Source: Methylobacter sp. (GTDB lineage: Bacteria; Pseudomonadota; Gammaproteobacteria; Methylococcales; Methylomonadaceae). From it: 64,000 nucleotides of DNA. Shown piece by piece: positions 1-64,000 of this stretch. A program made the position numbers and the translations under genes. The DNA lies in the NCBI GenBank assembly GCA_004299305.1, contig SCPZ01000100.1:1-64000 (forward strand), in the 5' to 3' direction. The notes beneath the pieces were generated by a model, which ran no database searches, had not been told where the DNA came from, and was given only the letters and a program-made list of their open reading frames with translations. The stretch's first letter is position 1; the number at the start of each line of letters is the position of its first letter.

Positions 1-1
1 C

Positions 2-106
2 ATGATGCGACAGGTCCAAAAGAAACGGGTGTCCATCAAACGTATGCGTAAGGCGGCTGGCTGGGATGATTCGGTCTTAACTGATATTTTGGCTCAGGTT
101 TTTTAA
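2..106 (+). CDS. 3' end of an unidentified gene (partial)
   Basis: An open frame enters from the left edge of the window and stops at TAA 104-106, giving about 34 residues that end in ...GWDDSVLTDILAQVF. The visible part is basic (KKR, KRMRK) and then amphipathic. It is too short for me to assign a family. It converges on the polyphosphate:AMP phosphotransferase gene, with a strong hairpin at 271-301 in between. The reading frame could begin at the ATG at position 2, but a continuing upstream gene is more likely. Confidence 0.45.
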   Translation: MMRQVQKKRVSIKRMRKAAGWDDSVLTDILAQVF

Positions 107-270
107 TGAGGTAGCCCTGGGAAACTAACTAGGTCAACTTGCAATCCATTGTATTTATGATACAAAAAAGTTGTGTAGATAGTTATGCCCTTCGGGAGAG
201 GGGATTCAAAAAAGCGCAAATCGTGATCGCTCGCAGTATAGTTATGCCGACTACCAACTTTAAACCGGGA

Positions 271-301
271 CAGATAACATCCCTTCAAGGGATGTTATCT
301 G
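271..301. terminator. Perfect 15-bp hairpin between convergent genes
   Basis: The arms 271-285 and 287-301 are exact reverse complements around one central base (CAGATAACATCCCTT and its complement). The hairpin lies 30 bases after the stop codon of the minus-strand phosphotransferase gene and downstream of the partial plus-strand gene. There is no long T run on either side, so it may act as a bidirectional terminator or as an mRNA-end stabiliser. The rest of 107-331 holds nothing else I can support. Confidence 0.6.
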
Positions 302-331
302 TAAAATCGTCCCGCTTTAAATTGGAAGCTA

Positions 332-1819
332 CTATTTTTTCTGCATTGCCGCTTCAATTTGCTTGCATAAGGTTTTCAGGATCTTGATGCGAGCAAAGTT
401 CTTGTCGTTGGCTTCTACCAGCGTCCACGGCGCAATTTCGGTGCTGGTGCGATCAACCATATCGCAGACTGCGTGCTCATACTCATCCCATTTATTACGG
501 TTTCGCCAGTCTTCTTCGGTAATTTTGAAGCGTTTAAAACCGATTTTTTCGCGCTCGTTGAAGCGCCGGAGCTGTTCTTCCTTGCTGATGGCGAGCCAGA
601 ATTTGACTACCACGATGTTGTGGCGCACCAACTGGGCTTCAAAATCGTTGATCTCGCTGTAAGCGCGCATCCAGTCTACTTTTGAGCAGAAACCCTCAAC
701 ACGTTCGACCAATACCCGGCCATACCAGGAACGATCGAAAATCGTTACGCGTCCGCGTCTGGGAATGTGCCGCCAAAAACGCCATAAATAAGGTTGGGCT
801 CGTTCTTCTTCGGTAGGCGCTGCAACCGGAATGATGTTGTACCAGCGTGCATCCAGGGCTCCAGTGATGCGGCGAATTGCGCCGCCTTTACCCGCAGCAT
901 CGTTACCTTCGAACATGGCGATGACGGTGAGGTCTTTAAACTTGTCTTCGCGGGTTAGCAAAGCGAGCTTGCCCTGGTATTTTTCCAGTTCGGTCTTAAA
1001 TGTTTTCTTGTCGATTTTTTGGGTCAGGTCCAGCGTCTTTAGAATATCAAGGTGGTCAATCGAGGGCAGCGGAAGGGGGGCATGGACCTCCGCTGTTTTT
1101 ATATCGGCTTCATCCAGGCGTTTGCAGATGGCGTCGAGAATCACCTTGCCTATGGTCAAACTGCGGTAATTCGGGTCGTAGCCCTCGACAATGGTCCACG
1201 GAGCCTCAGCCGTGCTGGTGTGCCGTATCACGCTTTCATGCACGATACGAAACTTGTCGTATTGCTTGAAGTGTTTCCAGTCGCGGTCAGTCACCCGCCA
1301 GCGGGTTTTCGGGTTTTTCTCAAGCAGTTTCAGGCGTTTTTCCTGTTTGTCTTTGGATAAATGCATCCAGAATTTGAGAATCAGCGCGCCTTCGTCGGTC
1401 AGCATTTTTTCCAGGCGTTTAGCGCGTTCCATGCTCTGGTCAAGTTCAGCCGCCTTGGTGCGGCCGGTCACCCGATTGAGAATCGGCCAAGTATACCAGG
1501 AGCCTAAGAATACGCCTATCTTGCCTTTGGGGGGAAGCTCACGCCAGAATCGCCACATCATCGGGCGATCGAGTTCCTCATCGGACGGCTCGCCCATGCC
1601 GTGAGTCTGGATATAACGCGGGTCCATCCATTCGTTGAGCAAGTTGACGGTTTCGCCCCTGCCTGCGCCATCCAGGCCGCCAATCAAAATAATCACCGGG
1701 AATTTTGCCGATTTTGCCAAATCCAACTGTGCCTCCAGCAGCGCCTCGCGCAGTTTAGGCACTTCACTATCGTAAGTGGCTTTGTCTATTTTGTGTCCAA
1801 GCTCTGCTGATTCAAACAT
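332..1819 (-). CDS. pap: Polyphosphate:AMP phosphotransferase (two-domain PPK2, class II)
   Basis: Cytosolic enzyme that phosphorylates AMP to ADP using polyphosphate. The 495 residues hold two PPK2 domains in tandem, the layout and length of class II PPK2/PAP. The C-terminal domain has an intact Walker A at about residues 302-313 (MFEGNDAAGKGG) and the lid/Walker B stretch FDRSWYGR near 363. In the N-terminal domain the P-loop reads GGLDGAGRGE (46-56), with Arg where Lys is expected, and the second motif reads FLGSWY without the Asp, so this half is probably non-catalytic, as is usual in the class. The start has a good ribosome site (AGGGAGA) 6-12 bases upstream. It stands alone, followed by a hairpin. 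The family assignment is firm; preference for AMP over other nucleotides is inferred from the domain layout. Confidence 0.93.
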   Translation of the reverse strand: MFESAELGHKIDKATYDSEVPKLREALLEAQLDLAKSAKFPVIILIGGLDGAGRGETVNLLNEWMDPRYIQTHGMGEPSDEELDRPMMWRFWRELPPKGKIGVFLGSWYTWPILNRVTGRTKAAELDQSMERAKRLEKMLTDEGALILKFWMHLSKDKQEKRLKLLEKNPKTRWRVTDRDWKHFKQYDKFRIVHESVIRHTSTAEAPWTIVEGYDPNYRSLTIGKVILDAICKRLDEADIKTAEVHAPLPLPSIDHLDILKTLDLTQKIDKKTFKTELEKYQGKLALLTREDKFKDLTVIAMFEGNDAAGKGGAIRRITGALDARWYNIIPVAAPTEEERAQPYLWRFWRHIPRRGRVTIFDRSWYGRVLVERVEGFCSKVDWMRAYSEINDFEAQLVRHNIVVVKFWLAISKEEQLRRFNEREKIGFKRFKITEEDWRNRNKWDEYEHAVCDMVDRTSTEIAPWTLVEANDKNFARIKILKTLCKQIEAAMQKK

Positions 1820-1903
1820 GACGATCTCCCTGAGGGTTATTCGAGGATATTAAGATTATAAGTAACGACTCACCCTGGCTGACGCATCACAAAAAATAGT
1901 AGG

Positions 1904-1964
1904 GTTCAAAGCCAGCTTTGAACTCCGATATCTAAATTTCCTGGAGTCCAAAGCTGGCTTTGGC
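1904..1964. repeat. Interspersed repeat, CAAAGCCAGCTTTG family
   Basis: A palindromic core (GTTCAAAGCCAGCTTTGAAC, 1904-1923) is followed by GGAGTCCAAAGCTGGCTTTGG at 1943-1963, the same core in the other orientation. The pair can fold into two small hairpins or one larger one. A near copy of the whole arrangement, including flanking bases, is at 47128-47188, and single cores are at 41933-41956, 42075-42098 and 62244-62262. It sits between pap and uppP. Confidence 0.8.
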
Positions 1965-2077
1965 TGCTGTCAAGTCTTTAAAAAGGGGAGCTGTTACGAT
2001 TATAAAAGCTATATGCAGGGTAATGACAATCTAATTTGTAAATGCAGCTACTTGGCGTCACCCGCGCTTTGTTCGTA

Positions 2078-2908
2078 TCAGCCGTCAACAGTCCATTGCA
2101 CCAAGCCGCTGTATGACGTGGCAATAACAATCAGGCCGAAAATGATGCGGTACCAGGCAAAAATAATGAAATCATGATGACTGATATAACGCAATAACGC
2201 TTTGATGGCCAATAGCGCGCTGAGGAATGCGGTAATCAGTCCCGCCGCAAAATAGGGGGCATCGGTTGCCAAGTCTAATAAATCGCGGTGTTTATACAGT
2301 TTATACAGGCTGGCGGCGATTAATGTAGGAATTGCCAGAAAAAACGAGAACTCAGTTGCCGCTTTGCGTGATAGTCCGAACAACAAACCGCCGATGATAG
2401 TCGCGCCTGACCGGGAGGTGCCCGGAATCAGCGCGAAAGCTTGGGCGATACCGAGCTTTAATGCATCGAATGGGCTCAAATCTTCGACTTCAACGATGCG
2501 GATTTGATGTTCCCGTTGTTCCGCCCAGACAATCACCAAAGCCCCAATGATAAATGCCAGAGCTACCGGAATGGGTTTGAATAATACCGCATCAATATAT
2601 TTGCCGAACAGTAAGCCGAGGATTGCTAGCGGCATGAAGGCAATCATCAGGTTAAAGACAAATTTTTGCGCCGACTTCTGGGTGGGTAAACCTATTATGA
2701 CGGTGGAAATTTTGGCGTGATATTCCCAGCACACGGCAAAGATAGCGCCAACCTGAATAACAATCTCAAATAACTTGCCTTTGTCATCGTTAAAATTCAG
2801 CAAGTCGCCAACCAGGATTAAATGTCCGGTACTGGAAATCGGCAAAAATTCGGTCAGGCCTTCAACAATGCCTAAGATGATGGTTTTAAACGCTAATGTA
2901 TAGTCCAT
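2078..2908 (-). CDS. uppP: Undecaprenyl-diphosphatase UppP
   Basis: Integral membrane phosphatase that converts undecaprenyl diphosphate to the monophosphate carrier used for peptidoglycan and O-antigen; overexpression gives bacitracin resistance. The 276 residues match the family length. The two signature blocks are present: [15 protein letters not shown] near residues 15-30 and [11 protein letters not shown] near 165-175, which bring the catalytic Glu, Ser and Arg together. Several hydrophobic spans follow. The gene starts 23 bases after the rloB-like gene on the same strand, so it may be read with the rloA/rloB pair, though its own ribosome site is weak. Confidence 0.95.
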
Positions 2909-2931
2909 GGTTTATTTGTAAGGTGAGTGAT

Positions 2932-3591
2932 TCAGGTAGTAAGAAAGTTTACGAGCTTATGAGTAGGGCTGACTTGTTGGGGGGTGGACAGTTTTTCAAA
3001 GAAATTGAATAGTTCATGTAGCCGGGTGCTGGGATTCATTTCCCCATTTGTTTTAGCGTCAGCAAGAATTTTAGGCGCTATTCGCCGCGCCTCGGCAAAC
3101 CGATTTTCCAGTAATTGAAAGATTCCCTGGACTTTACCTTTATCGTAATTTTCCAGGCCGGGATGAGTGCGCAAGTCTTTGATCAGTAAATCTGCCGCCG
3201 AGTGCTTGCCAGCGGTAGCGTAAGGCTTGCGGTTGTAGCCAAAATGCAGCAACAGCCAGAACTCGAAACAGGGGTAAGAGGCAATGACTTCGACTTTTTT
3301 GGAACTTTTGGCTAAGTTCAGCGCTTCGTCGAAGGTTTCGTGAGTGTCCCGGTCTATTGCACAAAAAACATGATCGAATTTTCCTTGGCGGCTGATCGCT
3401 TCAGTAACGATGCCCTTTGGATCGGTATTCCCGCAATGGGTGATTTCCACTAAGACATTGACCCGAAAATGCAGGCTGGCATCTTCCAAATAACGTTTTC
3501 CCGACTTACTGTCTTCGCAAATGACCAAGACCGTCGGTTGGGGTTTAAACTTAGGTTTTTGCCGTTTGAACGAATTAGAATCACGCGCCAT
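2932..3591 (-). CDS. RloB-like Toprim-fold protein
   Basis: A 219-residue protein with the RloB/AbiLii layout: VLVICEDSKSGKRYLE near the N-terminus with a candidate acidic residue, then CAIDRDTHE near residue 78, matching the paired Asp of a Toprim-like metal site, then SYPCFEFWLLLHFGY near 105-120, the most characteristic RloB block. These residues suggest a metal-dependent nuclease or nucleotidyl active site; the activity itself is inferred. It follows the AAA ATPase gene with a 2-base gap, so the two are translated together. Such pairs are known as RloA/RloB in restriction loci and AbiLi/AbiLii in lactococcal phage resistance. The first 20 residues are basic (KRQKPKFKPQ) and may bind nucleic acid. 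Confidence 0.8.
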   Translation of the reverse strand: MARDSNSFKRQKPKFKPQPTVLVICEDSKSGKRYLEDASLHFRVNVLVEITHCGNTDPKGIVTEAISRQGKFDHVFCAIDRDTHETFDEALNLAKSSKKVEVIASYPCFEFWLLLHFGYNRKPYATAGKHSAADLLIKDLRTHPGLENYDKGKVQGIFQLLENRFAEARRIAPKILADAKTNGEMNPSTRLHELFNFFEKLSTPQQVSPTHKLVNFLTT

Positions 3592-3593
3592 GT

Positions 3594-4835
3594 TCAGCTC
3601 TTGCGCACAAAAGGAAGTCCGCGGTAGCGGCCTTCGTAATAGCGTTTTTCCAGGTCTTCGCTTTCGCGTCCTTCAAAATCATGGATAGAGCGTAATTGCG
3701 TGGCGCCGTTGGCGTCGCGCTCGGTCAGCCAGAATTGGTCGCGGCGCAGCAGTTTGGCATCCATCAAGTGGGTGTCGTGCGTGGTGAAGATGAGTTGTGA
3801 GGATGAATCTGATTTAATGTGTTTTGCTACCAAAGAAGCAACAATTTCGGGGTGCAGGCTACTGTCCAGTTCATCTACTATTAGGGTGCGGTTTTTTTTG
3901 GCAAGACTTGATTGTTCATGAATACTCCAAGGTAGCCAAAAGCCGATCAGATTTTTGGTGCCCTCCGATTCTTCCTGAAAATCAAACTCGGCCTCACCCA
4001 ACGCAGTTCTATGCGTCAATATCGTTTTATTTTTTGGCTTCGAGTTAATTGCTTGCAATAAGCCTGACGAGACAGAATCTGCTTGGTCAAAACGAATATT
4101 GGTGACAGGAACATCCACGTCTTGTAGAAACGATGAAATCTCTTTGGCGAAAACGGGTATATCCCTTGCGAGCTCCTGACTACTATCTGCCCAACCATCC
4201 ATATTTCCAGAAACGATCATGAATCCTGATTGTAACCATGTCAGCGGCTCTCTTAATTGCTTCAGCTCTTCGCTACTGTTTGCTACGGCCTGCACAAGAA
4301 ACAGCACCTGCGGCCCGGTAGATTTTTTCCAGAGTTCATGCAAATCTTTCCCTCCTTCAAGCTGAAGTCCAAAGGTATATTCGTCGCCGGAAGGCAAGTG
4401 GCGACGTTCGTACAACAGCGTTTCTTTCCCCTTCGGAAATACAAGCAGTCGTTCCTCTACGATGCGATCTTGGGTTAAAGCCAGCCCAAACTCATAACGC
4501 TGCTCAGCATAAACAAAGTGCAACTCAATACGGCTGGGCTGATCGGCTAACTGCTGGTCAAACCGGAATGGAAAAATAGGAAGCGGTGTGGATTGTGCGC
4601 TGGGTTGGCGCCTAGCAATTTCGCTCACAACACCAAATGCTTTGATTAAATTACTCTTGCCCGAAGCATTCGGTCCATAAATAGCCGTAACCTTTAACAA
4701 ATCAGGAAGTTTCTCACCTTTAACAGCAGGCTTAAACACATTATCGCCCTTTTTCAATCTGGGCGCGGCAACCATAGAAAAGGTCTGTTTTTCGCGGAAA
4801 GAACGATAGTTGCTGATGGAGAACTCAATTAACAT
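3594..4835 (-). CDS. AAA ATPase of the RloA / AbiLi type (AAA_15)
   Basis: A 413-residue ABC/SMC-like ATPase. Walker A is AIYGPNASGKSNLI (about 51-64), an ABC-signature-like SEGTKNL is near 290, Walker B is TLIVDELDSSLHPE near 319, and the switch region reads FTTHDTHLMD. The start FSISNYRSFRE is typical of this family, where the first strand leads into the P-loop. No separate nuclease domain is visible, which fits a two-gene system in which the neighbouring RloB-like protein is the effector. By analogy with AbiL and PARIS it may sense phage infection and release the partner. The AAA_15 family is certain; the defence role is inferred from the pairing. The upstream gap to gshA (4836-5047) is AT-rich and holds both promoters. 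Confidence 0.85.
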   Translation of the reverse strand: MLIEFSISNYRSFREKQTFSMVAAPRLKKGDNVFKPAVKGEKLPDLLKVTAIYGPNASGKSNLIKAFGVVSEIARRQPSAQSTPLPIFPFRFDQQLADQPSRIELHFVYAEQRYEFGLALTQDRIVEERLLVFPKGKETLLYERRHLPSGDEYTFGLQLEGGKDLHELWKKSTGPQVLFLVQAVANSSEELKQLREPLTWLQSGFMIVSGNMDGWADSSQELARDIPVFAKEISSFLQDVDVPVTNIRFDQADSVSSGLLQAINSKPKNKTILTHRTALGEAEFDFQEESEGTKNLIGFWLPWSIHEQSSLAKKNRTLIVDELDSSLHPEIVASLVAKHIKSDSSSQLIFTTHDTHLMDAKLLRRDQFWLTERDANGATQLRSIHDFEGRESEDLEKRYYEGRYRGLPFVRKS

Positions 4836-4980
4836 GCGGAAATATTGTAGTTGTAGGTTTATTATGGTAATTAATATAGCTTTTTTTTATATTAGCTGCA
4901 TATTTTCTGCATTTTAGTCATAGTACAGCCGTTTTAAAAGACATATCCCCCAGCCTTCGATTTCATCTCCGCGATAATAT

Positions 4981-5009
4981 TTCTTCAATCAATTAAACCC
5001 TCTATAATA
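4981..5009 (+). promoter_or_regulatory. Sigma-70-like promoter of gshA
   Basis: A perfect -10 box TATAAT lies at 5004-5009, about 38 bases before the gshA start. The best -35 at 17-base spacing is TTTCTT (4981-4986), a poor match, so the promoter would depend on its -10 or on an activator. Found by eye only. Confidence 0.4.
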
Positions 5010-5047
5010 GTCGGATTATACAGGACTACAGGGCATGTACCCATTCT

Positions 5048-6634
5048 ATGACTAATTTGAATAACGCGCGTTCAACACGTTTGGATCAACTGACTGAAAA
5101 CGGCCGACAGCAACTGCTTTGCGGTGGACTTAAAGGAATTGAGAAAGAAAGCCTGCGTATATCCAAAGATGGGTTCATTGCCCAAACACCGCACCCCAAA
5201 GCATTAGGTTCGGCGTTGACCCATCCGTATATCACCACGGATTATTCGGAAGCCTTGATCGAATTGATTACCCCGCCGTTTGTCGATGTAAAAGATTCGC
5301 TGGCTTATTTGCGCAACATACACCAATTTGTTTATCAGCATCTGGATAATGAAATTCTGTTGGGCGCGAGTATGCCTTGCGGTATTGACGGTGATGAGAG
5401 CATCCCCATCGCCGAATACGGATCGTCCAATATAGGCCGGATGAAGCATGTTTACCGGCACGGTTTATGGCATCGCTACGGCAGGACCATGCAATCGATT
5501 GCCGGTATTCATTTTAATTATTCGGTACCTGAAGCTTTGTGGCCGGTTTTACATCAACAGGAAAACAGCCAATTGAACCTGGAAGCGTTCAAAGCCGATG
5601 CCTATTTCGGTTTAATCAGGAATTTCCAGCGTATGGGCTGGTTAATCCTGTATTTATTCGGCGCCTCTCCGGCGATATGTAAAAACTTTTTCAAAAGCCG
5701 TCCGGCATTGATGGCGCACTTTGAAGCGTTCGATAATGGCACGCTTTATCATCCCTATGCGACCTCGTTGCGTATGAGCGACATCGGTTACAAGAGTAAA
5801 AACCAGGCTAACCTGAAAATTGATTACAACTCGATAGACGGCTATGTCAGCAGCTTGAGTGCGGCTATTTCCACGCCATATCCCGAGTATGAAACAATCG
5901 GCACTCGGGTCGATAGCGAATATCGCCAGTTGAACAGCAATATTTTGCAGATTGAAAACGAGTTTTACAGCACTATCCGTCCTAAACAAATCACCGAATC
6001 CGGTGAAAAACCCACTTTGGCGCTTAAACGTCGCGGGGTTCGTTATATAGAAATGCGCTCTTTGGATCTGGATTTGTTTAACCCGATCGGTATTGATGAA
6101 GATAAGGCCCGTTTTATCGAGGCGTTGCTGCTGAGCTGTCTGTTGCAAGACAGCCCGAAAACGTCGGATCAGGAACACCAGGTTAACAACGCTAATCAAT
6201 TGGCGGTTGCTAATTTCGGCAGAAAACCGGGGCTGGAGCTTGATAAAGGTAATCAAAAAGTTCTGTTGCAGGATTGGGCGGCTGAAATCCTTGATGCCAT
6301 GAAGCCGGTGTGTGCCATTCTTGATCGGGATGATGCGAATAAACCTTACAGTTCCGCTTTGGCAAAACAGCGGCTGTTAGTTGAAAATCCCGATTTAACC
6401 GCATCGGCACGAATGCTGGAGCAGATGACGGCGCTTCGGCAGCCGTTTGCCCGTTTCGCATTAAACACCTCTGCCGAGCACGAGCAGTATTTCAAACTCA
6501 ATAAACTGGATAAAGACAACACGCAACAGTTCATTGAAATGGCCGCAGAATCTCTTGCCAAACAGCAGGAAATCGAAAGTAAAGATCAAATCCCTTTTGA
6601 CGATTTTTTGCAGCAGTATTTTTTGCAAGCGTAA
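5048..6634 (+). CDS. gshA: Glutamate--cysteine ligase
   Basis: First and rate-limiting enzyme of glutathione synthesis: joins glutamate and cysteine with ATP in the cytosol. The 528 residues match the proteobacterial GshA type in length. Recognisable blocks include GIEKESLRIS near residue 30 (substrate/metal-binding Glu), TTDYSEALIELITPP near 63-78, IGRMKHVYRHGLWHRYGR near 130 and GVRYIEMRSLDLDLFNP near 330. The start has no obvious ribosome site, but family alignment supports it. It is monocistronic or read into cysH, which lies 74 bases downstream; both serve sulfur assimilation and thiol supply, so the neighbourhood makes sense. Confidence 0.95.
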   Translation: MTNLNNARSTRLDQLTENGRQQLLCGGLKGIEKESLRISKDGFIAQTPHPKALGSALTHPYITTDYSEALIELITPPFVDVKDSLAYLRNIHQFVYQHLDNEILLGASMPCGIDGDESIPIAEYGSSNIGRMKHVYRHGLWHRYGRTMQSIAGIHFNYSVPEALWPVLHQQENSQLNLEAFKADAYFGLIRNFQRMGWLILYLFGASPAICKNFFKSRPALMAHFEAFDNGTLYHPYATSLRMSDIGYKSKNQANLKIDYNSIDGYVSSLSAAISTPYPEYETIGTRVDSEYRQLNSNILQIENEFYSTIRPKQITESGEKPTLALKRRGVRYIEMRSLDLDLFNPIGIDEDKARFIEALLLSCLLQDSPKTSDQEHQVNNANQLAVANFGRKPGLELDKGNQKVLLQDWAAEILDAMKPVCAILDRDDANKPYSSALAKQRLLVENPDLTASARMLEQMTALRQPFARFALNTSAEHEQYFKLNKLDKDNTQQFIEMAAESLAKQQEIESKDQIPFDDFLQQYFLQA

Positions 6635-6708
6635 TTTAATGACTGCGCGAGGCAAGTAAAAAAGCCGGTTTTGGCCGAGCGGGGCGTAGCAACAAGGAAA
6701 AACACATC

Positions 6709-7431
6709 ATGACAACTTTCAATATAGAACAACTGCAAACCGAGCTGGACCGCAAAAATCCGCGCGTCATCCTGAAAAAAGCGCTGGAGCTGTTCGATAA
6801 TATCGCCATCTCTTTCAGCGGTGCAGAAGACGTGGTATTGATCGATATGGCCGTGGCTATCAGGAAAGACATACAGGTGTTCTCGTTGGATACCGGACGA
6901 TTGCATCCTGAAACCTATCGTTTTATAGAAAAAGTCAGGAAGCATTACCAAGTCGATATTGAATTATTGACGCCGGACCGTGATGTCTTGGACAGCTTTG
7001 TCAAAAACAAAGGTCTGTTCAGTTTTTATCAAGACGGACATCAGGAATGTTGCGGCATCCGCAAGGTCGAGCCGTTAAAGCGCAAACTGGCTCATATCGA
7101 TGCCTGGATTACCGGTCAGCGCAAAGATCAAAGCCTGGATACCCGGCAAGCGGTTCCCGAAGTGCAAATAGACACGGCATTTTCTACAGCGGAGCATCGG
7201 CTGGTTAAATTCAATCCCTTGCTGAACTGGAGTTCGGCGCAAGTCTGGGACCATATTGAAGCCTATCAGGCGCCTTATAACGAATTACACGAACAAGGCT
7301 ACATCAGCATAGGCTGCGAGCCCTGCACCCGCGCCGTGCTGCCCAACCAGCACGAAAGAGCGGGGCGCTGGTGGTGGGAGTCGGGCGCTAAAAAAGAATG
7401 CGGATTACATGTGGGGAATTTGAAGGGGTGA
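6709..7431 (+). CDS. cysH: Assimilatory adenylylsulfate / phosphoadenylylsulfate reductase
   Basis: Reduces activated sulfate to sulfite in the cytosol for cysteine synthesis. The 240 residues show the PP-loop-type nucleotide site ([16 protein letters not shown] near residue 34-50) and the catalytic C-terminal ECGLH. Two cysteine pairs, [13 protein letters not shown] near 112 and GCEPCTRAV near 204, are the ligands of a [4Fe-4S] cluster. That cluster marks the APS-reducing subtype rather than the E. coli PAPS reductase, which lacks them. The substrate is therefore probably APS; this is inferred from the motif, not tested. The ribosome site AAGGAAAA precedes the ATG. The gap to the convergent ushA-like gene has no clear terminator. 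Confidence 0.93.
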
Positions 7432-7593
7432 TTGTAGCAGGCTTAAATCAACACTATTGATGCTGTAAGTTTGTTATTCCATCTCCATGCGTGAACGATT
7501 ATTTTTTGGCTCGACAGGACTAAAAAAATCTCCGCTCGGAAAAATCCAGGCGAGGATCATAGCTTCTCTGCTTAAATCTCTTTTCGCATCGCT

Positions 7594-9075
7594 TCATTTC
7601 GGCAAAGACGTTGCACAATTATTTGCCGTAAGCTCTTGTATAAACACTTTTCTCGCATCAAATTGCGGCTCGTTTAATCGCGTTAAAGCGGTATTGTCCT
7701 TTTCAGCCAGAAATTCCAGCCCTGTATCGCCCTTTTCAATAAGATAATTATTGATTGCCACTTTATAGTCTCGTTTGGGGTCTATGGCTTGGTCATTAAC
7801 CAACCATTGCTTGTTGGCATTGCTGACATTCGCATATTGTAAAAAACCGCCTTTGCCTTTATTGCCAAGACCTGCGTTAAGGGCTTTTTCCAATAATTCT
7901 CCGGACATTTGCACTAGGCTTATGCTATCGCCAAACGGCATGATTTTAATGACATCATATTCAGTCAATGCGCCGGGCGGCAGCACATCGTCAATTCTAA
8001 TCGCGCCACTGTTATATAGCGATAACTCGGCACTTTTATAAGCGTGTAAAAACGCCTGGGCGATAAGGTTGGTTAAAGCGGTTTTCTTATTTCTAACGCT
8101 GGCTTCCAAGCCGTCTAAGGCTTCTTGGGTATGACAAATGATCTTGTCCGGGTCAAAGCCTTGTTGCTTAAACGCCGTAAAAGCCTGTTGTTGCCATTGA
8201 TCGACTACCGCAGTTGTGTCCACATCCAAAGCTACGGACTCATCTAAAAATACCAGCTTTGATGCTATGTGTTTAGTGCCTGCTTGTTTATCAACCGTGA
8301 TGTTATGAACAAAAGCCGATTTGGCGTTGGCATCGGCTTTTGTTACCGGCACTAACTTTGCCCCTCGTACTAGATATGCATTTTCATGCTCATGACCGCC
8401 GATGATTAAATCAACGCCATCCAATTTCTCGGCAAATTCAATATCACTGCTTAAATCTTGATGGGTCACTAACACAATAACATCAGCCTGTTGCCGTTTG
8501 AGTTCTTGTATTGCTTTGCCTGCAGCCGCCAGCGGGTCTAAGAAAGTGACAAAATCAACTGGGGTATGCGGAATGGTGATGCCTACCAGGCCGATTTTAA
8601 CGCCGTCCACGGTAAATGTGACAGTGCCTTGGCTGTTGGCAAAGGGTTGATGCGTAGCGCTGTCCAGCACATTAGAAGAAAAAAATACCGTTTTTGTTTC
8701 TTCCAGCCGTTTTAATAATGCCGGTTTGCCTACGTCGAACTCATGATTGCCAAACGTGGCGTAATCCCAGTGCAGATGATTGAACACAGCGATCATTTGC
8801 TTACCCGCCAAGCGTTCACCATCAATCTTTGAGGTGCCTATTGCCGAAGGGCTGAGTAAATCACCCGCCAAAACGCCAAAGGTATGCTTGTTTTTCGATT
8901 TAAGTTGTTTTTGCAAGCTGGCCACGCGCGCCAAGCCACCCGTTTTACCGGCATTTAACGGCGACATTTCATAAACATCGTTAAGTTGTAATAAGGTGAT
9001 ATTAACTTTTTGAGCATTGCACGCAAATGACAGCAATAGAAGGCAAGTGAACAATAAATGGCGATACATAAACAT
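7594..9075 (-). CDS. Periplasmic 5'-nucleotidase / 2',3'-cyclic phosphodiesterase (UshA-like)
   Basis: Exported metallophosphoesterase that strips phosphate from nucleotides, giving nucleoside and phosphate in the periplasm. The N-terminus is a Sec signal (MYRHLLFTCLLLLSFACNA). The metallophosphatase domain shows LLQLNDVYE, GDLLSPS, FGNHEFDVGK and GGHEHEN, in the usual order, supplying the two-metal site. The C-terminal nucleotidase domain has YNSGAIRIDD near 355 and GGFLQYANVS near 415, the substrate-stacking region. The 493-residue length is slightly short for UshA but within the family. The ATG at 9075 has GAGGAAA just upstream; a second in-frame ATG two codons in is also possible. It may serve phosphate scavenging; no Pho box was recognised. 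Confidence 0.9.
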   Translation of the reverse strand: MFMYRHLLFTCLLLLSFACNAQKVNITLLQLNDVYEMSPLNAGKTGGLARVASLQKQLKSKNKHTFGVLAGDLLSPSAIGTSKIDGERLAGKQMIAVFNHLHWDYATFGNHEFDVGKPALLKRLEETKTVFFSSNVLDSATHQPFANSQGTVTFTVDGVKIGLVGITIPHTPVDFVTFLDPLAAAGKAIQELKRQQADVIVLVTHQDLSSDIEFAEKLDGVDLIIGGHEHENAYLVRGAKLVPVTKADANAKSAFVHNITVDKQAGTKHIASKLVFLDESVALDVDTTAVVDQWQQQAFTAFKQQGFDPDKIICHTQEALDGLEASVRNKKTALTNLIAQAFLHAYKSAELSLYNSGAIRIDDVLPPGALTEYDVIKIMPFGDSISLVQMSGELLEKALNAGLGNKGKGGFLQYANVSNANKQWLVNDQAIDPKRDYKVAINNYLIEKGDTGLEFLAEKDNTALTRLNEPQFDARKVFIQELTANNCATSLPK

Positions 9076-9160
9076 GGTTTCCTCATTAGGATAGGGATGA
9101 GTGATACAACATCATGGTAATTCTACGTACAAAAAGTGTCAGGGATTTTTTTTAAGAAGA

Positions 9161-9913
9161 CTAATGTCGCTCCCGCAATGCCCAATAAAAAATCAACGTT
9201 CCGAACGCGGCTGCCAAGTGTTTTAGCGAGTGTCCGCTAAGCAAGCCTAATATGTCATAAAGCCGGGCATCGAACAGTTCCATCAGTTTCGATAGCGTAT
9301 AAGCGCCGATGACGCCCCAAATATATTTGTCGTTATCCAGCGTTGAGTCAAACAGCCACAGGATCAGCGGTATCAGCAAAATCGGTAAAAACTGCACCAG
9401 CACGTAAGCGCGCAAATCGCCGTGACCGTTAAGCTCCGTCACATACCAGTAGACGACTGAAGCAATGCCCGCTATCAGCAACGGGACAAATAACTTTTGC
9501 GCCAGGTGAGTCGAAATATACTCGCCGATAATGGCGCAGAACAGGGCCATGAAGGCAATCGTCATCGGCAATCTATCCCACAGCAGGGTCTGGTTGCCGG
9601 GCTGGTAGTGGTAATACGCAGAACCGAAACCGGTTAGAAACACCCCGATAAAGAATGTCAAATACAGGGACCGCAATTCGGCCAAGCCCCCGGTTGTCTG
9701 GTGCAATGCGACCAGCCGTATGCCCATGATGCCGACAATGACGAACGGTAAATTAGACAGCACATTGAAAAAGTTGGCTATGCTGAAGATACGACGCTGA
9801 TCGGCAAAGTTATGGTAAGTCGGTTCCTGGGCAATGGGATCAATGCTGAAAACAACGATAACGGCGACAATAATTATCGCCAACATGATTTTTAGGCGTT
9901 TATCGGTAGTCAT
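9161..9913 (-). CDS. Ceramidase-like (CREST superfamily) membrane protein
   Basis: A 250-residue multi-pass membrane protein with about seven hydrophobic spans. The layout and residues fit the alkaline ceramidase/CREST hydrolase superfamily: FADQRRIFSIANFFNVLSN near the N-terminal end of the first loop, GSAYYHYQPGNQTLLWDRLPM in the middle (too-long motif, key residues are the two Tyr, His, Asp and Arg), and the terminal GHSLKHLAAAFG with a conserved His pair. Those His and Asp residues form a metal site in the family. In bacteria the substrate is unknown and ceramides may not be involved. The start at 9913 (MTTDKRLKIM) is preferred because the longer frame overlaps the divergent lemA promoter region; it has no clear ribosome site. 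Confidence 0.7.
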   Translation of the reverse strand: MTTDKRLKIMLAIIIVAVIVVFSIDPIAQEPTYHNFADQRRIFSIANFFNVLSNLPFVIVGIMGIRLVALHQTTGGLAELRSLYLTFFIGVFLTGFGSAYYHYQPGNQTLLWDRLPMTIAFMALFCAIIGEYISTHLAQKLFVPLLIAGIASVVYWYVTELNGHGDLRAYVLVQFLPILLIPLILWLFDSTLDNDKYIWGVIGAYTLSKLMELFDARLYDILGLLSGHSLKHLAAAFGTLIFYWALRERH

Positions 9914-10000
9914 AAGTTTTGGCGAGTGTAAAAACAAAAGACAGATAGTAATCGCTCTTGTATGATTAGGACACACCTTGTTATTTCATGGAGTGCCGTC

Positions 10001-10591
10001 ATGCCTATCCTGCTAGCGTTAATCGGTTTTATCATCATAGTTGCGTTGTTTTTTATCAGTATTTACAACCGGCTGGTCAATTTACGCAACGGCGTTAAAA
10101 ACGCCTTCTCCCAAATAGACGTGCAATTGACCCGGCGTTACGACCTGATACCTAACTTGGTCGAAGCCGTTAAAGGCTATATGAAGCACGAGAAGGAGAC
10201 GCTGGATGCCGTTATCGGCGCACGGAATGCTGCGGTAACCGGACTGAAAGCCGCCGGGGCCAATCCTTCCGATCCCGAAGCGATCCGGCAACTGGCAGGC
10301 GCCGAGGCTGCGCTTCAGGGCAGTCTCGGCAAAATGTTCGCCTTGGCCGAAGCCTATCCCGATCTCAAAGCCAATCAAAATATGATGCAGTTTCAGGAAG
10401 AGTTGGCCTCTACCGAAAATAAAGTGGCTTTTGCCCGTCAGGCTTTTAATGATGCGGTTATGACTTATAACAACGGTCGGGAGAACTTTCCCAACAGTAT
10501 CCTGGCAGGCCTATTTAATTTTAATCCTGCCGAACACCTGGAAATAGAAGCCCCGGAAAAACGGCAGGCGCCGAAAGTGTCTTTTACTTAA
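10001..10591 (+). CDS. lemA: LemA family protein
   Basis: A 196-residue membrane-anchored helical protein: one N-terminal membrane segment (MPILLALIGFIIIVALFFI) followed by a cytoplasmic or periplasmic helical bundle. The block NAFSQIDVQLTRRYDLIPNL near residue 30-50 and the later YNNGRENFPNSILAGLF are hallmarks of LemA. The family role is unclear. The start at 10001 is chosen because GGAG lies 8 bases upstream and the membrane segment begins there; a longer frame from 9962 would add 13 non-conserved residues. The next gene, an M48 protease, follows with a gap of about 20 bases, a pairing that is widespread in bacteria and suggests shared function in envelope quality control. Confidence 0.92.
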   Translation: MPILLALIGFIIIVALFFISIYNRLVNLRNGVKNAFSQIDVQLTRRYDLIPNLVEAVKGYMKHEKETLDAVIGARNAAVTGLKAAGANPSDPEAIRQLAGAEAALQGSLGKMFALAEAYPDLKANQNMMQFQEELASTENKVAFARQAFNDAVMTYNNGRENFPNSILAGLFNFNPAEHLEIEAPEKRQAPKVSFT

Positions 10592-10610
10592 AACTACTTT
10601 GGGGGAGCAG

Positions 10611-12575
10611 ATGAATTTCTTTCAAAGCCAGGATGATGCCCGCCGCAAGACCCGTTTTTTGATCCTGCTGTTTATACTGGCCGTGATTGCGATTGTCGCG
10701 GCGGTCAACCTGGTGATAACGGCGCTGGTCATTAATGTGGATGATCAAGCGGGCGGTGCGGCGCTTCCCGATTTCAACTGGCTGATCGAAAACCGGTCGT
10801 TGGTGGCGGCTATTTCACTGAGCACTATCGGTTTTATCAGCCTGTCCAGCCTGTATAAAATTGCGTCACTGAGCTCAGGCGGCGGAAAAGTCGCTCGCAG
10901 TCTTGGCGGCACGCTGATTACCGCAGGGACTAAGGAGCCGTTACGCCGCCGTTTGTATAACGTCGTTGAAGAAATGGCGATTGCCTCAGGCATTCCGATG
11001 CCGGAAGTTTACGTACTGGAACAGGAGTCAGGCATTAACGCCTTCGCGGCAGGATTTACCACCGGCGATGCGGCGGTGACCGTCACTCGCGGTACGCTGG
11101 AAATGCTGAGCAGGGACGAACTGCAAGGTGTCATCGGCCATGAATTCAGTCATATCCTGAACGGCGATATGCGCCTGAACACGCGGCTGATGGGTTTTCT
11201 GTTCGGCATTCTGGTGATCGGCCTGATCGGCCGGGCGGTGTTGAACAGCGCGCGTTACGGCAATATCCGTTCCGACAGTTCCCGGCGTGACGGCGCCGGG
11301 GCGATTTACCTGGCCGGCTTAGGACTGTTTTTGATCGGATATATCGGCGTTTTTTTCGGCCAACTGATCAAAGCGGCGGTATCCCGGCAACGTGAATTCC
11401 TGGCCGATGCTTCAGCCGTACAATTTACCCGTCAGACACTCGGCATTGCGGGTGCGTTAAAAAAAATAGCCGCAGCTGGGCAAGGCTCCGAGCTGCAAAC
11501 AGTGGATACCGATGAAGTCAGTCACATGCTGTTTGCGACCGGGGCGTCATTTGGCTCCTTGCTGGCGACACATCCGCCGTTGCTTTTGCGCATCAAAGCG
11601 TTGGAGCCGAATTTTGACGCGTCTGAAATAGACCGGCTTGCTGAGTTAATGCCTGAGCAATCGCAAAGCGGTTCGGAAATCGCCGATGAAAGTTTAGCGA
11701 CTGCCGGTTTTGCGCCGCAACATTTTACCCTTACCCCGGATGCGATAACCGAAGCGGTAGGTATGCCGGAGGAGGGACATATACAACTTGCGTCAAGTCT
11801 GCGCCAATCGATACCTGAAAACCTTTATTGCGCCGCCCATTCCGGCGATGACGTTTTGCCGCTGGTCTTGGCCTTGCTGCTTGATGCAAACGAAGCTGTG
11901 CGTCGAACTCAGTTAGACCTTATTGCCCAACAATTGGGAAACACGACGGTGATGACTGCCGAAACCTTGCAGCTGGAGATACAAACGTTGGACACAGCGT
12001 TTCGTCTGCCCTTATTGCAAATCGCTTTTCCCCAGATTAAAAACCGACCGCTGGAGCAACTTGAGCGCATAACGGCTTTGGTACAGCAATTGATTGAGGT
12101 TGACGGTATTGTCGATACCTTCGAATTTGCCTTAAGCCGTGTTTTAAAGACCCATTTGAATGACGCGGCTCATCCGCAACACAGGCACGGAAATCTCCGT
12201 TTGACCCAGTTGCCCGAAGCGGTCGGTGCGTTATTTTCCGTAGTGGTAAAACAAGGTTGTGAAAAAACCAATACAGCTTATCAAAAAGGTATGGAATGCC
12301 TTGGACGGCATGAGCAGCGTATAAAAATGCTGCTTGATACAAAACAATGGCCGGACTATGCGCCGCCAGGGGATTGGGTATCTGCTACAGATGCAGCCTT
12401 GAATCAGTTAGACGGTCTGCGGATGTTAGATAAACAGGCTCTGGTCTCCGCACTGGTGCTGACAATTTCCGATGACGGCAAAGTCACTCCTCATGAAGCG
12501 GAGCTGCTCAGGGCTATATGCGCAACCCTGCATTGTCCGTTGCCGCCGTTTGTTTTCGATGCCGATAGCATCTAG
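10611..12575 (+). CDS. M48 family membrane metalloprotease with C-terminal extension
   Basis: A zinc protease of the HtpX/M48 group, 654 residues. Two membrane segments lie near residues 17-40 and 70-90, then the zinc motif GHEFSHILNGDMR (HExxH) near 178 and the third ligand region REFLADASAVQFTRQ near 262, with two more hydrophobic spans between them. The proteolytic half ends near residue 340. The remaining 300 residues are unusual: the last 80 contain SDDGKVTPHEAELLRAICATL, which resembles a TerB-type acidic helical domain. Start at 10611 is supported by GGGGGAG 5-10 bases upstream. Coupled to lemA. The likely role is turnover of damaged membrane proteins; the extension may recruit partners (inference). 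Confidence 0.88.
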   Translation: MNFFQSQDDARRKTRFLILLFILAVIAIVAAVNLVITALVINVDDQAGGAALPDFNWLIENRSLVAAISLSTIGFISLSSLYKIASLSSGGGKVARSLGGTLITAGTKEPLRRRLYNVVEEMAIASGIPMPEVYVLEQESGINAFAAGFTTGDAAVTVTRGTLEMLSRDELQGVIGHEFSHILNGDMRLNTRLMGFLFGILVIGLIGRAVLNSARYGNIRSDSSRRDGAGAIYLAGLGLFLIGYIGVFFGQLIKAAVSRQREFLADASAVQFTRQTLGIAGALKKIAAAGQGSELQTVDTDEVSHMLFATGASFGSLLATHPPLLLRIKALEPNFDASEIDRLAELMPEQSQSGSEIADESLATAGFAPQHFTLTPDAITEAVGMPEEGHIQLASSLRQSIPENLYCAAHSGDDVLPLVLALLLDANEAVRRTQLDLIAQQLGNTTVMTAETLQLEIQTLDTAFRLPLLQIAFPQIKNRPLEQLERITALVQQLIEVDGIVDTFEFALSRVLKTHLNDAAHPQHRHGNLRLTQLPEAVGALFSVVVKQGCEKTNTAYQKGMECLGRHEQRIKMLLDTKQWPDYAPPGDWVSATDAALNQLDGLRMLDKQALVSALVLTISDDGKVTPHEAELLRAICATLHCPLPPFVFDADSI

Positions 12576-12891
12576 GCTGTTTTTGGTATATTCTCAATAA
12601 AGCTGTACGGATTGTCTAAAAGCTCAGTAAAGCTGGCGCTTAGACAAGATAATAACAAAGATCAATTTAGAGTGGTAAACAAGCATGTCAGTAATAATTT
12701 ATATTTTAACCGTTATCTATGTAGTCTATGTTGTCTATACCGTCCTAACCGATCGGTAACAATGCAAGTGATTGGCGCCATCGTAACTTGACGCGAAAAA
12801 CGCCTTGAGACCTGTCCTTTGTTTCATGACTAAGGGGGGTGTAATCCGTTCAAAAAAATCATGCGCCGCTATCTTACAGAGATTTAAGTTT
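12576..12891. other. Intergenic stretch with a possible small ORF
   Basis: 316 bases between the M48 protease and the retropepsin gene. The only structured element I see is the 24-codon hydrophobic ORF at 12685-12759, listed separately. No clear terminator with a T run was found. Confidence 0.5.
12685..12759 (+). CDS. Possible 24-residue membrane peptide
   Basis: ATG at 12685 to TAA at 12757-12759 encodes an almost fully hydrophobic peptide (MSVIIYILTVIYVVYVVY then TVLTDR), a single membrane span with a polar, charged tail, as expected for small membrane proteins. The ribosome site is weak (GAGTGG about 10 bases upstream). The codon composition is AT-rich, so chance cannot be excluded. It lies in an otherwise empty gap after the M48 protease and could be a regulator of it, which is speculation. 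Confidence 0.3.
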   Translation: MSVIIYILTVIYVVYVVYTVLTDR

Positions 12892-13443
12892 ATGACCAAA
12901 AATACCATGCTGTTGTTATCTGTAGTCGCCTTAACTACCCTCAGCATCAATGCTTCTGGCGAAATGGTTTATAAATGCAGAAATCAACAAGGTGAGATGA
13001 AGTACCAAAAGTCAGCATGTGCGGAAAATGCACAAACTACTTCTTCATTGATGGAAATTAAAACGACACAACCGGCTAAAAGGGAAAAGAAAACCCTTGT
13101 GATTGATCAAGGTTCTAGTGGGCATTATTTTTTAGAGGGCGAGGTAAACAATACTGCACTGACTTTTGTTATTGATACGGGCGCGTCGGTTGTTTCATTG
13201 CCGAGTTCAGTCGCGCGTGCCGCTGAAATTGATTGTAACCAGCAAGTGAAGATGAGCACTGCCAATGGCCTGGCTAACGTGTGTACGGGTACTATTCAAA
13301 AACTCAAGCTTGGTTCTTTTCTAATTGAAGATGTTGCAGCCGTGGTAGTGCCAAATTTAAGCGAGCCCTTATTGGGGATGAATGTGTTGCAACAATTCAA
13401 TATAGTGCAAAATCATGGGCAAATGCGTATTTCGGAACGTTGA
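12892..13443 (+). CDS. DUF4124 / retropepsin-like aspartic protease
   Basis: A 183-residue exported protein. After a Sec signal (MLLLSVVALTTLSINASG) comes a DUF4124-type segment, MVYKCRNQQGEMKYQKSAC, with its conserved Tyr-Lys-Cys and second Cys. The C-terminal half is a single-chain retroviral-type protease unit with the active site FVIDTGASVVSLP near residue 92-104 and the second hydrophobic block LLGMNVLQQFNI near 160, as in the TIGR02281 family of clan AA proteases that work as dimers. The ATG at 12892 is chosen over the longer frame from 12805 because the signal peptide begins there. Substrate unknown. The neighbours give no operon context. Confidence 0.8.
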   Translation: MTKNTMLLLSVVALTTLSINASGEMVYKCRNQQGEMKYQKSACAENAQTTSSLMEIKTTQPAKREKKTLVIDQGSSGHYFLEGEVNNTALTFVIDTGASVVSLPSSVARAAEIDCNQQVKMSTANGLANVCTGTIQKLKLGSFLIEDVAAVVVPNLSEPLLGMNVLQQFNIVQNHGQMRISER

Positions 13444-13688
13444 TTAAGTGGCGTATGAACTACAACTAAATCACCAAGCAGGGGTTCGCAAATTCACCCG
13501 CAACCAACAGACTCTTAAGCGACTTCGTTTTTATTCTTCATCTACTGTTTATCGGGTTTGCCATTTTGGGGGGCTCCTTGCGCTTCGTACTCCCGAATTG
13601 CGTTGGCTCACATAAGTTGGTTCAAAAGTCTTTTAACACTTTTTGGTATAGCTTATCAGCTGTCCACGTGATTTAATTTTCATTCCTT

Positions 13689-13784
13689 AGACCTTCCAGG
13701 TTTTTAAAACCTGGAAGGTCTTGGCGTAACGATATATTTTTCAATAGGATGCTTTAGCCATAAAATTCTAAACGAACTGTTTAA
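13689..13784. repeat. Palindromic interspersed repeat, copy A
   Basis: A perfect 16-bp palindrome arm (AGACCTTCCAGGTTTT and its complement, 13689-13721) is followed by GGCGTAACGATATATTTTTC and then AATAG..., and a looser match extends to about 13784 (TTTAGCCATAAAATTCTAAA). Copies B (38103-38190, inverted) and C (54359-54416) share the palindrome and the ATATATTTTTCAATAG tail. Copies A and B also share the outer segment. Confidence 0.85.
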
Positions 13785-13853
13785 TGGTTAAGGCAACAGT
13801 ATGGCGCTAAGAAGGCGGAATACTTACATTTTAGTAACTATAGAAATGGAACG

Positions 13854-13950
13854 CGGATAGGACGGATTTACACGGATTTTTTAAAATATTCTGTGCTTTT
13901 AATCAGTGTCGCCTAGAGGCGCCTACTTTTGGCATCCGTGTTCCATTAAT
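13854..13950. repeat. ATCCGTGT-family repeat with GCCTAGAGGCGCC core
   Basis: The stretch reads as a series of GGACGGATTTACACGGATTT and GTGTCGCCTAGAGGCGCCTA, then ACTTTTGGCATCCGTGTTCC. A very similar arrangement lies at 51040-51113; shorter relatives at 26037-26096, 50957-51013 and 54712-54815. Function unknown; always intergenic here. Confidence 0.75.
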
Positions 13951-14001
13951 CATTTTTAGCATACGCTGAATAGTTACACATTTTATTTATTGCGCGTTGC
14001 C

Positions 14002-16086
14002 TTACAGCTCCTCGGAATAATAAGCAAAACAACCGCGTCCATTATTTTTAGCTTTGTAGAGCGCGTTATCGGCTTTATTGATAAGTTCATCGCCATCTTC
14101 GCCGTGTTGCGGAAAGAAGCTGATTCCAATGCTCGTGCCGATTTGTACGTTATCGTGTTGGCTTAATGTAAAAGGCAGTGCTAAGGTCTCAATTAACACA
14201 TTAGCCACTCGCGCCGCATCATCCGGGTTATGAATATCTTCCAGTAACACCACAAACTCATCACCGCCCAAGCGCGCCACTGTGTCATAGTCACGCAGCC
14301 TAGCGCTGATTCGTTGGGCAACTTGTTGCAATAATTCATCGCCCGCAGCGTGCCCTAAATTATCGTTAACTACTTTGAAGCCATCCAAATCCATCATCAT
14401 AACGGCAAGCTGTTTATTTTCCCGGCGTCGACTGCTTATGCCTTGTTGTAAGCGTTCAGCCAATAAGCGTCGATTCGGCAGCTGTGTTAAAGGATCGCAG
14501 TACACTAAATTGTGAATAATCGCCTCGGCTTTTTCACGATCGGTAATGTCCTGGTTAATACCGACTACGCGCAAAGGTTTGCCCCTTGCGTCACGGTAAA
14601 TTTGTCCCAAGGCATGAATGGTCGCGATTTCCCCAGCGTTACGATAAATACGAAAACGCACATCAAAAGCGGTATTTTCGTTAATGGCCTGTTGCAAGGC
14701 GCTTTTTATTTTTCTAACATCTTCGGATAAAGCGATTTTTCGCCACGATTGATACACGGATACGCACGTCGCCGGGTCGATACCGTAAATTGCAAACATC
14801 GAATCATCCCAGCTTAATTCGTTGGTGATTAAGTCATAATTGAATACGCCCAACTTAGCCACGTATGCCGCATCTTGAAACAAAATACGCGATTCTTCCA
14901 GTTCGCTGGTTTGTTCTGTTAATTGATAAGTCCTCTCCGCAACGCGCACTTCTAATAAATTCCGTTCTTCCGCTAAAGCCAGTTCCATGTGTTTGCTATG
15001 ACGCAGGCTGCGTATTAAGACGATAATTAAAATAGATTCAATAAGCAAGGCTAGCGCTACGGCGGCAATATACCAACGATAAGTATAAAACCGCGATTCT
15101 TTGCGGTTGATAATCGTACTGTTGGGCGGCAAATTTTTATCGGAAATATGCCAACGTTTGAGCGCGTTATCATCAAAAAAATAGCCTCTTACAAGACTAT
15201 TGTATTCGTCATCTGTTTTTGATGCGTCAAGTCCAAGCATTATGCGGCCAATCATGTCGCCTTCTTGTTTGAGGCTGCGTAAATAACCACCGACCACGCC
15301 TAAATTCAGGTAGGTATCATCATGAACAAAAATGGGAGCGGAAGAAACCAGGGCTAATTTTTTGATGACATTAAAAGGGATTTGTCGATTGCCTAAACGG
15401 TCAACGCCGACAGGAAAATAGACAATTGCGGATTGTTCGGGTAATTGTTGCGCTCGGCTGTAAAGTTCGTCGAAACTAAAATCATTCCAAATTTCCAATG
15501 GGATTTTCTTTGAAAGTGAGGGTTCAATGGCTTTAATGTGTTCGGCAAGGCGTCCGTTGGTTATTTTTTTTTCCATTACAACGATAAGATGCTCAGTCTT
15601 TGGTAAAACCTGCAACACGACATCGACGACTTTAACCAGGTTGTTTTTTAATTTTTCATCACTTAAATTAAGCCCCGAGGTATTAATATCATAGCGAAGT
15701 GCATGGCTGAAAAGTTCTGGATGTCTATTTAAAAAATTATCAGCAGCCGGTCCTACGGCTACAACCATATCCAGCTTTAGATCGGCATATTTTTTATTCC
15801 ACAGGGCTATAAAAGCCGTATCGAAATCTTCAGTAATATTTAGCCGGATGCCATCAAGATATTCCTCATAAAGTTCCACTTGCTCATTTGCGGGAGTGGA
15901 TTCTAATCTAGCCAATACTCCTTCTTTAACTTTCACATGCGATGGCATCGTGTCATGCCCGGAATAGATGATTAACGTATGATGTTTTATATTGGCATTG
16001 GCTAAATTTTGAATGGATGAGTCTGCTGTTGCGATTGCAAAGAAAACTGAAAAAACCAGCGAACATAAAAAAATAAAATGTCGCAT
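14002..16086 (-). CDS. Membrane diguanylate cyclase with periplasmic ABC-type binding domain and PAS
   Basis: Makes cyclic di-GMP from GTP in response to an extracytoplasmic signal. Order in 694 residues: Sec signal (1-21), a periplasmic domain of the ABC_sub_bind type (about 35-320), one membrane span (WYIAAVALALLIESILIIVL near 342-361), a coiled coil (MELALAEERNLLEVRVAERT), a PAS domain (about 405-520) and a GGDEF domain at the C-terminus. The active loop LGGDEFVVLLED is intact, and RDYD five residues before it is the RxxD inhibitory site, so the enzyme is probably active and product-inhibited. It is transcribed away from a TonB-dependent receptor; the shared 185-base gap may co-regulate them. 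Ligand unknown. Confidence 0.9.
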   Translation of the reverse strand: MRHFIFLCSLVFSVFFAIATADSSIQNLANANIKHHTLIIYSGHDTMPSHVKVKEGVLARLESTPANEQVELYEEYLDGIRLNITEDFDTAFIALWNKKYADLKLDMVVAVGPAADNFLNRHPELFSHALRYDINTSGLNLSDEKLKNNLVKVVDVVLQVLPKTEHLIVVMEKKITNGRLAEHIKAIEPSLSKKIPLEIWNDFSFDELYSRAQQLPEQSAIVYFPVGVDRLGNRQIPFNVIKKLALVSSAPIFVHDDTYLNLGVVGGYLRSLKQEGDMIGRIMLGLDASKTDDEYNSLVRGYFFDDNALKRWHISDKNLPPNSTIINRKESRFYTYRWYIAAVALALLIESILIIVLIRSLRHSKHMELALAEERNLLEVRVAERTYQLTEQTSELEESRILFQDAAYVAKLGVFNYDLITNELSWDDSMFAIYGIDPATCVSVYQSWRKIALSEDVRKIKSALQQAINENTAFDVRFRIYRNAGEIATIHALGQIYRDARGKPLRVVGINQDITDREKAEAIIHNLVYCDPLTQLPNRRLLAERLQQGISSRRRENKQLAVMMMDLDGFKVVNDNLGHAAGDELLQQVAQRISARLRDYDTVARLGGDEFVVLLEDIHNPDDAARVANVLIETLALPFTLSQHDNVQIGTSIGISFFPQHGEDGDELINKADNALYKAKNNGRGCFAYYSEEL

Positions 16087-16270
16087 TATTTTACGGGCGC
16101 ATGGAAATAGATGGTTTCGGGCTCAATACGGTTAATAGCGATATGGTTTTTAACATTAAAAAGTCTTCTGGCATTATTATTTTGTGGCGGGGATGTAAGT
16201 ATTGAATTACAGTATTTTCTGTACAACCATTTAAACGCTATTATAAACACAATAAAAAGGATACGAACTC

Positions 16271-18244
16271 ATGAATTCATTGCGCTTAAGTTCAGAAAGA
16301 TTCTTGCTTTTTGTGTCCAAGCAAGCTAAACAAAGTAAATGGCATTTGCTCGCAACGGGCGTTCTTGTTACGGTTTCGCCCTTATCGGTTGCCAAAGAGG
16401 CAACAGCAATAACATTATCACCGATGACTATTGTCAGCGTACCGCAACAATTAGACGAAATCAGTGAAGCTTATTCCAGTCAAAATAGCCAACTTTATAA
16501 TGAGACAAAGTTAGGCCTTGCTCATGAGCAAACGATTGACGAGGTGTTGACTGGTGAGCGCGGCATTGCTATCACTAAACCCGGCACACAAGGCACCGGG
16601 CGGATTTACCTGCGTGGTGTCGGCGGACGCGGATTAATGATGTTAGATGGAATACCTCTTCTTGATTCGGTACCGAATGCGATGAACTTGAATGCCGTCA
16701 TTCCCGATGGCTTATCGGAAATGGAAGTGACGCGCGGTTTTGCGCCTGTATCAAGACCTTTTGCGGCATTAGGCGGTGCAATTCGGATGACGTCGCGTAA
16801 CGCCACGGATAATAGCGCGGATTTACGCGTCGAAGGCGGTACTTATGGTTTTCTAAAGGAAACCTTGCGTAACAATTTTGCCTCTGAACATGCTCGATTA
16901 GCGATTACCACGAATCGCTCAGAAGCGTTTGATGGCGCCTATCAAGCCCAACAAGACAATGGGAATTCAGAGCGTGACCCGTTTCATAGTACGCAAGTGA
17001 TGATGAAAGCAGGCGTTGATATAAGCAAGGATATTATCTGGGAAGCTTCAATGCTGTATCGCCATTCCCATAATAATACCGATATACCTGTCGTTCGAGG
17101 CGGCATCATTCAACAAGCCGATGATAACAATGCGTTTCTTAACGATGAAGGTTGGCTGGCGCAAAATACGCTGAAAGCTAAAATCAGCGAAAATTGGATC
17201 ACGCGCTTGCAATTAGGCTATAGCAAAAATGCGTTGATAGTATCGCAACCGCTTGTCTCACCGAGCTTAAAAACAGATTTTTACCTGGCGCGTTGGGAAA
17301 ATGATCAACGGCTTTGGCAGGATAACGATGATACGTTTCATATCGTCTGGGGCGCGGAAGAACGTTATGAAAGCGGCAGCGCACCTATCGTAGATCGAGG
17401 CCCCCCGCCTAAAGCGACCGGAGTGACGGTTTCCACGCAACGTCATCAGCAAGCCGGTTTTTTAGATAACCGTTTTGCTTACGGCATTTTTAGCGGCGAT
17501 GTCGGCGTGCGTTATGAGGGTTATGAACGCTACAATAATCAAGTATTGCTGCATCTCGGAACGGCATGGCAATTATTGCCGAGGTTAAAATTGACCAGCA
17601 ATGCGGGTAATGGTTTTCGTATTCCAAGTTATTCCGAATTGTTATTTCCAATGACTGGCGATTTGAATTTAAAACCCGAACGTAATATCGGGGGGGATTT
17701 GGGGATTGAATGGCAAGCGTTATCCGCCGTCAAATTGAATGCAACAGGGTTTTACACGCGCTATACCGATTTGATAGCCTTATCGTATAACGTAAAACCG
17801 CCTTGTGGCAGTGTTTGTTTATCGAATATTGCCAACGCCGTTATCGCGGGCATGGAAACCGGCAGTGACATTACTATTAACAAACAATGGCGCGGCGGCG
17901 TTGCTTATACCTATACAGATACGCAAAATTTATTGAATAATCGGGATATACCGTTTCGACCCCGGCATATTTCGAGAGTCTGGGGGGAATGGCGTTCAGC
18001 CGATTTGCCTCTGACTTTATGGACGGAAGGCGTTTATCAAAGTCAGTCTAAAAACGATATGGCCAATACATCGAACATTAATGACAGCTTCCGCATCAAT
18101 ATTCATGCGAATTATCAAATGACACCGAAACTTGATTTATATGTGCGCGGTGAAAATCTAACCAATAATACAACGCCCGCTATGTTCTCGTTTAACCAGG
18201 CAGGGGCGACGGTTTATGGTGGGATGTTGTTGAAGTTGTGGTGA
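16271..18244 (+). CDS. TonB-dependent outer-membrane receptor
   Basis: Outer-membrane beta-barrel that imports a ligand with energy from TonB-ExbBD. The 657 residues start with a long signal region (about 1-41), then a TonB-box-like LSPMTIVSVP near 48-58, a plug domain (about 60-180, with GRIYLRGVGGRGLMMLDGIP and later RGFAPVSRPFAALGGAIRM) and a barrel ending in the aromatic residue of MLLKLW, as the insertion machinery requires. The block DLYVRGENLTNNTTPAMFSF near the C-terminus is typical. AAAAGGA lies about 9 bases before the ATG. A tonB-exbB-exbD operon starts 1.4 kb downstream. The ligand cannot be read from sequence; copper chelators, siderophores and cobalamin are all possible. Confidence 0.93.
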   Translation: MNSLRLSSERFLLFVSKQAKQSKWHLLATGVLVTVSPLSVAKEATAITLSPMTIVSVPQQLDEISEAYSSQNSQLYNETKLGLAHEQTIDEVLTGERGIAITKPGTQGTGRIYLRGVGGRGLMMLDGIPLLDSVPNAMNLNAVIPDGLSEMEVTRGFAPVSRPFAALGGAIRMTSRNATDNSADLRVEGGTYGFLKETLRNNFASEHARLAITTNRSEAFDGAYQAQQDNGNSERDPFHSTQVMMKAGVDISKDIIWEASMLYRHSHNNTDIPVVRGGIIQQADDNNAFLNDEGWLAQNTLKAKISENWITRLQLGYSKNALIVSQPLVSPSLKTDFYLARWENDQRLWQDNDDTFHIVWGAEERYESGSAPIVDRGPPPKATGVTVSTQRHQQAGFLDNRFAYGIFSGDVGVRYEGYERYNNQVLLHLGTAWQLLPRLKLTSNAGNGFRIPSYSELLFPMTGDLNLKPERNIGGDLGIEWQALSAVKLNATGFYTRYTDLIALSYNVKPPCGSVCLSNIANAVIAGMETGSDITINKQWRGGVAYTYTDTQNLLNNRDIPFRPRHISRVWGEWRSADLPLTLWTEGVYQSQSKNDMANTSNINDSFRINIHANYQMTPKLDLYVRGENLTNNTTPAMFSFNQAGATVYGGMLLKLW

Positions 18245-18319
18245 TGTGTCGCAATCGAATTTCCACGCTTGAAACTTGGGAATTAGCGGGACGGCTATTC
18301 ATGTTTGTTAATGATATGA

Positions 18320-18526
18320 GCAAAAAAAAGCCGCTGGTCAGGCGGCTTTAATTATTTCTAAAACTCAAAACTCAAGTATTTACACATCAATAAGATCTTC
18401 ATTTAAAACCAGAACGCTTTTATGAGGAGGCAGTGGCTAATCCTATTAATGTGTGATCTATAGTAAATAAGGCTGTTATATTTAACAAGCAATATTATTA
18501 GATAATCTCATCTGTTTTACAGATAT
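18320..18526 (-). repeat. Direct repeat unit 1
   Basis: This 207-bp unit recurs at 18690-18896 with a fixed offset of 370 bases, no insertions or deletions, and about a dozen substitutions (roughly 94 percent identity by my hand count). Read on the minus strand it holds three small AT-rich palindromes, a promoter-like TATAGAT, a larger stem and a terminator. Changes cluster in the AT-rich upstream part, while the putative transcribed part is nearly invariant. Confidence 0.9.
18322..18450 (-). ncRNA. Candidate small RNA 1 (tandem copy)
   Basis: On the minus strand a -10-like TATAGAT (plus positions 18456-18462) is followed by ACACATTAATA, which can pair with TATTGATGTGT about 50 bases on, through one G-U pair, enclosing a loop with the unpaired C-rich TGCCTCCTC. 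The element ends in a factor-independent terminator: AAAGCCGC, a short loop, GCGGCTTT and then a run of T (18322-18350). The predicted RNA is about 130 nt. The C-rich loop resembles anti-Shine-Dalgarno motifs of regulatory small RNAs. The -35 is weak (TTGTTA at 20-base spacing). A structure search of RNA family models would be decisive. Confidence 0.5.
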
Positions 18527-18573
18527 GAAAAACAACCTCTTATCGTTACGATAGCCGATAAATTAAAAAATAC

Positions 18574-18669
18574 GGATAGCTGTCTAGCATAAGTATTGCG
18601 CTTCTATCAAATCATCGTGCAGTTATTATGCTTTTGACAGTATCACAATCTCACGCTAGACAGCTATCC
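18574..18669. repeat. Perfect 15-bp inverted repeat with 66-base loop
   Basis: Arm GGATAGCTGTCTAGC at 18574-18588 is the exact reverse complement of 18655-18669. It lies between the two direct repeats. On the minus strand the second arm is followed by GTATTTTTT, so it could be a large-loop terminator or the ends of a very small inserted element. Confidence 0.75.
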
Positions 18670-18689
18670 ATACTTTGCTAATTAGATAT

Positions 18690-18896
18690 GCAAAAAAAAG
18701 CCGCTGGTCAGGCGGCTTTGATTATTTCTAAAACTCAAAACTCAGGCATTTACACATCAATAAGATCTTCATTTAAAACCAGAACGCTTTTATGAGGAGG
18801 CAGTGGCTAGACCTATTAATGTGTGATCTATAGTAAATAAGGCTGTTATATATAACAAACAGTATTATTAGATAATACTATCTGTTTTACAGATAC
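18690..18896 (-). repeat. Direct repeat unit 2
   Basis: Second copy of the 207-bp unit (see 18320-18526). Here the AT-rich palindromes are more regular: AGTATTATCTAATAATACT and TGTTATATATAACA are both exact, whereas in unit 1 they carry mismatches. The upstream side directly abuts a GC-rich inverted repeat at 18897-18962. Confidence 0.9.
18692..18820 (-). ncRNA. Candidate small RNA 2 (tandem copy)
   Basis: Same architecture as candidate 1: TATAGAT at the expected place, a stem formed by ACACATTAATA and TATTGATGTGT, the C-rich loop CTGCCTCCTC, and a terminator hairpin with a T run at 18692-18720. Only about five bases differ from copy 1 inside the predicted transcript, none of them in the paired arms of the large stem or the terminator. 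That conservation of paired elements supports an RNA, but two copies are too few for covariation. Confidence 0.5.
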
Positions 18897-18962
18897 GTGC
18901 CGTGCGCGCCTTTTCGCGGTGTGGATATATCTATATTTTTGCTATCTTGGCGCGCACGGCAC
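18897..18962. repeat. Perfect 14-bp GC-rich inverted repeat
   Basis: GTGCCGTGCGCGCC (18897-18910) is the exact reverse complement of 18949-18962, with a 38-base AT-rich loop. The arms are far more GC-rich than their surroundings, and the element touches the end of direct repeat unit 2. It could be a protein-binding palindrome pair, a transcript hairpin or a small mobile element end. Confidence 0.75.
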
Positions 18963-19384
18963 GCCCTATTCGACTTATACCATCAAACATGTGATTTGAC
19001 GGGGTTACAAAAGATCCTGTAGATAGCCCAAATCTGCGGTCATTTAAGGCTAAATATCGCGTATGAGAACAAGGCAACACGGTTTATTTAATTTTTTTTA
19101 TCGTGGAGATGAGGATTTCTTGCGCCTGAAACGTCTTATAGTAGAAGCTCAAAATTTGTTGTTTCTCCGATGAGAAAGTGGTCATTGAGAGTTTTGTGCT
19201 TTGTTGTCTTCCTCATTAATTGCTCAGGTATGACGAAATTTATTCCAAGGATGGTTTTTTTTAACGTATTCATGATGAAGGCTGCTCCGTTTAGTCCAGG
19301 TGAGGACTTATGCCGCTTATTTTGTCTTTATCACCAAGATTAAAGACTGACGCAAAAATAAACTAACGAAAAAAGGAAGGAGAC

Positions 19385-19651
19385 ATGAAAACATTAAAAC
19401 TAGTGCAAGAAGCTAAAGACACAAAAACACCGACAAATACGCCTAGAAATCGCAGTATTAACAAGGATGACGATTTAATCGATTTATTTCCTTTACCCCG
19501 GTATTTTCAGGTGCATTTTCAGCATGTTCATGAAAACGCTCAGGATCTTCAAGGCGAACTGGTTCAACTTAAGGACTATATGGCTAAAGTCGATGAAAAA
19601 CTTGAGCGGTTGATGGCGCTGTTAAGCCGTCTTCCCGAACATGCGCTTTAA
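19385..19651 (+). CDS. Small protein upstream of tonB, unknown function
   Basis: An 88-residue soluble protein I do not recognise. The N-terminal third is polar and Lys/Thr/Asn-rich and probably disordered; residues 30-45 (DDLIDLFPLPRYFQVHF) are hydrophobic, and the rest forms a predicted amphipathic helix or short coiled coil (QGELVQLKDYMAKVDEKLERL). It has an excellent ribosome site (AAGGAAGGAG 4 bases before ATG) and ends 20 bases before tonB, so it is the first gene of the tonB-exbB-exbD operon. The context suggests an accessory to energy-coupled uptake, but no mechanism can be read from it. Confidence 0.75.
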   Translation: MKTLKLVQEAKDTKTPTNTPRNRSINKDDDLIDLFPLPRYFQVHFQHVHENAQDLQGELVQLKDYMAKVDEKLERLMALLSRLPEHAL

Positions 19652-19671
19652 CCAGGAAGACGATATTCCCT

Positions 19672-20463
19672 ATGTATTTATTTAAAAGCCCCAAAGGCGG
19701 CCTGACCGTCCAGGCGTTAACGCCTTTGGCCGGCACTGTAATGCCGCCTGCGCACAAAATATCTTCATTGTTTAAAGCGCCGATAGGTCAAGCAAATCCG
19801 TATTCAATGCGCGGATTGTTGTTAACGTTAGTGCTGTTACTGCATCTATGGGCGGCTATCTGGATGGTGCAACCTAGCGCCCCCGTTACCAAGGCCCAAC
19901 CGATGACGATGGAAGTGTCGTTGGTGGCTGCGCCAAGTCAACAGGCTGCCGCTGCGCCGGTTGCGCAAGCTAAGCCGGAGGAGCCGAAAAAACCGCCGGT
20001 TAAAAAACCGGTTAAAAAAAATAAGCCGGTAGTCCGCAAACAGGTGGAACTGCCAAAACCGCTGGCTATGGCCGATGCAGCGCTGCCTGCGCCGTCGACC
20101 GTCGAATCCGCCCCGGCTCCGGTAACGCCGAGTGTTGCCGCTAATGCGCCAAGCAAGACGACGACTGATACCGCACCTTTTACCGAAGCGAATTTCAACG
20201 CCAATTACGGCTCCAATCCCAAACCGAAATATCCCGGTATTGCCACCAGCCGAGGTTGGGAGGGTACTGTGCGGCTGTTAGTGAAAGTATCCGTGGAAGG
20301 CGATAGCGAGGAAGTCACCGTGCAACGCAGCAGCGGTTATGAATCGCTGGACGAAGCCGCTATCGAAGCGGTCGAGAAATGGAAGTTTATTCCCGCCAAA
20401 CGGGGCGAGACGCCGGTAGCCAGCACTGTAATCGTACCGATTAATTTTATTTTGAATAACTAA
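19672..20463 (+). CDS. tonB: Energy transducer TonB
   Basis: Spans the periplasm and passes proton-motive energy from ExbB-ExbD to outer-membrane receptors. In 263 residues: a cytoplasmic N-terminal stretch of about 43 residues, longer than in the classic protein; one membrane anchor (LLLTLVLLLHLWAAIWMV, with the functionally important His of TonB anchors); a Pro/Lys-rich periplasmic spacer (PEEPKKPPVKKPVKKNKP); an Ala/Pro linker; and the C-terminal TonB domain (NPKPKYPGIATSRGWEGTV to the end). The 20-base gap to the small gene upstream and 14-base gap to exbB indicate one transcript. Confidence 0.93.
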   Translation: MYLFKSPKGGLTVQALTPLAGTVMPPAHKISSLFKAPIGQANPYSMRGLLLTLVLLLHLWAAIWMVQPSAPVTKAQPMTMEVSLVAAPSQQAAAAPVAQAKPEEPKKPPVKKPVKKNKPVVRKQVELPKPLAMADAALPAPSTVESAPAPVTPSVAANAPSKTTTDTAPFTEANFNANYGSNPKPKYPGIATSRGWEGTVRLLVKVSVEGDSEEVTVQRSSGYESLDEAAIEAVEKWKFIPAKRGETPVASTVIVPINFILNN

Positions 20464-20477
20464 AAAAGGAGACCTTA

Positions 20478-21137
20478 ATGCCCTACCATATTACGCCGGA
20501 AGTTATTATCGACGGCACTTTGTACACTCTGTTGGCTTTCTCGGTAGCTACCTGGACGGTGATTCTTTTCAAACTTTGGGAATTCTCCAATAACAGCTAT
20601 CGTAACCGGCGTTTTAACGTCGCGTTCTGGGATGCATCCGACTTTGCAGGAGCTAAATCGCTGCCTGCAGATGCTGCGATAGGCCCGCAGGCTCGCATCG
20701 CTCAGCAGGGTTTTGCCTGGCTGAATGAAAGCAGCAACTCCGGCGGTCAACGCCTTAAATATATTGGTTCTCCAGCCGACTTGTTGGAACACTCGCTACT
20801 GGTGCAAATGCAAAAGGAACAACACCTGATGGAAAGCGGCCTGACCCTGCTCGCCAGCATCGGCAGTACCTCGCCGTTTGTCGGGCTGTTCGGGACGGTG
20901 TTGGGCATTATGCATGCGATGCATGAAATTACCGCCAGCGGTTCGACCAGCCTGGATGTGGTTGCAGGCCCTATCGGCGATGCGTTGGTTGCGACCGCAA
21001 TCGGTATCGCAGTCGCGGTGCCTGCGGTGTTGGCGTATAACTTTTTTCTGCGCAGGGTTAAGCATCAGCGCGCCGGTTTGGAAAACTTCGTCGCCAGCTT
21101 TTTGCATATCGCCTTAAATACGGATAGCAAGGAATAG
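20478..21137 (+). CDS. exbB: Biopolymer transport protein ExbB
   Basis: Inner-membrane proton-channel scaffold for TonB, 219 residues. Three membrane segments are visible: near residues 12-32 (TLYTLLAFSVATWTVILFKL), near 128-150 and near 165-190. Between them, STSPFVGLFGTVLGIMHAMHEI and GPIGDALVATAIGIAVAVPA are the diagnostic MotA/TolQ/ExbB blocks. AAAAAGGAG precedes the start. It overlaps or nearly abuts tonB and exbD, so the complex is made from one mRNA. TolQ is the main alternative, but the neighbouring tonB argues for ExbB. Confidence 0.94.
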   Translation: MPYHITPEVIIDGTLYTLLAFSVATWTVILFKLWEFSNNSYRNRRFNVAFWDASDFAGAKSLPADAAIGPQARIAQQGFAWLNESSNSGGQRLKYIGSPADLLEHSLLVQMQKEQHLMESGLTLLASIGSTSPFVGLFGTVLGIMHAMHEITASGSTSLDVVAGPIGDALVATAIGIAVAVPAVLAYNFFLRRVKHQRAGLENFVASFLHIALNTDSKE

Positions 21138-21139
21138 CC

Positions 21140-21550
21140 ATGGCTTTTAAACCGCAATCGGAAAGCGATGAAGCGATGAGCGAGATTAACGTTACGCCGC
21201 TGGTCGATGTGATGTTGGTGTTGGTGATTATTTTACTGGTAACCGCACCGTTGCTTACGCAATCGGTGCATGTAACTTTGCCGAAAACCGCCGAGACGAC
21301 GGCGGATGTTAAGGATCAGCCCTTGCAACTGGGCGTCGATGCGCAAGGGACTATAACCCTGAACAAACTGCCCCAGGCCGATTTGTCTGCCCTGGAAACG
21401 GCTTTAAAAAATGAGCTTTTGCAAAATCCCGAGATCGGCCTACATTTATATGCCGACCAAGATGTTGTTTATGCAAAGGTTGCCGAAGTGATGGCGACTG
21501 TTCAACATGCCGGGATTGCCAAGATTGCTTTTGTGACTGTGGAGCAGTAA
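21140..21550 (+). CDS. exbD: Biopolymer transport protein ExbD
   Basis: Partner of ExbB, 136 residues with one membrane helix. MSEINVTPLVDVMLVLVIIL near residues 13-32 contains the essential membrane Asp that carries protons. The periplasmic part has the usual ExbD/TolR fold, with VHVTLPKTAE and the late ADQDVVYAKVAEVMATVQHA. Starts two bases after exbB. The last gene of the tonB operon; the following DNA is a decayed gene remnant. Confidence 0.94.
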   Translation: MAFKPQSESDEAMSEINVTPLVDVMLVLVIILLVTAPLLTQSVHVTLPKTAETTADVKDQPLQLGVDAQGTITLNKLPQADLSALETALKNELLQNPEIGLHLYADQDVVYAKVAEVMATVQHAGIAKIAFVTVEQ

Positions 21551-21551
21551 T

Positions 21552-21776
21552 TTGCCCGGCAGGATTGGTAATGCTGTCGTTATGACGGCGGCAGGCTTAC
21601 GAACACTCAATTGCACGGCTATTGGCGTGATGCGCTCGAAGATGTTGGAGACCAGTCCGCAAGCGCAATTTCTGGTTCCGATGACCTTGTCGCTGTCGGC
21701 GGGCCTGTTACTGGGTATGGCCGCCAGCCTGATATTAACGCCGGTTTGTTATGCTATTTTAGGTAAGGCTTGAAGG
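21552..21776 (+). pseudogene. Remnant of an RND efflux pump C-terminus
   Basis: Immediately after exbD an open frame encodes ETSPQAQFLVPMTLSLSAG then LLLGMAASLILTPVCYAIL, which is the last transmembrane helix region of RND (AcrB/HAE-1-type) transporters. Those proteins are about 1000 residues, and only about 40 recognisable residues remain here. The preceding 30 residues match only loosely (AVVMTAAGL), suggesting frameshifts. There is no start codon with a ribosome site. It is read as the tail left by a deletion that fused the region to exbD. Confidence 0.7.
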
Positions 21777-21789
21777 CGCTCGAAGCGCG

Positions 21790-21872
21790 TATTGTTTCAG
21801 CTTCAGGTTGCTGCCGACATGATCGGAATGGTGATGGGTATTCAAGATGGTTAGCATGTTTTTAAGTCGTTT
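21790..21872 (-). pseudogene. Fragment of glyoxalase II (metallo-beta-lactamase fold)
   Basis: The minus strand encodes LTILNTHHHSDHVGSNLKLK in an open but short frame. THHHxDHxG is the zinc site of metallo-beta-lactamase fold hydrolases, and the spacing with NLKLK is like hydroxyacylglutathione hydrolase (GloB). No further part of such a gene is found on either side, so this is a relic. It lies head-on to the RND remnant, making 21552-21872 a decayed patch. Confidence 0.6.
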
Positions 21873-22012
21873 AACCGACCTGTTTTAGTTGACCATTACA
21901 ATTATCCAAAAAGGATGAGTGGTAGGATGTGCTTCACTGCATTCAGCACACTAAAGCAGTTTTAAATCTAAAGTTAAGTTGGACAAGCATGGCGTGCATT
22001 ACGGTAGGTATA

Positions 22013-22041
22013 AAAAAGGGCGATCAATGGTCGCCCTTTTT
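22013..22041. terminator. Bidirectional terminator downstream of dxs
   Basis: AAAAAGGGCGA (22013-22023) and TCGCCCTTTTT (22031-22041) form an 11-bp perfect stem with a 7-base loop and T runs on both strands. It ends the minus-strand copC-copD-dxs transcript 24 bases after the dxs stop and would also stop plus-strand transcripts. Confidence 0.85.
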
Positions 22042-22064
22042 ATTTGACTGTTACCGCAGAGTGC

Positions 22065-23927
22065 TTACGCGCAAAACTGCTGAACCTGAGCAAGAATTCC
22101 CTGCACATCCAAACCGCACAAGGCCAACAATTCCTCCCTGGTACCTTGCTCGACAAAACTGTCCGGCAGGCCGATATTCAGCACCGGCATCAGGATTTGT
22201 TGGGCTTGCAGGAAGTCGTTGACGGCGCTGCCTGCGCCACCGGCGAGTACGTTTTCTTCAATGGTGACCAGCACATCGTGGCTCTTGGCTAATTCAAGAA
22301 TTAGCTCGGTATCTATAGGTTTGACAAAACGCATGTTGATGACGGTTGCATCCAGCTGTTTGCCCGCTTCCAGGGCTGGGGTTACCATGCTGCCCCAGGC
22401 CAGTATCGCAATACGGCTGCCTTGATGGCGAACTTCGGCTTTACCGATCGGTAATGCGCTCATGGCTTTATTGACGGCAACGCCGGGGCCTTTACCTCTT
22501 GGATAACGCACGGAAGCCGGGCCTTCATGCATAAAGCCGGTGTAGAGCATTTGCCGACATTCGTTTTCATCGGCAGGCGCCATCACCAACATATTCGGGA
22601 TGCAGCGCATATAGCTGTAATCGAAACTACCGGCGTGAGTCGGGCCGTCCGGGCCGACTAAACCTGCGCGATCCAGCGCGAACAATACATCCAGGTTCTG
22701 GATCGCGACATCATGAATCATCTGGTCGTAAGCCCGTTGCAGGAAGGTCGAATAAATCGCCACGACCGGTTTTGCGCCTTGGCAGGCCTGTCCTGCGGCC
22801 AGCGTTACTGCGTGTTGTTCGGCAATCGCGACGTCGAAATAACGTTTCGGGTAGCATTCGGAAAACTTGACCAGTCCTGAACCTTCGCGCATAGCGGGAG
22901 TAATGCCCAGTAAGCGCTCGTCAAGGGCTGCCATATCGCAAAGCCATTCGCCGAATACTTCGGTGTAAGTTGGGTGCGGGGAGGGCGCGGATTTGGGCAG
23001 GCAATCTTTGCTCGGATCGAAAGCCGGTACGCCGTGGTAGGCCAACGGGTCTTTTTCGGCAGGCGCATAACCTTTGCCTTTTTGGGTCACGATATGCAAA
23101 AAGCGCGGCCCGGTAATATGTTTCAGGTTTTCCAATGTGGACACCAGCATGTCCAGGTCATGGCCGTCTATCGGGCCGATATAGTTAAAGCCCAGCTCTT
23201 CAAACAAGGTGCCCGGCACCACCATGCCTTTCATGTGTTCTTCGGTGCGTCGCGCCAGCTCCCAAACACTGGGCATGCTGCTTAAGGCTTTTTTACTGCC
23301 TTCGCGCATTGACGAATAAAATTTGCTGGACAAAATCTTGGTCAGGTAATTGTTCATTGCGCCGACTGGCGGCGAGATCGACATGTCGTTATCGTTCAGG
23401 ATCACTAGTAGGTTGGCATCCAGCGCGCCCGCATGATTCATCGCTTCGAACGCCATGCCGCCGGTGATGCTGCCGTCGCCGATAATTGCGACCATTTTTT
23501 TGTCTTCGCCTTTTAACTCCGACGCAATCGCCATACCCAAGGCCGCGCTGATCGAGGTGCTGGAATGGCCGACGCCGAACGCATCGTATTCGCTTTCCGC
23601 CCGGCTGGGGAATGCCGATACGCCGTCCTTGGTGCGGATGGTGGTCATCCGGTCTTTGCGCCCGGTCAGGATTTTGTGCGGATAAGCCTGGTGACCGACA
23701 TCCCAAACCAGCTGGTCGGACGGTGTGTCGAATACGTAATGCAAGGCTATCGTTAACTCAACCGTCCCTAAACCTGCGGAAAAATGGCCGCCGGAAATGC
23801 TCACGGTATGGGTTAAATAGTCGCGCAGTTCTTTTGCCAACGGTTTAAGCTGGTTTTTCGACAGCTTGCGCAGATCGGCTGGGGTGTTAATGTCTCTGAG
23901 CAATGGGTAGTTATGTAATGTATTCAT
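22065..23927 (-). CDS. dxs: 1-deoxy-D-xylulose-5-phosphate synthase
   Basis: First enzyme of the MEP isoprenoid pathway: condenses pyruvate and glyceraldehyde 3-phosphate with thiamine diphosphate. The 620 residues match the family. The N-terminal domain has [20 protein letters not shown] and the ThDP/Mg motif [18 protein letters not shown] (about 152-170); the central domain has [20 protein letters not shown] and [20 protein letters not shown], and the C-terminal transketolase fold follows. It starts one base after the copD stop on the same strand, so it is cotranscribed with copC-copD. It supplies C5 units for the squalene and hopanoid enzymes encoded 5-8 kb away. Confidence 0.97.
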
Positions 23928-23928
23928 A

Positions 23929-25572
23929 TTAATAAAGAGGTTCGCGATAGAACATCAGGATGATGCCAATCTGAAACAGGGCGGCAACGGAAATAAAACC
24001 GGCAATATCTTTGCCCGGCTTGTCTAATTTCAATTCCAGCCAACGCCCGGTTGCCAGAATCAGGGAAAAAATCCCCATCATGGTATGGCCGACCTGGATA
24101 AGAAAAGCGCTTTTGGGTTGAAAGCCGACATGTGAATGGGTCAGCAGCATTAAACCGCCAAAAGCCGCCAGCAACGGAAATACGAAAGGTAGTTTGCTGT
24201 CCGGTTTTTTGCTTATCCGTGCGCTCAATTCCATAATACCGAGCACAAACACCAGTAAGGTCGCAATCCGGTGTTGCAACACTTCGCCGTTGTTAAAGGT
24301 ACTTTCCCAGAAACCTATCGGACCCAAGGGCCAGGTTTCCGCATCGCTACGGAAAAACAGGAAAATGCCCAGTAAGACAAAGCCCAGCGGCCAGTATTTG
24401 AATTGTTCAAATCCAGGTTTCTTTACATAAGACAGCATCGCAAAAAAACTCATCACGGTCAGGAAAATACCGGCGATGTTGTGGTTGTAGTTAGACCATT
24501 CGGTTGCTGCAAGGGAAGGCACTTGGCCGACAATCGCAACGCGCCCCGCTTCACCGGCAATCAGGTCGGTATGTGTTGGCGAGCTGGTTCTTGGGATTTG
24601 CGGGCTAAAGGTGTTCAGGACTTCCTGCCAACCTGCGGTCAGGCTTGGAATATCGATAGCCGGGGGTTGGGAAGCGAGGCTTGCGGCGGTAAATAGTAAG
24701 GTGATCAGGACAAAGGTTTCAGCTTCAATGTAATAGGGAACGCGGTTATTCAGGGCGTGATGATTACCGGAAAACCCGAATGCCGAAACGGCGGATTTGT
24801 TTAACCAGGCAAAGCTCAGGGCTATGCTCATTAAGGTTATTTTTACCATCAATAAATTGCCGTAGCCGGTGCCGATCAGGCCGTTCCAGGTGTCGATATA
24901 TTGCAGTGCAATGGGTAGGCCCGAGATCAGGATCATCGCCACTGCGGCTATGCCGAAGGTTGTGAAACGTTTAAGCAATAAAGGCCATAATTCGGCAGGA
25001 ACTTGTTTGCTGCTGCGTAACAGCCAGAGGTTGACCAGCTGGAAAACACCGCCTATCCAGGCGGCTGCGGCCAGTTGATGGATGACTGTCAGCGACATCA
25101 AAATAAATTGATTTTCAAAGCGGCCCGCGCCATGTACCAGCCAAGCGCCGGAAATGATCATCGGTAACGCTACGATGCCTGCGGTGGTCCAGTGTTGTTT
25201 GGAAAAAGGATTTTTGCTGAGGTATTGATAACAGTAACCGGCCAAAACCACAGCCAGTACTGTGCGTACTATGCCGCCTATGAATTGCGTGGTGCCTGAG
25301 AATTCGGGAAAAGGCCAGCGTTCAAGTACGGCGGTCATTAACCAAACTTTCAGTATGATTTTGAAAAGTTGAGCCGCAGCCAGCCAAAAGCCGCCTTTAT
25401 AAAGAAGGGTGATGGTTTTTTGCAGTAATGCTGCCGTGTATCCTTCTTGATATTGCCACGGACGTAACACAAAAAGTCCCCAGAACAGGCCGCCGATTAT
25501 TAATGAGTAACAAATCAGGTCAAACCCGCCAATAAGGGAATCGAGAAAATCAGCTATGCCGGCCATTGCCAA
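23929..25572 (-). CDS. copD: CopD-family copper transport membrane protein
   Basis: A 547-residue polytopic protein with about 14 hydrophobic spans, the CopD/PcoD architecture followed by a long extra C-terminal membrane half. The N-terminal 310 residues match CopD, including [20 protein letters not shown] and [20 protein letters not shown]. The region 370-547 holds further helices with His residues ([15 protein letters not shown]) and resembles a second membrane domain often fused to CopD in proteobacteria. It starts 3 bases after copC, so CopC probably hands copper to it for import across the inner membrane. Relevance to copper-dependent methane oxidation is inference. Confidence 0.85.
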
Positions 25573-25575
25573 CTC

Positions 25576-25932
25576 CTATTTGGAAACGGAAAAATGAATA
25601 AGGTCTTCGGTTAAATGACCGTCAGCAGCGAAGACTTTAAATCTGAGCGCGTAATCGCCGCTTTCCAATGACGGAATCAGGATGATAATCTGGCCTTGTT
25701 TGTTGCCGTTGTCGGCCTGTAATAATTGGTGTTTATCGCCTTTACTGACCAGGAATATTTGCGATAAGCCCAGTTCTATCTGCGAATTAAACGACAGTTC
25801 TACTTTCGTCGGGCTGCCCGCATGAATGGGCGTTATTTTTAGCGAATAATCGGTTATTACCGCATGAGCGGCCGCCCAATGTGACTGGCACAATGTTAAA
25901 AATAATAAAATGAATTGGAATGTCTTTTTCAT
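25576..25932 (-). CDS. copC: CopC periplasmic copper-binding protein
   Basis: A 118-residue exported beta-sandwich copper carrier. The signal peptide (MKKTFQFILLFLTLCQSHWAAA) ends just before His of AHAVITDYSLK, where the mature N-terminal His is a Cu(II) ligand in the family. The other conserved site ADGHLTEDLIHFSV near the C-terminus provides Asp and His. Methionine-rich Cu(I) motifs are absent, so this is the Cu(II)-only type. The start at 25932 is chosen because the longer frame to 26016 runs out of a repeat and has no signal peptide. Operon copC-copD-dxs. Confidence 0.85.
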   Translation of the reverse strand: MKKTFQFILLFLTLCQSHWAAAHAVITDYSLKITPIHAGSPTKVELSFNSQIELGLSQIFLVSKGDKHQLLQADNGNKQGQIIILIPSLESGDYALRFKVFAADGHLTEDLIHFSVSK

Positions 25933-26036
25933 TACTTTTCCAGTTTGTAACTCTGTAGATGCTAATTTTAATAATGGGCCTCGGCAATTGCTCCTGCATT
26001 GCTCTACCTCCTGCATCCATGCAGTCGACGGATGAC

Positions 26037-26101
26037 AAGGATTAAACGGATTTTTTTATCTGTGTTGATCTGTCAAATCCGTGTCATCCGTGTTCTATTT
26101 T
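26037..26101. repeat. ATCCGTGT-family repeat between copC and hpnO
   Basis: Contains GGATTAAACGGATTTTTTTA and later AATCCGTGTCATCCGTGTTC, followed by TATTTTTTATT. Just before it, 25982-26033 carries GCCTCGGCAATTGCTCC and CTACCTCCTGCATCCATGCAG, which recur inverted at 54486-54558. So two repeat families touch here. Confidence 0.75.
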
Positions 26102-27487
26102 TTATTTTTTGCCTTTCAACGCATGACCCGCCAGATTCTTGCCTAAATCCCAGATCGAACCGGGAATTTGATGGGTATCGGCTATGGCTTTGTCGAATGA
26201 ATTAACGATGGTGTCACGGTCTTTTTGCGTTAAGTTCAAAGGCGGTAACAGTTTGACCACGTTCATGCCGTGTCCTGCAACCTGCGTCAATATGTGGTGT
26301 TCTTTAAATAAAGGGATGGTGATCATCTGGCAGAACAAGCCTTTATTAGCCGCTTCCAACATTGCCCAAGCCGCTTTGAGTTTCAGGCTTTTGGGCGATT
26401 GGAATTCAACCGCAATCATCATGCCTTTGCCGCGCGCTTCTTTCAGGAATTCATATTTTCCGGTCATCGCGTTCAGGCTGTCGATAATGTCGGTGCCGAC
26501 TTTCATGCTGTTTTCGACCAGCTTCTCTTCTTCCATAACGTGCAATGTGGCAAGTCCCGCCGCCATTGCCATGTTGTTTTTGGAGAAGGTCGAACCATGC
26601 ACGACAGCCCGGTCCATACGGTTATAAACGGTATCCATGATTTTTTGGGTCATGGCGACGCCGCCGACCGGGACAAAACCGCCTGACAATGCTTTGGCCA
26701 TGCAAATCATATCCGGCTTAACGTTCCAGTGATCGATAGCCCAGAATTTTCCGGTGCGCCCTAAGCCGGTTTGGACTTCGTCTGCGACAAACAAGGCGCC
26801 GTATTTTTTGCATAAGCGTTCGACTTCCGGCAGATAATTATCATCCGGCACATTAACGCCTTTACCCTGAATAGGTTCGACGACGAAAGCGGCAACATCT
26901 TTGTTGCTTAGGGCTTGTTCCAATGCGACAAGGTCGTTGAAAGGGACGGCGCTGCAACCTGGCAGCAACGGGCCGAAACCTTCGCGGAAAATGTCTTCGC
27001 CGTTTAATGATAAAGAACCCATGGTCAGGCCGTGATAGCCGTGCTCACAAAAGACGATTTTTTCGCGCTTGGTGGTATAGCGGGCGAACTTGATTGCGGC
27101 TTCTACGGATTCGGTCCCGGAATTGCAAAAGAACATCTTGTTCAGGTTGGCCGGTGTGGTTTTCAGGATTTCCTGCGCCAGCAATCCGCTGAGCACCGAC
27201 ACGTCCATTTGTACTAAGTTGGGCAATTCCAGTGTTAAGGTCTCGGTTAATGCGCTGATCACGGTCGGGTGATTACGACCGATCGCAAATACGCCGAAAC
27301 CGCTGAGCAAGTCCAAATATTCAGTGTCGTCCTGGTCGTAGAGATACTGTCCGATAGCCTTTTTGTAGTGACGGTCGTAGCCTATGGTCTTTAGCACTCT
27401 GACCATCTGGTTGTTTAAATGCAGTTCGTGCAGATCAAATTTATCAGTGCTGTGTTGAGAAAAAAGTTCGGCGATGCTAAAAGTCAT
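26102..27487 (-). CDS. hpnO: Class III aminotransferase, HpnO-type (aminobacteriohopanepolyol synthesis)
   Basis: A 461-residue PLP-dependent aminotransferase. Blocks: FFCNSGTESVEAAIKFAR (PLP phosphate binding), EHGYHGLTMGSLSLNG, FVADEVQTGLGRTGKFWA (Asp pairing with PLP nitrogen) and MAKALSGGFVPVGGVAMT, whose Lys is the Schiff-base residue. General class III enzymes include ornithine, acetylornithine and putrescine aminotransferases, and these cannot be excluded by sequence alone. HpnO is preferred because hpnG, shc and squalene synthase follow upstream on the same strand, and methanotrophs make aminohopanepolyols; it would add the terminal amino group of the hopanoid side chain. A 135-base gap separates it from hpnG. 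Confidence 0.75.
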   Translation of the reverse strand: MTFSIAELFSQHSTDKFDLHELHLNNQMVRVLKTIGYDRHYKKAIGQYLYDQDDTEYLDLLSGFGVFAIGRNHPTVISALTETLTLELPNLVQMDVSVLSGLLAQEILKTTPANLNKMFFCNSGTESVEAAIKFARYTTKREKIVFCEHGYHGLTMGSLSLNGEDIFREGFGPLLPGCSAVPFNDLVALEQALSNKDVAAFVVEPIQGKGVNVPDDNYLPEVERLCKKYGALFVADEVQTGLGRTGKFWAIDHWNVKPDMICMAKALSGGFVPVGGVAMTQKIMDTVYNRMDRAVVHGSTFSKNNMAMAAGLATLHVMEEEKLVENSMKVGTDIIDSLNAMTGKYEFLKEARGKGMMIAVEFQSPKSLKLKAAWAMLEAANKGLFCQMITIPLFKEHHILTQVAGHGMNVVKLLPPLNLTQKDRDTIVNSFDKAIADTHQIPGSIWDLGKNLAGHALKGKK

Positions 27488-27622
27488 GTGTACCTCATTG
27501 GGTGTTCTTTTACTGCTGAATGCAGGTGGAACGATTAATGAACAGGGTAATGTAAAAGAAATAGTTGTTGGTTGCGCGCACTAGCAGATAAAGAGTTTGA
27601 GTTTTGCTTAGTCATACTGGTT

Positions 27623-28360
27623 TTACACGGCTGTCGTGTTTGAGTGATCGAAATGGATCATGCTGTCCAAGTGTTTTGCGACCCCTTTTAATGTGTTTTT
27701 TGCGGCATTAAAATGCAGGCCCAACTTTATAAGTCCCGGTAATTCAACGGGGTGTAACGCGATAAATAACAACAATTTACTGAGAACGATGTCGCCTTCC
27801 TCATTAATTGAGTGATTGATGGCGTTGGGTAAATTCATGTTTGCAGGATCGGCAATGGCCCGGACGGCTAAAAAGGGCAGCTTGTTTTGCCAGGCAACTT
27901 TGGCTATGGCGATGCTTTCCATGTCCAATGCGACTGCGCCGGTTTGGCGATGCAGGTGTGTTTTGTCTTCGGCGGTAGCTACGATGCTGTTGCTTTCAGT
28001 CAAACCACCGGTGTGGACTTTTAGCGTGGTTGACAGTAGCTTTTTGCTAAGCTTAAGCCAATCGGCAGTGACGCAAAAATTTGCGTCACTGCAACCTTCG
28101 GCATCAATCAGGGTATCCGCCAAGACCAGGTCGCCCGGTTTTAATGTTTCACTGAGGGCGGCGGCGCAACCCCAGCTGATCAGCCGGGTGGCGCCGTGCG
28201 CGATCAATAACTCGGATGCCGCGCGTGCATTATTTGCGCCTGCGCCGGAATAAGCGAGAACGATGGTGTCGGTAATAAAAACAGCGCACTCTTTAGCAAT
28301 TTTTTTTGAGGTCAGGGTGCTGAGTTCTTCCGGTAAAGCAACGACAATACCGGTGATCAC
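27623..28360 (-). CDS. hpnG: Hopanoid-associated phosphorylase/nucleosidase HpnG
   Basis: Purine nucleoside phosphorylase superfamily member that removes adenine from adenosylhopane, giving ribosyl/phosphoribosylhopane for side-chain building. In 245 residues: GIVVALPEELSTLT at the start, SGAGANNARAASELLIAHGA near 38-57, WGCAAALSETLKPGDLVL and the active-site region AVALDMESIAIAKVAWQNKL with FLAVRAIADPAN, giving the Met-Glu and Asp residues of the fold. It overlaps shc by 4 bases (start inside the shc stop), so the two are translationally coupled. MTA/SAH nucleosidase is the alternative, but the operon decides. Confidence 0.92.
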   Translation of the reverse strand: MITGIVVALPEELSTLTSKKIAKECAVFITDTIVLAYSGAGANNARAASELLIAHGATRLISWGCAAALSETLKPGDLVLADTLIDAEGCSDANFCVTADWLKLSKKLLSTTLKVHTGGLTESNSIVATAEDKTHLHRQTGAVALDMESIAIAKVAWQNKLPFLAVRAIADPANMNLPNAINHSINEEGDIVLSKLLLFIALHPVELPGLIKLGLHFNAAKNTLKGVAKHLDSMIHFDHSNTTAV

Positions 28361-30312
28361 TTGCTGCTTAGCTCGTTACGGTAGCGCGCCAAGGCCCAAA
28401 GCGGGAAAAACTTGTCGTAACCGTGGTATTTTAGATAGAACACTTTCGGAAAACCGGGTGCGGTGAAGCACTCGTCATTCCATACGCCGTCTGCTTGCTG
28501 GTTGCGCAATAGGAAAGCGATGCCTGCTTTTACTTCGTGGCTATGAGCTTCACCGGCCGCCATCAATGCCAAAACAGCCCAGGCGGTTTGGAATGCGGTG
28601 CTGAAACGATATTTTCCGCTATGGCTTAGATCGTGATAGCTGTAGTTGTCTTCACCCCAGCCGCCATCGCCGCGTTGTATGCTTTTTAGCCATGTTGCGG
28701 CTTTAGTGTACATGGGGTCATTCTTAGGCAGGTTGGTTTGCTCAAGGCCGAGCAATGCCGACCAAGTACCGTAAATATAGTTGGTTCCCCAGCGACCGAA
28801 CCATGAACCGTCTTGTTCCTGTTCGCTACGGATGTAGTCGATAGTGCGCTCTAATGCAGGCACATATTCGGCATGATCTTGGGCCACTCTAGCCATCAGC
28901 ATCGCGCAGCGCGCGCTGACATCAGTTGTTGGCGGATCTAATAAGGCTCCGTGATCGGCAAATGGAATCTCATTTAAGTAATAGTAGGTATTATCGACGT
29001 CGAACGCACCGTAACCGCCGTTTTTGGATTGCATGCCAACTACCCAGCGGGTTGCACGATGTATCGATTCATCAAGATGGGGCAGGTTCGATTCCGCCAT
29101 CGCAAACGCAACAACCGCCGTGTCGTCGACATCGGGATAGTGCGGGTTCTCGAATTGAAATGCCCAGCCGCCGCCAGCTAAATCAGGCTTGGAAATTCGC
29201 CAATCGCCGGGTTCGTCCGACAGCTGTTTGCTTTTAAGCCAGTCGTAGGCGCGAGTCAGGCTTTGGCTATTGCCTGCCTTGTCGGCTTCCTGTAAAGCCA
29301 GTGCTGTAAGCGCGGTATCCCAAACTGGGGACAAGCAAGGCTGGCAGTAAGCGTCATGCTCGTTGATGACCAGTAATTTGTCGATGGCTTTACGTGCGGT
29401 GACGACATGCGGATGATCTTTGGGCATACCCAGTAACAGCATGGCTTCATAAGAGCCGACCATGGCAGGGAAAATTCCGCCTAGGCCGTCTTCGCCGTTC
29501 AGGCGTTCAATAAACCAATCTTTGGCTTTTGCTATCGCCAGTTCATGGGCTTTTTTCGGAATTAACGGGCGAGTGGCTAAGCCCAATTTATCCAAACCCA
29601 GAAAAATTTTATTTAACAGGGTTCTTTCAGGGAAGTAATGCTTTTCTTCATCGGGATGAGTGACGAAAAGTTCCAGTATATTGATGTTGTTAGGATTCTT
29701 AGCCGTTGCTTTTAACGTGCAAAGAATAAATAGCGGCACCATAACGGTTCTTGACCAGTACGATACCTTGTCCAAATGGAACGGAAACCAGCTGGGAAAC
29801 AGCATGATTTCGACAGGAATATACGGTACGCCGCGCCAAGGCAATTGCTTAAAAGTTGCCAGCGCAATACGCGTAAATACATTGGCTTTTGCCGCGCCGC
29901 CCTGGCTAAGGATATAGCTTCTTAACCGGATCATGTGGGGGGCGTCGATGGAGTCCCCGGCCATTTTTAACGCGAAATAGACTTTGACGCTGCAACTGAT
30001 GTCGCCGACTCCGCCGGTAAACAGCGGGTAGCTGCCGTCTTCGGATTGACGGGATCTTAGGTAGTTGGCAATTTTGGCCTGTAGCGGCTGATCGATTTCA
30101 CCCAGATAGTGCATCATCATGATGTACTCTGACGGAATTGAGCAGTCTGCTTCCAGTTCGAATACCCAATAGCCGTCCTTGTCCTGCAGGCTTAATAATT
30201 TCTCCTGCGCTTTGTCAATGGCCCGATTGAGATCGAATGTATGGTTATTAACAGTATTCGATGAACACGGAATAGTGCTGAAATTTATCTCTGAATTGGC
30301 TTCGTTAAACAT
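28357..30312 (-). CDS. shc: Squalene-hopene cyclase
   Basis: Membrane-associated enzyme that folds squalene into hopene/hopanol, the sterol surrogate of bacteria. The 651 residues match the family. The protonating motif is VDDTAVV in DVDDTAVVAFAMAE (about 392). Several QW repeats are visible, for example KNGGYGAFDVDNTYYYLN, EQDGSWFGRWGTNYIYG, RGDGGWGEDNYSY and QADGVWNDECFTAPGFPKVF. The N-terminal part includes LQDKDGYWVFELEADCSIPS. It lies between squalene synthase (12 bases upstream) and hpnG, giving a three-gene operon in pathway order. Confidence 0.97.
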   Translation of the reverse strand: MFNEANSEINFSTIPCSSNTVNNHTFDLNRAIDKAQEKLLSLQDKDGYWVFELEADCSIPSEYIMMMHYLGEIDQPLQAKIANYLRSRQSEDGSYPLFTGGVGDISCSVKVYFALKMAGDSIDAPHMIRLRSYILSQGGAAKANVFTRIALATFKQLPWRGVPYIPVEIMLFPSWFPFHLDKVSYWSRTVMVPLFILCTLKATAKNPNNINILELFVTHPDEEKHYFPERTLLNKIFLGLDKLGLATRPLIPKKAHELAIAKAKDWFIERLNGEDGLGGIFPAMVGSYEAMLLLGMPKDHPHVVTARKAIDKLLVINEHDAYCQPCLSPVWDTALTALALQEADKAGNSQSLTRAYDWLKSKQLSDEPGDWRISKPDLAGGGWAFQFENPHYPDVDDTAVVAFAMAESNLPHLDESIHRATRWVVGMQSKNGGYGAFDVDNTYYYLNEIPFADHGALLDPPTTDVSARCAMLMARVAQDHAEYVPALERTIDYIRSEQEQDGSWFGRWGTNYIYGTWSALLGLEQTNLPKNDPMYTKAATWLKSIQRGDGGWGEDNYSYHDLSHSGKYRFSTAFQTAWAVLALMAAGEAHSHEVKAGIAFLLRNQQADGVWNDECFTAPGFPKVFYLKYHGYDKFFPLWALARYRNELSSK

Positions 30313-30323
30313 AAGTTACGTCC

Positions 30324-31424
30324 TTAAAAATTTATCTTGGCTTCTGAGGATGGTGTTGAATATGTCCAGTCGGGCGTTTTGAGCTCACGACTCGTTAAAT
30401 TGAAAAGCAAACTAAGCAGGGCATTGCTGCGACCGGTTAAGCGAGTTGTAAGAATAGTCGCTTTAACGCTGTTACGGGTGATTTTGACTTGATCTGAGTG
30501 GTTAAAATCCAGGTTTTGTTTGATTTTTTTTAAGGTCAAAACGGCCATGCCTAAGGCCCACAGGCAGAAGTTGCGAATGCCGGTCTCGTGAGCGGGAAGC
30601 AATAATGTATATTTTAATGCGTTGTGTAAATGGCTATGAGCGATGCTGATTAAATGTTCCAAGCCTTTGCTGAAGCTTTCTGAATGTGTTTCAGGGCTCA
30701 GGTTTTTAAGGTCAAAACCTGTTTCGGTAAAAATATCCTGCGGTAACCAGCAAACGCCGCGTTCGGCATCGTCCCAAATATCTTTTAATATGTTGGTCAT
30801 TTGTAGCCCTTGGCCGAAAGACACCGACAGGCTGAGCAGTTCATCTTGATGTTGTGCGATTTCCGGGGAGTAATGACAGAAAAGTTTGGCCAGCATTTCT
30901 CCGACGCAACCGGCAACGTAATAGCAGTACCTATCCATGTCAGCAAGTGTTGCTAGGCCGCTATGTAAATCTTGAGCCTGAAAGATTGGCATGCCTTCAG
31001 CCATGGTTTCTACGCAACAAGCCAGTGCTTCAATTTGCGCGGGTTCAAATTTATGAGTGATTTGAATAACGCGTGGTAATACATGAATTAAGGTGTGTTC
31101 GGCGGGAATGGTTTGTTCAGAAAGCAGTGGCGCAAGTTCCACGGCAAACGGCTCTGAATTGGTTCCGGTTTTTACGATATGGATAAATTCCGAGCAAAAG
31201 TACTTTTTTTGTTCGGGAGATAAGGAAACTTCATCTTCTATAGTATCGACAATGCGGCATAACAAATAGGCGTTGGCCACTGCGCCGTATAATTTTTCCG
31301 GCAATTGAGGAATAGTCAGCGCAAATGTTCTGGAGACGCCTTCAAGTAATAGCGCCTGAAATTCATCATCAGATAAGTTGCTGAGTGATTTTGGATTATC
31401 CAAGGATATTTGAGTTTCACTCAT
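30324..31424 (-). CDS. Squalene synthase (single-protein, farnesyl-diphosphate farnesyltransferase type)
   Basis: Joins two farnesyl diphosphates and reduces presqualene diphosphate to squalene. At 366 residues it is longer than HpnC or HpnD (about 280) and matches the one-protein enzyme known from eukaryotes and from Methylococcus capsulatus. Both Asp-rich sites are present: LCRIVDTIEDEVSLS (DTIED, near 57) and NILKDIWDDAERGVCWLPQD (near 212), with SRTFALTIPQLPEKLYGAV near 30 and YYVAGCVGEMLAKLF in between. The extra C-terminal 70 residues end in the polar tail without the usual membrane anchor. First gene of the sqs-shc-hpnG run; no hpnCDE is seen in the window, in line with a one-enzyme route. 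Confidence 0.88.
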   Translation of the reverse strand: MSETQISLDNPKSLSNLSDDEFQALLLEGVSRTFALTIPQLPEKLYGAVANAYLLCRIVDTIEDEVSLSPEQKKYFCSEFIHIVKTGTNSEPFAVELAPLLSEQTIPAEHTLIHVLPRVIQITHKFEPAQIEALACCVETMAEGMPIFQAQDLHSGLATLADMDRYCYYVAGCVGEMLAKLFCHYSPEIAQHQDELLSLSVSFGQGLQMTNILKDIWDDAERGVCWLPQDIFTETGFDLKNLSPETHSESFSKGLEHLISIAHSHLHNALKYTLLLPAHETGIRNFCLWALGMAVLTLKKIKQNLDFNHSDQVKITRNSVKATILTTRLTGRSNALLSLLFNLTSRELKTPDWTYSTPSSEAKINF

Positions 31425-31919
31425 GGTGTTTTTGCTGCCGACCTTTAAGGTTAATCTAAGTTAATAAATAGTAATAATAGACTGTTTGTTGGTATTTTGC
31501 AAAGCAATGTTGTTTTGTTGCAAATGCACACACAAGGGAATGCTTGTATAATAATTATTTTTAATTAAAACATGCTGTTATCTGTATTTTTGGCGTATTT
31601 GCGCCGGTGCTCTGAAGTTGTGTTCTGTGCGAGCGATTATGCCGACACACTATAAAACTGGAGTCGTCAGTTAAAAGATAGTATTCTAGTCAACAATAGA
31701 TAAGCGATTGTATTATATAATGGGCTTGTTGGTATTCATTGATTCCTGTTGTTAAAAAGCAGTAGGTGGTTGTATTTTTGTGAATATTGTCCGTTTGTTG
31801 TTTTATTGGTACATGATTTTATTGATATTATGGTTGTCATGCCATAATGTGTGGTTTCAGGGTGCTCATATTGCGTGGGGGCCATTAAGTTTAGCGAAGT
31901 TTTTTTGGAGGGTTTGCTC
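31425..31919. other. Divergent promoter region between squalene synthase and hpnH
   Basis: 495 AT-rich bases between two oppositely directed hopanoid operons. Several TATAAT-like boxes occur (for example TATAATAATTA near 31548-31558 and TATAATGG near 31716-31723), but none has a convincing -35. No repeats or palindromes of note. The upstream 70 bases of the open frame that contains hpnH are counted here as leader because the real start is at 31920. Confidence 0.5.
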
Positions 31920-33029
31920 GTGGGAGTTCCTTTACGTCAGCAGTTGACTGTAGGTAGTTATTTGATTAAGCAAAAGTTAAAAGGGGTTAAGAAATACCCT
32001 TTGGTGCTAATGCTTGAGCCTTTGTTTCGTTGCAATTTGGCTTGTGCCGGCTGTGGTAAAATTGATTATCCTGATGATATTCTCGATAAGCGCCTTTCAT
32101 TTGAAGAATGTATGCAGGCTGTAGACGAATGCGATGCGCCTATGGTGTCGATTCCAGGAGGGGAGCCGCTTATTCATAAAGAAATGCCGCAAATCGTTGC
32201 AGGCATCATTGCTCGGAAAAAATTCGTTTATCTTTGTACCAATGCACTGCTGTTGAAAAAGAGAATCGACGATTATAAACCATCCCCTTATCTGACATTT
32301 TCAATCCACTTGGATGGTATGCATGAAAGACACGATGCGTCCGTCTGCCAGGACGGCGTTTTTGAGCGAGCCATTGAAGCTATAAAATTGGCGCTGGAAA
32401 AGGGCTTTAGAGTCACCGTAAACTGCACCCTGTTTCAAGGTGAGAAGCCCCAGGAAGTTGCCGATTTTCTTGATTATGCGATGGATCTTGGTGTTGAAGG
32501 CGTGACTATTGCTCCCGGCTTTAGTTATGAGCGCGCGCCCCAGCAGGATGTATTTATTAAAGGCAGTGATGTTAAGGATTTATTCCGCGGCATTTTTAAA
32601 ATCGGTAAAAACCGCAATTGGAAATTAAATCATTCCTCGCTATATCTTGATTTTCTGGCAGGCAACCAAAATTACGATTGTACGCCGTGGGGCAATCCAA
32701 CCCGTAACGTATTTGGATGGCAAAAACCTTGTTATTTGCTGGCTGATGAAGGTTATGTTTCAAGCTTCCATGAACTTTTGGATACCACGCCTTGGGAAAA
32801 ATACGGCACGGTTAATAATCCTAAATGTGCAAGTTGCATGGCGCATTGCGGCTATGAAGCGACGGCTGTTGAAGATATGTTAAGCCATCCGTTAAAGGCG
32901 TTGTTGACATCAATTAGAGGCCCAAAAACCGAGGGTGCAATGGTGCCTGAGGTCACTCCCGAGTATGCAAGAGAAGGGCTGTCATCGACCCTTGCAGGAA
33001 TTCCTGTACGAGTAGAGATTGTCGATTAA
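31920..33029 (+). CDS. hpnH: Adenosyl-hopene transferase HpnH (radical SAM)
   Basis: Adds a 5'-deoxyadenosyl group to diploptene, the first committed step of extended hopanoids. Starting at GTG 31920 the protein has 369 residues and begins VGVPLRQQLTVGSYLIKQKL, the conserved family N-terminus; GGAGGG 6-11 bases upstream supports this over the ATG at 31851. The radical SAM cluster is CNLACAGCGKI (CxxxCxxC, near 35-45), then SIPGGEPLIHKEM, matching the SAM-binding GGE motif. The C-terminal CASCMAHCGYEATAV adds cysteines seen in HpnH. It heads a plus-strand set with hpnM and mlaA and faces away from the squalene synthase operon. Confidence 0.95.
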   Translation: MGVPLRQQLTVGSYLIKQKLKGVKKYPLVLMLEPLFRCNLACAGCGKIDYPDDILDKRLSFEECMQAVDECDAPMVSIPGGEPLIHKEMPQIVAGIIARKKFVYLCTNALLLKKRIDDYKPSPYLTFSIHLDGMHERHDASVCQDGVFERAIEAIKLALEKGFRVTVNCTLFQGEKPQEVADFLDYAMDLGVEGVTIAPGFSYERAPQQDVFIKGSDVKDLFRGIFKIGKNRNWKLNHSSLYLDFLAGNQNYDCTPWGNPTRNVFGWQKPCYLLADEGYVSSFHELLDTTPWEKYGTVNNPKCASCMAHCGYEATAVEDMLSHPLKALLTSIRGPKTEGAMVPEVTPEYAREGLSSTLAGIPVRVEIVD

Positions 33030-33301
33030 AAGGTATTAAGGTTCAAGGTTCAAGGGGGAATGTCTTTGGCTCTTCCCGACTTCGCAGGGTAGGCGCTAAA
33101 TTAACTGGATTTGTGAGAGTGTATTTTTACTCATGCATTTGATTTACAATGGAATAATAAGTTTCATTCATGTTAAACATGATGCAAAAATACAAAATAT
33201 AACGGATTACCTCGCGAAATCGGAAAGAGCCATGTTTTTTACCTTGAACCTTTTACCTTTGTACTTTGTACCTGATTTGATTTTTACGAGGTTTTTTAAT
33301 T
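33030..33301. other. Gap between hpnH and hpnM with small repeats
   Basis: 272 bases. AAGGTTCAAGGTTCAAGGGG at 33037-33058 and the complementary TTTTTTACCTTGAACC at 33234-33249 could pair at long range; the same words recur in the hairpin at 34927-34964. No small gene is convincing. Confidence 0.45.
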
Positions 33302-33919
33302 ATGGTTTTAAAAAATATGAAGTTGGCGCTCGTTTTTATGTTCCTTTTGTTCGGGGCAATGAATGTTTTCGCTGCGGATAACGACGCTGCAACCGCAAGG
33401 CAGATAGTAGAGAAATTCCAGGCCGACCTGATTGCTGTGATGAAGGACGGTAAGGCATTAGGCTATGCAGGACGGTATGAAAAGCTAAAAGATCCTGTTT
33501 CCAACAGCCACGAGCTGAACAAAATCGCCCGCATTGTAGTAGGCAAGGAAGGGGAAAAGTTATCGGAGGAGCAACAACAAAAGCTGGTCGATGCATTCAG
33601 TAAACTGAGTATTGCGTCTTATGCGCACAACTTCAAAGATTATTCGGGGGAATCGTTTGTATTCGATTCGGAAGAAGAAACAACAAGAGGCGGCGTTGTT
33701 GTACATTCTCATTTTGTTATTCCTGACGATAAGCCCGTTAAGTTCGATTATATGCTTAAAGAAAAGGGCAATAGCTGGCGCATTATTAATATTATCGCCA
33801 ATGGTGTAAGCGATCTGGCCTTGAAAAGGTCTGAGTACACGACTATTTTACAGCGTGAGGGCTTTGATGCTTTAATAGCCAAGATTAACGAAAAAATTGA
33901 TAATTATTCAAAACAATAA
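33302..33919 (+). CDS. hpnM: Hopanoid-associated MlaC/Ttg2D-like lipid-binding protein HpnM
   Basis: Periplasmic lipid carrier, 205 residues. The signal peptide MKLALVFMFLLFGAMNVFA is followed by ATARQIVEKFQADLIAVMKD, then LDFxxR-like region GYAGRYEKLKDPVSNSHELN, and late INIIANGVSDLALKRSEYTT with the family block ILQREGFDALIAKI. MlaC proteins ferry phospholipids between the outer and inner membranes; HpnM is the version tied to hopanoid loci and is thought to move hopanoids or lipids. The frame opens with ATG 33302; the second ATG (MKLAL at 33317) may be the real start. It precedes mlaA by 8 bases, so both act in one transport path. Confidence 0.87.
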   Translation: MVLKNMKLALVFMFLLFGAMNVFAADNDAATARQIVEKFQADLIAVMKDGKALGYAGRYEKLKDPVSNSHELNKIARIVVGKEGEKLSEEQQQKLVDAFSKLSIASYAHNFKDYSGESFVFDSEEETTRGGVVVHSHFVIPDDKPVKFDYMLKEKGNSWRIINIIANGVSDLALKRSEYTTILQREGFDALIAKINEKIDNYSKQ

Positions 33920-33927
33920 TAGGTTTT

Positions 33928-34917
33928 ATGTCAATGAACAAACCACACAAGCGCAATCGTCGCATTGAAATGCACCACACATTCTCGGGTATACTGATCG
34001 GAGTTGCCATCACGATGGGCGGTTGTGCAACAACAGGAACGGATATTGTCGAGCAGCAAACTATAGCGAATAAGGCCGATCCTTATGAAGGCTTTAATAG
34101 AAAAATGTTTGTTTTTAACGATAGCGTTGATAATTATGTAGCCGAACCTATTTCAAATGCTTATAAATGGATAACCCCGCAGTTCATGCAAACAGGTGTT
34201 TTCAACTTCTTTAATAACCTGAAAAATGTAAATGTGGTTATTAACGATGTTTTACAGGCCAAATTTGAACAAAGCGCAGAAGATACCGGTCGGCTCGCGA
34301 TCAATTCAACAGTAGGCTTGGGTGGTTTGTTTGATGTGGCAAAGCATGTAGGACTGGAGCAAAATGAGGAAGATTTCGATCAAACTCTGGCAGTATGGGG
34401 TGTGCCTCAAGGATCTTATCTGGTATTGCCGATTTTGGGGCCATCAACTGCTCGTGGTATTCCGGGTGCGGTATTCGATACGGCGGCAAACCCTGCCAGT
34501 TACATAGGTATGCCTGTGCAGTTGGTATCTATGTTGAATGCCCGGGCTAGTGCGGAAGGTTCATTGAAATTCATTGATGAAGCCGCGTTGGATCCTTATG
34601 TCTTTACGCGTGAATCTTTTTTGCAATGGCGCAATAACTTGGCTACGGATGGAAATGCGGAGGCTTCTTCGGATGTGGACAGTCTTGAAGATGAGGTGCT
34701 TGACGGCGGTAAAGGCGCAGCTTCCCGGCAAGATTTGTCTACCAATGCAAGTAACAATGCAGGTTTTGCCCTGCGCCTGGACGCAGAGGGTAAAAAGTTT
34801 GAACAAGCCTCACATTCATTCAGCAGTGTCGCTCAATCATTTGACGATACTGCCAAGTCGTTTGAAGATGCCGGCGACAAACTGGATAAATTGAAAAAAT
34901 CAAAAAGACGTAGGTAG
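33928..34917 (+). CDS. mlaA: MlaA (VacJ) family outer-membrane lipoprotein
   Basis: Outer-membrane lipoprotein that removes phospholipids from the outer leaflet for retrograde transport. After a long N-terminus, the lipobox is TMGGC with the lipid-bearing Cys near residue 32. The VacJ domain follows: DPYEGFNRKMFVFNDSVDNY, VFNFFNNLKNVNVVINDVLQ, DTGRLAINSTVGLGGLFDVA, DFDQTLAVWGVPQGSYLVLP and GPSTARGIPGAVFDTAANP. The C-terminal 80 residues are an acidic/Ser-rich tail with heptad-like repeats (SFSSVAQSFDDTAKSFEDAG) not present in the E. coli protein. With hpnM just upstream it supports lipid traffic linked to hopanoids; other mla genes are absent from the window. Confidence 0.92.
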   Translation: MSMNKPHKRNRRIEMHHTFSGILIGVAITMGGCATTGTDIVEQQTIANKADPYEGFNRKMFVFNDSVDNYVAEPISNAYKWITPQFMQTGVFNFFNNLKNVNVVINDVLQAKFEQSAEDTGRLAINSTVGLGGLFDVAKHVGLEQNEEDFDQTLAVWGVPQGSYLVLPILGPSTARGIPGAVFDTAANPASYIGMPVQLVSMLNARASAEGSLKFIDEAALDPYVFTRESFLQWRNNLATDGNAEASSDVDSLEDEVLDGGKGAASRQDLSTNASNNAGFALRLDAEGKKFEQASHSFSSVAQSFDDTAKSFEDAGDKLDKLKKSKRRR

Positions 34918-34926
34918 GGAAGGTAC

Positions 34927-34964
34927 AAAGTTCAAGGTTCAAGGATTTTTTAACCTTGAACTTT
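34927..34964. terminator. Terminator hairpin between mlaA and apt
   Basis: AAAGTTCAAGGTT (34927-34939) pairs exactly with AACCTTGAACTTT (34952-34964), a 13-bp stem with a 12-base loop that contains TTTTTT. The genes converge here, so it can serve both. No T run lies outside the stem. Confidence 0.65.
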
Positions 34965-34973
34965 GAACCTAAC

Positions 34974-35489
34974 TTAATAATGCAGTAACGAATGAACTTC
35001 GTAGTCCTTTAGCTTTTCCCTTCCTTGCAGAAAATCCAGTTCCACCACGAAGGCACATGCCTCTACCTTTGCGCCCAGTTGTTCAACTAATTCACAGCTC
35101 GCTTTTGCCGTTCCACCGGTGGCCAGCAGGTCATCAATTAATAAAACATGATCGTTTTCATCAAAAGCGTCGATATGCGCTTCCAGTGTGGCCGAACCGT
35201 ACTCAAGGTCGTAAGAGACGCTTTGCACATCATAAGGTAGTTTTCCCGGTTTCCTTAACGGTACAAATGGAAGTCCCAGTTCCCAGGCGACCAACGAGCC
35301 GAAAATAAAACCGCGCGCCTCCATGCCGGCAATTACGTTAATATTCCTGCATAAAAAAGGCTGTAACAGTTGATGAACGGCAAGCCTCAACGTGGCGGGA
35401 TCTTTTACCAGTGGCGTAATATCCTTGAAAATAATGCCGGGTTTTGGAAAGTCAGGGATGTCGCGAATTTTGTCTCTTAATCTATGCAT
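34974..35489 (-). CDS. apt: Adenine phosphoribosyltransferase
   Basis: Purine salvage enzyme: adenine plus PRPP gives AMP. The 171 residues match the family. The PRPP loop is HVLLIDDLLATGGTAKAS near 117-135, and the N-terminal block IRDIPDFPKPGIIFKDITPL is characteristic, with GMEARGFIFGSLVAWELGLPF in the middle. It may recycle the adenine released by HpnG, whose gene lies 7 kb away; that link is inference. Reads towards mlaA, ending 57 bases from it. Confidence 0.95.
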   Translation of the reverse strand: MHRLRDKIRDIPDFPKPGIIFKDITPLVKDPATLRLAVHQLLQPFLCRNINVIAGMEARGFIFGSLVAWELGLPFVPLRKPGKLPYDVQSVSYDLEYGSATLEAHIDAFDENDHVLLIDDLLATGGTAKASCELVEQLGAKVEACAFVVELDFLQGREKLKDYEVHSLLHY

Positions 35490-35754
35490 GGTTTTGTATT
35501 ATTTTAATGTGTGGAATGTAGGGTTAGGCAAAATAGCTTTGTTGATCTTGTCGTTTCATTTTAGCATTAAAAACATAGCAGAATAATCGAGGAGCTGTTT
35601 TAGTTTTGGGATAGTTCAAGTGCCTGGGGCTTAGATTTTTTGTAACTATCCCGTCTCCAACCCCAGGGATCTGGAATATCGGTTTGATTGCTTTATACTT
35701 GATGCCAGCTTCGAGGTGTGGAGCCTTCAATGCAAAGGGGAGTCTAATTTAACG

Positions 35755-36897
35755 ATGAATATCAGCCAATTTATCCGTTTCATAACTGTTGATCCGGTAA
35801 GTTTAAGCCTTAAGGGTAAGCTCTTATCTGTTGCCTCCAGTTTTACTGCCATTTTAATTATGGCGTTGGTCACGCAGCAATTAAGCATCGGCACCGCTTA
35901 TCCGATTATCGTCGCCTCAATGGGCGCTTCTGCGGTTATTTTATTTATTATTCCTCATAGTCCGTTAGCCCAACCCTGGCCATTTGTTGGCGGACAACTG
36001 GTATCGGCTATTATCGGCGTCGCTTGTGCTCATTGGCTTACCGATGTTGCTTTAGCTTCGGCGTGTGCCGTTGGCGGCAGTATTTTTGCGATGCTGTTGT
36101 TGCGTTGCCTGCATCCTCCCGGTGCTGCGACCGCAATCGTCCCCATTTTGGCCGGTGCATCGTCTCTAGGTTATGATTTCGTTTTGATGCCGGTGGGCTT
36201 AAATGTGGTGATCATGCTGGTTATGGCGATAGTCATTAATCGTTGGGTGTTACGGTATGACTATCCGATAGTTCCCGGCAATAAAAATCCCTTGGTTAAA
36301 CCTAGCCAACAAAGCGGTATTTCCGAGCAGGATTTGAAGTTGGCCTTGGAAAACATGGACACGTTTATGGATGTTTCGCCGGGAGACCTGCGTAAGTTGC
36401 TTAGTGATGCAGAAGCGCTCAGCTTTAAACGCTATAAGGGGGCTATCACTTGTGCGGATATTATGGTTAGGGATGTGCCGTCTGTTGAATATGGAACAGA
36501 AGTTGAAGACGCCTGGAATATCATGCATAAGCAAAAACTCAAAGCCATGCCGGTTATTGATAGAGCCAGGCGGGTGATTGGCATTATTACCTGGAACGAT
36601 TTTTTTAAATTTATTAACCTGAGCGCTTATGAAAACTTTCAGGACAAATTTCGGGCATTTATACGTCGTACGCCCGATGTATCAACCGATAAGCCTGAGT
36701 CGGTCGGGCACATGATGAGTGCCTCCGTTACCGTATTGCCTGAAACCACCCATATCGTCGATCTTATTTCACTGATGTCTATCCAGGGGTACCGGCAAAT
36801 TCCGATAGTGAATGGCGAAAATCGCCTGGTGGGTATGGTTTATCAAGCCAATTTAATCGCTGCACTTTATGATGAACAGTTGGCAGCAGCCAAGTAG
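35755..36897 (+). CDS. HPP-family membrane protein with two CBS domains
   Basis: A 380-residue protein: N-terminal HPP domain with four to five membrane helices (about 20-165; signature GASAVILFIIPHSPLAQPWP and LRCLHPPGAATAIVPIL), then a cytosolic pair of CBS domains (ICADIMVRDVPSVEYG near 238 and VGHMMSASVTVLPETTHIVD near 322), which usually bind adenine nucleotides. HPP proteins are linked to nitrite or other anion transport in plastids and cyanobacteria, but the substrate here is unknown. The start at 35755 is favoured over ATG 35716 because the HPP domain begins there and GGGGAG lies about 15 bases upstream. It overlaps the next gene by 29 bases. Confidence 0.88.
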   Translation: MNISQFIRFITVDPVSLSLKGKLLSVASSFTAILIMALVTQQLSIGTAYPIIVASMGASAVILFIIPHSPLAQPWPFVGGQLVSAIIGVACAHWLTDVALASACAVGGSIFAMLLLRCLHPPGAATAIVPILAGASSLGYDFVLMPVGLNVVIMLVMAIVINRWVLRYDYPIVPGNKNPLVKPSQQSGISEQDLKLALENMDTFMDVSPGDLRKLLSDAEALSFKRYKGAITCADIMVRDVPSVEYGTEVEDAWNIMHKQKLKAMPVIDRARRVIGIITWNDFFKFINLSAYENFQDKFRAFIRRTPDVSTDKPESVGHMMSASVTVLPETTHIVDLISLMSIQGYRQIPIVNGENRLVGMVYQANLIAALYDEQLAAAK

Positions 36898-37450
36898 CTA
36901 CTTTTGTGATTTTACGGCTTTCATTTTGATTATTAGAATTTCCCTGTTGTTGGTTTTGGCTTCAGTGCCGGTGTTTTTATTGGTAGAGCTGTTGTTGTGG
37001 CTAGCCGTGCCCGGCCTGCCTGGGCTATTAACCATGCTGGGATCGGCAATGCTGTTAAGCGCGTTTGCTGCATTAATCATCACCGGCTTCTGGGGTATTT
37101 GCAAAATAATCGGTTGCTCTGTTTTAGATTATTTTTCAAGCAGACAGCGAGCACAGCGGCGCTTGTGGTTTGTCGAGGCTAGGCAGGATCAGGTTAAGCG
37201 CTTATTTTATTTTAAAGCCAAGCAAATCAAGTATATTCATGAGCTGAACAGAAAACGCCTGTTGAAGATTAATAACCGCAAGCATATTCAGGCGTTATCC
37301 AAATCCATCGATAAAGACCTGTTGTCGATTAAAACAAAATTGTCGGAAACAGCTTATCTGCAACTACAACAAGACAATGCCCGCTATCGAAATCAACAGG
37401 ACATTGAGGCCTTGCTGAACTTGCAGCAAAAAATAACTACCTTTGTTTAG
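36869..37450 (+). CDS. Membrane-anchored coiled-coil protein, unknown
   Basis: A 193-residue protein with two adjacent hydrophobic segments (about 18-48 and 55-80) followed by a basic helical region with heptad pattern (KQIKYIHELNRKRLLKINN, then SKSIDKDLLSIKTKLSETAY). I do not recognise a family. The first ATG lies inside the end of the HPP-CBS gene (29-base overlap), which indicates translational coupling; later in-frame starts are possible. The next coiled-coil gene follows after 3 bases. The three look like one unit, with the two coiled-coil proteins as possible partners of the membrane protein. Confidence 0.7.
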   Translation: MMNSWQQPSSYFCDFTAFILIIRISLLLVLASVPVFLLVELLLWLAVPGLPGLLTMLGSAMLLSAFAALIITGFWGICKIIGCSVLDYFSSRQRAQRRLWFVEARQDQVKRLFYFKAKQIKYIHELNRKRLLKINNRKHIQALSKSIDKDLLSIKTKLSETAYLQLQQDNARYRNQQDIEALLNLQQKITTFV

Positions 37451-37453
37451 CGC

Positions 37454-37987
37454 ATGACTATTTTAAAAAGCTGGGTTCTTAATATTGTTAATCTGCTTCA
37501 TTCGGTTAAAGATGAAAACCTGAAATGGCAGCAAGCTAATCAGGGTAGCCAGGCAAAACTTAAGCATGTCCGCGCCTTGGCCGAGAAAGCCCTGGAAGCC
37601 GAATTAAAAAAGAAAAGCGTACAGTTGGAGCACGACATCAGCTTGCTGAAGACTAAACACGATGCTGAACTGTCGATGTTTAAGACCAAGTGCAAGCAGG
37701 ATGTTAAAGACTATAAACAATATCTGGCGGCGCTAGATCAACTTAAATCCTCAATTCAGGCCAGTTATACCCATCTGCCCGAGGCGGTTGCCTTCACCAT
37801 TCATCATCATGCGAAATATTTGCTGAATAAAATGTGGGAAGCGGAAGATTTTGAACAGAAAATGCAACACGAGATGCAGTTAATCCGGTTTATGACCACC
37901 GTGCATGAAGATGCTCGCTTGTATCTGGAAGGTGCGAGCACAGAAAGCCTGCCGCAAAGAACTCTGAATTTAATTCAGCAGCAATAA
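37454..37987 (+). CDS. Soluble coiled-coil protein, unknown
   Basis: A 177-residue, charged, mostly helical protein with a long predicted coiled coil (AEKALEAELKKKSVQLEHD, then SLLKTKHDAELSMFKTKCKQ, about 35-85). The second half has the aromatic/His region LPEAVAFTIHHHAKYLLNKM. No membrane segment, signal or known domain is visible. Starts 3 bases after the membrane coiled-coil gene. It may assemble with that protein through its coiled coil, which is inference. Confidence 0.7.
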   Translation: MTILKSWVLNIVNLLHSVKDENLKWQQANQGSQAKLKHVRALAEKALEAELKKKSVQLEHDISLLKTKHDAELSMFKTKCKQDVKDYKQYLAALDQLKSSIQASYTHLPEAVAFTIHHHAKYLLNKMWEAEDFEQKMQHEMQLIRFMTTVHEDARLYLEGASTESLPQRTLNLIQQQ

Positions 37988-38285
37988 AAATTATAGGCGC
38001 GGCATTATTTTATTAAGGCCATGAGTATAGGTAGTTTCAACAATTGCCGACGTAAGTATTCAGCCCCCTTAGCTCCATACGGTTGGCTTAGCCATTAGGC
38101 GGTCGTTTAGAGTTTTATGGCTAGATTAGCCTATTGAAAAATATATTGTTACGCTAAGACCTTCCAGGTTTTAAAAACCTGGAAGGTCTTAATACCGGTC
38201 GGGGTCTGAATAGTTACTTGCCGACTAGTCAAGGCCGGTTTATTGTCCGCAATCGTAGTTTCGCAAACGCCCCGGAAGATAATTT
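37988..38285. other. Gap carrying palindromic repeat copy B
   Basis: 298 bases between the coiled-coil gene and the YbhB-like gene. The main content is repeat copy B (38103-38190). The remaining parts hold no recognisable gene. Confidence 0.6.
38103..38190. repeat. Palindromic interspersed repeat, copy B (inverted)
   Basis: Inverted relative to copy A: CCTATTGAAAAATATATTGT, then TACGCT, then the palindrome AAGACCTTCCAGGTTTT/AAAACCTGGAAGGTCTT at 38156-38190. Upstream TCGTTTAGAGTTTTATGGCT matches the outer part of copy A. So the repeat unit extends over at least 85 bases. Confidence 0.85.
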
Positions 38286-38852
38286 ATGAATTTAATTAAG
38301 CAGCCTACTTTTATCGGTTTTATTTTTTTGGTTTTCAGCAGCTTTTACACTACAGCCGTTCTGGCGGAAGGAGAGCAAAACATGAGCATGATCCTTAAAT
38401 CACCGGATTTTGTCCATCAGGGCGACATTCCCAAAACGTTTACTTGCGATGGCGATGACAGTTCGCCTGCTTTAAGCTGGTCGGGAGCTCCTTTGCACAC
38501 AAAAAGCTGGGTGTTGATCGTTGATGATCCCGATGCGCCGGATCCTGCCAAACCCAAAATGACTTGGGTACACTGGCTGCTTTATAACATTCCGCCGACT
38601 GTTACAGAATTACCGCGGGCCGTTGCAGTCGGTGACTTACCCGTCGGCACCCAACAAGGCAAAAACGATTGGAAACGGACAGGTTATGGCGGTCCCTGTC
38701 CGCCTATTGGCCGACATCGATATTTTCATAAGCTCTACGCATTGGATATTGAATTGCCGAATCTGCATTTGCCCAATAAGAGCCAGCTTGAAGCGGCGAT
38801 GGCGGGGCATATTATTGGACAAGCGGAATTGATTGGCACTTATCAGCGGTAG
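38286..38852 (+). CDS. YbhB/YbcL family PEBP-like protein, exported
   Basis: A 188-residue member of the phosphatidylethanolamine-binding/Raf kinase inhibitor-like family. After a signal segment (FIGFIFLVFSSFYTTAVLA) come TCDGDDSSPALSWSGAP near 52, VDDPDAPDPAKPKMTWVHWL near 78-97, and YGGPCPPIGRHRYFHKLYAL near 139-158, forming the conserved anion/ligand pocket. Length is typical plus the signal. Function in bacteria is unclear. It stands alone. A second ATG (MSMILKSPDF) with GGAG upstream would give a cytosolic form lacking the signal, so dual starts are conceivable. Confidence 0.9.
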   Translation: MNLIKQPTFIGFIFLVFSSFYTTAVLAEGEQNMSMILKSPDFVHQGDIPKTFTCDGDDSSPALSWSGAPLHTKSWVLIVDDPDAPDPAKPKMTWVHWLLYNIPPTVTELPRAVAVGDLPVGTQQGKNDWKRTGYGGPCPPIGRHRYFHKLYALDIELPNLHLPNKSQLEAAMAGHIIGQAELIGTYQR

Positions 38853-38880
38853 TGACAAATTAATAGGCTAGGGATACCTC

Positions 38881-38929
38881 AGGGTCTTGCATTTTGCATG
38901 AAAACCGAAAATGCACAAAGCAAGACCCT
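38881..38929. terminator. Hairpin after the YbhB-like gene
   Basis: AGGGTCTTGC (38881-38890) pairs with GCAAGACCCT (38920-38929), and inner TTTGCAT/ATGCACAAA extend the stem with a bulge. It lies 28 bases after the stop codon. A T run is lacking, so termination is plausible but not certain. Confidence 0.5.
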
Positions 38930-39105
38930 ATGTTTCGGAAAAGCTCGGGGTCGGCTGAAGACACTTACTAATTGGAAAAGCTGGTATTATGCCCATGATT
39001 CATCCGCAAAAGGCTGCGGAGATATGACGGGGTGCATTTTTTAATGTGCGGATTTTTAAAAGTGGCGAATTGCCCGAACACAACAAATCGGTTTACGGGA
39101 GAGTT

Positions 39106-41844
<2,739 letters not shown>

Positions 41845-42227
41845 GGTTGTCAGGCCGTTTCACGCTGGTAAACCATCGGAACGGTTAAGCTTGGCAATTT
41901 GTCAGGCCTTAAGCATAAGTATCTACTTTTACTGTCCAAAGCCAGCTTTGGACTCCAGAAAAGTGTGCTATAGACGTTCAGATAAATAATTTCCAATTAC
42001 CGTACAAGACAAGCTTGATTTTAAAGGTCTTTAAATTGTTAAGCTTGGAAATTTAATTCCTGAAAATCTATATAGGAGTTCAAAGCTGGCTTTGAACATG
42101 ACAGAAGCCAGCATTAGCATAGGGAGAGTAGTTACGAAAAGTCACTTAGGAACGGGAATTAAATAACTCATACATTTGCACAAAGGGCGACCAGCCAGTC
42201 GCCTCTACGGCTTATCGTGTGTTCACG
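41845..42227. other. Gap with two CAAAGCCAGCTTTG-family repeats
   Basis: 383 bases between the ROCO gene and the convergent GGDEF/EAL gene. Repeat cores at 41933-41956 and 42075-42098 lie 120 bases apart in opposite flank orientation. No terminator with a T run was identified, and no small gene. Confidence 0.6.
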
Positions 42228-45200
42228 TTATTTAATTTTCATTCCTGAACTTTGCTCACGCAGCAACTTAGCAAATTCTTCCGCCGGCAAAGGTTTGCTT
42301 TTGATAAAACCCTGATAGGTGTCGCAGCCTTTTTCGCGTAGAAATGCCAATTGCTCAAGCGTTTCCACGCCTTCGGCTAATACTTTGAAGCCTAAAATAT
42401 GACCCATCGCAACAATCGTTGCGGTAATTTCCATGTCGTCCTGCACCGAGGGAATGTCATCGATAAAGCTTTTGTCGATTTTCAGTACATCCAGAGGAAA
42501 GCGTTTCAGATAAGCCAATGATGAATAACCGGTGCCGAAGTCGTCAATCGCAAGACGAACACCTTGTGTCCGCAAATTATTCAGTACCTCGACGGCTTTT
42601 TCTTCGTTTTCCATTAAGCCGCTTTCGGTTAATTCCAGCTCTAAGAGCTCGGCAGGGAAGCCGGTTTCGTGCAGCACTTCGGCCACCAATGCGCTGATGT
42701 CGCTACGGCGAAATTGATGCGGCGAGACATTGACAGCTAAGGTTATCGACGGCAAACCGGCATCGATCCAGCGCTTGCCTTGCCAACAGGTCTCGCGCAA
42801 CACCCAGGCGCCGATTTCGACAATCAGGCCGGTTTCTTCGGCAATGGGGATAAAACTGTTTGGTGAAATCAGGCCCTTGGAAGGGTCTTGCCAGCGTACC
42901 AACGCTTCGGCGCCGATTATCAGGCCGCTGTCAATGTCTATTTGTGCTTGATAATAAACGCATAATTCCCGTTGTTCAGTCGCGTGACGCAGGCGAGTTT
43001 CCAGGGCGATACGCTCTCGAGCAATAAGGGTAAACTCTTCGGAAAAATAGGCGAAACAGCCGCGCCCTTCATCTTTGGCCCTGTAGAGTGCAATGTCAGC
43101 GTTATCCATTAGCGACTCCGGGCTGTCACCGTGCTGAGGAAATAAGCTAATGCCTATGCTGGCGCCAATCCTGACTTTTCGGCTGAGCTCGGGATGGGCG
43201 TTGTTGCTTTTAAATAATTGAAAAGGCTTGCTTAAGTCGGCGACGATGCCTTCAGCGACTCGCGCCGCATCTTCAGGATGAGCAATATCTTCCAGCAGTA
43301 CGATAAACTCATCGCCGCCCAAACGAGCGACCATATCGACATCGCGCAACCTTAATCTGATACGAGCGGCGACTTGTTGCAGCAGCTCGTCACCGGCCAG
43401 GTGGCCCATGCTGTCATTGACGGCTTTGAAACGATCCAGGTCAAGCATCAGCACTGCCAGCTGTTTGCCGTCACGCCGTTCCAGCTCGATGCCGTGTTTT
43501 AGTCTTTCCCATAGCAGGCGGCGATTGGGCAGCGCCGTCAGCGGGTCGTAATAAGCCAGGTTGTGAATGGTTTGTTCAGCTTCCTTGTCTTTAGTGATGT
43601 CGGTGAACGCGGCAACGTAGTTGCTTATCCGGTTATTGGCATCGCTAACCGTGGTAATGCTGAGCCATGCGGGATAGATTTCCCCGTTTTTGCGTCTGTT
43701 CCATATTTCGCCTTCCCAATAGCCATTTTGTTTTAGGTTATGCTGCAACACCTGATAGAAGTGGGCATTTTGGCGGCCTGAGTTAAGTAAAGCATGACTA
43801 TGTCCAATGACTTCTTCCGGGCTATAACCGGTGATGCGGGTAAATGCTTTGTTGACCTTCAGGATAACTTGGTTGGCATCGGTGATGGACATGCCTTCTT
43901 GCGATTCAAAGGCGGTTGCGGCGATGCGCAGTTCCGCTTCGGCCAGTTTTTGCTCGGTAACGTCGCGAAAACTCCATACCCGGCCCACTACCTTGTTGTT
44001 AACTATCTTGGGGATGGAATGTCGTTCGATGATTTTTCCATCTTTAAGCTCAATAATATCGAAGGAGCTGGCTTCGGGGCTTGCATACAGTTCGCTTACT
44101 TTGCTGGAAAAAGTTTCGGCATCTTTAAGTTGATTGTTAATGTAATCGGATTGGTGGCGCAGTTTTTTTGCGCCTATTTCGGCTGCGATAGCTTCATTTG
44201 GAATTTGCCATAAATCAATAAATTTTTGGTTATGCAGCAGCCAATTGTTATCTAAATCCACAGCCAGGATGGCCTCGCCGGTGGATTCCAGGGTAGCCTT
44301 TAGTATGGATAGGGATTCCGCTATTTGCAGCATTGACCTGTTTCTTTCAATCGCCAATTGCGCAAGGCCCGCATAGTGGTCGATCAGGCTAATTTCGTCA
44401 GCGCTTGGGCGTGTCGGCAGTCGGTGGTAGACGGCGAAAGTCCCGAGCACGCGGCCCTGGTTATTTTTAATGGGATACGACCAGCAGGCTTGAAGGCCTG
44501 CTTGCCCTGCCAGGTCGCGAAACGTTTTCCAATAAGGATGCTGCTGTATATCTTCAACGATGACGCTTTCACCGAGATACGCCGCTGTACCGCAAGAACC
44601 GACGCCGTCGCCGATTGCCAGGCCGTCAACGGCTTGATTGTAAAAGTCGGGTAAACTGGGGGCCGCAGCATTGTGTAGGTGCTTGTTGTCTTCATCCAGT
44701 AGCAAAATCGAGCACAACATATCGGGATGCAGGGCTTCAATTTGATGTGCCAATTCATTCAATATTTCGGGGAGGTCAAGCCCCTGATTAATGAGTTGAA
44801 GAATTTGATTTTGTAAAGCCAGTTCATCGGTGCGATTACGCAAGGTGTTTTCGACGGTCTTACGTCCGGTGATGTCGTCAAAAAATACCAGGATTCGCTC
44901 GCCGACGATTGCGTTATAGAAAACTATATCGCGTACCGTGCCATTCTTGCAGGTCACCTTAAACTCCATGGCTTCAAAGTCTTTTCCGTCAGCAATGGCT
45001 TTTTCCAACGAGTCACGGCACAGTTTTTTTGCCTGGTCCCGATAATCTTTATCAGGATAAGCAAGCGGCCACCACGCGTCCAGGTTTGGCGTGTCGTCCA
45101 GCGTGTAACCGAAAGTCTGGATAAACCTGTCATTCAGTAAATCGACTCCTCCGTTGCTATTGGCTATAGCGATGGCGACAGGCGATTTTTGAATGAGTAG

Positions 45201-46943
45201 GCGGAAATGTTCTTTGCTTTCTTGCAAATTTTTAAGCGAAATCAGGCTGCTCAATGCCTCGGTGATTCGGCGTGCAATTTCGGTGAAGATCCATAGATCA
45301 TCGGAATCGTGGATGTGCGCTTCTGAACAATGGTGTATGCCCAGCAGCCAGGGACTGCCGATTTGCGGTCGAAGTGCAATTTGTAGTTGGGATTTTACCG
45401 AGAATTCCTCTACGGATAGCGTTGGAACGGTGAGTTCTAACTGGGGACCGTATTGCAGGGGGCTGTCGGTTTCAAGCGCCGATTGAAACAGTTCTGCGAT
45501 TTCCTTGGTGACTGGGATTTTCATATCACGCGCAAAAGCGCCGGGCCATTCAGGGTGGGTACGCTCCATCGGCACCGACCAGAAGCTTGCTTGGGGATCG
45601 CAAGGATACAAAAACCAGGCGCGGTCGGCGGCAAAAATTAACCGGATTTCTTTGAGCGTCCCATCAAGCATGGCTTCGAGACTTTCGGCCGTAGAGCTGA
45701 TCCGGGATATACGCTCCATTATGTCCAGATAACGGAGTTGACGGCTTAGTTGCCGCTCTACTTGCTTGCGTTCGGTAATGTCGCGCCAACAGGCATGGAC
45801 AATAAGTTTGCCCTGCACGGTCATCGGCGTCAGGGATACCTCGACAGGAAGGGGGGAGCCATCGGCCCGGACGTGTAGCCATTCGAAACGGTGATAACCC
45901 ACTCGCAAAGCAGTGGCTATCATGTTGGCCGCTTTTTCTGCCGAGGATTGTCCATCGGGTTGATAGTCGGGCGATATTTCATCGGGGCTGCAATTGATGA
46001 GTTCTGCTTTGGAGCTATATCCGAGTTGGGTCAAGGTGACGCTGTTGCAGTCGATGAAGTGGCCGTCTTTAATAAGTAAAATGGGGTCTTTGGAGTCTTC
46101 AAACAGGTGCCGAAAGGCATCCTCGCTTTCGTGAAGGGCCGCTTCCGCTTGCTTGCGCTCGGTAATATCCTGGATGGTGCCCACCAGTTGCGCGGGCTTG
46201 CCGGCTTTGTCGTATTCGATGTCGCCATGAGCGCTCACCCAGCGTGTTTTGGCATCGTTGGCGCGAATGATGACATACTCCATAGAAAACCGTTCGCGGT
46301 TACGGATTATCTCCTGATAATGATCAAGCGCACGCTGACGGTACTCGGGATCAATCAATGTTAAGCCATTGGGAATATCCCGGTTAAAGCTGGCGTCAAT
46401 GCCGAAAATCTGGTCAAGCAGGGGCGAGCTTTCCCAGTGACCGGTCGCCAGGTCGGTCACGTAGTAGCCTATTCCCGCCGTTTCATGCGCCAGACGTAAC
46501 AGTTTTTCGTTACGGGCGGCGATTTTATTTTTTCGTTTTAGGGTTCGATAGGAAGCCAATAGGGCTAGGGTAATAACGGCGGCTAATAAGCTGATGATTA
46601 GGGTGATTTTGATAGGGTGGAGGCGTTTTTCCTGGTCGGCCTTAAGGCTATCATAACCAAACAAGCGTTCCAGTAGTAATTCGCTATTGGCCTCGCCATA
46701 TTGGGCGTGGCCTTGAAGGACTTCCTGTACCGGTTTTTTTTCCGGCGCGCCTTCGTGGATAATGACGTCGAGTCCTGCTGTTTTGTAATAACCTTTGTCT
46801 AAAGCCGCGTAATATTCGGTAAATTGAAACGGGGGATGCCAGTGTAACTGTAAATGGATGGGTTCGGCTGTAGCTGAAAAGCAAGGGAATAGCAATGCGC
46901 TAACAAGCATGGCACGGATTTGCATGATATTCAGATAATCCAT
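42228..46943 (-). CDS. Multi-PAS/GAF GGDEF-EAL cyclic di-GMP enzyme with shortened NMT1 sensor
   Basis: A 1571-residue membrane protein. Signal peptide; residues 27-90 match only the beginning of an NMT1/THI5-type binding domain (LQLHWHPPFQFTEYYAALDK, EVLQGHAQYGEANSELLLER); one membrane span (ITLIISLLAAVITLALLASY, about 113-132); then about five PAS domains, two GAF-type domains, a GGDEF domain (ARLGGDEFIVLLEDI, with RDVD as inhibitory site) and an EAL domain (GAEALVRWQ, ELTESGLME, IDDFGTGYSSLAYLK, IDKSFIDDI). Both catalytic sets are intact, so it could make and break cyclic di-GMP. The usual NMT1 domain is about 300 residues, so about 200 are missing. The ligand is unknown. It stands alone. 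Confidence 0.9.
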   Translation of the reverse strand: MDYLNIMQIRAMLVSALLFPCFSATAEPIHLQLHWHPPFQFTEYYAALDKGYYKTAGLDVIIHEGAPEKKPVQEVLQGHAQYGEANSELLLERLFGYDSLKADQEKRLHPIKITLIISLLAAVITLALLASYRTLKRKNKIAARNEKLLRLAHETAGIGYYVTDLATGHWESSPLLDQIFGIDASFNRDIPNGLTLIDPEYRQRALDHYQEIIRNRERFSMEYVIIRANDAKTRWVSAHGDIEYDKAGKPAQLVGTIQDITERKQAEAALHESEDAFRHLFEDSKDPILLIKDGHFIDCNSVTLTQLGYSSKAELINCSPDEISPDYQPDGQSSAEKAANMIATALRVGYHRFEWLHVRADGSPLPVEVSLTPMTVQGKLIVHACWRDITERKQVERQLSRQLRYLDIMERISRISSTAESLEAMLDGTLKEIRLIFAADRAWFLYPCDPQASFWSVPMERTHPEWPGAFARDMKIPVTKEIAELFQSALETDSPLQYGPQLELTVPTLSVEEFSVKSQLQIALRPQIGSPWLLGIHHCSEAHIHDSDDLWIFTEIARRITEALSSLISLKNLQESKEHFRLLIQKSPVAIAIANSNGGVDLLNDRFIQTFGYTLDDTPNLDAWWPLAYPDKDYRDQAKKLCRDSLEKAIADGKDFEAMEFKVTCKNGTVRDIVFYNAIVGERILVFFDDITGRKTVENTLRNRTDELALQNQILQLINQGLDLPEILNELAHQIEALHPDMLCSILLLDEDNKHLHNAAAPSLPDFYNQAVDGLAIGDGVGSCGTAAYLGESVIVEDIQQHPYWKTFRDLAGQAGLQACWSYPIKNNQGRVLGTFAVYHRLPTRPSADEISLIDHYAGLAQLAIERNRSMLQIAESLSILKATLESTGEAILAVDLDNNWLLHNQKFIDLWQIPNEAIAAEIGAKKLRHQSDYINNQLKDAETFSSKVSELYASPEASSFDIIELKDGKIIERHSIPKIVNNKVVGRVWSFRDVTEQKLAEAELRIAATAFESQEGMSITDANQVILKVNKAFTRITGYSPEEVIGHSHALLNSGRQNAHFYQVLQHNLKQNGYWEGEIWNRRKNGEIYPAWLSITTVSDANNRISNYVAAFTDITKDKEAEQTIHNLAYYDPLTALPNRRLLWERLKHGIELERRDGKQLAVLMLDLDRFKAVNDSMGHLAGDELLQQVAARIRLRLRDVDMVARLGGDEFIVLLEDIAHPEDAARVAEGIVADLSKPFQLFKSNNAHPELSRKVRIGASIGISLFPQHGDSPESLMDNADIALYRAKDEGRGCFAYFSEEFTLIARERIALETRLRHATEQRELCVYYQAQIDIDSGLIIGAEALVRWQDPSKGLISPNSFIPIAEETGLIVEIGAWVLRETCWQGKRWIDAGLPSITLAVNVSPHQFRRSDISALVAEVLHETGFPAELLELELTESGLMENEEKAVEVLNNLRTQGVRLAIDDFGTGYSSLAYLKRFPLDVLKIDKSFIDDIPSVQDDMEITATIVAMGHILGFKVLAEGVETLEQLAFLREKGCDTYQGFIKSKPLPAEEFAKLLREQSSGMKIK

Positions 46944-47330
46944 TGTTTATGCTTTAGTTGCTTTTTATCGCGTAGGAGTGCTGATTTTTACCATGAAGGA
47001 CTTGAAGATATTGTTGTATTGACTTCATGTGCGATCTTGAGACAGTTCATAAAACACTCAATTCTTTTCCCTTCATGGTAATAAAAACGTAACTACTCAC
47101 TCCGGGGCGTCACAAAATATATGTAAAATTCAAAGCCAGCTTTGAACTCCGGCAGCGAAATTTATTGGAGTCCAAAGCTGGCTTTGGGCGCTTTCAAGTT
47201 TTTAACAGGGGCTGAGTAGTTACATAAAAAACAAGTTATAAACAGTGTACTGCATCAGCATCCTCGCGTGGTGTTTGTCGGAAACCGGTTCTCGCTATCG
47301 CTCGAACCGGCTTATTCCGGCCTACATGGC
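46944..47330. other. Gap with repeat and hairpin downstream of the multicopper oxidase
   Basis: 387 bases containing the GGDEF/EAL promoter side, paired short words around ATTTTTACCATGAAGGACTT and CCTTCATGGTAATAAAAACG (46986-47090), the CAAAGCCAGCTTTG repeat at 47128-47188, and a small stem CCGGTTC/GAACCGG (47285-47311) just after the multicopper oxidase stop. Confidence 0.6.
47128..47188. repeat. Interspersed repeat, CAAAGCCAGCTTTG family (full copy)
   Basis: TTCAAAGCCAGCTTTGAACTCC followed after 17 bases by TGGAGTCCAAAGCTGGCTTT, the same arrangement as 1904-1964. Similarity extends into flanks on both sides (GTCACAAAATA upstream, TTTCAAGTTTTTAACAGGGG downstream), so the element is at least 100 bases. 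Confidence 0.8.
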
Positions 47331-49067
47331 TTATTTGTTAAGCAGTTTAAGAACGCGGTCAATAATCGGTTGCCGCTTAATTATCAGTACATAGCTTAAT
47401 AAGCCCAATATTAAACCGAACAATAATTTTCCAAAGACAGAACTTTCCTGTTCGGCTTGCGGAGCCGTTTCTGGGGTCCATTGTTTTTGTACGGTTTGCA
47501 CCGCAACTTTAGACGGTTGGTATTCGGCTTTCAGGTCAGGCAGACCTAAGCTGCGCCACTCATCATAGTCTTGCCAGATCGGGTAATCGCGTTTCCACAT
47601 GCCTTTGGTGAAATAAGGCGCAAGGCTCATACCGTGTGATTTGGGAATGCCTTTTTCATCGATGAAGCCGTCATAGACGACTAGGCTGATGTCGCCGCCT
47701 TCACCAACGCCGTTAGTGGTAAACGATTTTTCGACATGGTCATGGAACATCCAGATGCCTTGGCCGAAGCTGTGCAAGCCGTCATCGACGCCGCTTAATT
47801 CCAGGTCAATACGCTGTGCAGGCACCATGCCGTGTACGTCACGCTGAATATAGGAGCCGGGGCCGTTATCGACGCCGTCATAATGGGTTACGGTCGGCTT
47901 GTGACCGTGGATATGTACAGCCATGGCTTCGGTGTGACCGTTCAGGATTCGCAGTTTAACTTTTTCATCCTGTTTCATTTCAATCAGCGATTCCCTTAAG
48001 GTGTAAGGGAAAGAGCGGCCATTGAGCATGAAATAATCATCGGTGGCATCGGTGGTGTCGTATTCCATGTTCATGTGTTTGGCAATCAGGCGCGGATCGT
48101 TGGCTGATCTGGCAACAAGTTCATGTAACTCTTTATCCGCCGACTGGTAGTGCAGGTCGTATTCGCGGGCATATTTTTCCAGCACTGCGACCGAGGGGTG
48201 ACGCACTTGGCCTGCGCCGACATTCAGGGTTTGCGGCCAGTTGTTGGGGCGGTTTTCCTCAATAATAAAAATACCCTGCAAGCCCATAGGGATATGGGTG
48301 TGCGGCTGAACATGGCAATGGTAATACATCGTGCCCGGTTGGCGCGGCTTGATTACGTATGTTTTGCTTTGGCCCGGCATGGTATCCATGTTGCTGGTTT
48401 GTCCGACCCCATCATTGCCGCCACCGCTGTGATCCATAAACGGATGATCGATACCGTGCAAGTGTATGGAATGCGGCAAATAATGGGTGTTTTCCAGGAC
48501 CAACCAGACCACGTCATCCTGCTCGACGCGGATTACCGGGGACGGTACGCGCAGTAATGGGTTGGCTATAGGCTCGTAAATACTCAGCGTCGACATGTCA
48601 CGGGTTTTCGGCGCGAACACCCAAAAAGTCGGTTGTATGCCCGGCGCAATATCGAAGGTGGTGGTCGGGTCTTTCATGTCCGGCGAATGACCGTTGAGTT
48701 CGGCAACTTCAAGCTTGATAATGATTTTGTCAGGATCGCCGTCGCCGTCGACATCATCGGACATAGTGATGGCATCGGCGGCGAGTTGAGTTTCCATTAG
48801 CGTTCTCATGGAAACGCCGTTGGTACCCTTTACAAAAGCGGCGATGTCAGCCGGATTGTCGGGATTACAGAGTCGTGAAGCCTGTATCTTGACACCATCA
48901 ATGACTTGCTCTTTCCGCCATTCGGGAGAAGTAAAATCAGAACATACTTCTTCTACCGGCCCCATATCCACCTTGGCCGTAGGAGGTAAATCACTGGCGG
49001 CTTGACTCCAAGGATGTGTAAGGAGCATTGTTGCGCCCCACATGAAGGTAAGAAGATTTTTACGCAT
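47331..49067 (-). CDS. Multicopper oxidase, membrane-anchored
   Basis: A 578-residue exported copper enzyme. Signal peptide (LLTFMWGATMLLTHPWSQA). Copper motifs: PHSIHLHGIDHPF (about 207), MYYHCHVQPHTHIPMG (about 253, with type-1 Cys-His-Met geometry), VHIHGHKPT (about 391) and WMFHDHVEKSF (about 446). The type-1 motif lies in the first half, as in two-domain-like or type B/C oxidases rather than CueO. An acidic DDVDGDGDPDK (near 98) looks like a calcium loop of the dockerin/EF type. The C-terminus is a membrane helix (LLFGLILGLLSYVLIIKR). It oxidises an unknown substrate such as Cu(I), Mn(II) or phenolics. Divergent from selO; no clear operon. Confidence 0.88.
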   Translation of the reverse strand: MRKNLLTFMWGATMLLTHPWSQAASDLPPTAKVDMGPVEEVCSDFTSPEWRKEQVIDGVKIQASRLCNPDNPADIAAFVKGTNGVSMRTLMETQLAADAITMSDDVDGDGDPDKIIIKLEVAELNGHSPDMKDPTTTFDIAPGIQPTFWVFAPKTRDMSTLSIYEPIANPLLRVPSPVIRVEQDDVVWLVLENTHYLPHSIHLHGIDHPFMDHSGGGNDGVGQTSNMDTMPGQSKTYVIKPRQPGTMYYHCHVQPHTHIPMGLQGIFIIEENRPNNWPQTLNVGAGQVRHPSVAVLEKYAREYDLHYQSADKELHELVARSANDPRLIAKHMNMEYDTTDATDDYFMLNGRSFPYTLRESLIEMKQDEKVKLRILNGHTEAMAVHIHGHKPTVTHYDGVDNGPGSYIQRDVHGMVPAQRIDLELSGVDDGLHSFGQGIWMFHDHVEKSFTTNGVGEGGDISLVVYDGFIDEKGIPKSHGMSLAPYFTKGMWKRDYPIWQDYDEWRSLGLPDLKAEYQPSKVAVQTVQKQWTPETAPQAEQESSVFGKLLFGLILGLLSYVLIIKRQPIIDRVLKLLNK

Positions 49068-49220
49068 ACGACGACCTCAGAAAAAATACATTAAATAAAA
49101 TGACGCACCACCAAGTTAAAGCGGAGGTTTATTAACAGGGGCATTTTAACTGAATATCAAGGAGAATTCATTTTTAACGCTAGAATTAAACTCAAATTAT
49201 CAATATATAGGTTTATGGTT

Positions 49221-49319
49221 ATGTGGAAGAACTTACTGATTAATGAAGAAACCGGCACGCAGTTGCTTGCCGATACGACGGCATGGGCGGCTATTCGTCG
49301 AAAAGGGCAGGTCGAATGA
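49221..49319 (+). CDS. Possible 32-residue leader peptide before selO
   Basis: ATG 49221 to TGA 49317-49319 encodes MWKNLLINEETGTQLLADTT and twelve more residues (ending RRKGQVE). Its stop overlaps the selO start (ATGA), an arrangement for translational coupling. A second in-frame ATG lies two codons earlier. The ribosome site is poor. I recognise no family, so it may be a leader or a chance ORF. Confidence 0.3.
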   Translation: MWKNLLINEETGTQLLADTTAWAAIRRKGQVE

Positions 49320-50923
49320 ACTCTCCAATAAAAACTTCCGGGCTCGATGACTTGCGCTTCGATAATCGTTTTATACGTGAGTTACCCGCCGATCCTGAAG
49401 TCATTAATAATCGACGTCAGGTGTTTAGCGCCTGTTATTCGAGGGTGTTAGCGATGCAAGTCGCCAATCCGAAAATGGTCGCTTATTCCAGGGAGGTTGC
49501 CGAGTTACTGGATTTGAGTCAGGAGGATTGCGAAGCCGATTATTTTACCCAAGTATTTGTCGGCAATCGTCTGTTATCCGGCATGGCCCCCTATGCAACC
49601 TGCTACGGCGGTCACCAGTTCGGTAACTGGGCGGGGCAGCTCGGTGACGGTCGCGCTATTAATTTAGGTGAGGCAGTTAACGGTAAAGGTGAGCATTTTA
49701 CCTTGCAGCTGAAAGGCGCAGGTGAAACGCCTTACTCAAGAAGCGCAGATGGTTTGGCGGTGTTACGCTCCTCAGTACGCGAGTTCTTGTGCAGCGAAGC
49801 CATGCATCATCTGGGCATACCGACTACGCGGGCATTGAGCCTGATACTGACCGGCGAGGAGGTTATTAGGGATATGTTTTATAACGGCAATCCCAGACCC
49901 GAGCCGGGCGCCGTGGTGTGTCGGGTTGCGCCGTCATTTACCCGTTTCGGCAGTTTCCAGATTTTTGCCGCCAGGGGGGATCTTGAGTTGTTGAAAAAGC
50001 TGGTGGATTACACCATCCGCACCGACTTTCCGCATTTGGGCGAACCGTCGTTTGAGGTTTACCTAAAATGGTTCGAAGAGGTCTGCCGCAGGACTGCGGA
50101 GATGATCGTACATTGGCAGCGTGTCGGTTTCGTTCATGGCGTGATGAATACCGATAATATGTCGATACTCGGTCTCACCATAGACTACGGTCCTTACGGT
50201 TGGTTGGAAAATTACGATCCTAATTGGACGCCTAATACTACCGATGCGACGGATCGCCGCTATCGTTTCGGCAACCAGCCGCAAATCGCTTTCTGGAATC
50301 TTGGGCAGCTGGCCAATGCCATCTATCCTTTGATAGAGCAAGTTGAACCCCTACAGCAAGCAATCAATGCTTATAAAAACACCTTTGAGCGAGGTTGGCA
50401 AAACATGGTCGCCTCTAAGTTGGGATTGAATGTTTTTGATCCGGCCAGTGACAATGAGCTGAACACCGAGTTGTTAATCCTGCTGCAATTGGTTGAAACG
50501 GACATGACTATTTTTTATCGCAAGCTGGCGATGCTGGTTATGGATGTTGAGCTTAGCGATGAGGTTTTGATGATGCCGCTGATGGAAGCCTATTACGTGC
50601 CGGAGCAGTTAACCGAGGATTACAAGGCGCGTCTTGGCCGGTGGCTCAGGCGTTATATAAAGCGAATTCAAGATTCCGGCATAGCTGATGCTGAGCGGCG
50701 CCAGACCATGAATGCCGTAAATCCCAAATACGTATTGAGGAATTATTTGGCTCAACTGGCGATAGACAAAGCAGAGCAGGGTGATTTCTCGATGGTTAAT
50801 GAGTTATTGGAATTGTTGCGTCATCCCTACGACGAGCAGCCCGGCAAAGACGAGTTCGCCTTAAAACGTCCCGATTGGGCAAGGCAAAGGGCGGGGTGTT
50901 CAATGTTGTCGTGTAGTTCGTAG
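49316..50923 (+). CDS. selO: Protein adenylyltransferase SelO (YdiU)
   Basis: Pseudokinase-fold enzyme that attaches AMP to Ser/Thr/Tyr of proteins in oxidative stress. In 535 residues: GGHQFGNWAGQLGDGRAINL (about 97-116), QLKGAGETPYSRSADGLAVL (about 130), SSVREFLCSEAMHHLGIPT and the catalytic VHGVMNTDNMSILGLTIDYG with Asp-Asn and metal Asp of DYGPYG. The C-terminus RAGCSMLSCSS keeps the Cys pair that corresponds to the redox motif; in eukaryotes the equivalent carries selenocysteine. ATG 49316 is preferred over 49283 because it overlaps the short upstream ORF and lies near GGCAGG. The mature length is slightly over the E. coli 478, normal for many proteobacteria. Confidence 0.93.
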   Translation: MNSPIKTSGLDDLRFDNRFIRELPADPEVINNRRQVFSACYSRVLAMQVANPKMVAYSREVAELLDLSQEDCEADYFTQVFVGNRLLSGMAPYATCYGGHQFGNWAGQLGDGRAINLGEAVNGKGEHFTLQLKGAGETPYSRSADGLAVLRSSVREFLCSEAMHHLGIPTTRALSLILTGEEVIRDMFYNGNPRPEPGAVVCRVAPSFTRFGSFQIFAARGDLELLKKLVDYTIRTDFPHLGEPSFEVYLKWFEEVCRRTAEMIVHWQRVGFVHGVMNTDNMSILGLTIDYGPYGWLENYDPNWTPNTTDATDRRYRFGNQPQIAFWNLGQLANAIYPLIEQVEPLQQAINAYKNTFERGWQNMVASKLGLNVFDPASDNELNTELLILLQLVETDMTIFYRKLAMLVMDVELSDEVLMMPLMEAYYVPEQLTEDYKARLGRWLRRYIKRIQDSGIADAERRQTMNAVNPKYVLRNYLAQLAIDKAEQGDFSMVNELLELLRHPYDEQPGKDEFALKRPDWARQRAGCSMLSCSS

Positions 50924-50956
50924 TCTTGGGCAACTCGCAATAAATAAAAATACAAT

Positions 50957-51113
50957 AGAACACGGATGACACGGATGACACGGATTAAACGGATTAAACG
51001 GATTAAACGGATAATCACCGATTAAAACCCCAGAATATTTTGAAAAAATCTGTGTAAATCCGTCCTATCCGTGTCGCCTAGAGGCGCCTACTTTTGGCAT
51101 CCGTGTTCCATTT
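50957..51113. repeat. ATCCGTGT-family repeat array downstream of selO
   Basis: Tandem ACGGATGACACGGATGACAC then GGATTAAACGGATTAAACGG (50963-51013), followed by the complementary AATCTGTGTAAATCCGTCCT side and GTGTCGCCTAGAGGCGCCTA at 51072-51091. Together the two halves make a large imperfect hairpin. The right half matches 13854-13950. Confidence 0.8.
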
Positions 51114-51172
51114 TTCTAGCTGCTGAGTTGGCAAGATTATAGGGTGCGGTAGTTTATCTTTTGCGAGTTACC

Positions 51173-51577
51173 TTAGTCTTGGTTTTGGATTAGCGCCCGC
51201 CTAAAATCGACCAGCATCGTCAGGCCTTCCGGTCCTATCGCCAGTCCCCGTATGCCGACCAGTTTAGTGCGGGCGGCGATCAGGGAGGGCAGGGGATGGA
51301 TGGCATTGATCTCCAGGCGGCGCAACTCCACTGGATTGGAAACCTCCACGGCATAGTCTCCTGCCGAATGTTTCATCAGGAGGATACGGCGGGAAGCGCT
51401 ATTTTGTGCATCTTCGCAGGACAATCCCAGAAGCCGCTCTACCGTTAGCGTCGTACCGGCTTGACCGGCAGACAATTGCGTGCGCACCTGTGCCGCTTCA
51501 ACGGCGAAGCGGTGGCCGCCCGCCATGAAGAATACCATTTCCAGTGTGTCGGACTTGAGGCTGGAGGGAGTGTTCAT
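51173..51577 (-). CDS. CheW-like adaptor protein (short)
   Basis: A 134-residue CheW-fold protein with LEMVFFMAGGHRFAVEAAQV at the start and GIRGLAIGPEGLTMLVDFRR at the end, matching the two halves of the fold, though the middle is divergent. It overlaps the preceding CheW gene by 4 bases (ATGA), so they are translated together. CheW proteins link receptors to CheA; a Wsp-type system has two (WspB and WspD). This one is the last gene of the cluster. It may be the more specialised adaptor, given the low conservation. Confidence 0.75.
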   Translation of the reverse strand: MNTPSSLKSDTLEMVFFMAGGHRFAVEAAQVRTQLSAGQAGTTLTVERLLGLSCEDAQNSASRRILLMKHSAGDYAVEVSNPVELRRLEINAIHPLPSLIAARTKLVGIRGLAIGPEGLTMLVDFRRALIQNQD

Positions 51578-52092
51578 CCCTGTCCGCGCTGGTAATCTTC
51601 GAAGAGGCGGTCCAGGTCGAGGATGGCGACCGGCGTATCCTGATGCCGAATTAATCCTGATACGATACGCCGCATATGTTCCGGCAAGGTCGTGGGCGGT
51701 GGTTGAATCGCGCTTTGCACCACATCCAGCACATCCACCACTCGATCTACGCGAATCCCGCTGTGCATTCCGCCGCCTTGACCGCGCAGAATTGATGAGC
51801 TTGGCGCCGGGTCAGTTGCAGGTTTTCCCAGCAATTCTGCGAGTCGGATGACTGACTCGATGTTGCCGCGCACATTAATCACCCCTTCCAAGGACGGTGG
51901 GCAACCTGGAACAAAGAAAACCTCCACTGCCGACATAATTTCGCTAATCGACTCTCCAGAAAAGGCGAACCATTCGCCGTCCAGCTCAAAAATAACCAGC
52001 TTGACTATTGGTTCGTCAACATTGACGATTTTTGCAGATGCATCGTGCCGTAAGCTAAGAATTTTATCCAGACCGCTTTGTTCCTGGTCCAT
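51574..52092 (-). CDS. cheW: CheW adaptor protein
   Basis: A 172-residue adaptor linking the receptor array to the CheA kinase. It carries LVIFELDGEWFAFSGESISEI near 30, VINVRGNIESVIRLAELLGK near 80, and VDRVVDVLDVVQSAIQPPPT, all typical. The start has GGAG 8 bases upstream. It follows the Hpt-REC-REC-GGDEF gene by 14 bases. In the Wsp analogy it would be WspB or WspD. Confidence 0.88.
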   Translation of the reverse strand: MDQEQSGLDKILSLRHDASAKIVNVDEPIVKLVIFELDGEWFAFSGESISEIMSAVEVFFVPGCPPSLEGVINVRGNIESVIRLAELLGKPATDPAPSSSILRGQGGGMHSGIRVDRVVDVLDVVQSAIQPPPTTLPEHMRRIVSGLIRHQDTPVAILDLDRLFEDYQRGQG

Positions 52093-52106
52093 AACTGTCT
52101 CCGAAT

Positions 52107-53786
52107 TTATGTAGCGTAAATCACTACGCGGTTGCGTCCCGAATGTTTAGCCTGATACATGGCCTTGTCTGCGGCTTCGATCAAGGTTTCCACACATTTT
52201 AACTGCGGAAAGGCGGCGACGCCGCAACTGAAGGTACAGAAAAAATCGACATCTCCAGCGTGAAACAATACCTTGCTGAAATCTTCGCGCAGTTGCTGCA
52301 TGGTCTGCTCCGCCTTTTCCAGCATAACATCGTGCATGATTATGGCGAATTCCTCGCCACCGTAGCGTCCTACCAAGTCTGTATCACGCAAGCGCTGCTG
52401 CAAAACCCGTGCTAATGCCAGCAGCACTTGGTCGCCGACCGGGTGACCGTAGCTGTCGTTAACGGATTTAAAACGATCCACGTCAATCATCGCGAAACAA
52501 ACGGTGTGGTTTTGGCGGCGTGCGCGACCGATGGCGCTGTCCAGGAATTGGGCGATGGCGGTATGGTTGAAAAGGCCGGTCAGGCTGTCGCGCATCATCA
52601 GTGAACGCAACACGCGCATGCGCTCGGCTCGCAGCGCCACCGAGGTCACCAGGTAATCGGGATCTATCGGTTTGGTGAGAAAACCCTCCACGCCGACACG
52701 CATGGCGGAGAATTGTTTTTTTTGGTCGGTCTCGCTGGACAGGAACACAATCGGCAGACCAACATAATCCGGCACTTGGCGGATCAGCTTGGCCATGTCA
52801 TACCCGGAACATCGGGGCATGTACATATCCATCAACACCAGGTCGGGTTTGAATTCGCCGACTACATCCAGCACGGTTTCCAGTACGTCAGTGGTACGGG
52901 TAACCATCCCGGCATTTTCCAGAATCAAGGCGTGATATTGGGCGATCTCAGGTTCGTCATCCACCACCAGCACCCGGAAAGATTCAGGCTCGCTGTGGCG
53001 TGTCAGCAAGTCGAGGGACGCGACCAGCTCCAGCGCCGAAACAGGTTTGGGGAAGTAGGCCTCGCCACCCGCTTGTATGGCGCGCAGACGGGCGTCGAAA
53101 TCGCGCCGGGCGGATACGAAAATAGCGGGAAAGCGGATGCCATGCTTTTCGCGCAGGTCACTGAGCACCTTGGTGCCTTCGCTATTGCCTTCCGGGAAGA
53201 TGATGTCCATGATCACCGCGTCCGGCTGTTTTTTCAGCGCGGCATCGCGCAAGTCCGCCGTATTATTGAACAGCACGGTTTTATAACCGAAACATTGCAG
53301 CTGCGTGCTGAGCTGTTCAGCCGTCAATATTTCATCATCACAGATGTAAATCAGCCTCTCGTTGCTTGTCCCATATTCCGTGTTTTTCGTCGAGGGCATT
53401 TCGAAAATCAGCTGTTCGCTTTGACCTGGTGTGCTATCCGCCTGAAGAAGCGATTGGTCAAGCATTCGCTCCATGTCGGTGAGACACTCGCTTAGCTGTT
53501 GCCAGCTATCTTTGGTCAACGAGCCTGGTTTTTCCAGAATTGCCTTGGTAAATTCTTCACCTTTGGAGGCTAGCGCACTCAGCTCAAGAAAGCCGAACGA
53601 CGCGGCGGTACCCTTGGTGTTATGCAGGTGGCGATGCAGCGATGTAGCCGCCTCGCCGACGGTTGGGTCGGCCTGCAAGCGGTCAAAAAGCCTGCGCGCC
53701 TCGGCTATTCGCCCCGGCAATTGCTCAATGAAAACACCGCGCAGGCGGACAATTTTGTCGTTCAAAGAAATAGTTCTTTCGCCCAT
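52107..53786 (-). CDS. Hpt-REC-REC-GGDEF response regulator (WspR/PleD-like diguanylate cyclase)
   Basis: Output protein of the cluster: 559 residues. An Hpt domain begins the protein (LHRHLHNTKGTAASFGFLEL near 46, phosphorylatable His in HNTKG). REC1 (about 145-260) has ICDDEILTAEQ and VIMDIIFPEG; REC2 (about 270-385) has VLVVDDEPEIAQY, DLVLMDMYMPRCSG and LSSETD with GFLTKP. The GGDEF domain at the C-terminus reads RYGGEEFAIIMHD, with RDTD as the inhibitory site, so it should make cyclic di-GMP when phosphorylated. WspR has only one REC; PleD has two but no Hpt, so the N-terminal Hpt is unusual. Adjacent to the CheA and REC genes. Confidence 0.93.
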   Translation of the reverse strand: MGERTISLNDKIVRLRGVFIEQLPGRIAEARRLFDRLQADPTVGEAATSLHRHLHNTKGTAASFGFLELSALASKGEEFTKAILEKPGSLTKDSWQQLSECLTDMERMLDQSLLQADSTPGQSEQLIFEMPSTKNTEYGTSNERLIYICDDEILTAEQLSTQLQCFGYKTVLFNNTADLRDAALKKQPDAVIMDIIFPEGNSEGTKVLSDLREKHGIRFPAIFVSARRDFDARLRAIQAGGEAYFPKPVSALELVASLDLLTRHSEPESFRVLVVDDEPEIAQYHALILENAGMVTRTTDVLETVLDVVGEFKPDLVLMDMYMPRCSGYDMAKLIRQVPDYVGLPIVFLSSETDQKKQFSAMRVGVEGFLTKPIDPDYLVTSVALRAERMRVLRSLMMRDSLTGLFNHTAIAQFLDSAIGRARRQNHTVCFAMIDVDRFKSVNDSYGHPVGDQVLLALARVLQQRLRDTDLVGRYGGEEFAIIMHDVMLEKAEQTMQQLREDFSKVLFHAGDVDFFCTFSCGVAAFPQLKCVETLIEAADKAMYQAKHSGRNRVVIYAT

Positions 53787-53803
53787 GCCTAGGTGCTCCT
53801 GAA

Positions 53804-54169
53804 TTAACGGCTGTAGCGCGCCATGACGTCAGCTATCATCTGGGGCAGGGTTTCTTCCATGGAGAAATCCTTGATCATGCAAGCGTCGAGAGCCGGTTCT
53901 TCCTGCCATAAGCCAGCCGGGTTATCGCCGGTCAAAAGGATGAAGGGCAGGTTAATTCCCTGATTGCGCAGTTCGCGAAAAAGCTCAATACCGCTCACCA
54001 GCGGCATATTCATATCAGAAATCACCATGGCGATGTCCGGCGCGTCCGCAAGTTTTTCCATGGCCTCGATAGCGTTTTCCGCCGACAACACCTCGTGCCC
54101 GACCGACTCGACCACGGCAGCTGTCATTTCACAGGCAAGTGAGTCATCATCCACCACTAAAATTTGCAT
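53804..54169 (-). CDS. Single-domain response regulator (CheY-like)
   Basis: A 121-residue stand-alone receiver. ILVVDDDSLACEMTAAVVES gives the acidic pair, MVISDMNMPLVSGIELFREL the phosphorylated Asp, and FILLTGDN the switch Thr. The expected Lys is at DACMIKDFSM. No output domain, so it acts by protein contact or as a phosphate shuttle/sink in the phosphorelay between CheA and the Hpt-REC-REC-GGDEF protein. It sits between those two genes with 17 bases to the next, which supports the shuttle idea. Confidence 0.9.
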   Translation of the reverse strand: MQILVVDDDSLACEMTAAVVESVGHEVLSAENAIEAMEKLADAPDIAMVISDMNMPLVSGIELFRELRNQGINLPFILLTGDNPAGLWQEEPALDACMIKDFSMEETLPQMIADVMARYSR

Positions 54170-54358
54170 AGCATGTTTTCCAATTTGTAATTATTCAGCC
54201 ACAGATCAACAGCGATTCAACGGATTGCTATTGTTGATTTTCCTAGATTGATTCTAGGAAACCGCCACCTGATCCATTATAAACCTCATAGAAGCTCTTC
54301 TTGATAATAAGAGGGATAAGTTTTTTATATTTCAGTTTACCAGCGTGCATCCGCATTT

Positions 54359-54416
54359 AGACCTTCCTGGTTTTTAAAACCTGGAAGGTCTTGCGTGACA
54401 ATATATTTTTCAATAG
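54359..54416. repeat. Palindromic interspersed repeat, copy C
   Basis: AGACCTTCCTGGTTTTTAAA with the complementary AAAACCTGGAAGGTCTT (one mismatch in the arm), then GCGTGACAATATATTTTTCA and ATAG. It shares palindrome plus tail with copies A and B but lacks the outer segment. Confidence 0.8.
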
Positions 54417-54711
54417 CTTGAAAACGCTTTAGGCAATTGCCAAGAATAAATATACCCAAATGGCACAGGATTTTTGTTCGTCTGCAACGACTGCATGGAT
54501 GCAGGAGGTAGAGCACCAACAGTAGGCGCTTTAGGCGACGCATGGAGCAGTTGCCGAGGCGTCAAAATGGGCGCATAGTGAGCTATGCAACCATTTTTAC
54601 AACGCAGCAGACGGACAAAAAGACCAGTCAGGTGGGTATATTTTTCGCAGGAAATCGCCTTAGGCTTAAATTTTTGGTAACTGCTGCATGGAGCAATGGC
54701 CGAGGCGACAC

Positions 54712-54815
54712 AGATAGGACGGATTTACACGGATTTTTAGTCCAAACCCAGTTTGTTTGTGTTTTTAAATCCGTATTTATCCGTTTAATCCGTGTCATCC
54801 GTGTTCTATTTTTCT
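54712..54815. repeat. ATCCGTGT-family repeat upstream of CheA gene end
   Basis: AGATAGGACGGATTTACACG then GATTTTT and, 50 bases on, AAATCCGTATTTATCCGTTT and AATCCGTGTCATCCGTGTTC. The two sides are complementary and could fold into a large hairpin. Same family as 13854, 26037 and 50957. Confidence 0.75.
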
Positions 54816-54843
54816 ATGTGCTGAATGTTACAATTTTTGTTCA

Positions 54844-57048
54844 CTATCCCAGTAAATTGCGCAGGATGTCGACCAAGTTGCTCTGGTCGAAATCGCCCTT
54901 TACGATATAGGCATCGGCACCGACCTGGATTCCGCGCCGTTTGTCCTCTTCTTTTTCACGCGAAGTAATGATGATGATCGGTGTATCGCGGTATTTGTCT
55001 TCTCCGCGCAGACGTTCGGTCAAGGTAAACCCGTCCATGTTCGGCATTTCCACGTCAGTCAACACCGCGTCAAAATCTCCTGATTGCGCCTTGCGCAGGC
55101 CATCTAGCCCGTCTTCCGCCAGCGTGACAAGATAACCGTGAGCCTCCAGTACATCTTTCTCGATTTCCCGCGTATTGAGCGAGTCATCGACCACCAACAC
55201 GCGTAAGGGCGCGCCATCCATGCCCTGTGTCGTTTTCACCCGATGCTTGGACGTTTCGCCACGCGCACTGCGCGACATTTCCAGCAATACCGGTACATGC
55301 AGTATGTCGACCAATTCATTCTTGCCGGTGGTCACTATGCCGGACACCATGGTGAGACGGCGCATGTGCTCAGGCAAAGGTTTAATCACCATATCGCGCT
55401 CATCGAGCAGATCATTTACGACGAACGCCAGTTTATCGCTACGCACGTGCACTACCAGCAGCAACAATCCCTCCTGCTTTTTGCTTCGCGAGGCCTTGCG
55501 AATAGTTTGCGGGGGGATGCGCAGCATGTCTTCAAGAGGGACGACGGGAACGAACTCGTTGCGGATAATGACCGCCTGCCGCTCGGCAACATTCAATAAC
55601 TCGCTTTGCGGCACACGCAATAGTTCGGTGACATACTGGGCGGAGAAACCAAAAGGAATGCCGCCGACTTCCACCAGCAACACACGCATCATTGCCAGCG
55701 ACAGTGGCAGGCGCAAAGCGAAGGTGGCGCCGATTCCGGGACGGCTTTCCACGTTCACCACCCCTTGCAGGTCGTCTACGATGCAGCGCTTGACCACATC
55801 CATGCCTACGCCACGGCCGGAAATGCCGGTAATAATAGGACTGGTGCTAAAGCCGGGCAGGAAAATCAGGTCGATGATCTCTTGTTCGCTCAGTGCTTCG
55901 GCTTTTTCTTCTGTAACAAAGCCCTTGCGCACCGCTTTTTCACGAATCGCTTCAATCGGGATGCCTCGGCCATTGTCGGCAATTTCGATCACCACCCAGC
56001 CGCCGTCCTGGCGCGCCGAGAGTGTGATGCGGCCAGGCTCACACTTGCCTGCGGTTTGACGCACGGCAGGCGGCTCAATGCCGTGATCCACTGCATTGCG
56101 TAACAGATGCAGCACCGGGTCGCTGAGTTTATCGATCAGCTGCCGGTCAAGCTCAATTTCCGAGCCGCTCACGATGCACTCCACGTCTTTGCCGAGCGAG
56201 TCCGCCAGTTCCCGCACCATGCGTCCGACCGGATCGAACACGATGGACAGCGGCAACATACGCATAATCAGCGCTTTGCTGTGCAATTCATTCATAAGCA
56301 GTTCCTGAGCGAGCACATCATCGCGCAAGGTCTGTGCAAAGCGATGCAGATGGGTTTTCAGCATGGTCCTGTCAGCCTCGGCGGCATTGGCTGCGGCAAA
56401 ATCCATAAGCTCGATTTCGCGGATGTCGAGGAGACGCTGATGCGAGCGGGCGTGGCTGGAAATGACTTCGCCCATCAGGTTGATTAGTTCGTCGAGCTTG
56501 TTCATCTTCACCCGCACGGTATCGGGCGCTTTCAGTTTCGACTCAACAGATGGGGGCGTTGCGCCGGGCTCGGTTGCAGGCGCCACGGTCTGAAGAGCTG
56601 GAATTTCCTCAGCAGTGCAACTTTCGGGCGGCGATGCCGTCGCGGCCTGGACACTGGGGTTTTCACCCTTGGCCGCCAGCGCCAGCGCCTTGCAGAGTGC
56701 TTCGTCCACGGCGGGTAATTCGCCGCCCTCGGCCAGTTTCTCCACCAGCGCGGATAGCCCATCCACCCCGCGATAGAGCAAACGTCCCAATTCCTGACTG
56801 TACGCGAGGCTCCCTTCACGTAAGGCGCCCAGCACATCTTCCAGTTGGTGTGCAGTGTCGGTGATGGTGATTAACTTGAGCATCCGCGAGGAGCCCTTGA
56901 TAGTGTGAGCCGAACGAAAAATACTGTTGATATTCTCGCTGTCGGAGGGATTGCGCGCCAGCGCATCCAGGCCGTCTCCGAGACGGGTGACATGGTCGCG
57001 CGCTTCTTCGACGAAACGGGCTTGGAATTTTTTGATGTCGAGAGCCAT
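54844..57048 (-). CDS. cheA: Hybrid chemotaxis histidine kinase CheA with C-terminal receiver
   Basis: Central kinase, 734 residues. P1/Hpt: FRSAHTIKGSSRMLKLITI (His near 48); a Pro/Ala-rich linker without a P2 domain (about 130-175); P3 dimerisation (VKMNKLDELINLMGEVISS); P4 catalytic with HLLRNAVDHGIEPP (N box), IEIADNGRGIPIEAI and GFSTSPIITGISGRGVGMDV; P5 CheW-like (LRLPLSLAMMRVLLVEVGGI); REC at the C-terminus (VLVVDDSLNTREIEKDVLEA, VLTDVEMPNMDGFTL, IITSREKEEDKRRGIQVGAD). This CheA-REC layout is that of WspE. It starts 6 bases after the CheR-TPR gene. Absence of P2 fits a system without CheY/CheB docking there. Confidence 0.95.
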   Translation of the reverse strand: MALDIKKFQARFVEEARDHVTRLGDGLDALARNPSDSENINSIFRSAHTIKGSSRMLKLITITDTAHQLEDVLGALREGSLAYSQELGRLLYRGVDGLSALVEKLAEGGELPAVDEALCKALALAAKGENPSVQAATASPPESCTAEEIPALQTVAPATEPGATPPSVESKLKAPDTVRVKMNKLDELINLMGEVISSHARSHQRLLDIREIELMDFAAANAAEADRTMLKTHLHRFAQTLRDDVLAQELLMNELHSKALIMRMLPLSIVFDPVGRMVRELADSLGKDVECIVSGSEIELDRQLIDKLSDPVLHLLRNAVDHGIEPPAVRQTAGKCEPGRITLSARQDGGWVVIEIADNGRGIPIEAIREKAVRKGFVTEEKAEALSEQEIIDLIFLPGFSTSPIITGISGRGVGMDVVKRCIVDDLQGVVNVESRPGIGATFALRLPLSLAMMRVLLVEVGGIPFGFSAQYVTELLRVPQSELLNVAERQAVIIRNEFVPVVPLEDMLRIPPQTIRKASRSKKQEGLLLLVVHVRSDKLAFVVNDLLDERDMVIKPLPEHMRRLTMVSGIVTTGKNELVDILHVPVLLEMSRSARGETSKHRVKTTQGMDGAPLRVLVVDDSLNTREIEKDVLEAHGYLVTLAEDGLDGLRKAQSGDFDAVLTDVEMPNMDGFTLTERLRGEDKYRDTPIIIITSREKEEDKRRGIQVGADAYIVKGDFDQSNLVDILRNLLG

Positions 57049-57054
57049 AGTGTT

Positions 57055-58572
57055 CTAGTTCGGTATCACGGCATGGTTATCATCCAGCTTGGCAAGCTGG
57101 TGTGTACACAAAAAGCGCACCTCGGACACCGGCAAGCCCAGTGGAATAATGGCTAGACCATCATCCGGCGCTTGTTGTGTCGATAGCAATTGCAGGACGA
57201 CGCGATAGGCGCGGCGCGCATTTTCAATCTTGTTAGCCGCGCGATACAACTCGCCCAGATAATAGTGTGCGGGCCAGCATTCGTTGCGTGCGTAAACCGC
57301 CTGTTTGAACCATTTCACCGCATCATCGGCCTGATCGCGCCATTTCGCGGCCAGTCCTAGCAGCATGAAAGCGTCGGTTGACCAGGGTTCAGTATTCAGC
57401 GCCAGTTGTGCGTTTTCCTCGGCGGCGGCATAGTCTTTGCGATGCAACAGGATGTGCGCCTTGAGCAGTAATGCAGCGCTTGTACCGGGTTGCCGCTCAA
57501 GCAAAATAGCCAGGATGGTCATCGCTTCGTCGTAACGTTTTTCCAAGGTCAGACGCAAGGCCTCGTCGATACCGGCTGCTACCGGCGTTATTTGTAACGG
57601 CGGCGGCAGGTGTTGAAGCGGCGTCGCTCGCTCTGGCGTTGTAGGGGGCTGCGACGCACTGGGTGGGATGGGCGCAGGCGAGGATAATTTCCTGTCCGCC
57701 ACTCCGATGTGGCGCGCCGGTGGCTTCGGTATCTTCGGTATTTTCAAGTGCGGTTTAGCCGGCCCTGGATGCTGTTTGGCGAAATAAAATAACCCCCCTT
57801 CTTCCACCAGGTTGAGAATGCCCAGATCGTTAGCCAAGGTTTCAGCGGTACCGATGATCAAATAGCCCTCGTCTTTCAGGAGCGTTGCGAGATGTCGCTG
57901 AATAATGCTGCGCGTCGGCAAATCGAAATAGATCGAGACATTGCGGAAAAAAATGATGTCGAAATTTTGCAATTCATGGGGATAGTGTGCATCCAGCAAA
58001 TTGAGGTGATGAAAATGCACTTGGTGACGCAGGTCGTTGTTGATGCTCCAATTCCATTTGTCATGACGAGTGAAATAACGCTCGCGCAATTCCGGCGCCA
58101 AGCTGCGGAATGAAAATGCCGTATATCGTCCGATGCGCGCTTTTTCCAGTGCGCCTTTGTCGATATCGCCACCAGCCAGCATAAACAGGCTGGCCGCGCT
58201 CTCGCCGTACTTTTCGCGTAGCGCAATCGCGATCGAATAGGGTTCCTCTCCGCTCGAACAGCCGACACAGAGGATGCGCACCAAAGAGGCATCCTGTTTG
58301 CCCGAGAGGATACGCGGGATCAGGCAATCCACCAGCAATTGCAAATGTTCCGGCTCGCGATAAAAATAGGTTTCGTTAATAGTCAGCAGGCACACCAGCT
58401 CGTGAAATTCGTGCTGGTCACTCAATAGCATGGCGTAATAGGCCGGTGCGTTTTTCGCGCCGGTTTCGGCGATGCGTTTTTGCAGGCTCGATAGCAAAGG
58501 CGCTTCGCTGACGCCCTCGAAGGTCAATCCGCAACGCTGCTTGATGAGCTCCTTGAAAGCCGCGAGATTCAT
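57055..58572 (-). CDS. cheR: Chemoreceptor methyltransferase CheR with TPR C-terminus (WspC-like)
   Basis: Adds methyl groups to the receptor to tune sensitivity. In 505 residues: an N-terminal CheR helical part, TINETYFYREPEHLQLLVDC, the SAM motif LVRILCVGCSSGEEPYSIAI near 98, and the catalytic region DIIFFRNVSIYFD near 205; then a Pro-rich linker (about 270-345) and several TPR motifs (AALLLKAHILLHRKDYAAAE, LGLAAKWRDQADDAVKWFKQ, LGELYRAANKIENARRAYRV). The CheR-TPR fusion is the WspC layout. It precedes cheA. The linker and TPR may target it to the receptor array. Confidence 0.94.
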   Translation of the reverse strand: MNLAAFKELIKQRCGLTFEGVSEAPLLSSLQKRIAETGAKNAPAYYAMLLSDQHEFHELVCLLTINETYFYREPEHLQLLVDCLIPRILSGKQDASLVRILCVGCSSGEEPYSIAIALREKYGESAASLFMLAGGDIDKGALEKARIGRYTAFSFRSLAPELRERYFTRHDKWNWSINNDLRHQVHFHHLNLLDAHYPHELQNFDIIFFRNVSIYFDLPTRSIIQRHLATLLKDEGYLIIGTAETLANDLGILNLVEEGGLFYFAKQHPGPAKPHLKIPKIPKPPARHIGVADRKLSSPAPIPPSASQPPTTPERATPLQHLPPPLQITPVAAGIDEALRLTLEKRYDEAMTILAILLERQPGTSAALLLKAHILLHRKDYAAAEENAQLALNTEPWSTDAFMLLGLAAKWRDQADDAVKWFKQAVYARNECWPAHYYLGELYRAANKIENARRAYRVVLQLLSTQQAPDDGLAIIPLGLPVSEVRFLCTHQLAKLDDNHAVIPN

Positions 58573-58589
58573 CCTAAAATCCTCTATTT

Positions 58590-58712
58590 GTCCACGAAAA
58601 ACACGAAAGACACGAAAATTTGTACATACTCAGTTATTCACCTAATTGGATGGTAATCGATAATATTGCATCTATTTGATTTTTTCCGTGCTTTTCGTGT
58701 CTTTCGTGGACG
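58590..58712. repeat. Inverted pair of CGTGTCTTTCGTGG-family repeats
   Basis: TCCACGAAAAACACGAAAGA then CACGAAAA (58591-58618) and the complementary CGTGCTTTTCGTGTCTTTCG then TGGACGA (58687-58713) face each other across 70 bases. Together they can form a stem of about 20 bp. It lies between the CheB and CheR genes of the cluster. A third copy is at 59925-59955. Confidence 0.8.
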
Positions 58713-58728
58713 ACTGCTTTTTCTAAGT

Positions 58729-59811
58729 TCATGGCATCTCCTGAGTGGCGAGGCGGCACATAGCCCTCGGAATTTCATCCGCAGGCAGCACCTGCTGCAC
58801 GCCGCCACGCTCAATGGCAATCTTGTTCATGCCGAAGATCACCGAACTGGCTTCGTCCTGCGCCAGCGTGGCGCCGCCGGCATTACGGATTTTTGCTATC
58901 CCGGCAGCGCCATCGCTGCCCATGCCGGTGAGAATAATGCCGACGCTTTGACGGCCATAGACGGTCGCAATCGATGCCAGCAGCACATCGCAGGTGGGGT
59001 GGTAAATTTCTCCCAGCAGGCGTTGTGCTAAGGTAATGCGACGCGAAGGCGTCACCGCCAGATTGCTCTCCGAGGGCGAAATATAAACGGTGCCGGGCGT
59101 AAGCGGTTCACCTTCCTGAGCGAGGCGCACCGGCAACTTGCAGATACTGGCCAACCATTCGGCCATGCCAGGCGCAAAGCCGTCTGCGATATGTTGGGAA
59201 ATCAGCAGCGGGCAAGGAAAGTCCGCAGGCAACTGTCCCAATATCGTAGCTAAAGCCTGCGGGCCGCCGGTCGAAGAGACAATGGCAAAAACACGGGATA
59301 GCTTATCGCCGTCTGAGCATGGTATCGCCGTACCGACCGGCGGCTTTGAGTCTGATGTGATGGGTGAAATAGAACTGGAAGCCGGTGCTGGCGATTTTTC
59401 GGGAAATCGCGAGCGAATATGCCTAATGACTCGAATAGTGGACAGCATTTTTACCTTGGCGACGAACGCTGCTCCTACAGCGGGGTCAAGATCCGGTTTA
59501 CTGACCGCATCCAGCGCCCCGTGAGCCACGGCGGCGTAAGCCTGCCCTGCATCCGCCGTGCTGCTGACCACTAAAATGGGTACGGCACGGGTCGCCATGA
59601 TTTCGGTGATGGCGTCCATCCCGCCCATCACCGGCATTTCCAGGTCCATGGTTATCAGGTCAGGTTTAAGTTCTACGGCGAGCCGTACGGCTTCTGCACC
59701 ATTTTTCGCTTCGCCGACCACCTCAATGTCGCCGTCGTTTTCCAGCAAACTGCGTAACATGTCGCGCGCCAGGCTGCTGTCGTCAGCCAACACCACTCTT
59801 ATTTTCGCCAT
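58729..59811 (-). CDS. cheB: Chemotaxis methylesterase/response regulator CheB (WspF-like)
   Basis: Removes methyl groups from the receptor under CheA control. In 360 residues: REC (VVLADDSSLARDMLRSLLEN, LITMDLEMPVMGGMDAITEI, ILVVSSTADA), a linker (about 140-170), and the esterase domain with IVSSTGGPQALATIL (catalytic Ser near 178), LLISQHIADGFAPGMAEWL (catalytic His) and LTGMGSDGAAGIAKIRN (catalytic Asp). In the Wsp system the matching protein is WspF, whose loss locks the output on. Gap of 200 bases to the receptor gene holds a repeat. Confidence 0.95.
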   Translation of the reverse strand: MAKIRVVLADDSSLARDMLRSLLENDGDIEVVGEAKNGAEAVRLAVELKPDLITMDLEMPVMGGMDAITEIMATRAVPILVVSSTADAGQAYAAVAHGALDAVSKPDLDPAVGAAFVAKVKMLSTIRVIRHIRSRFPEKSPAPASSSISPITSDSKPPVGTAIPCSDGDKLSRVFAIVSSTGGPQALATILGQLPADFPCPLLISQHIADGFAPGMAEWLASICKLPVRLAQEGEPLTPGTVYISPSESNLAVTPSRRITLAQRLLGEIYHPTCDVLLASIATVYGRQSVGIILTGMGSDGAAGIAKIRNAGGATLAQDEASSVIFGMNKIAIERGGVQQVLPADEIPRAMCRLATQEMP

Positions 59812-59922
59812 ATTCGATAATTTAGGTGATTTCCGAGAAAGAATATTCCACCAATAATCCGATTTTCCGGAAAAACATGTCCACGACGATCACGCAAAAG
59901 TAGCCGAAAATTGTGTTGCGGC

Positions 59923-59956
59923 GTTTTTCGTGCTTTTCGTGTCTTTCGTGGACGAT
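59923..59956. repeat. CGTGTCTTTCGTGG-family repeat, third copy
   Basis: TTTTTCGTGCTTTTCGTGTC then TTTCGTGGACGA lies between the receptor gene and cheB. It matches 58684-58713 in the same orientation. Confidence 0.8.
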
Positions 59957-60011
59957 CTTTTTTGTAGATTCATTATTGGGTATAGCCTTAATCTAGCCCT
60001 GGTTTGCAGGA

Positions 60012-61709
60012 TTATGAGTCAGCCAACTTGAACTGCTTTACCAGTTTGCTCAACTCGCGCGACATCTCATTCATTTCATTGCCGATCTCGGTGATGCTGC
60101 GGATCGATTGTGCGGTATGGGCGCTGGCGGTGACTATTTCGCGTAATGCGGACACCACTTGGCTGCTGGCGGTTTTCTGCTGTTGCGTGGACAGCGATAT
60201 TTGCTGAGCAGCGCTGCTGGTCTGGCCGGCGGCGTCCACAAGATCGTCGAGATTGTGCGCAGTTTCGGTGCTGGCCGCCATACCGGCGTCTATTGTGCTG
60301 GTGCCTTTTTCCGAGGTGATCACCAAGCGGCTGATAGAGCCCTGAATCTCTTGAATCTTGTTTTCAATCTCGTTGGTGGAATCGGTCACGCTGTCGGCAA
60401 GTCGGCGAATCTCTGCCGCCACTACGCCGAAACGGCGACCCGATTCGCCTGCGCTGGCGGCTTCGAGTGCGGCATTGAAGGCGATCAGCTTGGTTTGGTC
60501 GGCGATGGTGTTGATGATTTCCATTACTTTGCTGATTTCTTTCGATTTGGTTCCGAGTTCGACGATTTCCCTCAGGCTGTTCTGGTTGCCGGTACGAATA
60601 TCGCCCATTCTCGTCAGCAGTTGTTGCATCGAAGCGGAGCCTTTTTTGCTGTTTTCCAAGGTATGGTTGGCAATATCCACCACCGATGTGGAATGGTCGG
60701 CAATCTGGGTGGATGAGGCCGACAGCTCTTCCATGGTAGCGGTGATTTCGACCACCGTGGCGGACATTTCTTCCACGGCTGCGGCCATGGTATGGCTGAC
60801 ATTCTGCTGATGGAGGTTATTTTCCCCTGACAGCTCCGACGTCTGGGTAAGCCGGGCGGCAGCCTGCTCCAACTTATGCACACTATTGTTGACGTTGCCG
60901 ATAGTCAAGGCAAGGCTGCCTTGCATGGCTTTCATTGAGGCCAAAAGGCTGGTTTCGTCGCCGGGGCGGGTTTCGATGTTGATGCTCAGATTGCAGGCTG
61001 CGATGTCATGAGCGATTTTCACTGCATATTCCGGTTCGCCGCCGAGACGGGCAAGTAATCCGCGCAGGATCATTGTCGCAACCGCCACTGCGGCGCCCAG
61101 CGAAACGAGCAAAATTGCCAACAGTAATTGGCTGGCGGACTGAATGCGCGCTTTCGCGTCCACCTCGTCGGCCTTGTTGCGTTTACCGGCAAGTTCCACC
61201 ACTTTATCGATAGCCGTGCGGTGTATTTCGTAAGCCGCTTTCATTCGAGCCATCGCCTGTGTCGTAGCGTCCCTATCCGATTTTTTTACGGCGGGGATGT
61301 ACTCGTTGAAGGCGATAGTATAGAAATTAGCGGCTTGAGGGTGCGCCTGGTTCAGGAAAGTTTCGGACAAATCCCTATCCAGTTTCTCCTTGAGCCAGAA
61401 TGTGTGTCGCTCGTCATATTCCCCTTTTAATTTCTTGAGCCGGTCGATCAACCGATCCTGCTCGCCGCTGTCGTTGGCTTCGGATAATTGCAGGGTGACA
61501 AGATAGGACTCTATGACATATTCCGGCGGCGGCAAAATATCTGCGATCAGGTCCTTGCCCTGAACGATGCGCTGGTAGATCGGGCCGTTGACCATAATCT
61601 CATTCAGCGTTTTGAAGGACCAAGCGCCATAGACGATGAAGCCAAATGCGAACAGCCCGATTAAAAATGTAAAACGATGCCACAACTTGAGGTTCCGAAA
61701 CCAATCCAT
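60012..61709 (-). CDS. Methyl-accepting chemotaxis receptor (WspA-like)
   Basis: Input of the cluster, 565 residues. One membrane helix at the N-terminus (FTFLIGLFAFGFIVYGAWSF), a periplasmic helical sensor of about 155 residues with ILPPPEYVIESYLVTLQLSE, a second membrane helix (LLLAILLVSLGAAVAVATMI near 196-215), a divergent HAMP, and a cytosolic signalling coiled coil whose tip is IADQTKLIAFNAALEAASAG with RRFGVVAAEIRRLADSV. No CheR-binding pentapeptide at the C-terminus (ends KQFKLADS). The start at 61709 has AGGAG 5-9 bases upstream, favoured over the longer frame. The sensor ligand is unknown; WspA responds to surface contact. Confidence 0.93.
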   Translation of the reverse strand: MDWFRNLKLWHRFTFLIGLFAFGFIVYGAWSFKTLNEIMVNGPIYQRIVQGKDLIADILPPPEYVIESYLVTLQLSEANDSGEQDRLIDRLKKLKGEYDERHTFWLKEKLDRDLSETFLNQAHPQAANFYTIAFNEYIPAVKKSDRDATTQAMARMKAAYEIHRTAIDKVVELAGKRNKADEVDAKARIQSASQLLLAILLVSLGAAVAVATMILRGLLARLGGEPEYAVKIAHDIAACNLSINIETRPGDETSLLASMKAMQGSLALTIGNVNNSVHKLEQAAARLTQTSELSGENNLHQQNVSHTMAAAVEEMSATVVEITATMEELSASSTQIADHSTSVVDIANHTLENSKKGSASMQQLLTRMGDIRTGNQNSLREIVELGTKSKEISKVMEIINTIADQTKLIAFNAALEAASAGESGRRFGVVAAEIRRLADSVTDSTNEIENKIQEIQGSISRLVITSEKGTSTIDAGMAASTETAHNLDDLVDAAGQTSSAAQQISLSTQQQKTASSQVVSALREIVTASAHTAQSIRSITEIGNEMNEMSRELSKLVKQFKLADS

Positions 61710-62344
61710 ACGATCTCCTATTGGCGGATTTTTAATACTGAAATATACCATCAATCAGTCAATTTCTAATCCAATATTTCAGTAGTTTGAAGAAGTCGGT
61801 CAAAGGGTCCTGTCTCCTAAGGCGTGCCGATTCTAAAAAATGTCATTTATTTTTACCATGAAGACGTTGTGTGTTTTATTTATTTCCGCTGGTTTCCGAG
61901 TTCCAGCTTGGGAACCAGCGCATTCAGGCAGATTTTTGTTTCGCTTTAAATGGGAAGCCGCCTTTGCCGAATGAAAGGTTTTTGAAGCCATCAGCGGTGC
62001 AAGGCCAGCCTTGTGCTCCACTTCGGCTGGTTCCCAAGTTGTAGCTCTCATCGTTATACACAAGTGCCTGAGGTACACCGTGCTTTTAAATACTTGTGTA
62101 TAACGACGAGAGTTGGAGCTTGGGAACTAGCGCAATTATCTTCCCTTCATTATCGTCATGTCCTTCATGGTAATAAAAACACCGTACCGCATCAGCACTC
62201 TATTGCGAGTTGCCTAAAGTGCTGTTATTTATCCCTGCTTAAGTTTCAAAGCCAGCTTTAAACAATTTATATGCGTGAGTCTCGCGCTCCGGTATAGAAT
62301 TTAACGCCGACTGTACGATTTACGGCATTAATAGGGGATAAAAA
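61710..62344. other. Divergent spacer between two chemosensory operons
   Basis: 635 bases between the receptor gene and the divergent cheR. It contains repeated GTTCCAAGC-type words, a 36-bp imperfect inverted repeat (62030-62127), the ATGGTAATAAAAACAC word shared with 47078, and a repeat core at 62244-62262. The promoter of the plus-strand operon should lie near 62280-62335. No gene is convincing. Confidence 0.6.
62030..62127. repeat. 36-bp imperfect inverted repeat with 26-base loop
   Basis: Arm 62030-62065 and arm 62092-62127 are complementary with five mismatches; the innermost 15 bases (CGTTATACACAAGT side) pair exactly. A third related half-arm lies at 61891-61913 (GTTCCAGCTTGGGAACCAGC). 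The element looks like the end of a small mobile unit or a large hairpin. Confidence 0.75.
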
Positions 62345-63181
62345 ATGACTACATCTGCGTTTCACAACTCCAACCTAGCCGCCGTGGTATTGCAAGAGAA
62401 AGAATTCGAACAATTTCGCGACCTGATCTATCGTATCGCCGGCATCAGCATGTCGTCCGCCAAGAAACCATTGGTGACCAGCCGCTTGTCGAAGCGGCTT
62501 CGACACTACGGACTGGCGAGCTACGGCGAGTATTTTCAGATGATTACCGCCGCCAACGGCAAAACGGAACTGCAAATGGCGGTGGATTTGCTCACCACCA
62601 ACGAAACGCAGTTCTTCCGTGAACCCAAGCATTTCGATTTTCTACGCCAGTCCGTTTTACCTGCGCAAAAACCCGGCAAACTCTTGCGCATTTGGAGCGC
62701 CGCCTGTTCCACCGGCGAGGAACCCTACAGTATTGCGATGCTGCTGGATGAGGTATTGGGTGATGAACCATGGGAAATCGTCGCTTCTGATCTTAACACC
62801 CAGGTACTGGAAAGGGCTCGCATCGGTCTTTACCCTATAGAGCGTATGCAGGAAATTCCTCGGCATTATTTGTCCAACTATTGCCTTAAAGGCGTCGGCG
62901 CGCAGAAGGGGACATTGCTGATCGAAAGAAAACTGCGCGAGCGGGTGCGGTTCATGCAATATAACCTTATCGAAGCGCCGCCGAAACAGGCTGAATTCGA
63001 TGTGATATTCCTGCGTAATGTTATGATCTATTTCGATCAGGATACCAAGCGCCAAGTTGTATCTCGGCTGTTGTCGCAGTTGCGTCCCGGCGGATATTTC
63101 CTGGTTGGGCATTCCGAGACGCTGAACGGCATAAATGAGGATGTACGCATGGTGCAGTCGGCCGTTTACCAGAGAGCTTAA
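62345..63181 (+). CDS. cheR: Chemoreceptor methyltransferase CheR (no TPR)
   Basis: A 278-residue SAM-dependent methyltransferase that modifies receptor glutamates. The N-terminal domain reads FRDLIYRIAGISMSSAKKPL and VTSRLSKRLRHYGLASYGEY; the SAM motif is RIWSAACSTGEEPYSIAMLL near 109, TTNETQFFREPKHFDFL precedes it, and the catalytic region is VIFLRNVMIYFDQDTKRQVV near 222. It differs from the TPR-carrying copy on the other strand, so the window holds two CheR lineages. It heads a cheR-cheD-cheB operon with 2-base spacing to cheD. The role is probably flagellar chemotaxis or an independent array. Confidence 0.95.
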   Translation: MTTSAFHNSNLAAVVLQEKEFEQFRDLIYRIAGISMSSAKKPLVTSRLSKRLRHYGLASYGEYFQMITAANGKTELQMAVDLLTTNETQFFREPKHFDFLRQSVLPAQKPGKLLRIWSAACSTGEEPYSIAMLLDEVLGDEPWEIVASDLNTQVLERARIGLYPIERMQEIPRHYLSNYCLKGVGAQKGTLLIERKLRERVRFMQYNLIEAPPKQAEFDVIFLRNVMIYFDQDTKRQVVSRLLSQLRPGGYFLVGHSETLNGINEDVRMVQSAVYQRA

Positions 63182-63183
63182 AT

Positions 63184-63705
63184 ATGGCCGGTCCTTTACA
63201 TCCATTAGAAATATTTCTTAAACCCGGCGATTATTATTTTGCCGGTAGGGATACCCGCATTCGCACCTTGTTGGGTTCATGTGTCTCAATGACCTTTTGG
63301 CACCCTCAACTGCTGGTAGGAGGGATGTGTCATTACATGCTGCCTAAACGCGGCACTACCTTTAAGTTCAAGGCAGGCCACTGGCCTGAGCCGGACGGGC
63401 ATTATGCCGATGAAGCAATTGCCCTGCTGCTGACGGAAATTGATGCCGTTGGCGCTCCCCATAAGGAATATCAGGTCAAGTTATTTGGTGGGGGCAATAT
63501 GTTTCCTGAAACCCATCGGGATATGATAACGCCTATCGGTATCCAGAACGTGCAAGCCGCGCGGCGACTTGCAAAACAACATGGTTTTACCAGCGTGTCC
63601 GAGCACCTGGGCGACATCGGACATCGCAATGTGATTTTTGAAGTATGGAGCGGTGATGTTTGGATTAAGCACAGTCAAGTGTTGCCAGCTGGTATAAGCC
63701 CATGA
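63184..63705 (+). CDS. cheD: Chemoreceptor glutamine deamidase CheD
   Basis: Deamidates specific receptor glutamines, preparing methylation sites, and helps tune CheC/CheY in some species. In 173 residues: [16 protein letters not shown] near 28-43 with the catalytic Cys, then [10 protein letters not shown] near 50, whose His completes the dyad, and FGGGNMFPE near 100 with Thr/Ser in the family. It lies two bases after cheR and 13 bases before cheB. CheD is absent in E. coli but usual in many other bacteria. Confidence 0.94.
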
Positions 63706-63718
63706 ACAGGAGCTTGGA

Positions 63719-64000
63719 GTGACCTATATTAAGGTGTTGATAGTGGATAATTCTGCCGTTGTACGGCAGGTGCTGACTGCAAATTTGTCGCAAGATCCGG
63801 GCATTAAAGTGATCGCCGCCGTCGCTGACCCGATGTTTGCTATGGTGCGAATGAATATAGAATGGCCCGATGTGATCGTGCTGGATGTGGAAATGCCGCG
63901 CATGGACGGCATCACGTTTTTAAAAAAATTGATGGCCGAGCGGCCCACGCCGGTGGTGATCTGTTCAGCGCTCACCGAGAAAGGCACGGAAATTACTATG
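63719..64000 (+). CDS. cheB: CheB, N-terminal receiver (partial, runs off the window)
   Basis: From GTG 63719 (AGGAG 63708-63712 upstream) the frame stays open to the window end. 94 codons encode the REC domain: [40 protein letters not shown] and [13 protein letters not shown]. The usual acidic pair is D-N here (IVDNS rather than IVDDS), a mild oddity. The phosphorylated Asp in LDVEMP is intact. The esterase domain is expected beyond the end. It completes cheR-cheD-cheB. Confidence 0.85.

Follow-up and report, generated by a model that had tools for sequence, protein, structure and literature searches.

Sibling small RNAs (sRNAs) encoded in tandem are a recurrent theme, according to the available part of PMC4211561. 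The closest known systems are the sibling pairs of Neisseria, in which NgncR_162/163 of N. gonorrhoeae are grouped with NmsRA/NmsRB of Neisseria meningitidis. As described in the available part of PMC5362039, NmsRA and NmsRB are tandem intergenic siblings with their own promoters, with stem-loops and with predicted unpaired anti-Shine-Dalgarno (anti-SD) motifs, and in all of this they resemble the pair reported here; unlike it, they are 70% identical, contain two UC-rich regions and are experimentally supported. That part of the report mentions no long hairpin partner (PMC5362039), and the sequence relation between the two pairs was compared via Rfam only. By analogy, and as far as that account goes, NmsRA/NmsRB, which act through their anti-SD motifs, are the nearest functional parallel, through a likeness of probable working and not of Rfam membership.

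PrrF1/PrrF2 of Pseudomonas aeruginosa are likewise tandem copies, 95% identical to each other, and PrrH is tied to their tandem arrangement (PMC4211561, available part); read-through of the spacer in the present pair would likewise give a longer RNA. The prrF genes were found via a Fur site, whereas the present pair has no Fur box. OmrA/OmrB and AbcR1/AbcR2 are also tandem siblings with related sequences (same part of PMC4211561), but the 64,000-nt stretch of Methylobacter sp. DNA analyzed here (the window) has no match to any family of Rfam 15 at the gathering threshold. A permissive Rfam search of the gap that holds the pair gave 16 sub-threshold matches, none of them credible, the best with 28.6 bits where 60 are needed. 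This agrees with the original prediction, made from the letters of the window, in which no described family was recognized. Among the matches listed from open-licence literature, at the level of titles and the start of abstracts, there was no described sRNA family of gammaproteobacterial methanotrophs.

Our reading, to which we give a probability of about 60%, is that the window carries two tandem minus-strand sibling sRNA genes whose predicted RNAs of ~133 nt come from a duplicated unit and would act in trans at Shine-Dalgarno regions. What was found at the locus is two homologous intergenic candidate RNA genes, each with a terminator and with a promoter-like site that matches 8 of 12 consensus positions and is below the scan threshold in the window.

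Anatomy of the duplicated unit

The features of the locus are as follows.

16271-18244: TonB-dependent receptor gene (Pfam barrel and plug), flanking the gap
18286-18313, minus strand: decayed beginning, as it appears by eye from the alignment, of the hairpin element after copy A
18322-18349, minus strand: terminator hairpin and T run of copy A (terminator scan)
18322-18454, minus strand: candidate sRNA, copy A, 133 nt, with its start placed from the -10 box and its end from the T run
18358-18402, minus strand: 14-codon ORF of copy A, start and stop conserved
18460-18488, minus strand: promoter-like site of copy A, TTGTTA-17-TACTAT, under the promoter-scan threshold
18509-18525, minus strand: palindrome TATCTGTAAAACAGATG, operator-like, its centre lying 63 bases ahead of the predicted start of copy A
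18558-18682, minus strand: long hairpin element that follows copy B, with strand-biased G-U pairs
18692-18719, minus strand: terminator hairpin and T run of copy B (terminator scan)
18692-18824, minus strand: candidate sRNA, copy B, 133 nt, with its ends placed as for copy A
18728-18772, minus strand: 14-codon ORF of copy B, start and stop conserved
18830-18858, minus strand: promoter-like site of copy B, TTGTTA-17-TACTAT, under the promoter-scan threshold
18879-18895, minus strand: palindrome TATCTGTAAAACAGATA, operator-like, its centre lying 63 bases ahead of the predicted start of copy B
From 19385: 88-aa gene without a Pfam match, the other flank of the gap
From 19672: gene with a TonB C-terminal domain, after the 88-aa gene

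The direct repeat covers positions 18304-18525 and 18674-18895, with 222 nt per copy and 93% identity. Copies A and B start 370 bases apart and differ by 16 substitutions and no indels. The original prediction had given two 207-bp units with about a dozen substitutions; the repeat, its 370-base spacing and the lack of indels stand, and the extent has been revised, the 207 bp being the inner part of the 222-nt repeat. The predicted gap of ~1.1 kb without a protein gene is also there, with 1,140 bases (18245-19384) and no ORF of at least 80 aa.

Read 5' to 3' on the minus strand, both copies have the same order: palindrome, A+T-rich stretch, TTGTTA-17-TACTAT, stem-loop, linker, and terminator. 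The first base of the stem-loop is the sixth after the -10 box, and for this reason the 5' ends of the RNAs are placed at the stem start (18454 and 18824). The 17-bp palindrome is TATCTGTAAAACAGAT(A/G) in both copies. Its core, ATCTGTNNAACAGAT, has no exact match in the 4.49-Mb genome apart from these two; allowing one mismatch gives 9 matches, spread over 5 places, compared with 4 for a reversed control. The arms of the ~15-bp stem (ACACATTAATA/TATTGATGTGT) are present in both copies, and the C-rich loop TGCCTCCTC, with CUGCCUCCUCAUAAA, is identical in the two. The apical loop contains CUGCCUCCUCAUAAAAGCG and is followed by the 3' arm, a U-rich linker (CTTGAGTTTTGAGTTTTAGAAAT), and a terminator formed in both copies by a G+C hairpin and then 8 T. 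The stem, C-rich loop, and T-run terminator predicted for the minus strand were therefore all seen in each copy. Of the predicted TATAGAT promoter, what remains is a weak promoter-like site at that place; the box itself is re-read as TTGTTA-17-TACTAT, which overlaps TATAGAT.

The re-read site agrees with 8 of 12 positions of the promoter consensus and falls below the scan threshold in the window. The promoter scan of this region of the window reported a single site, a different one within the long hairpin, against 4.7 in shuffled sequences. The terminator scan found both minus-strand terminators, together with T-poorer ones on the plus strand at the same places (4 in total vs. 0.8 in shuffles). 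Folding gave z = -2.8 for copy A (2 of 200 shuffles as good) and z = -2.3 for copy B (3 of 200), better than shuffled sequences to a degree that is suggestive and not strong. Fold energies in the window copies were -33 on the minus strand and -29 on the plus strand, and in the homologue described below -33.0 and -33.3; G-U and A-C pairs were counted at 3:3, 2:1, and 2:3 in the three sequences. The pairing gives no evidence on the strand; the strand assignment of the sRNA rests on promoter and terminator.

The substitutions between copies A and B are unevenly spread, with 0/28 in the terminator, 0/15 in the 3' arm, 2/15 in the 5' arm, 0/22 in the loop, and 3/32 in the linker. The transcribed part as predicted has 5 in 134 positions vs. 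11 in 90 in the flanks (Fisher p = 0.03). This bears out the claim that substitutions spare the stem arms and terminator, as the two changes in the 5' arm lie outside the 11-nt arm that had been proposed.

Other short repeats occur in the window. Positions 18896-18963, adjoining unit B, form a perfect 15-bp G+C-rich inverted repeat that has 19 matches in the genome at E ≤ 0.1, itself included, some of them as inverted pairs, and because of these matches it is classed here as a REP-like element. Three inverted repeats (1907-1962, 41937-42094, and 47131-47186) have the common arm CAAAGCCAGCTT and apparently belong to another short palindromic repeat family.

One homologue and a narrow distribution

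A BLAST search of 61 relatives and 23 genomes of the genus gave, besides copies A and B, one convincing match, in genome G001, with 77-78% identity over 186-206 bases (E 1.5e-39). A degenerate pattern run over GTDB contigs returned three stretches, of which the covariance model confirmed only one, the homologue in JAPLRU010000089.1, apparently a Methylobacter MAG; the other two (L068 and L069) had no match. Some match at E ≤ 1 was present in 43 of the 61 relatives, the best beyond the window genome and G001 covering 26 bases of the terminator (E 5.9e-5). Full-length hits of the sRNA covariance model came from 2 of the 237 family genomes and from 2 of the 311 genomes of the order, which are overlapping sets, with scores of 171.6 and 166.6 bits in the window genome, 142.4 in G001, and 34.2 in the next one, G087. 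At E ≤ 1, 59 of the 237 family genomes were matched, and at E ≤ 0.001, 3 of the 311 order genomes; searches over more than 40 genomes ran with stricter filters and may miss diverged members. Of the weaker matches, seven alignments were inspected, and these rest mainly on the terminator. Patterns run over IMG/VR returned five stretches, none confirmed at the pattern site, and further pattern searches gave 0 and 0; plasmids and phages had no match to the unit. The distribution of the unit is very narrow. The search for relatives of the predicted RNAs thus yielded one homologue with the promoter spacing, the stem, part of the C-rich loop, the linker, and the terminator, and no wider presence among the 311 genomes of the order.

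Compared with copy A, the homologue keeps 15/16 positions of the palindrome, 6/6 of the -35 box, 4/6 of the -10 box, 13/15 of the 5' arm, 12/15 of the 3' arm, 26/32 of the linker, 24/28 of the terminator, and 14/22 of the apical loop, which is the least conserved transcribed segment. Its loop nevertheless keeps CCUCAUAAA and its anti-SD character (CUACUACCUCAU). The promoter of the homologue, TTGTTA-17-TATGAT, has the same spacing, is nearer to the consensus (9/12), and was found by the promoter scan. The divergence of the transcribed part was 28/134 vs. 25/90 in the flanks for copy A against the homologue (p = 0.26), and 31/134 vs. 25/90 for copy B (p = 0.44).

In the three sequences, 93.9% of the cells of the stem alignment are paired, and 1 of 28 pairs is compensated (U-A to C-G), a level reached by 173 of 500 shuffles. 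Three pairs change on one side and five are unpaired in one sequence each, in an alignment in which the homologue lacks its first five bases. Compensatory change in the stems, which the original prediction had proposed to look for, is thus at shuffle level, and the three sequences do not prove the predicted structure of the sRNA stem. The idea of two regulatory RNAs of ~130 nt agrees with the anatomy and with the conservation in one homologue; its compensatory support from the stem is weak.

A long hairpin downstream of the candidate sRNA

The element at 18558-18682 is a near-perfect hairpin of 125 nt, with -57.6 kcal/mol on the minus strand (z = -10.7) and -36.5 on the plus strand (z = -5.6). 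The window genome has a second copy (contig C118), with -56.3 vs. -30.4 on opposite strands. This copy (L025, 1501-1625) has no sRNA and lies between a gene for a YDG-domain protein and a convergent sulfotransferase gene. The single copy in G001, which is likewise downstream of the sRNA, has -34.2 vs. -31.0 (z = -2.4 and -2.7), so that its energies do not clearly favor either strand. Among the 237 family genomes, these two alone gave convincing copies. The hairpin model had a third match at E ≤ 0.05 among the 237 genomes, in G132 (34.9 bits), which by alignment is an unrelated G+C-rich palindrome. A pattern of the hairpin arm with two mismatches gave 28 matches in the genome vs. 26 for the reversed control.

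On the sRNA strand, nearly every non-Watson-Crick pair of the hairpin is G-U: the ratios of G-U to A-C pairs, counted without strand preference, are 7:0, 12:0, and 8:1 in the three copies. Four of 50 pairs are compensated (26 of 500 shuffles reach this), and the covariation score is reached by 7 of 500. The G-U strand bias suggests a second structured RNA, and the hairpin is likely to be under selection as RNA; we keep to "likely" because the two window-genome copies have a common origin and a mutation bias between the strands could contribute.

PrrH arises by read-through. A tentative extension of our reading, to which we give clearly less weight than to the sRNA pair itself, is that the unit is a module of two RNAs, an anti-SD sRNA and a downstream hairpin of ~50 bp selected as RNA on the same strand. 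Read-through of copy B would then produce a PrrH-like composite (sRNA B, hairpin, sRNA A), the hairpin may serve as a spacer cleaved by RNase III or as a regulator of its own, and the module would move between sites in Methylobacter-type bacteria.

Genomic place and competing readings

In G001, the unit has an ORF of 189 aa on one side and one of 125 aa on the other, neither of them matched in Pfam, and an exonuclease gene nearby. A relative of this exonuclease, 94% identical, occurs in the window genome; at 1e-40, relatives are present in 3 of 23 genus genomes. In the window genome, two blocks flanking this region (91% and 84%) are collinear with G001, with no match to the unit between them; the counterpart regions that lack the unit are not alike in length or content. 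The neighborhoods of the unit in G001 and in the window genome are thus different, so that gene order does not tie it to TonB, and it has moved, been lost, or been transferred.

TonB matches at 1e-30 were found in 16 of the 23 genus genomes. We compared eight tonB loci of the genus outside the window genome (69-79% identity, that of G001 among them): by tblastn, the 88-aa gene was found in all eight and this receptor in none, and the search of the 3.0-3.8 kb ahead of the 88-aa gene gave no match to the receptor and none to the full unit. The only match of the unit in these loci was one of 22 bases, in L115, at the REP-like repeat. Ahead of the 88-aa and tonB genes (19084-19384) is a conserved stretch, TGAGGATTTCTTGC..CTGAAACGTCTTATAG, present in 7 of the 8 loci and four times in one of them (genome G008, locus L108), which presumably resembles an ECF-sigma (FecI-like) promoter. 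Repeats of the CAGGAGGTAGAGC type at 25979-26027 (49 bases) and 54486-54515 (30 bases) are 92-97% identical to stretches in the tonB locus of G001.

Pairing was calculated against 53 crude gene starts of the window. The loop reached a mean of -12.9 kcal/mol vs. -12.3 for shuffled loops, with -9.3 at the receptor (rank 41), -11.1 at the 88-aa gene (rank 37), and -13.4 at tonB (rank 21); the anti-SD motif expected in the loop is present, and its pairing with start sites is hardly above that of shuffled loops. The linker gave -13.0 kcal/mol at the receptor (rank 3/53), -10.6 at the 88-aa gene (rank 14), and -7.6 at tonB (rank 37). The value at the receptor, from one of several tests and uncorrected, was reached by 23 of 500 shuffled linkers and weakly favors a link to the receptor. 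Control of the adjacent TonB receptor or tonB operon, as once suggested for the pair, is mostly not supported: gene order, Fur box, and loop pairing go against it, and the linker pairing remains in its favor.

That the RNA serves the neighboring receptor, as a convergent terminator, by antisense read-through or by linker pairing at the receptor start, is very improbable in our view. Copy A ends 77 bases from the receptor stop codon, the terminator scan picks up its terminator on the plus strand as well, and the linker ranks high at the receptor start; against this stand the homologue, which is not beside a TonB receptor, the eight tonB loci, and the low rank of the loop. Still less credible is an iron-responsive pair of the PrrF/RyhB type. 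The tandem arrangement and the TonB neighbors would suit it, but these neighbors are not conserved, and the best Fur-box match in each of the three promoter regions is 11/19 to the 19-bp consensus, a level reached by 53-65% of 1000 shuffles.

A transcript that is a tiny mRNA or dual-function RNA for a 14-aa peptide (MKILLMCKYLSFEF), such as a leader peptide or a type I toxin of very small size, is improbable, though less so than these two. No other ORF of at least 8 codons keeps its place, start, and stop in the three copies; its start codon is within an unpaired internal loop, and against the homologue it has 5 synonymous and 3 non-synonymous codons in copy A and 4 and 3 in copy B. For copy A, simulation in this one frame gave P = 0.0035, uncorrected for the frames looked at. 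However, the 14 bases before the ATG hold no purine-rich Shine-Dalgarno site, and three of the synonymous sites are in a stem arm, where structure also constrains them; an attenuator would have no gene to control, since copy A is followed by a gene on the opposite strand. With no clear ribosome-binding site, and with its overlap with the structured arm, the ORF is kept as a rival. Somewhat more weight, though still little, goes to a small non-autonomous mobile or repeat element whose end structures would be the palindrome and the long hairpin, with terminator and promoter as passengers. This would account for a palindrome at one end and a hairpin at the other, for the different gene neighborhoods in the two genomes, for the hairpin copy without sRNA elsewhere in the window genome, and for the collinear counterpart of the G001 exonuclease region that lacks the unit. 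Yet instead of the many similar copies of a transposable element or MITE there are three of the sRNA and three of the hairpin among 237 family genomes (two each in the window genome and one each in G001). Moreover, no target-site duplication was noticed by eye, plasmids and phages had 0 matches and IMG/VR none confirmed, the -10 box changes yet stays promoter-like, and the G-U bias of the hairpin is unexpected for a neutral DNA palindrome.

The reading as a pair of sibling sRNAs is favored by a homologue that keeps the promoter spacing, a promoter-like -10 box (TACTAT to TATGAT), the terminator, the stem, CCUCAUAAA, and the linker, as well as by the slower divergence of the transcribed part between A and B, the fold z-scores, the gap free of protein ORFs of at least 80 aa, the presence of an Hfq gene (E 6.8e-30) in the window genome, and the Neisseria parallel. 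It is weakened by stem covariation at shuffle level, flank-like divergence from the homologue, an apical loop less conserved than any other transcribed segment, strand-neutral pairing, an 8/12 promoter, fewer promoter-like sites than in shuffles, the conserved 14-codon ORF, shuffle-like loop pairing, and the narrow distribution.

The sequence anatomy and its conservation in one other species are established, and the following steps are deduced from them. A unit with operator-like palindrome, promoter, sRNA, terminator, and long hairpin would have been duplicated into tandem genes that are 93% identical. Transcription of each gene would give an RNA of ~133 nt, its 5' end closed in the stem and its apical loop exposing CUGCCUCCUCAUAAA. 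The U-rich linker and the U tail of the terminator could hold Hfq. The loop, perhaps together with the conserved linker, would pair in trans with Shine-Dalgarno regions of its targets and so block translation, as other sibling sRNAs do. A candidate anti-SD sRNA that is duplicated, restricted to one lineage, and preceded by a conserved operator-like site would be a concrete, testable regulator in these bacteria, and the strand-biased hairpin may be a second RNA to explain.
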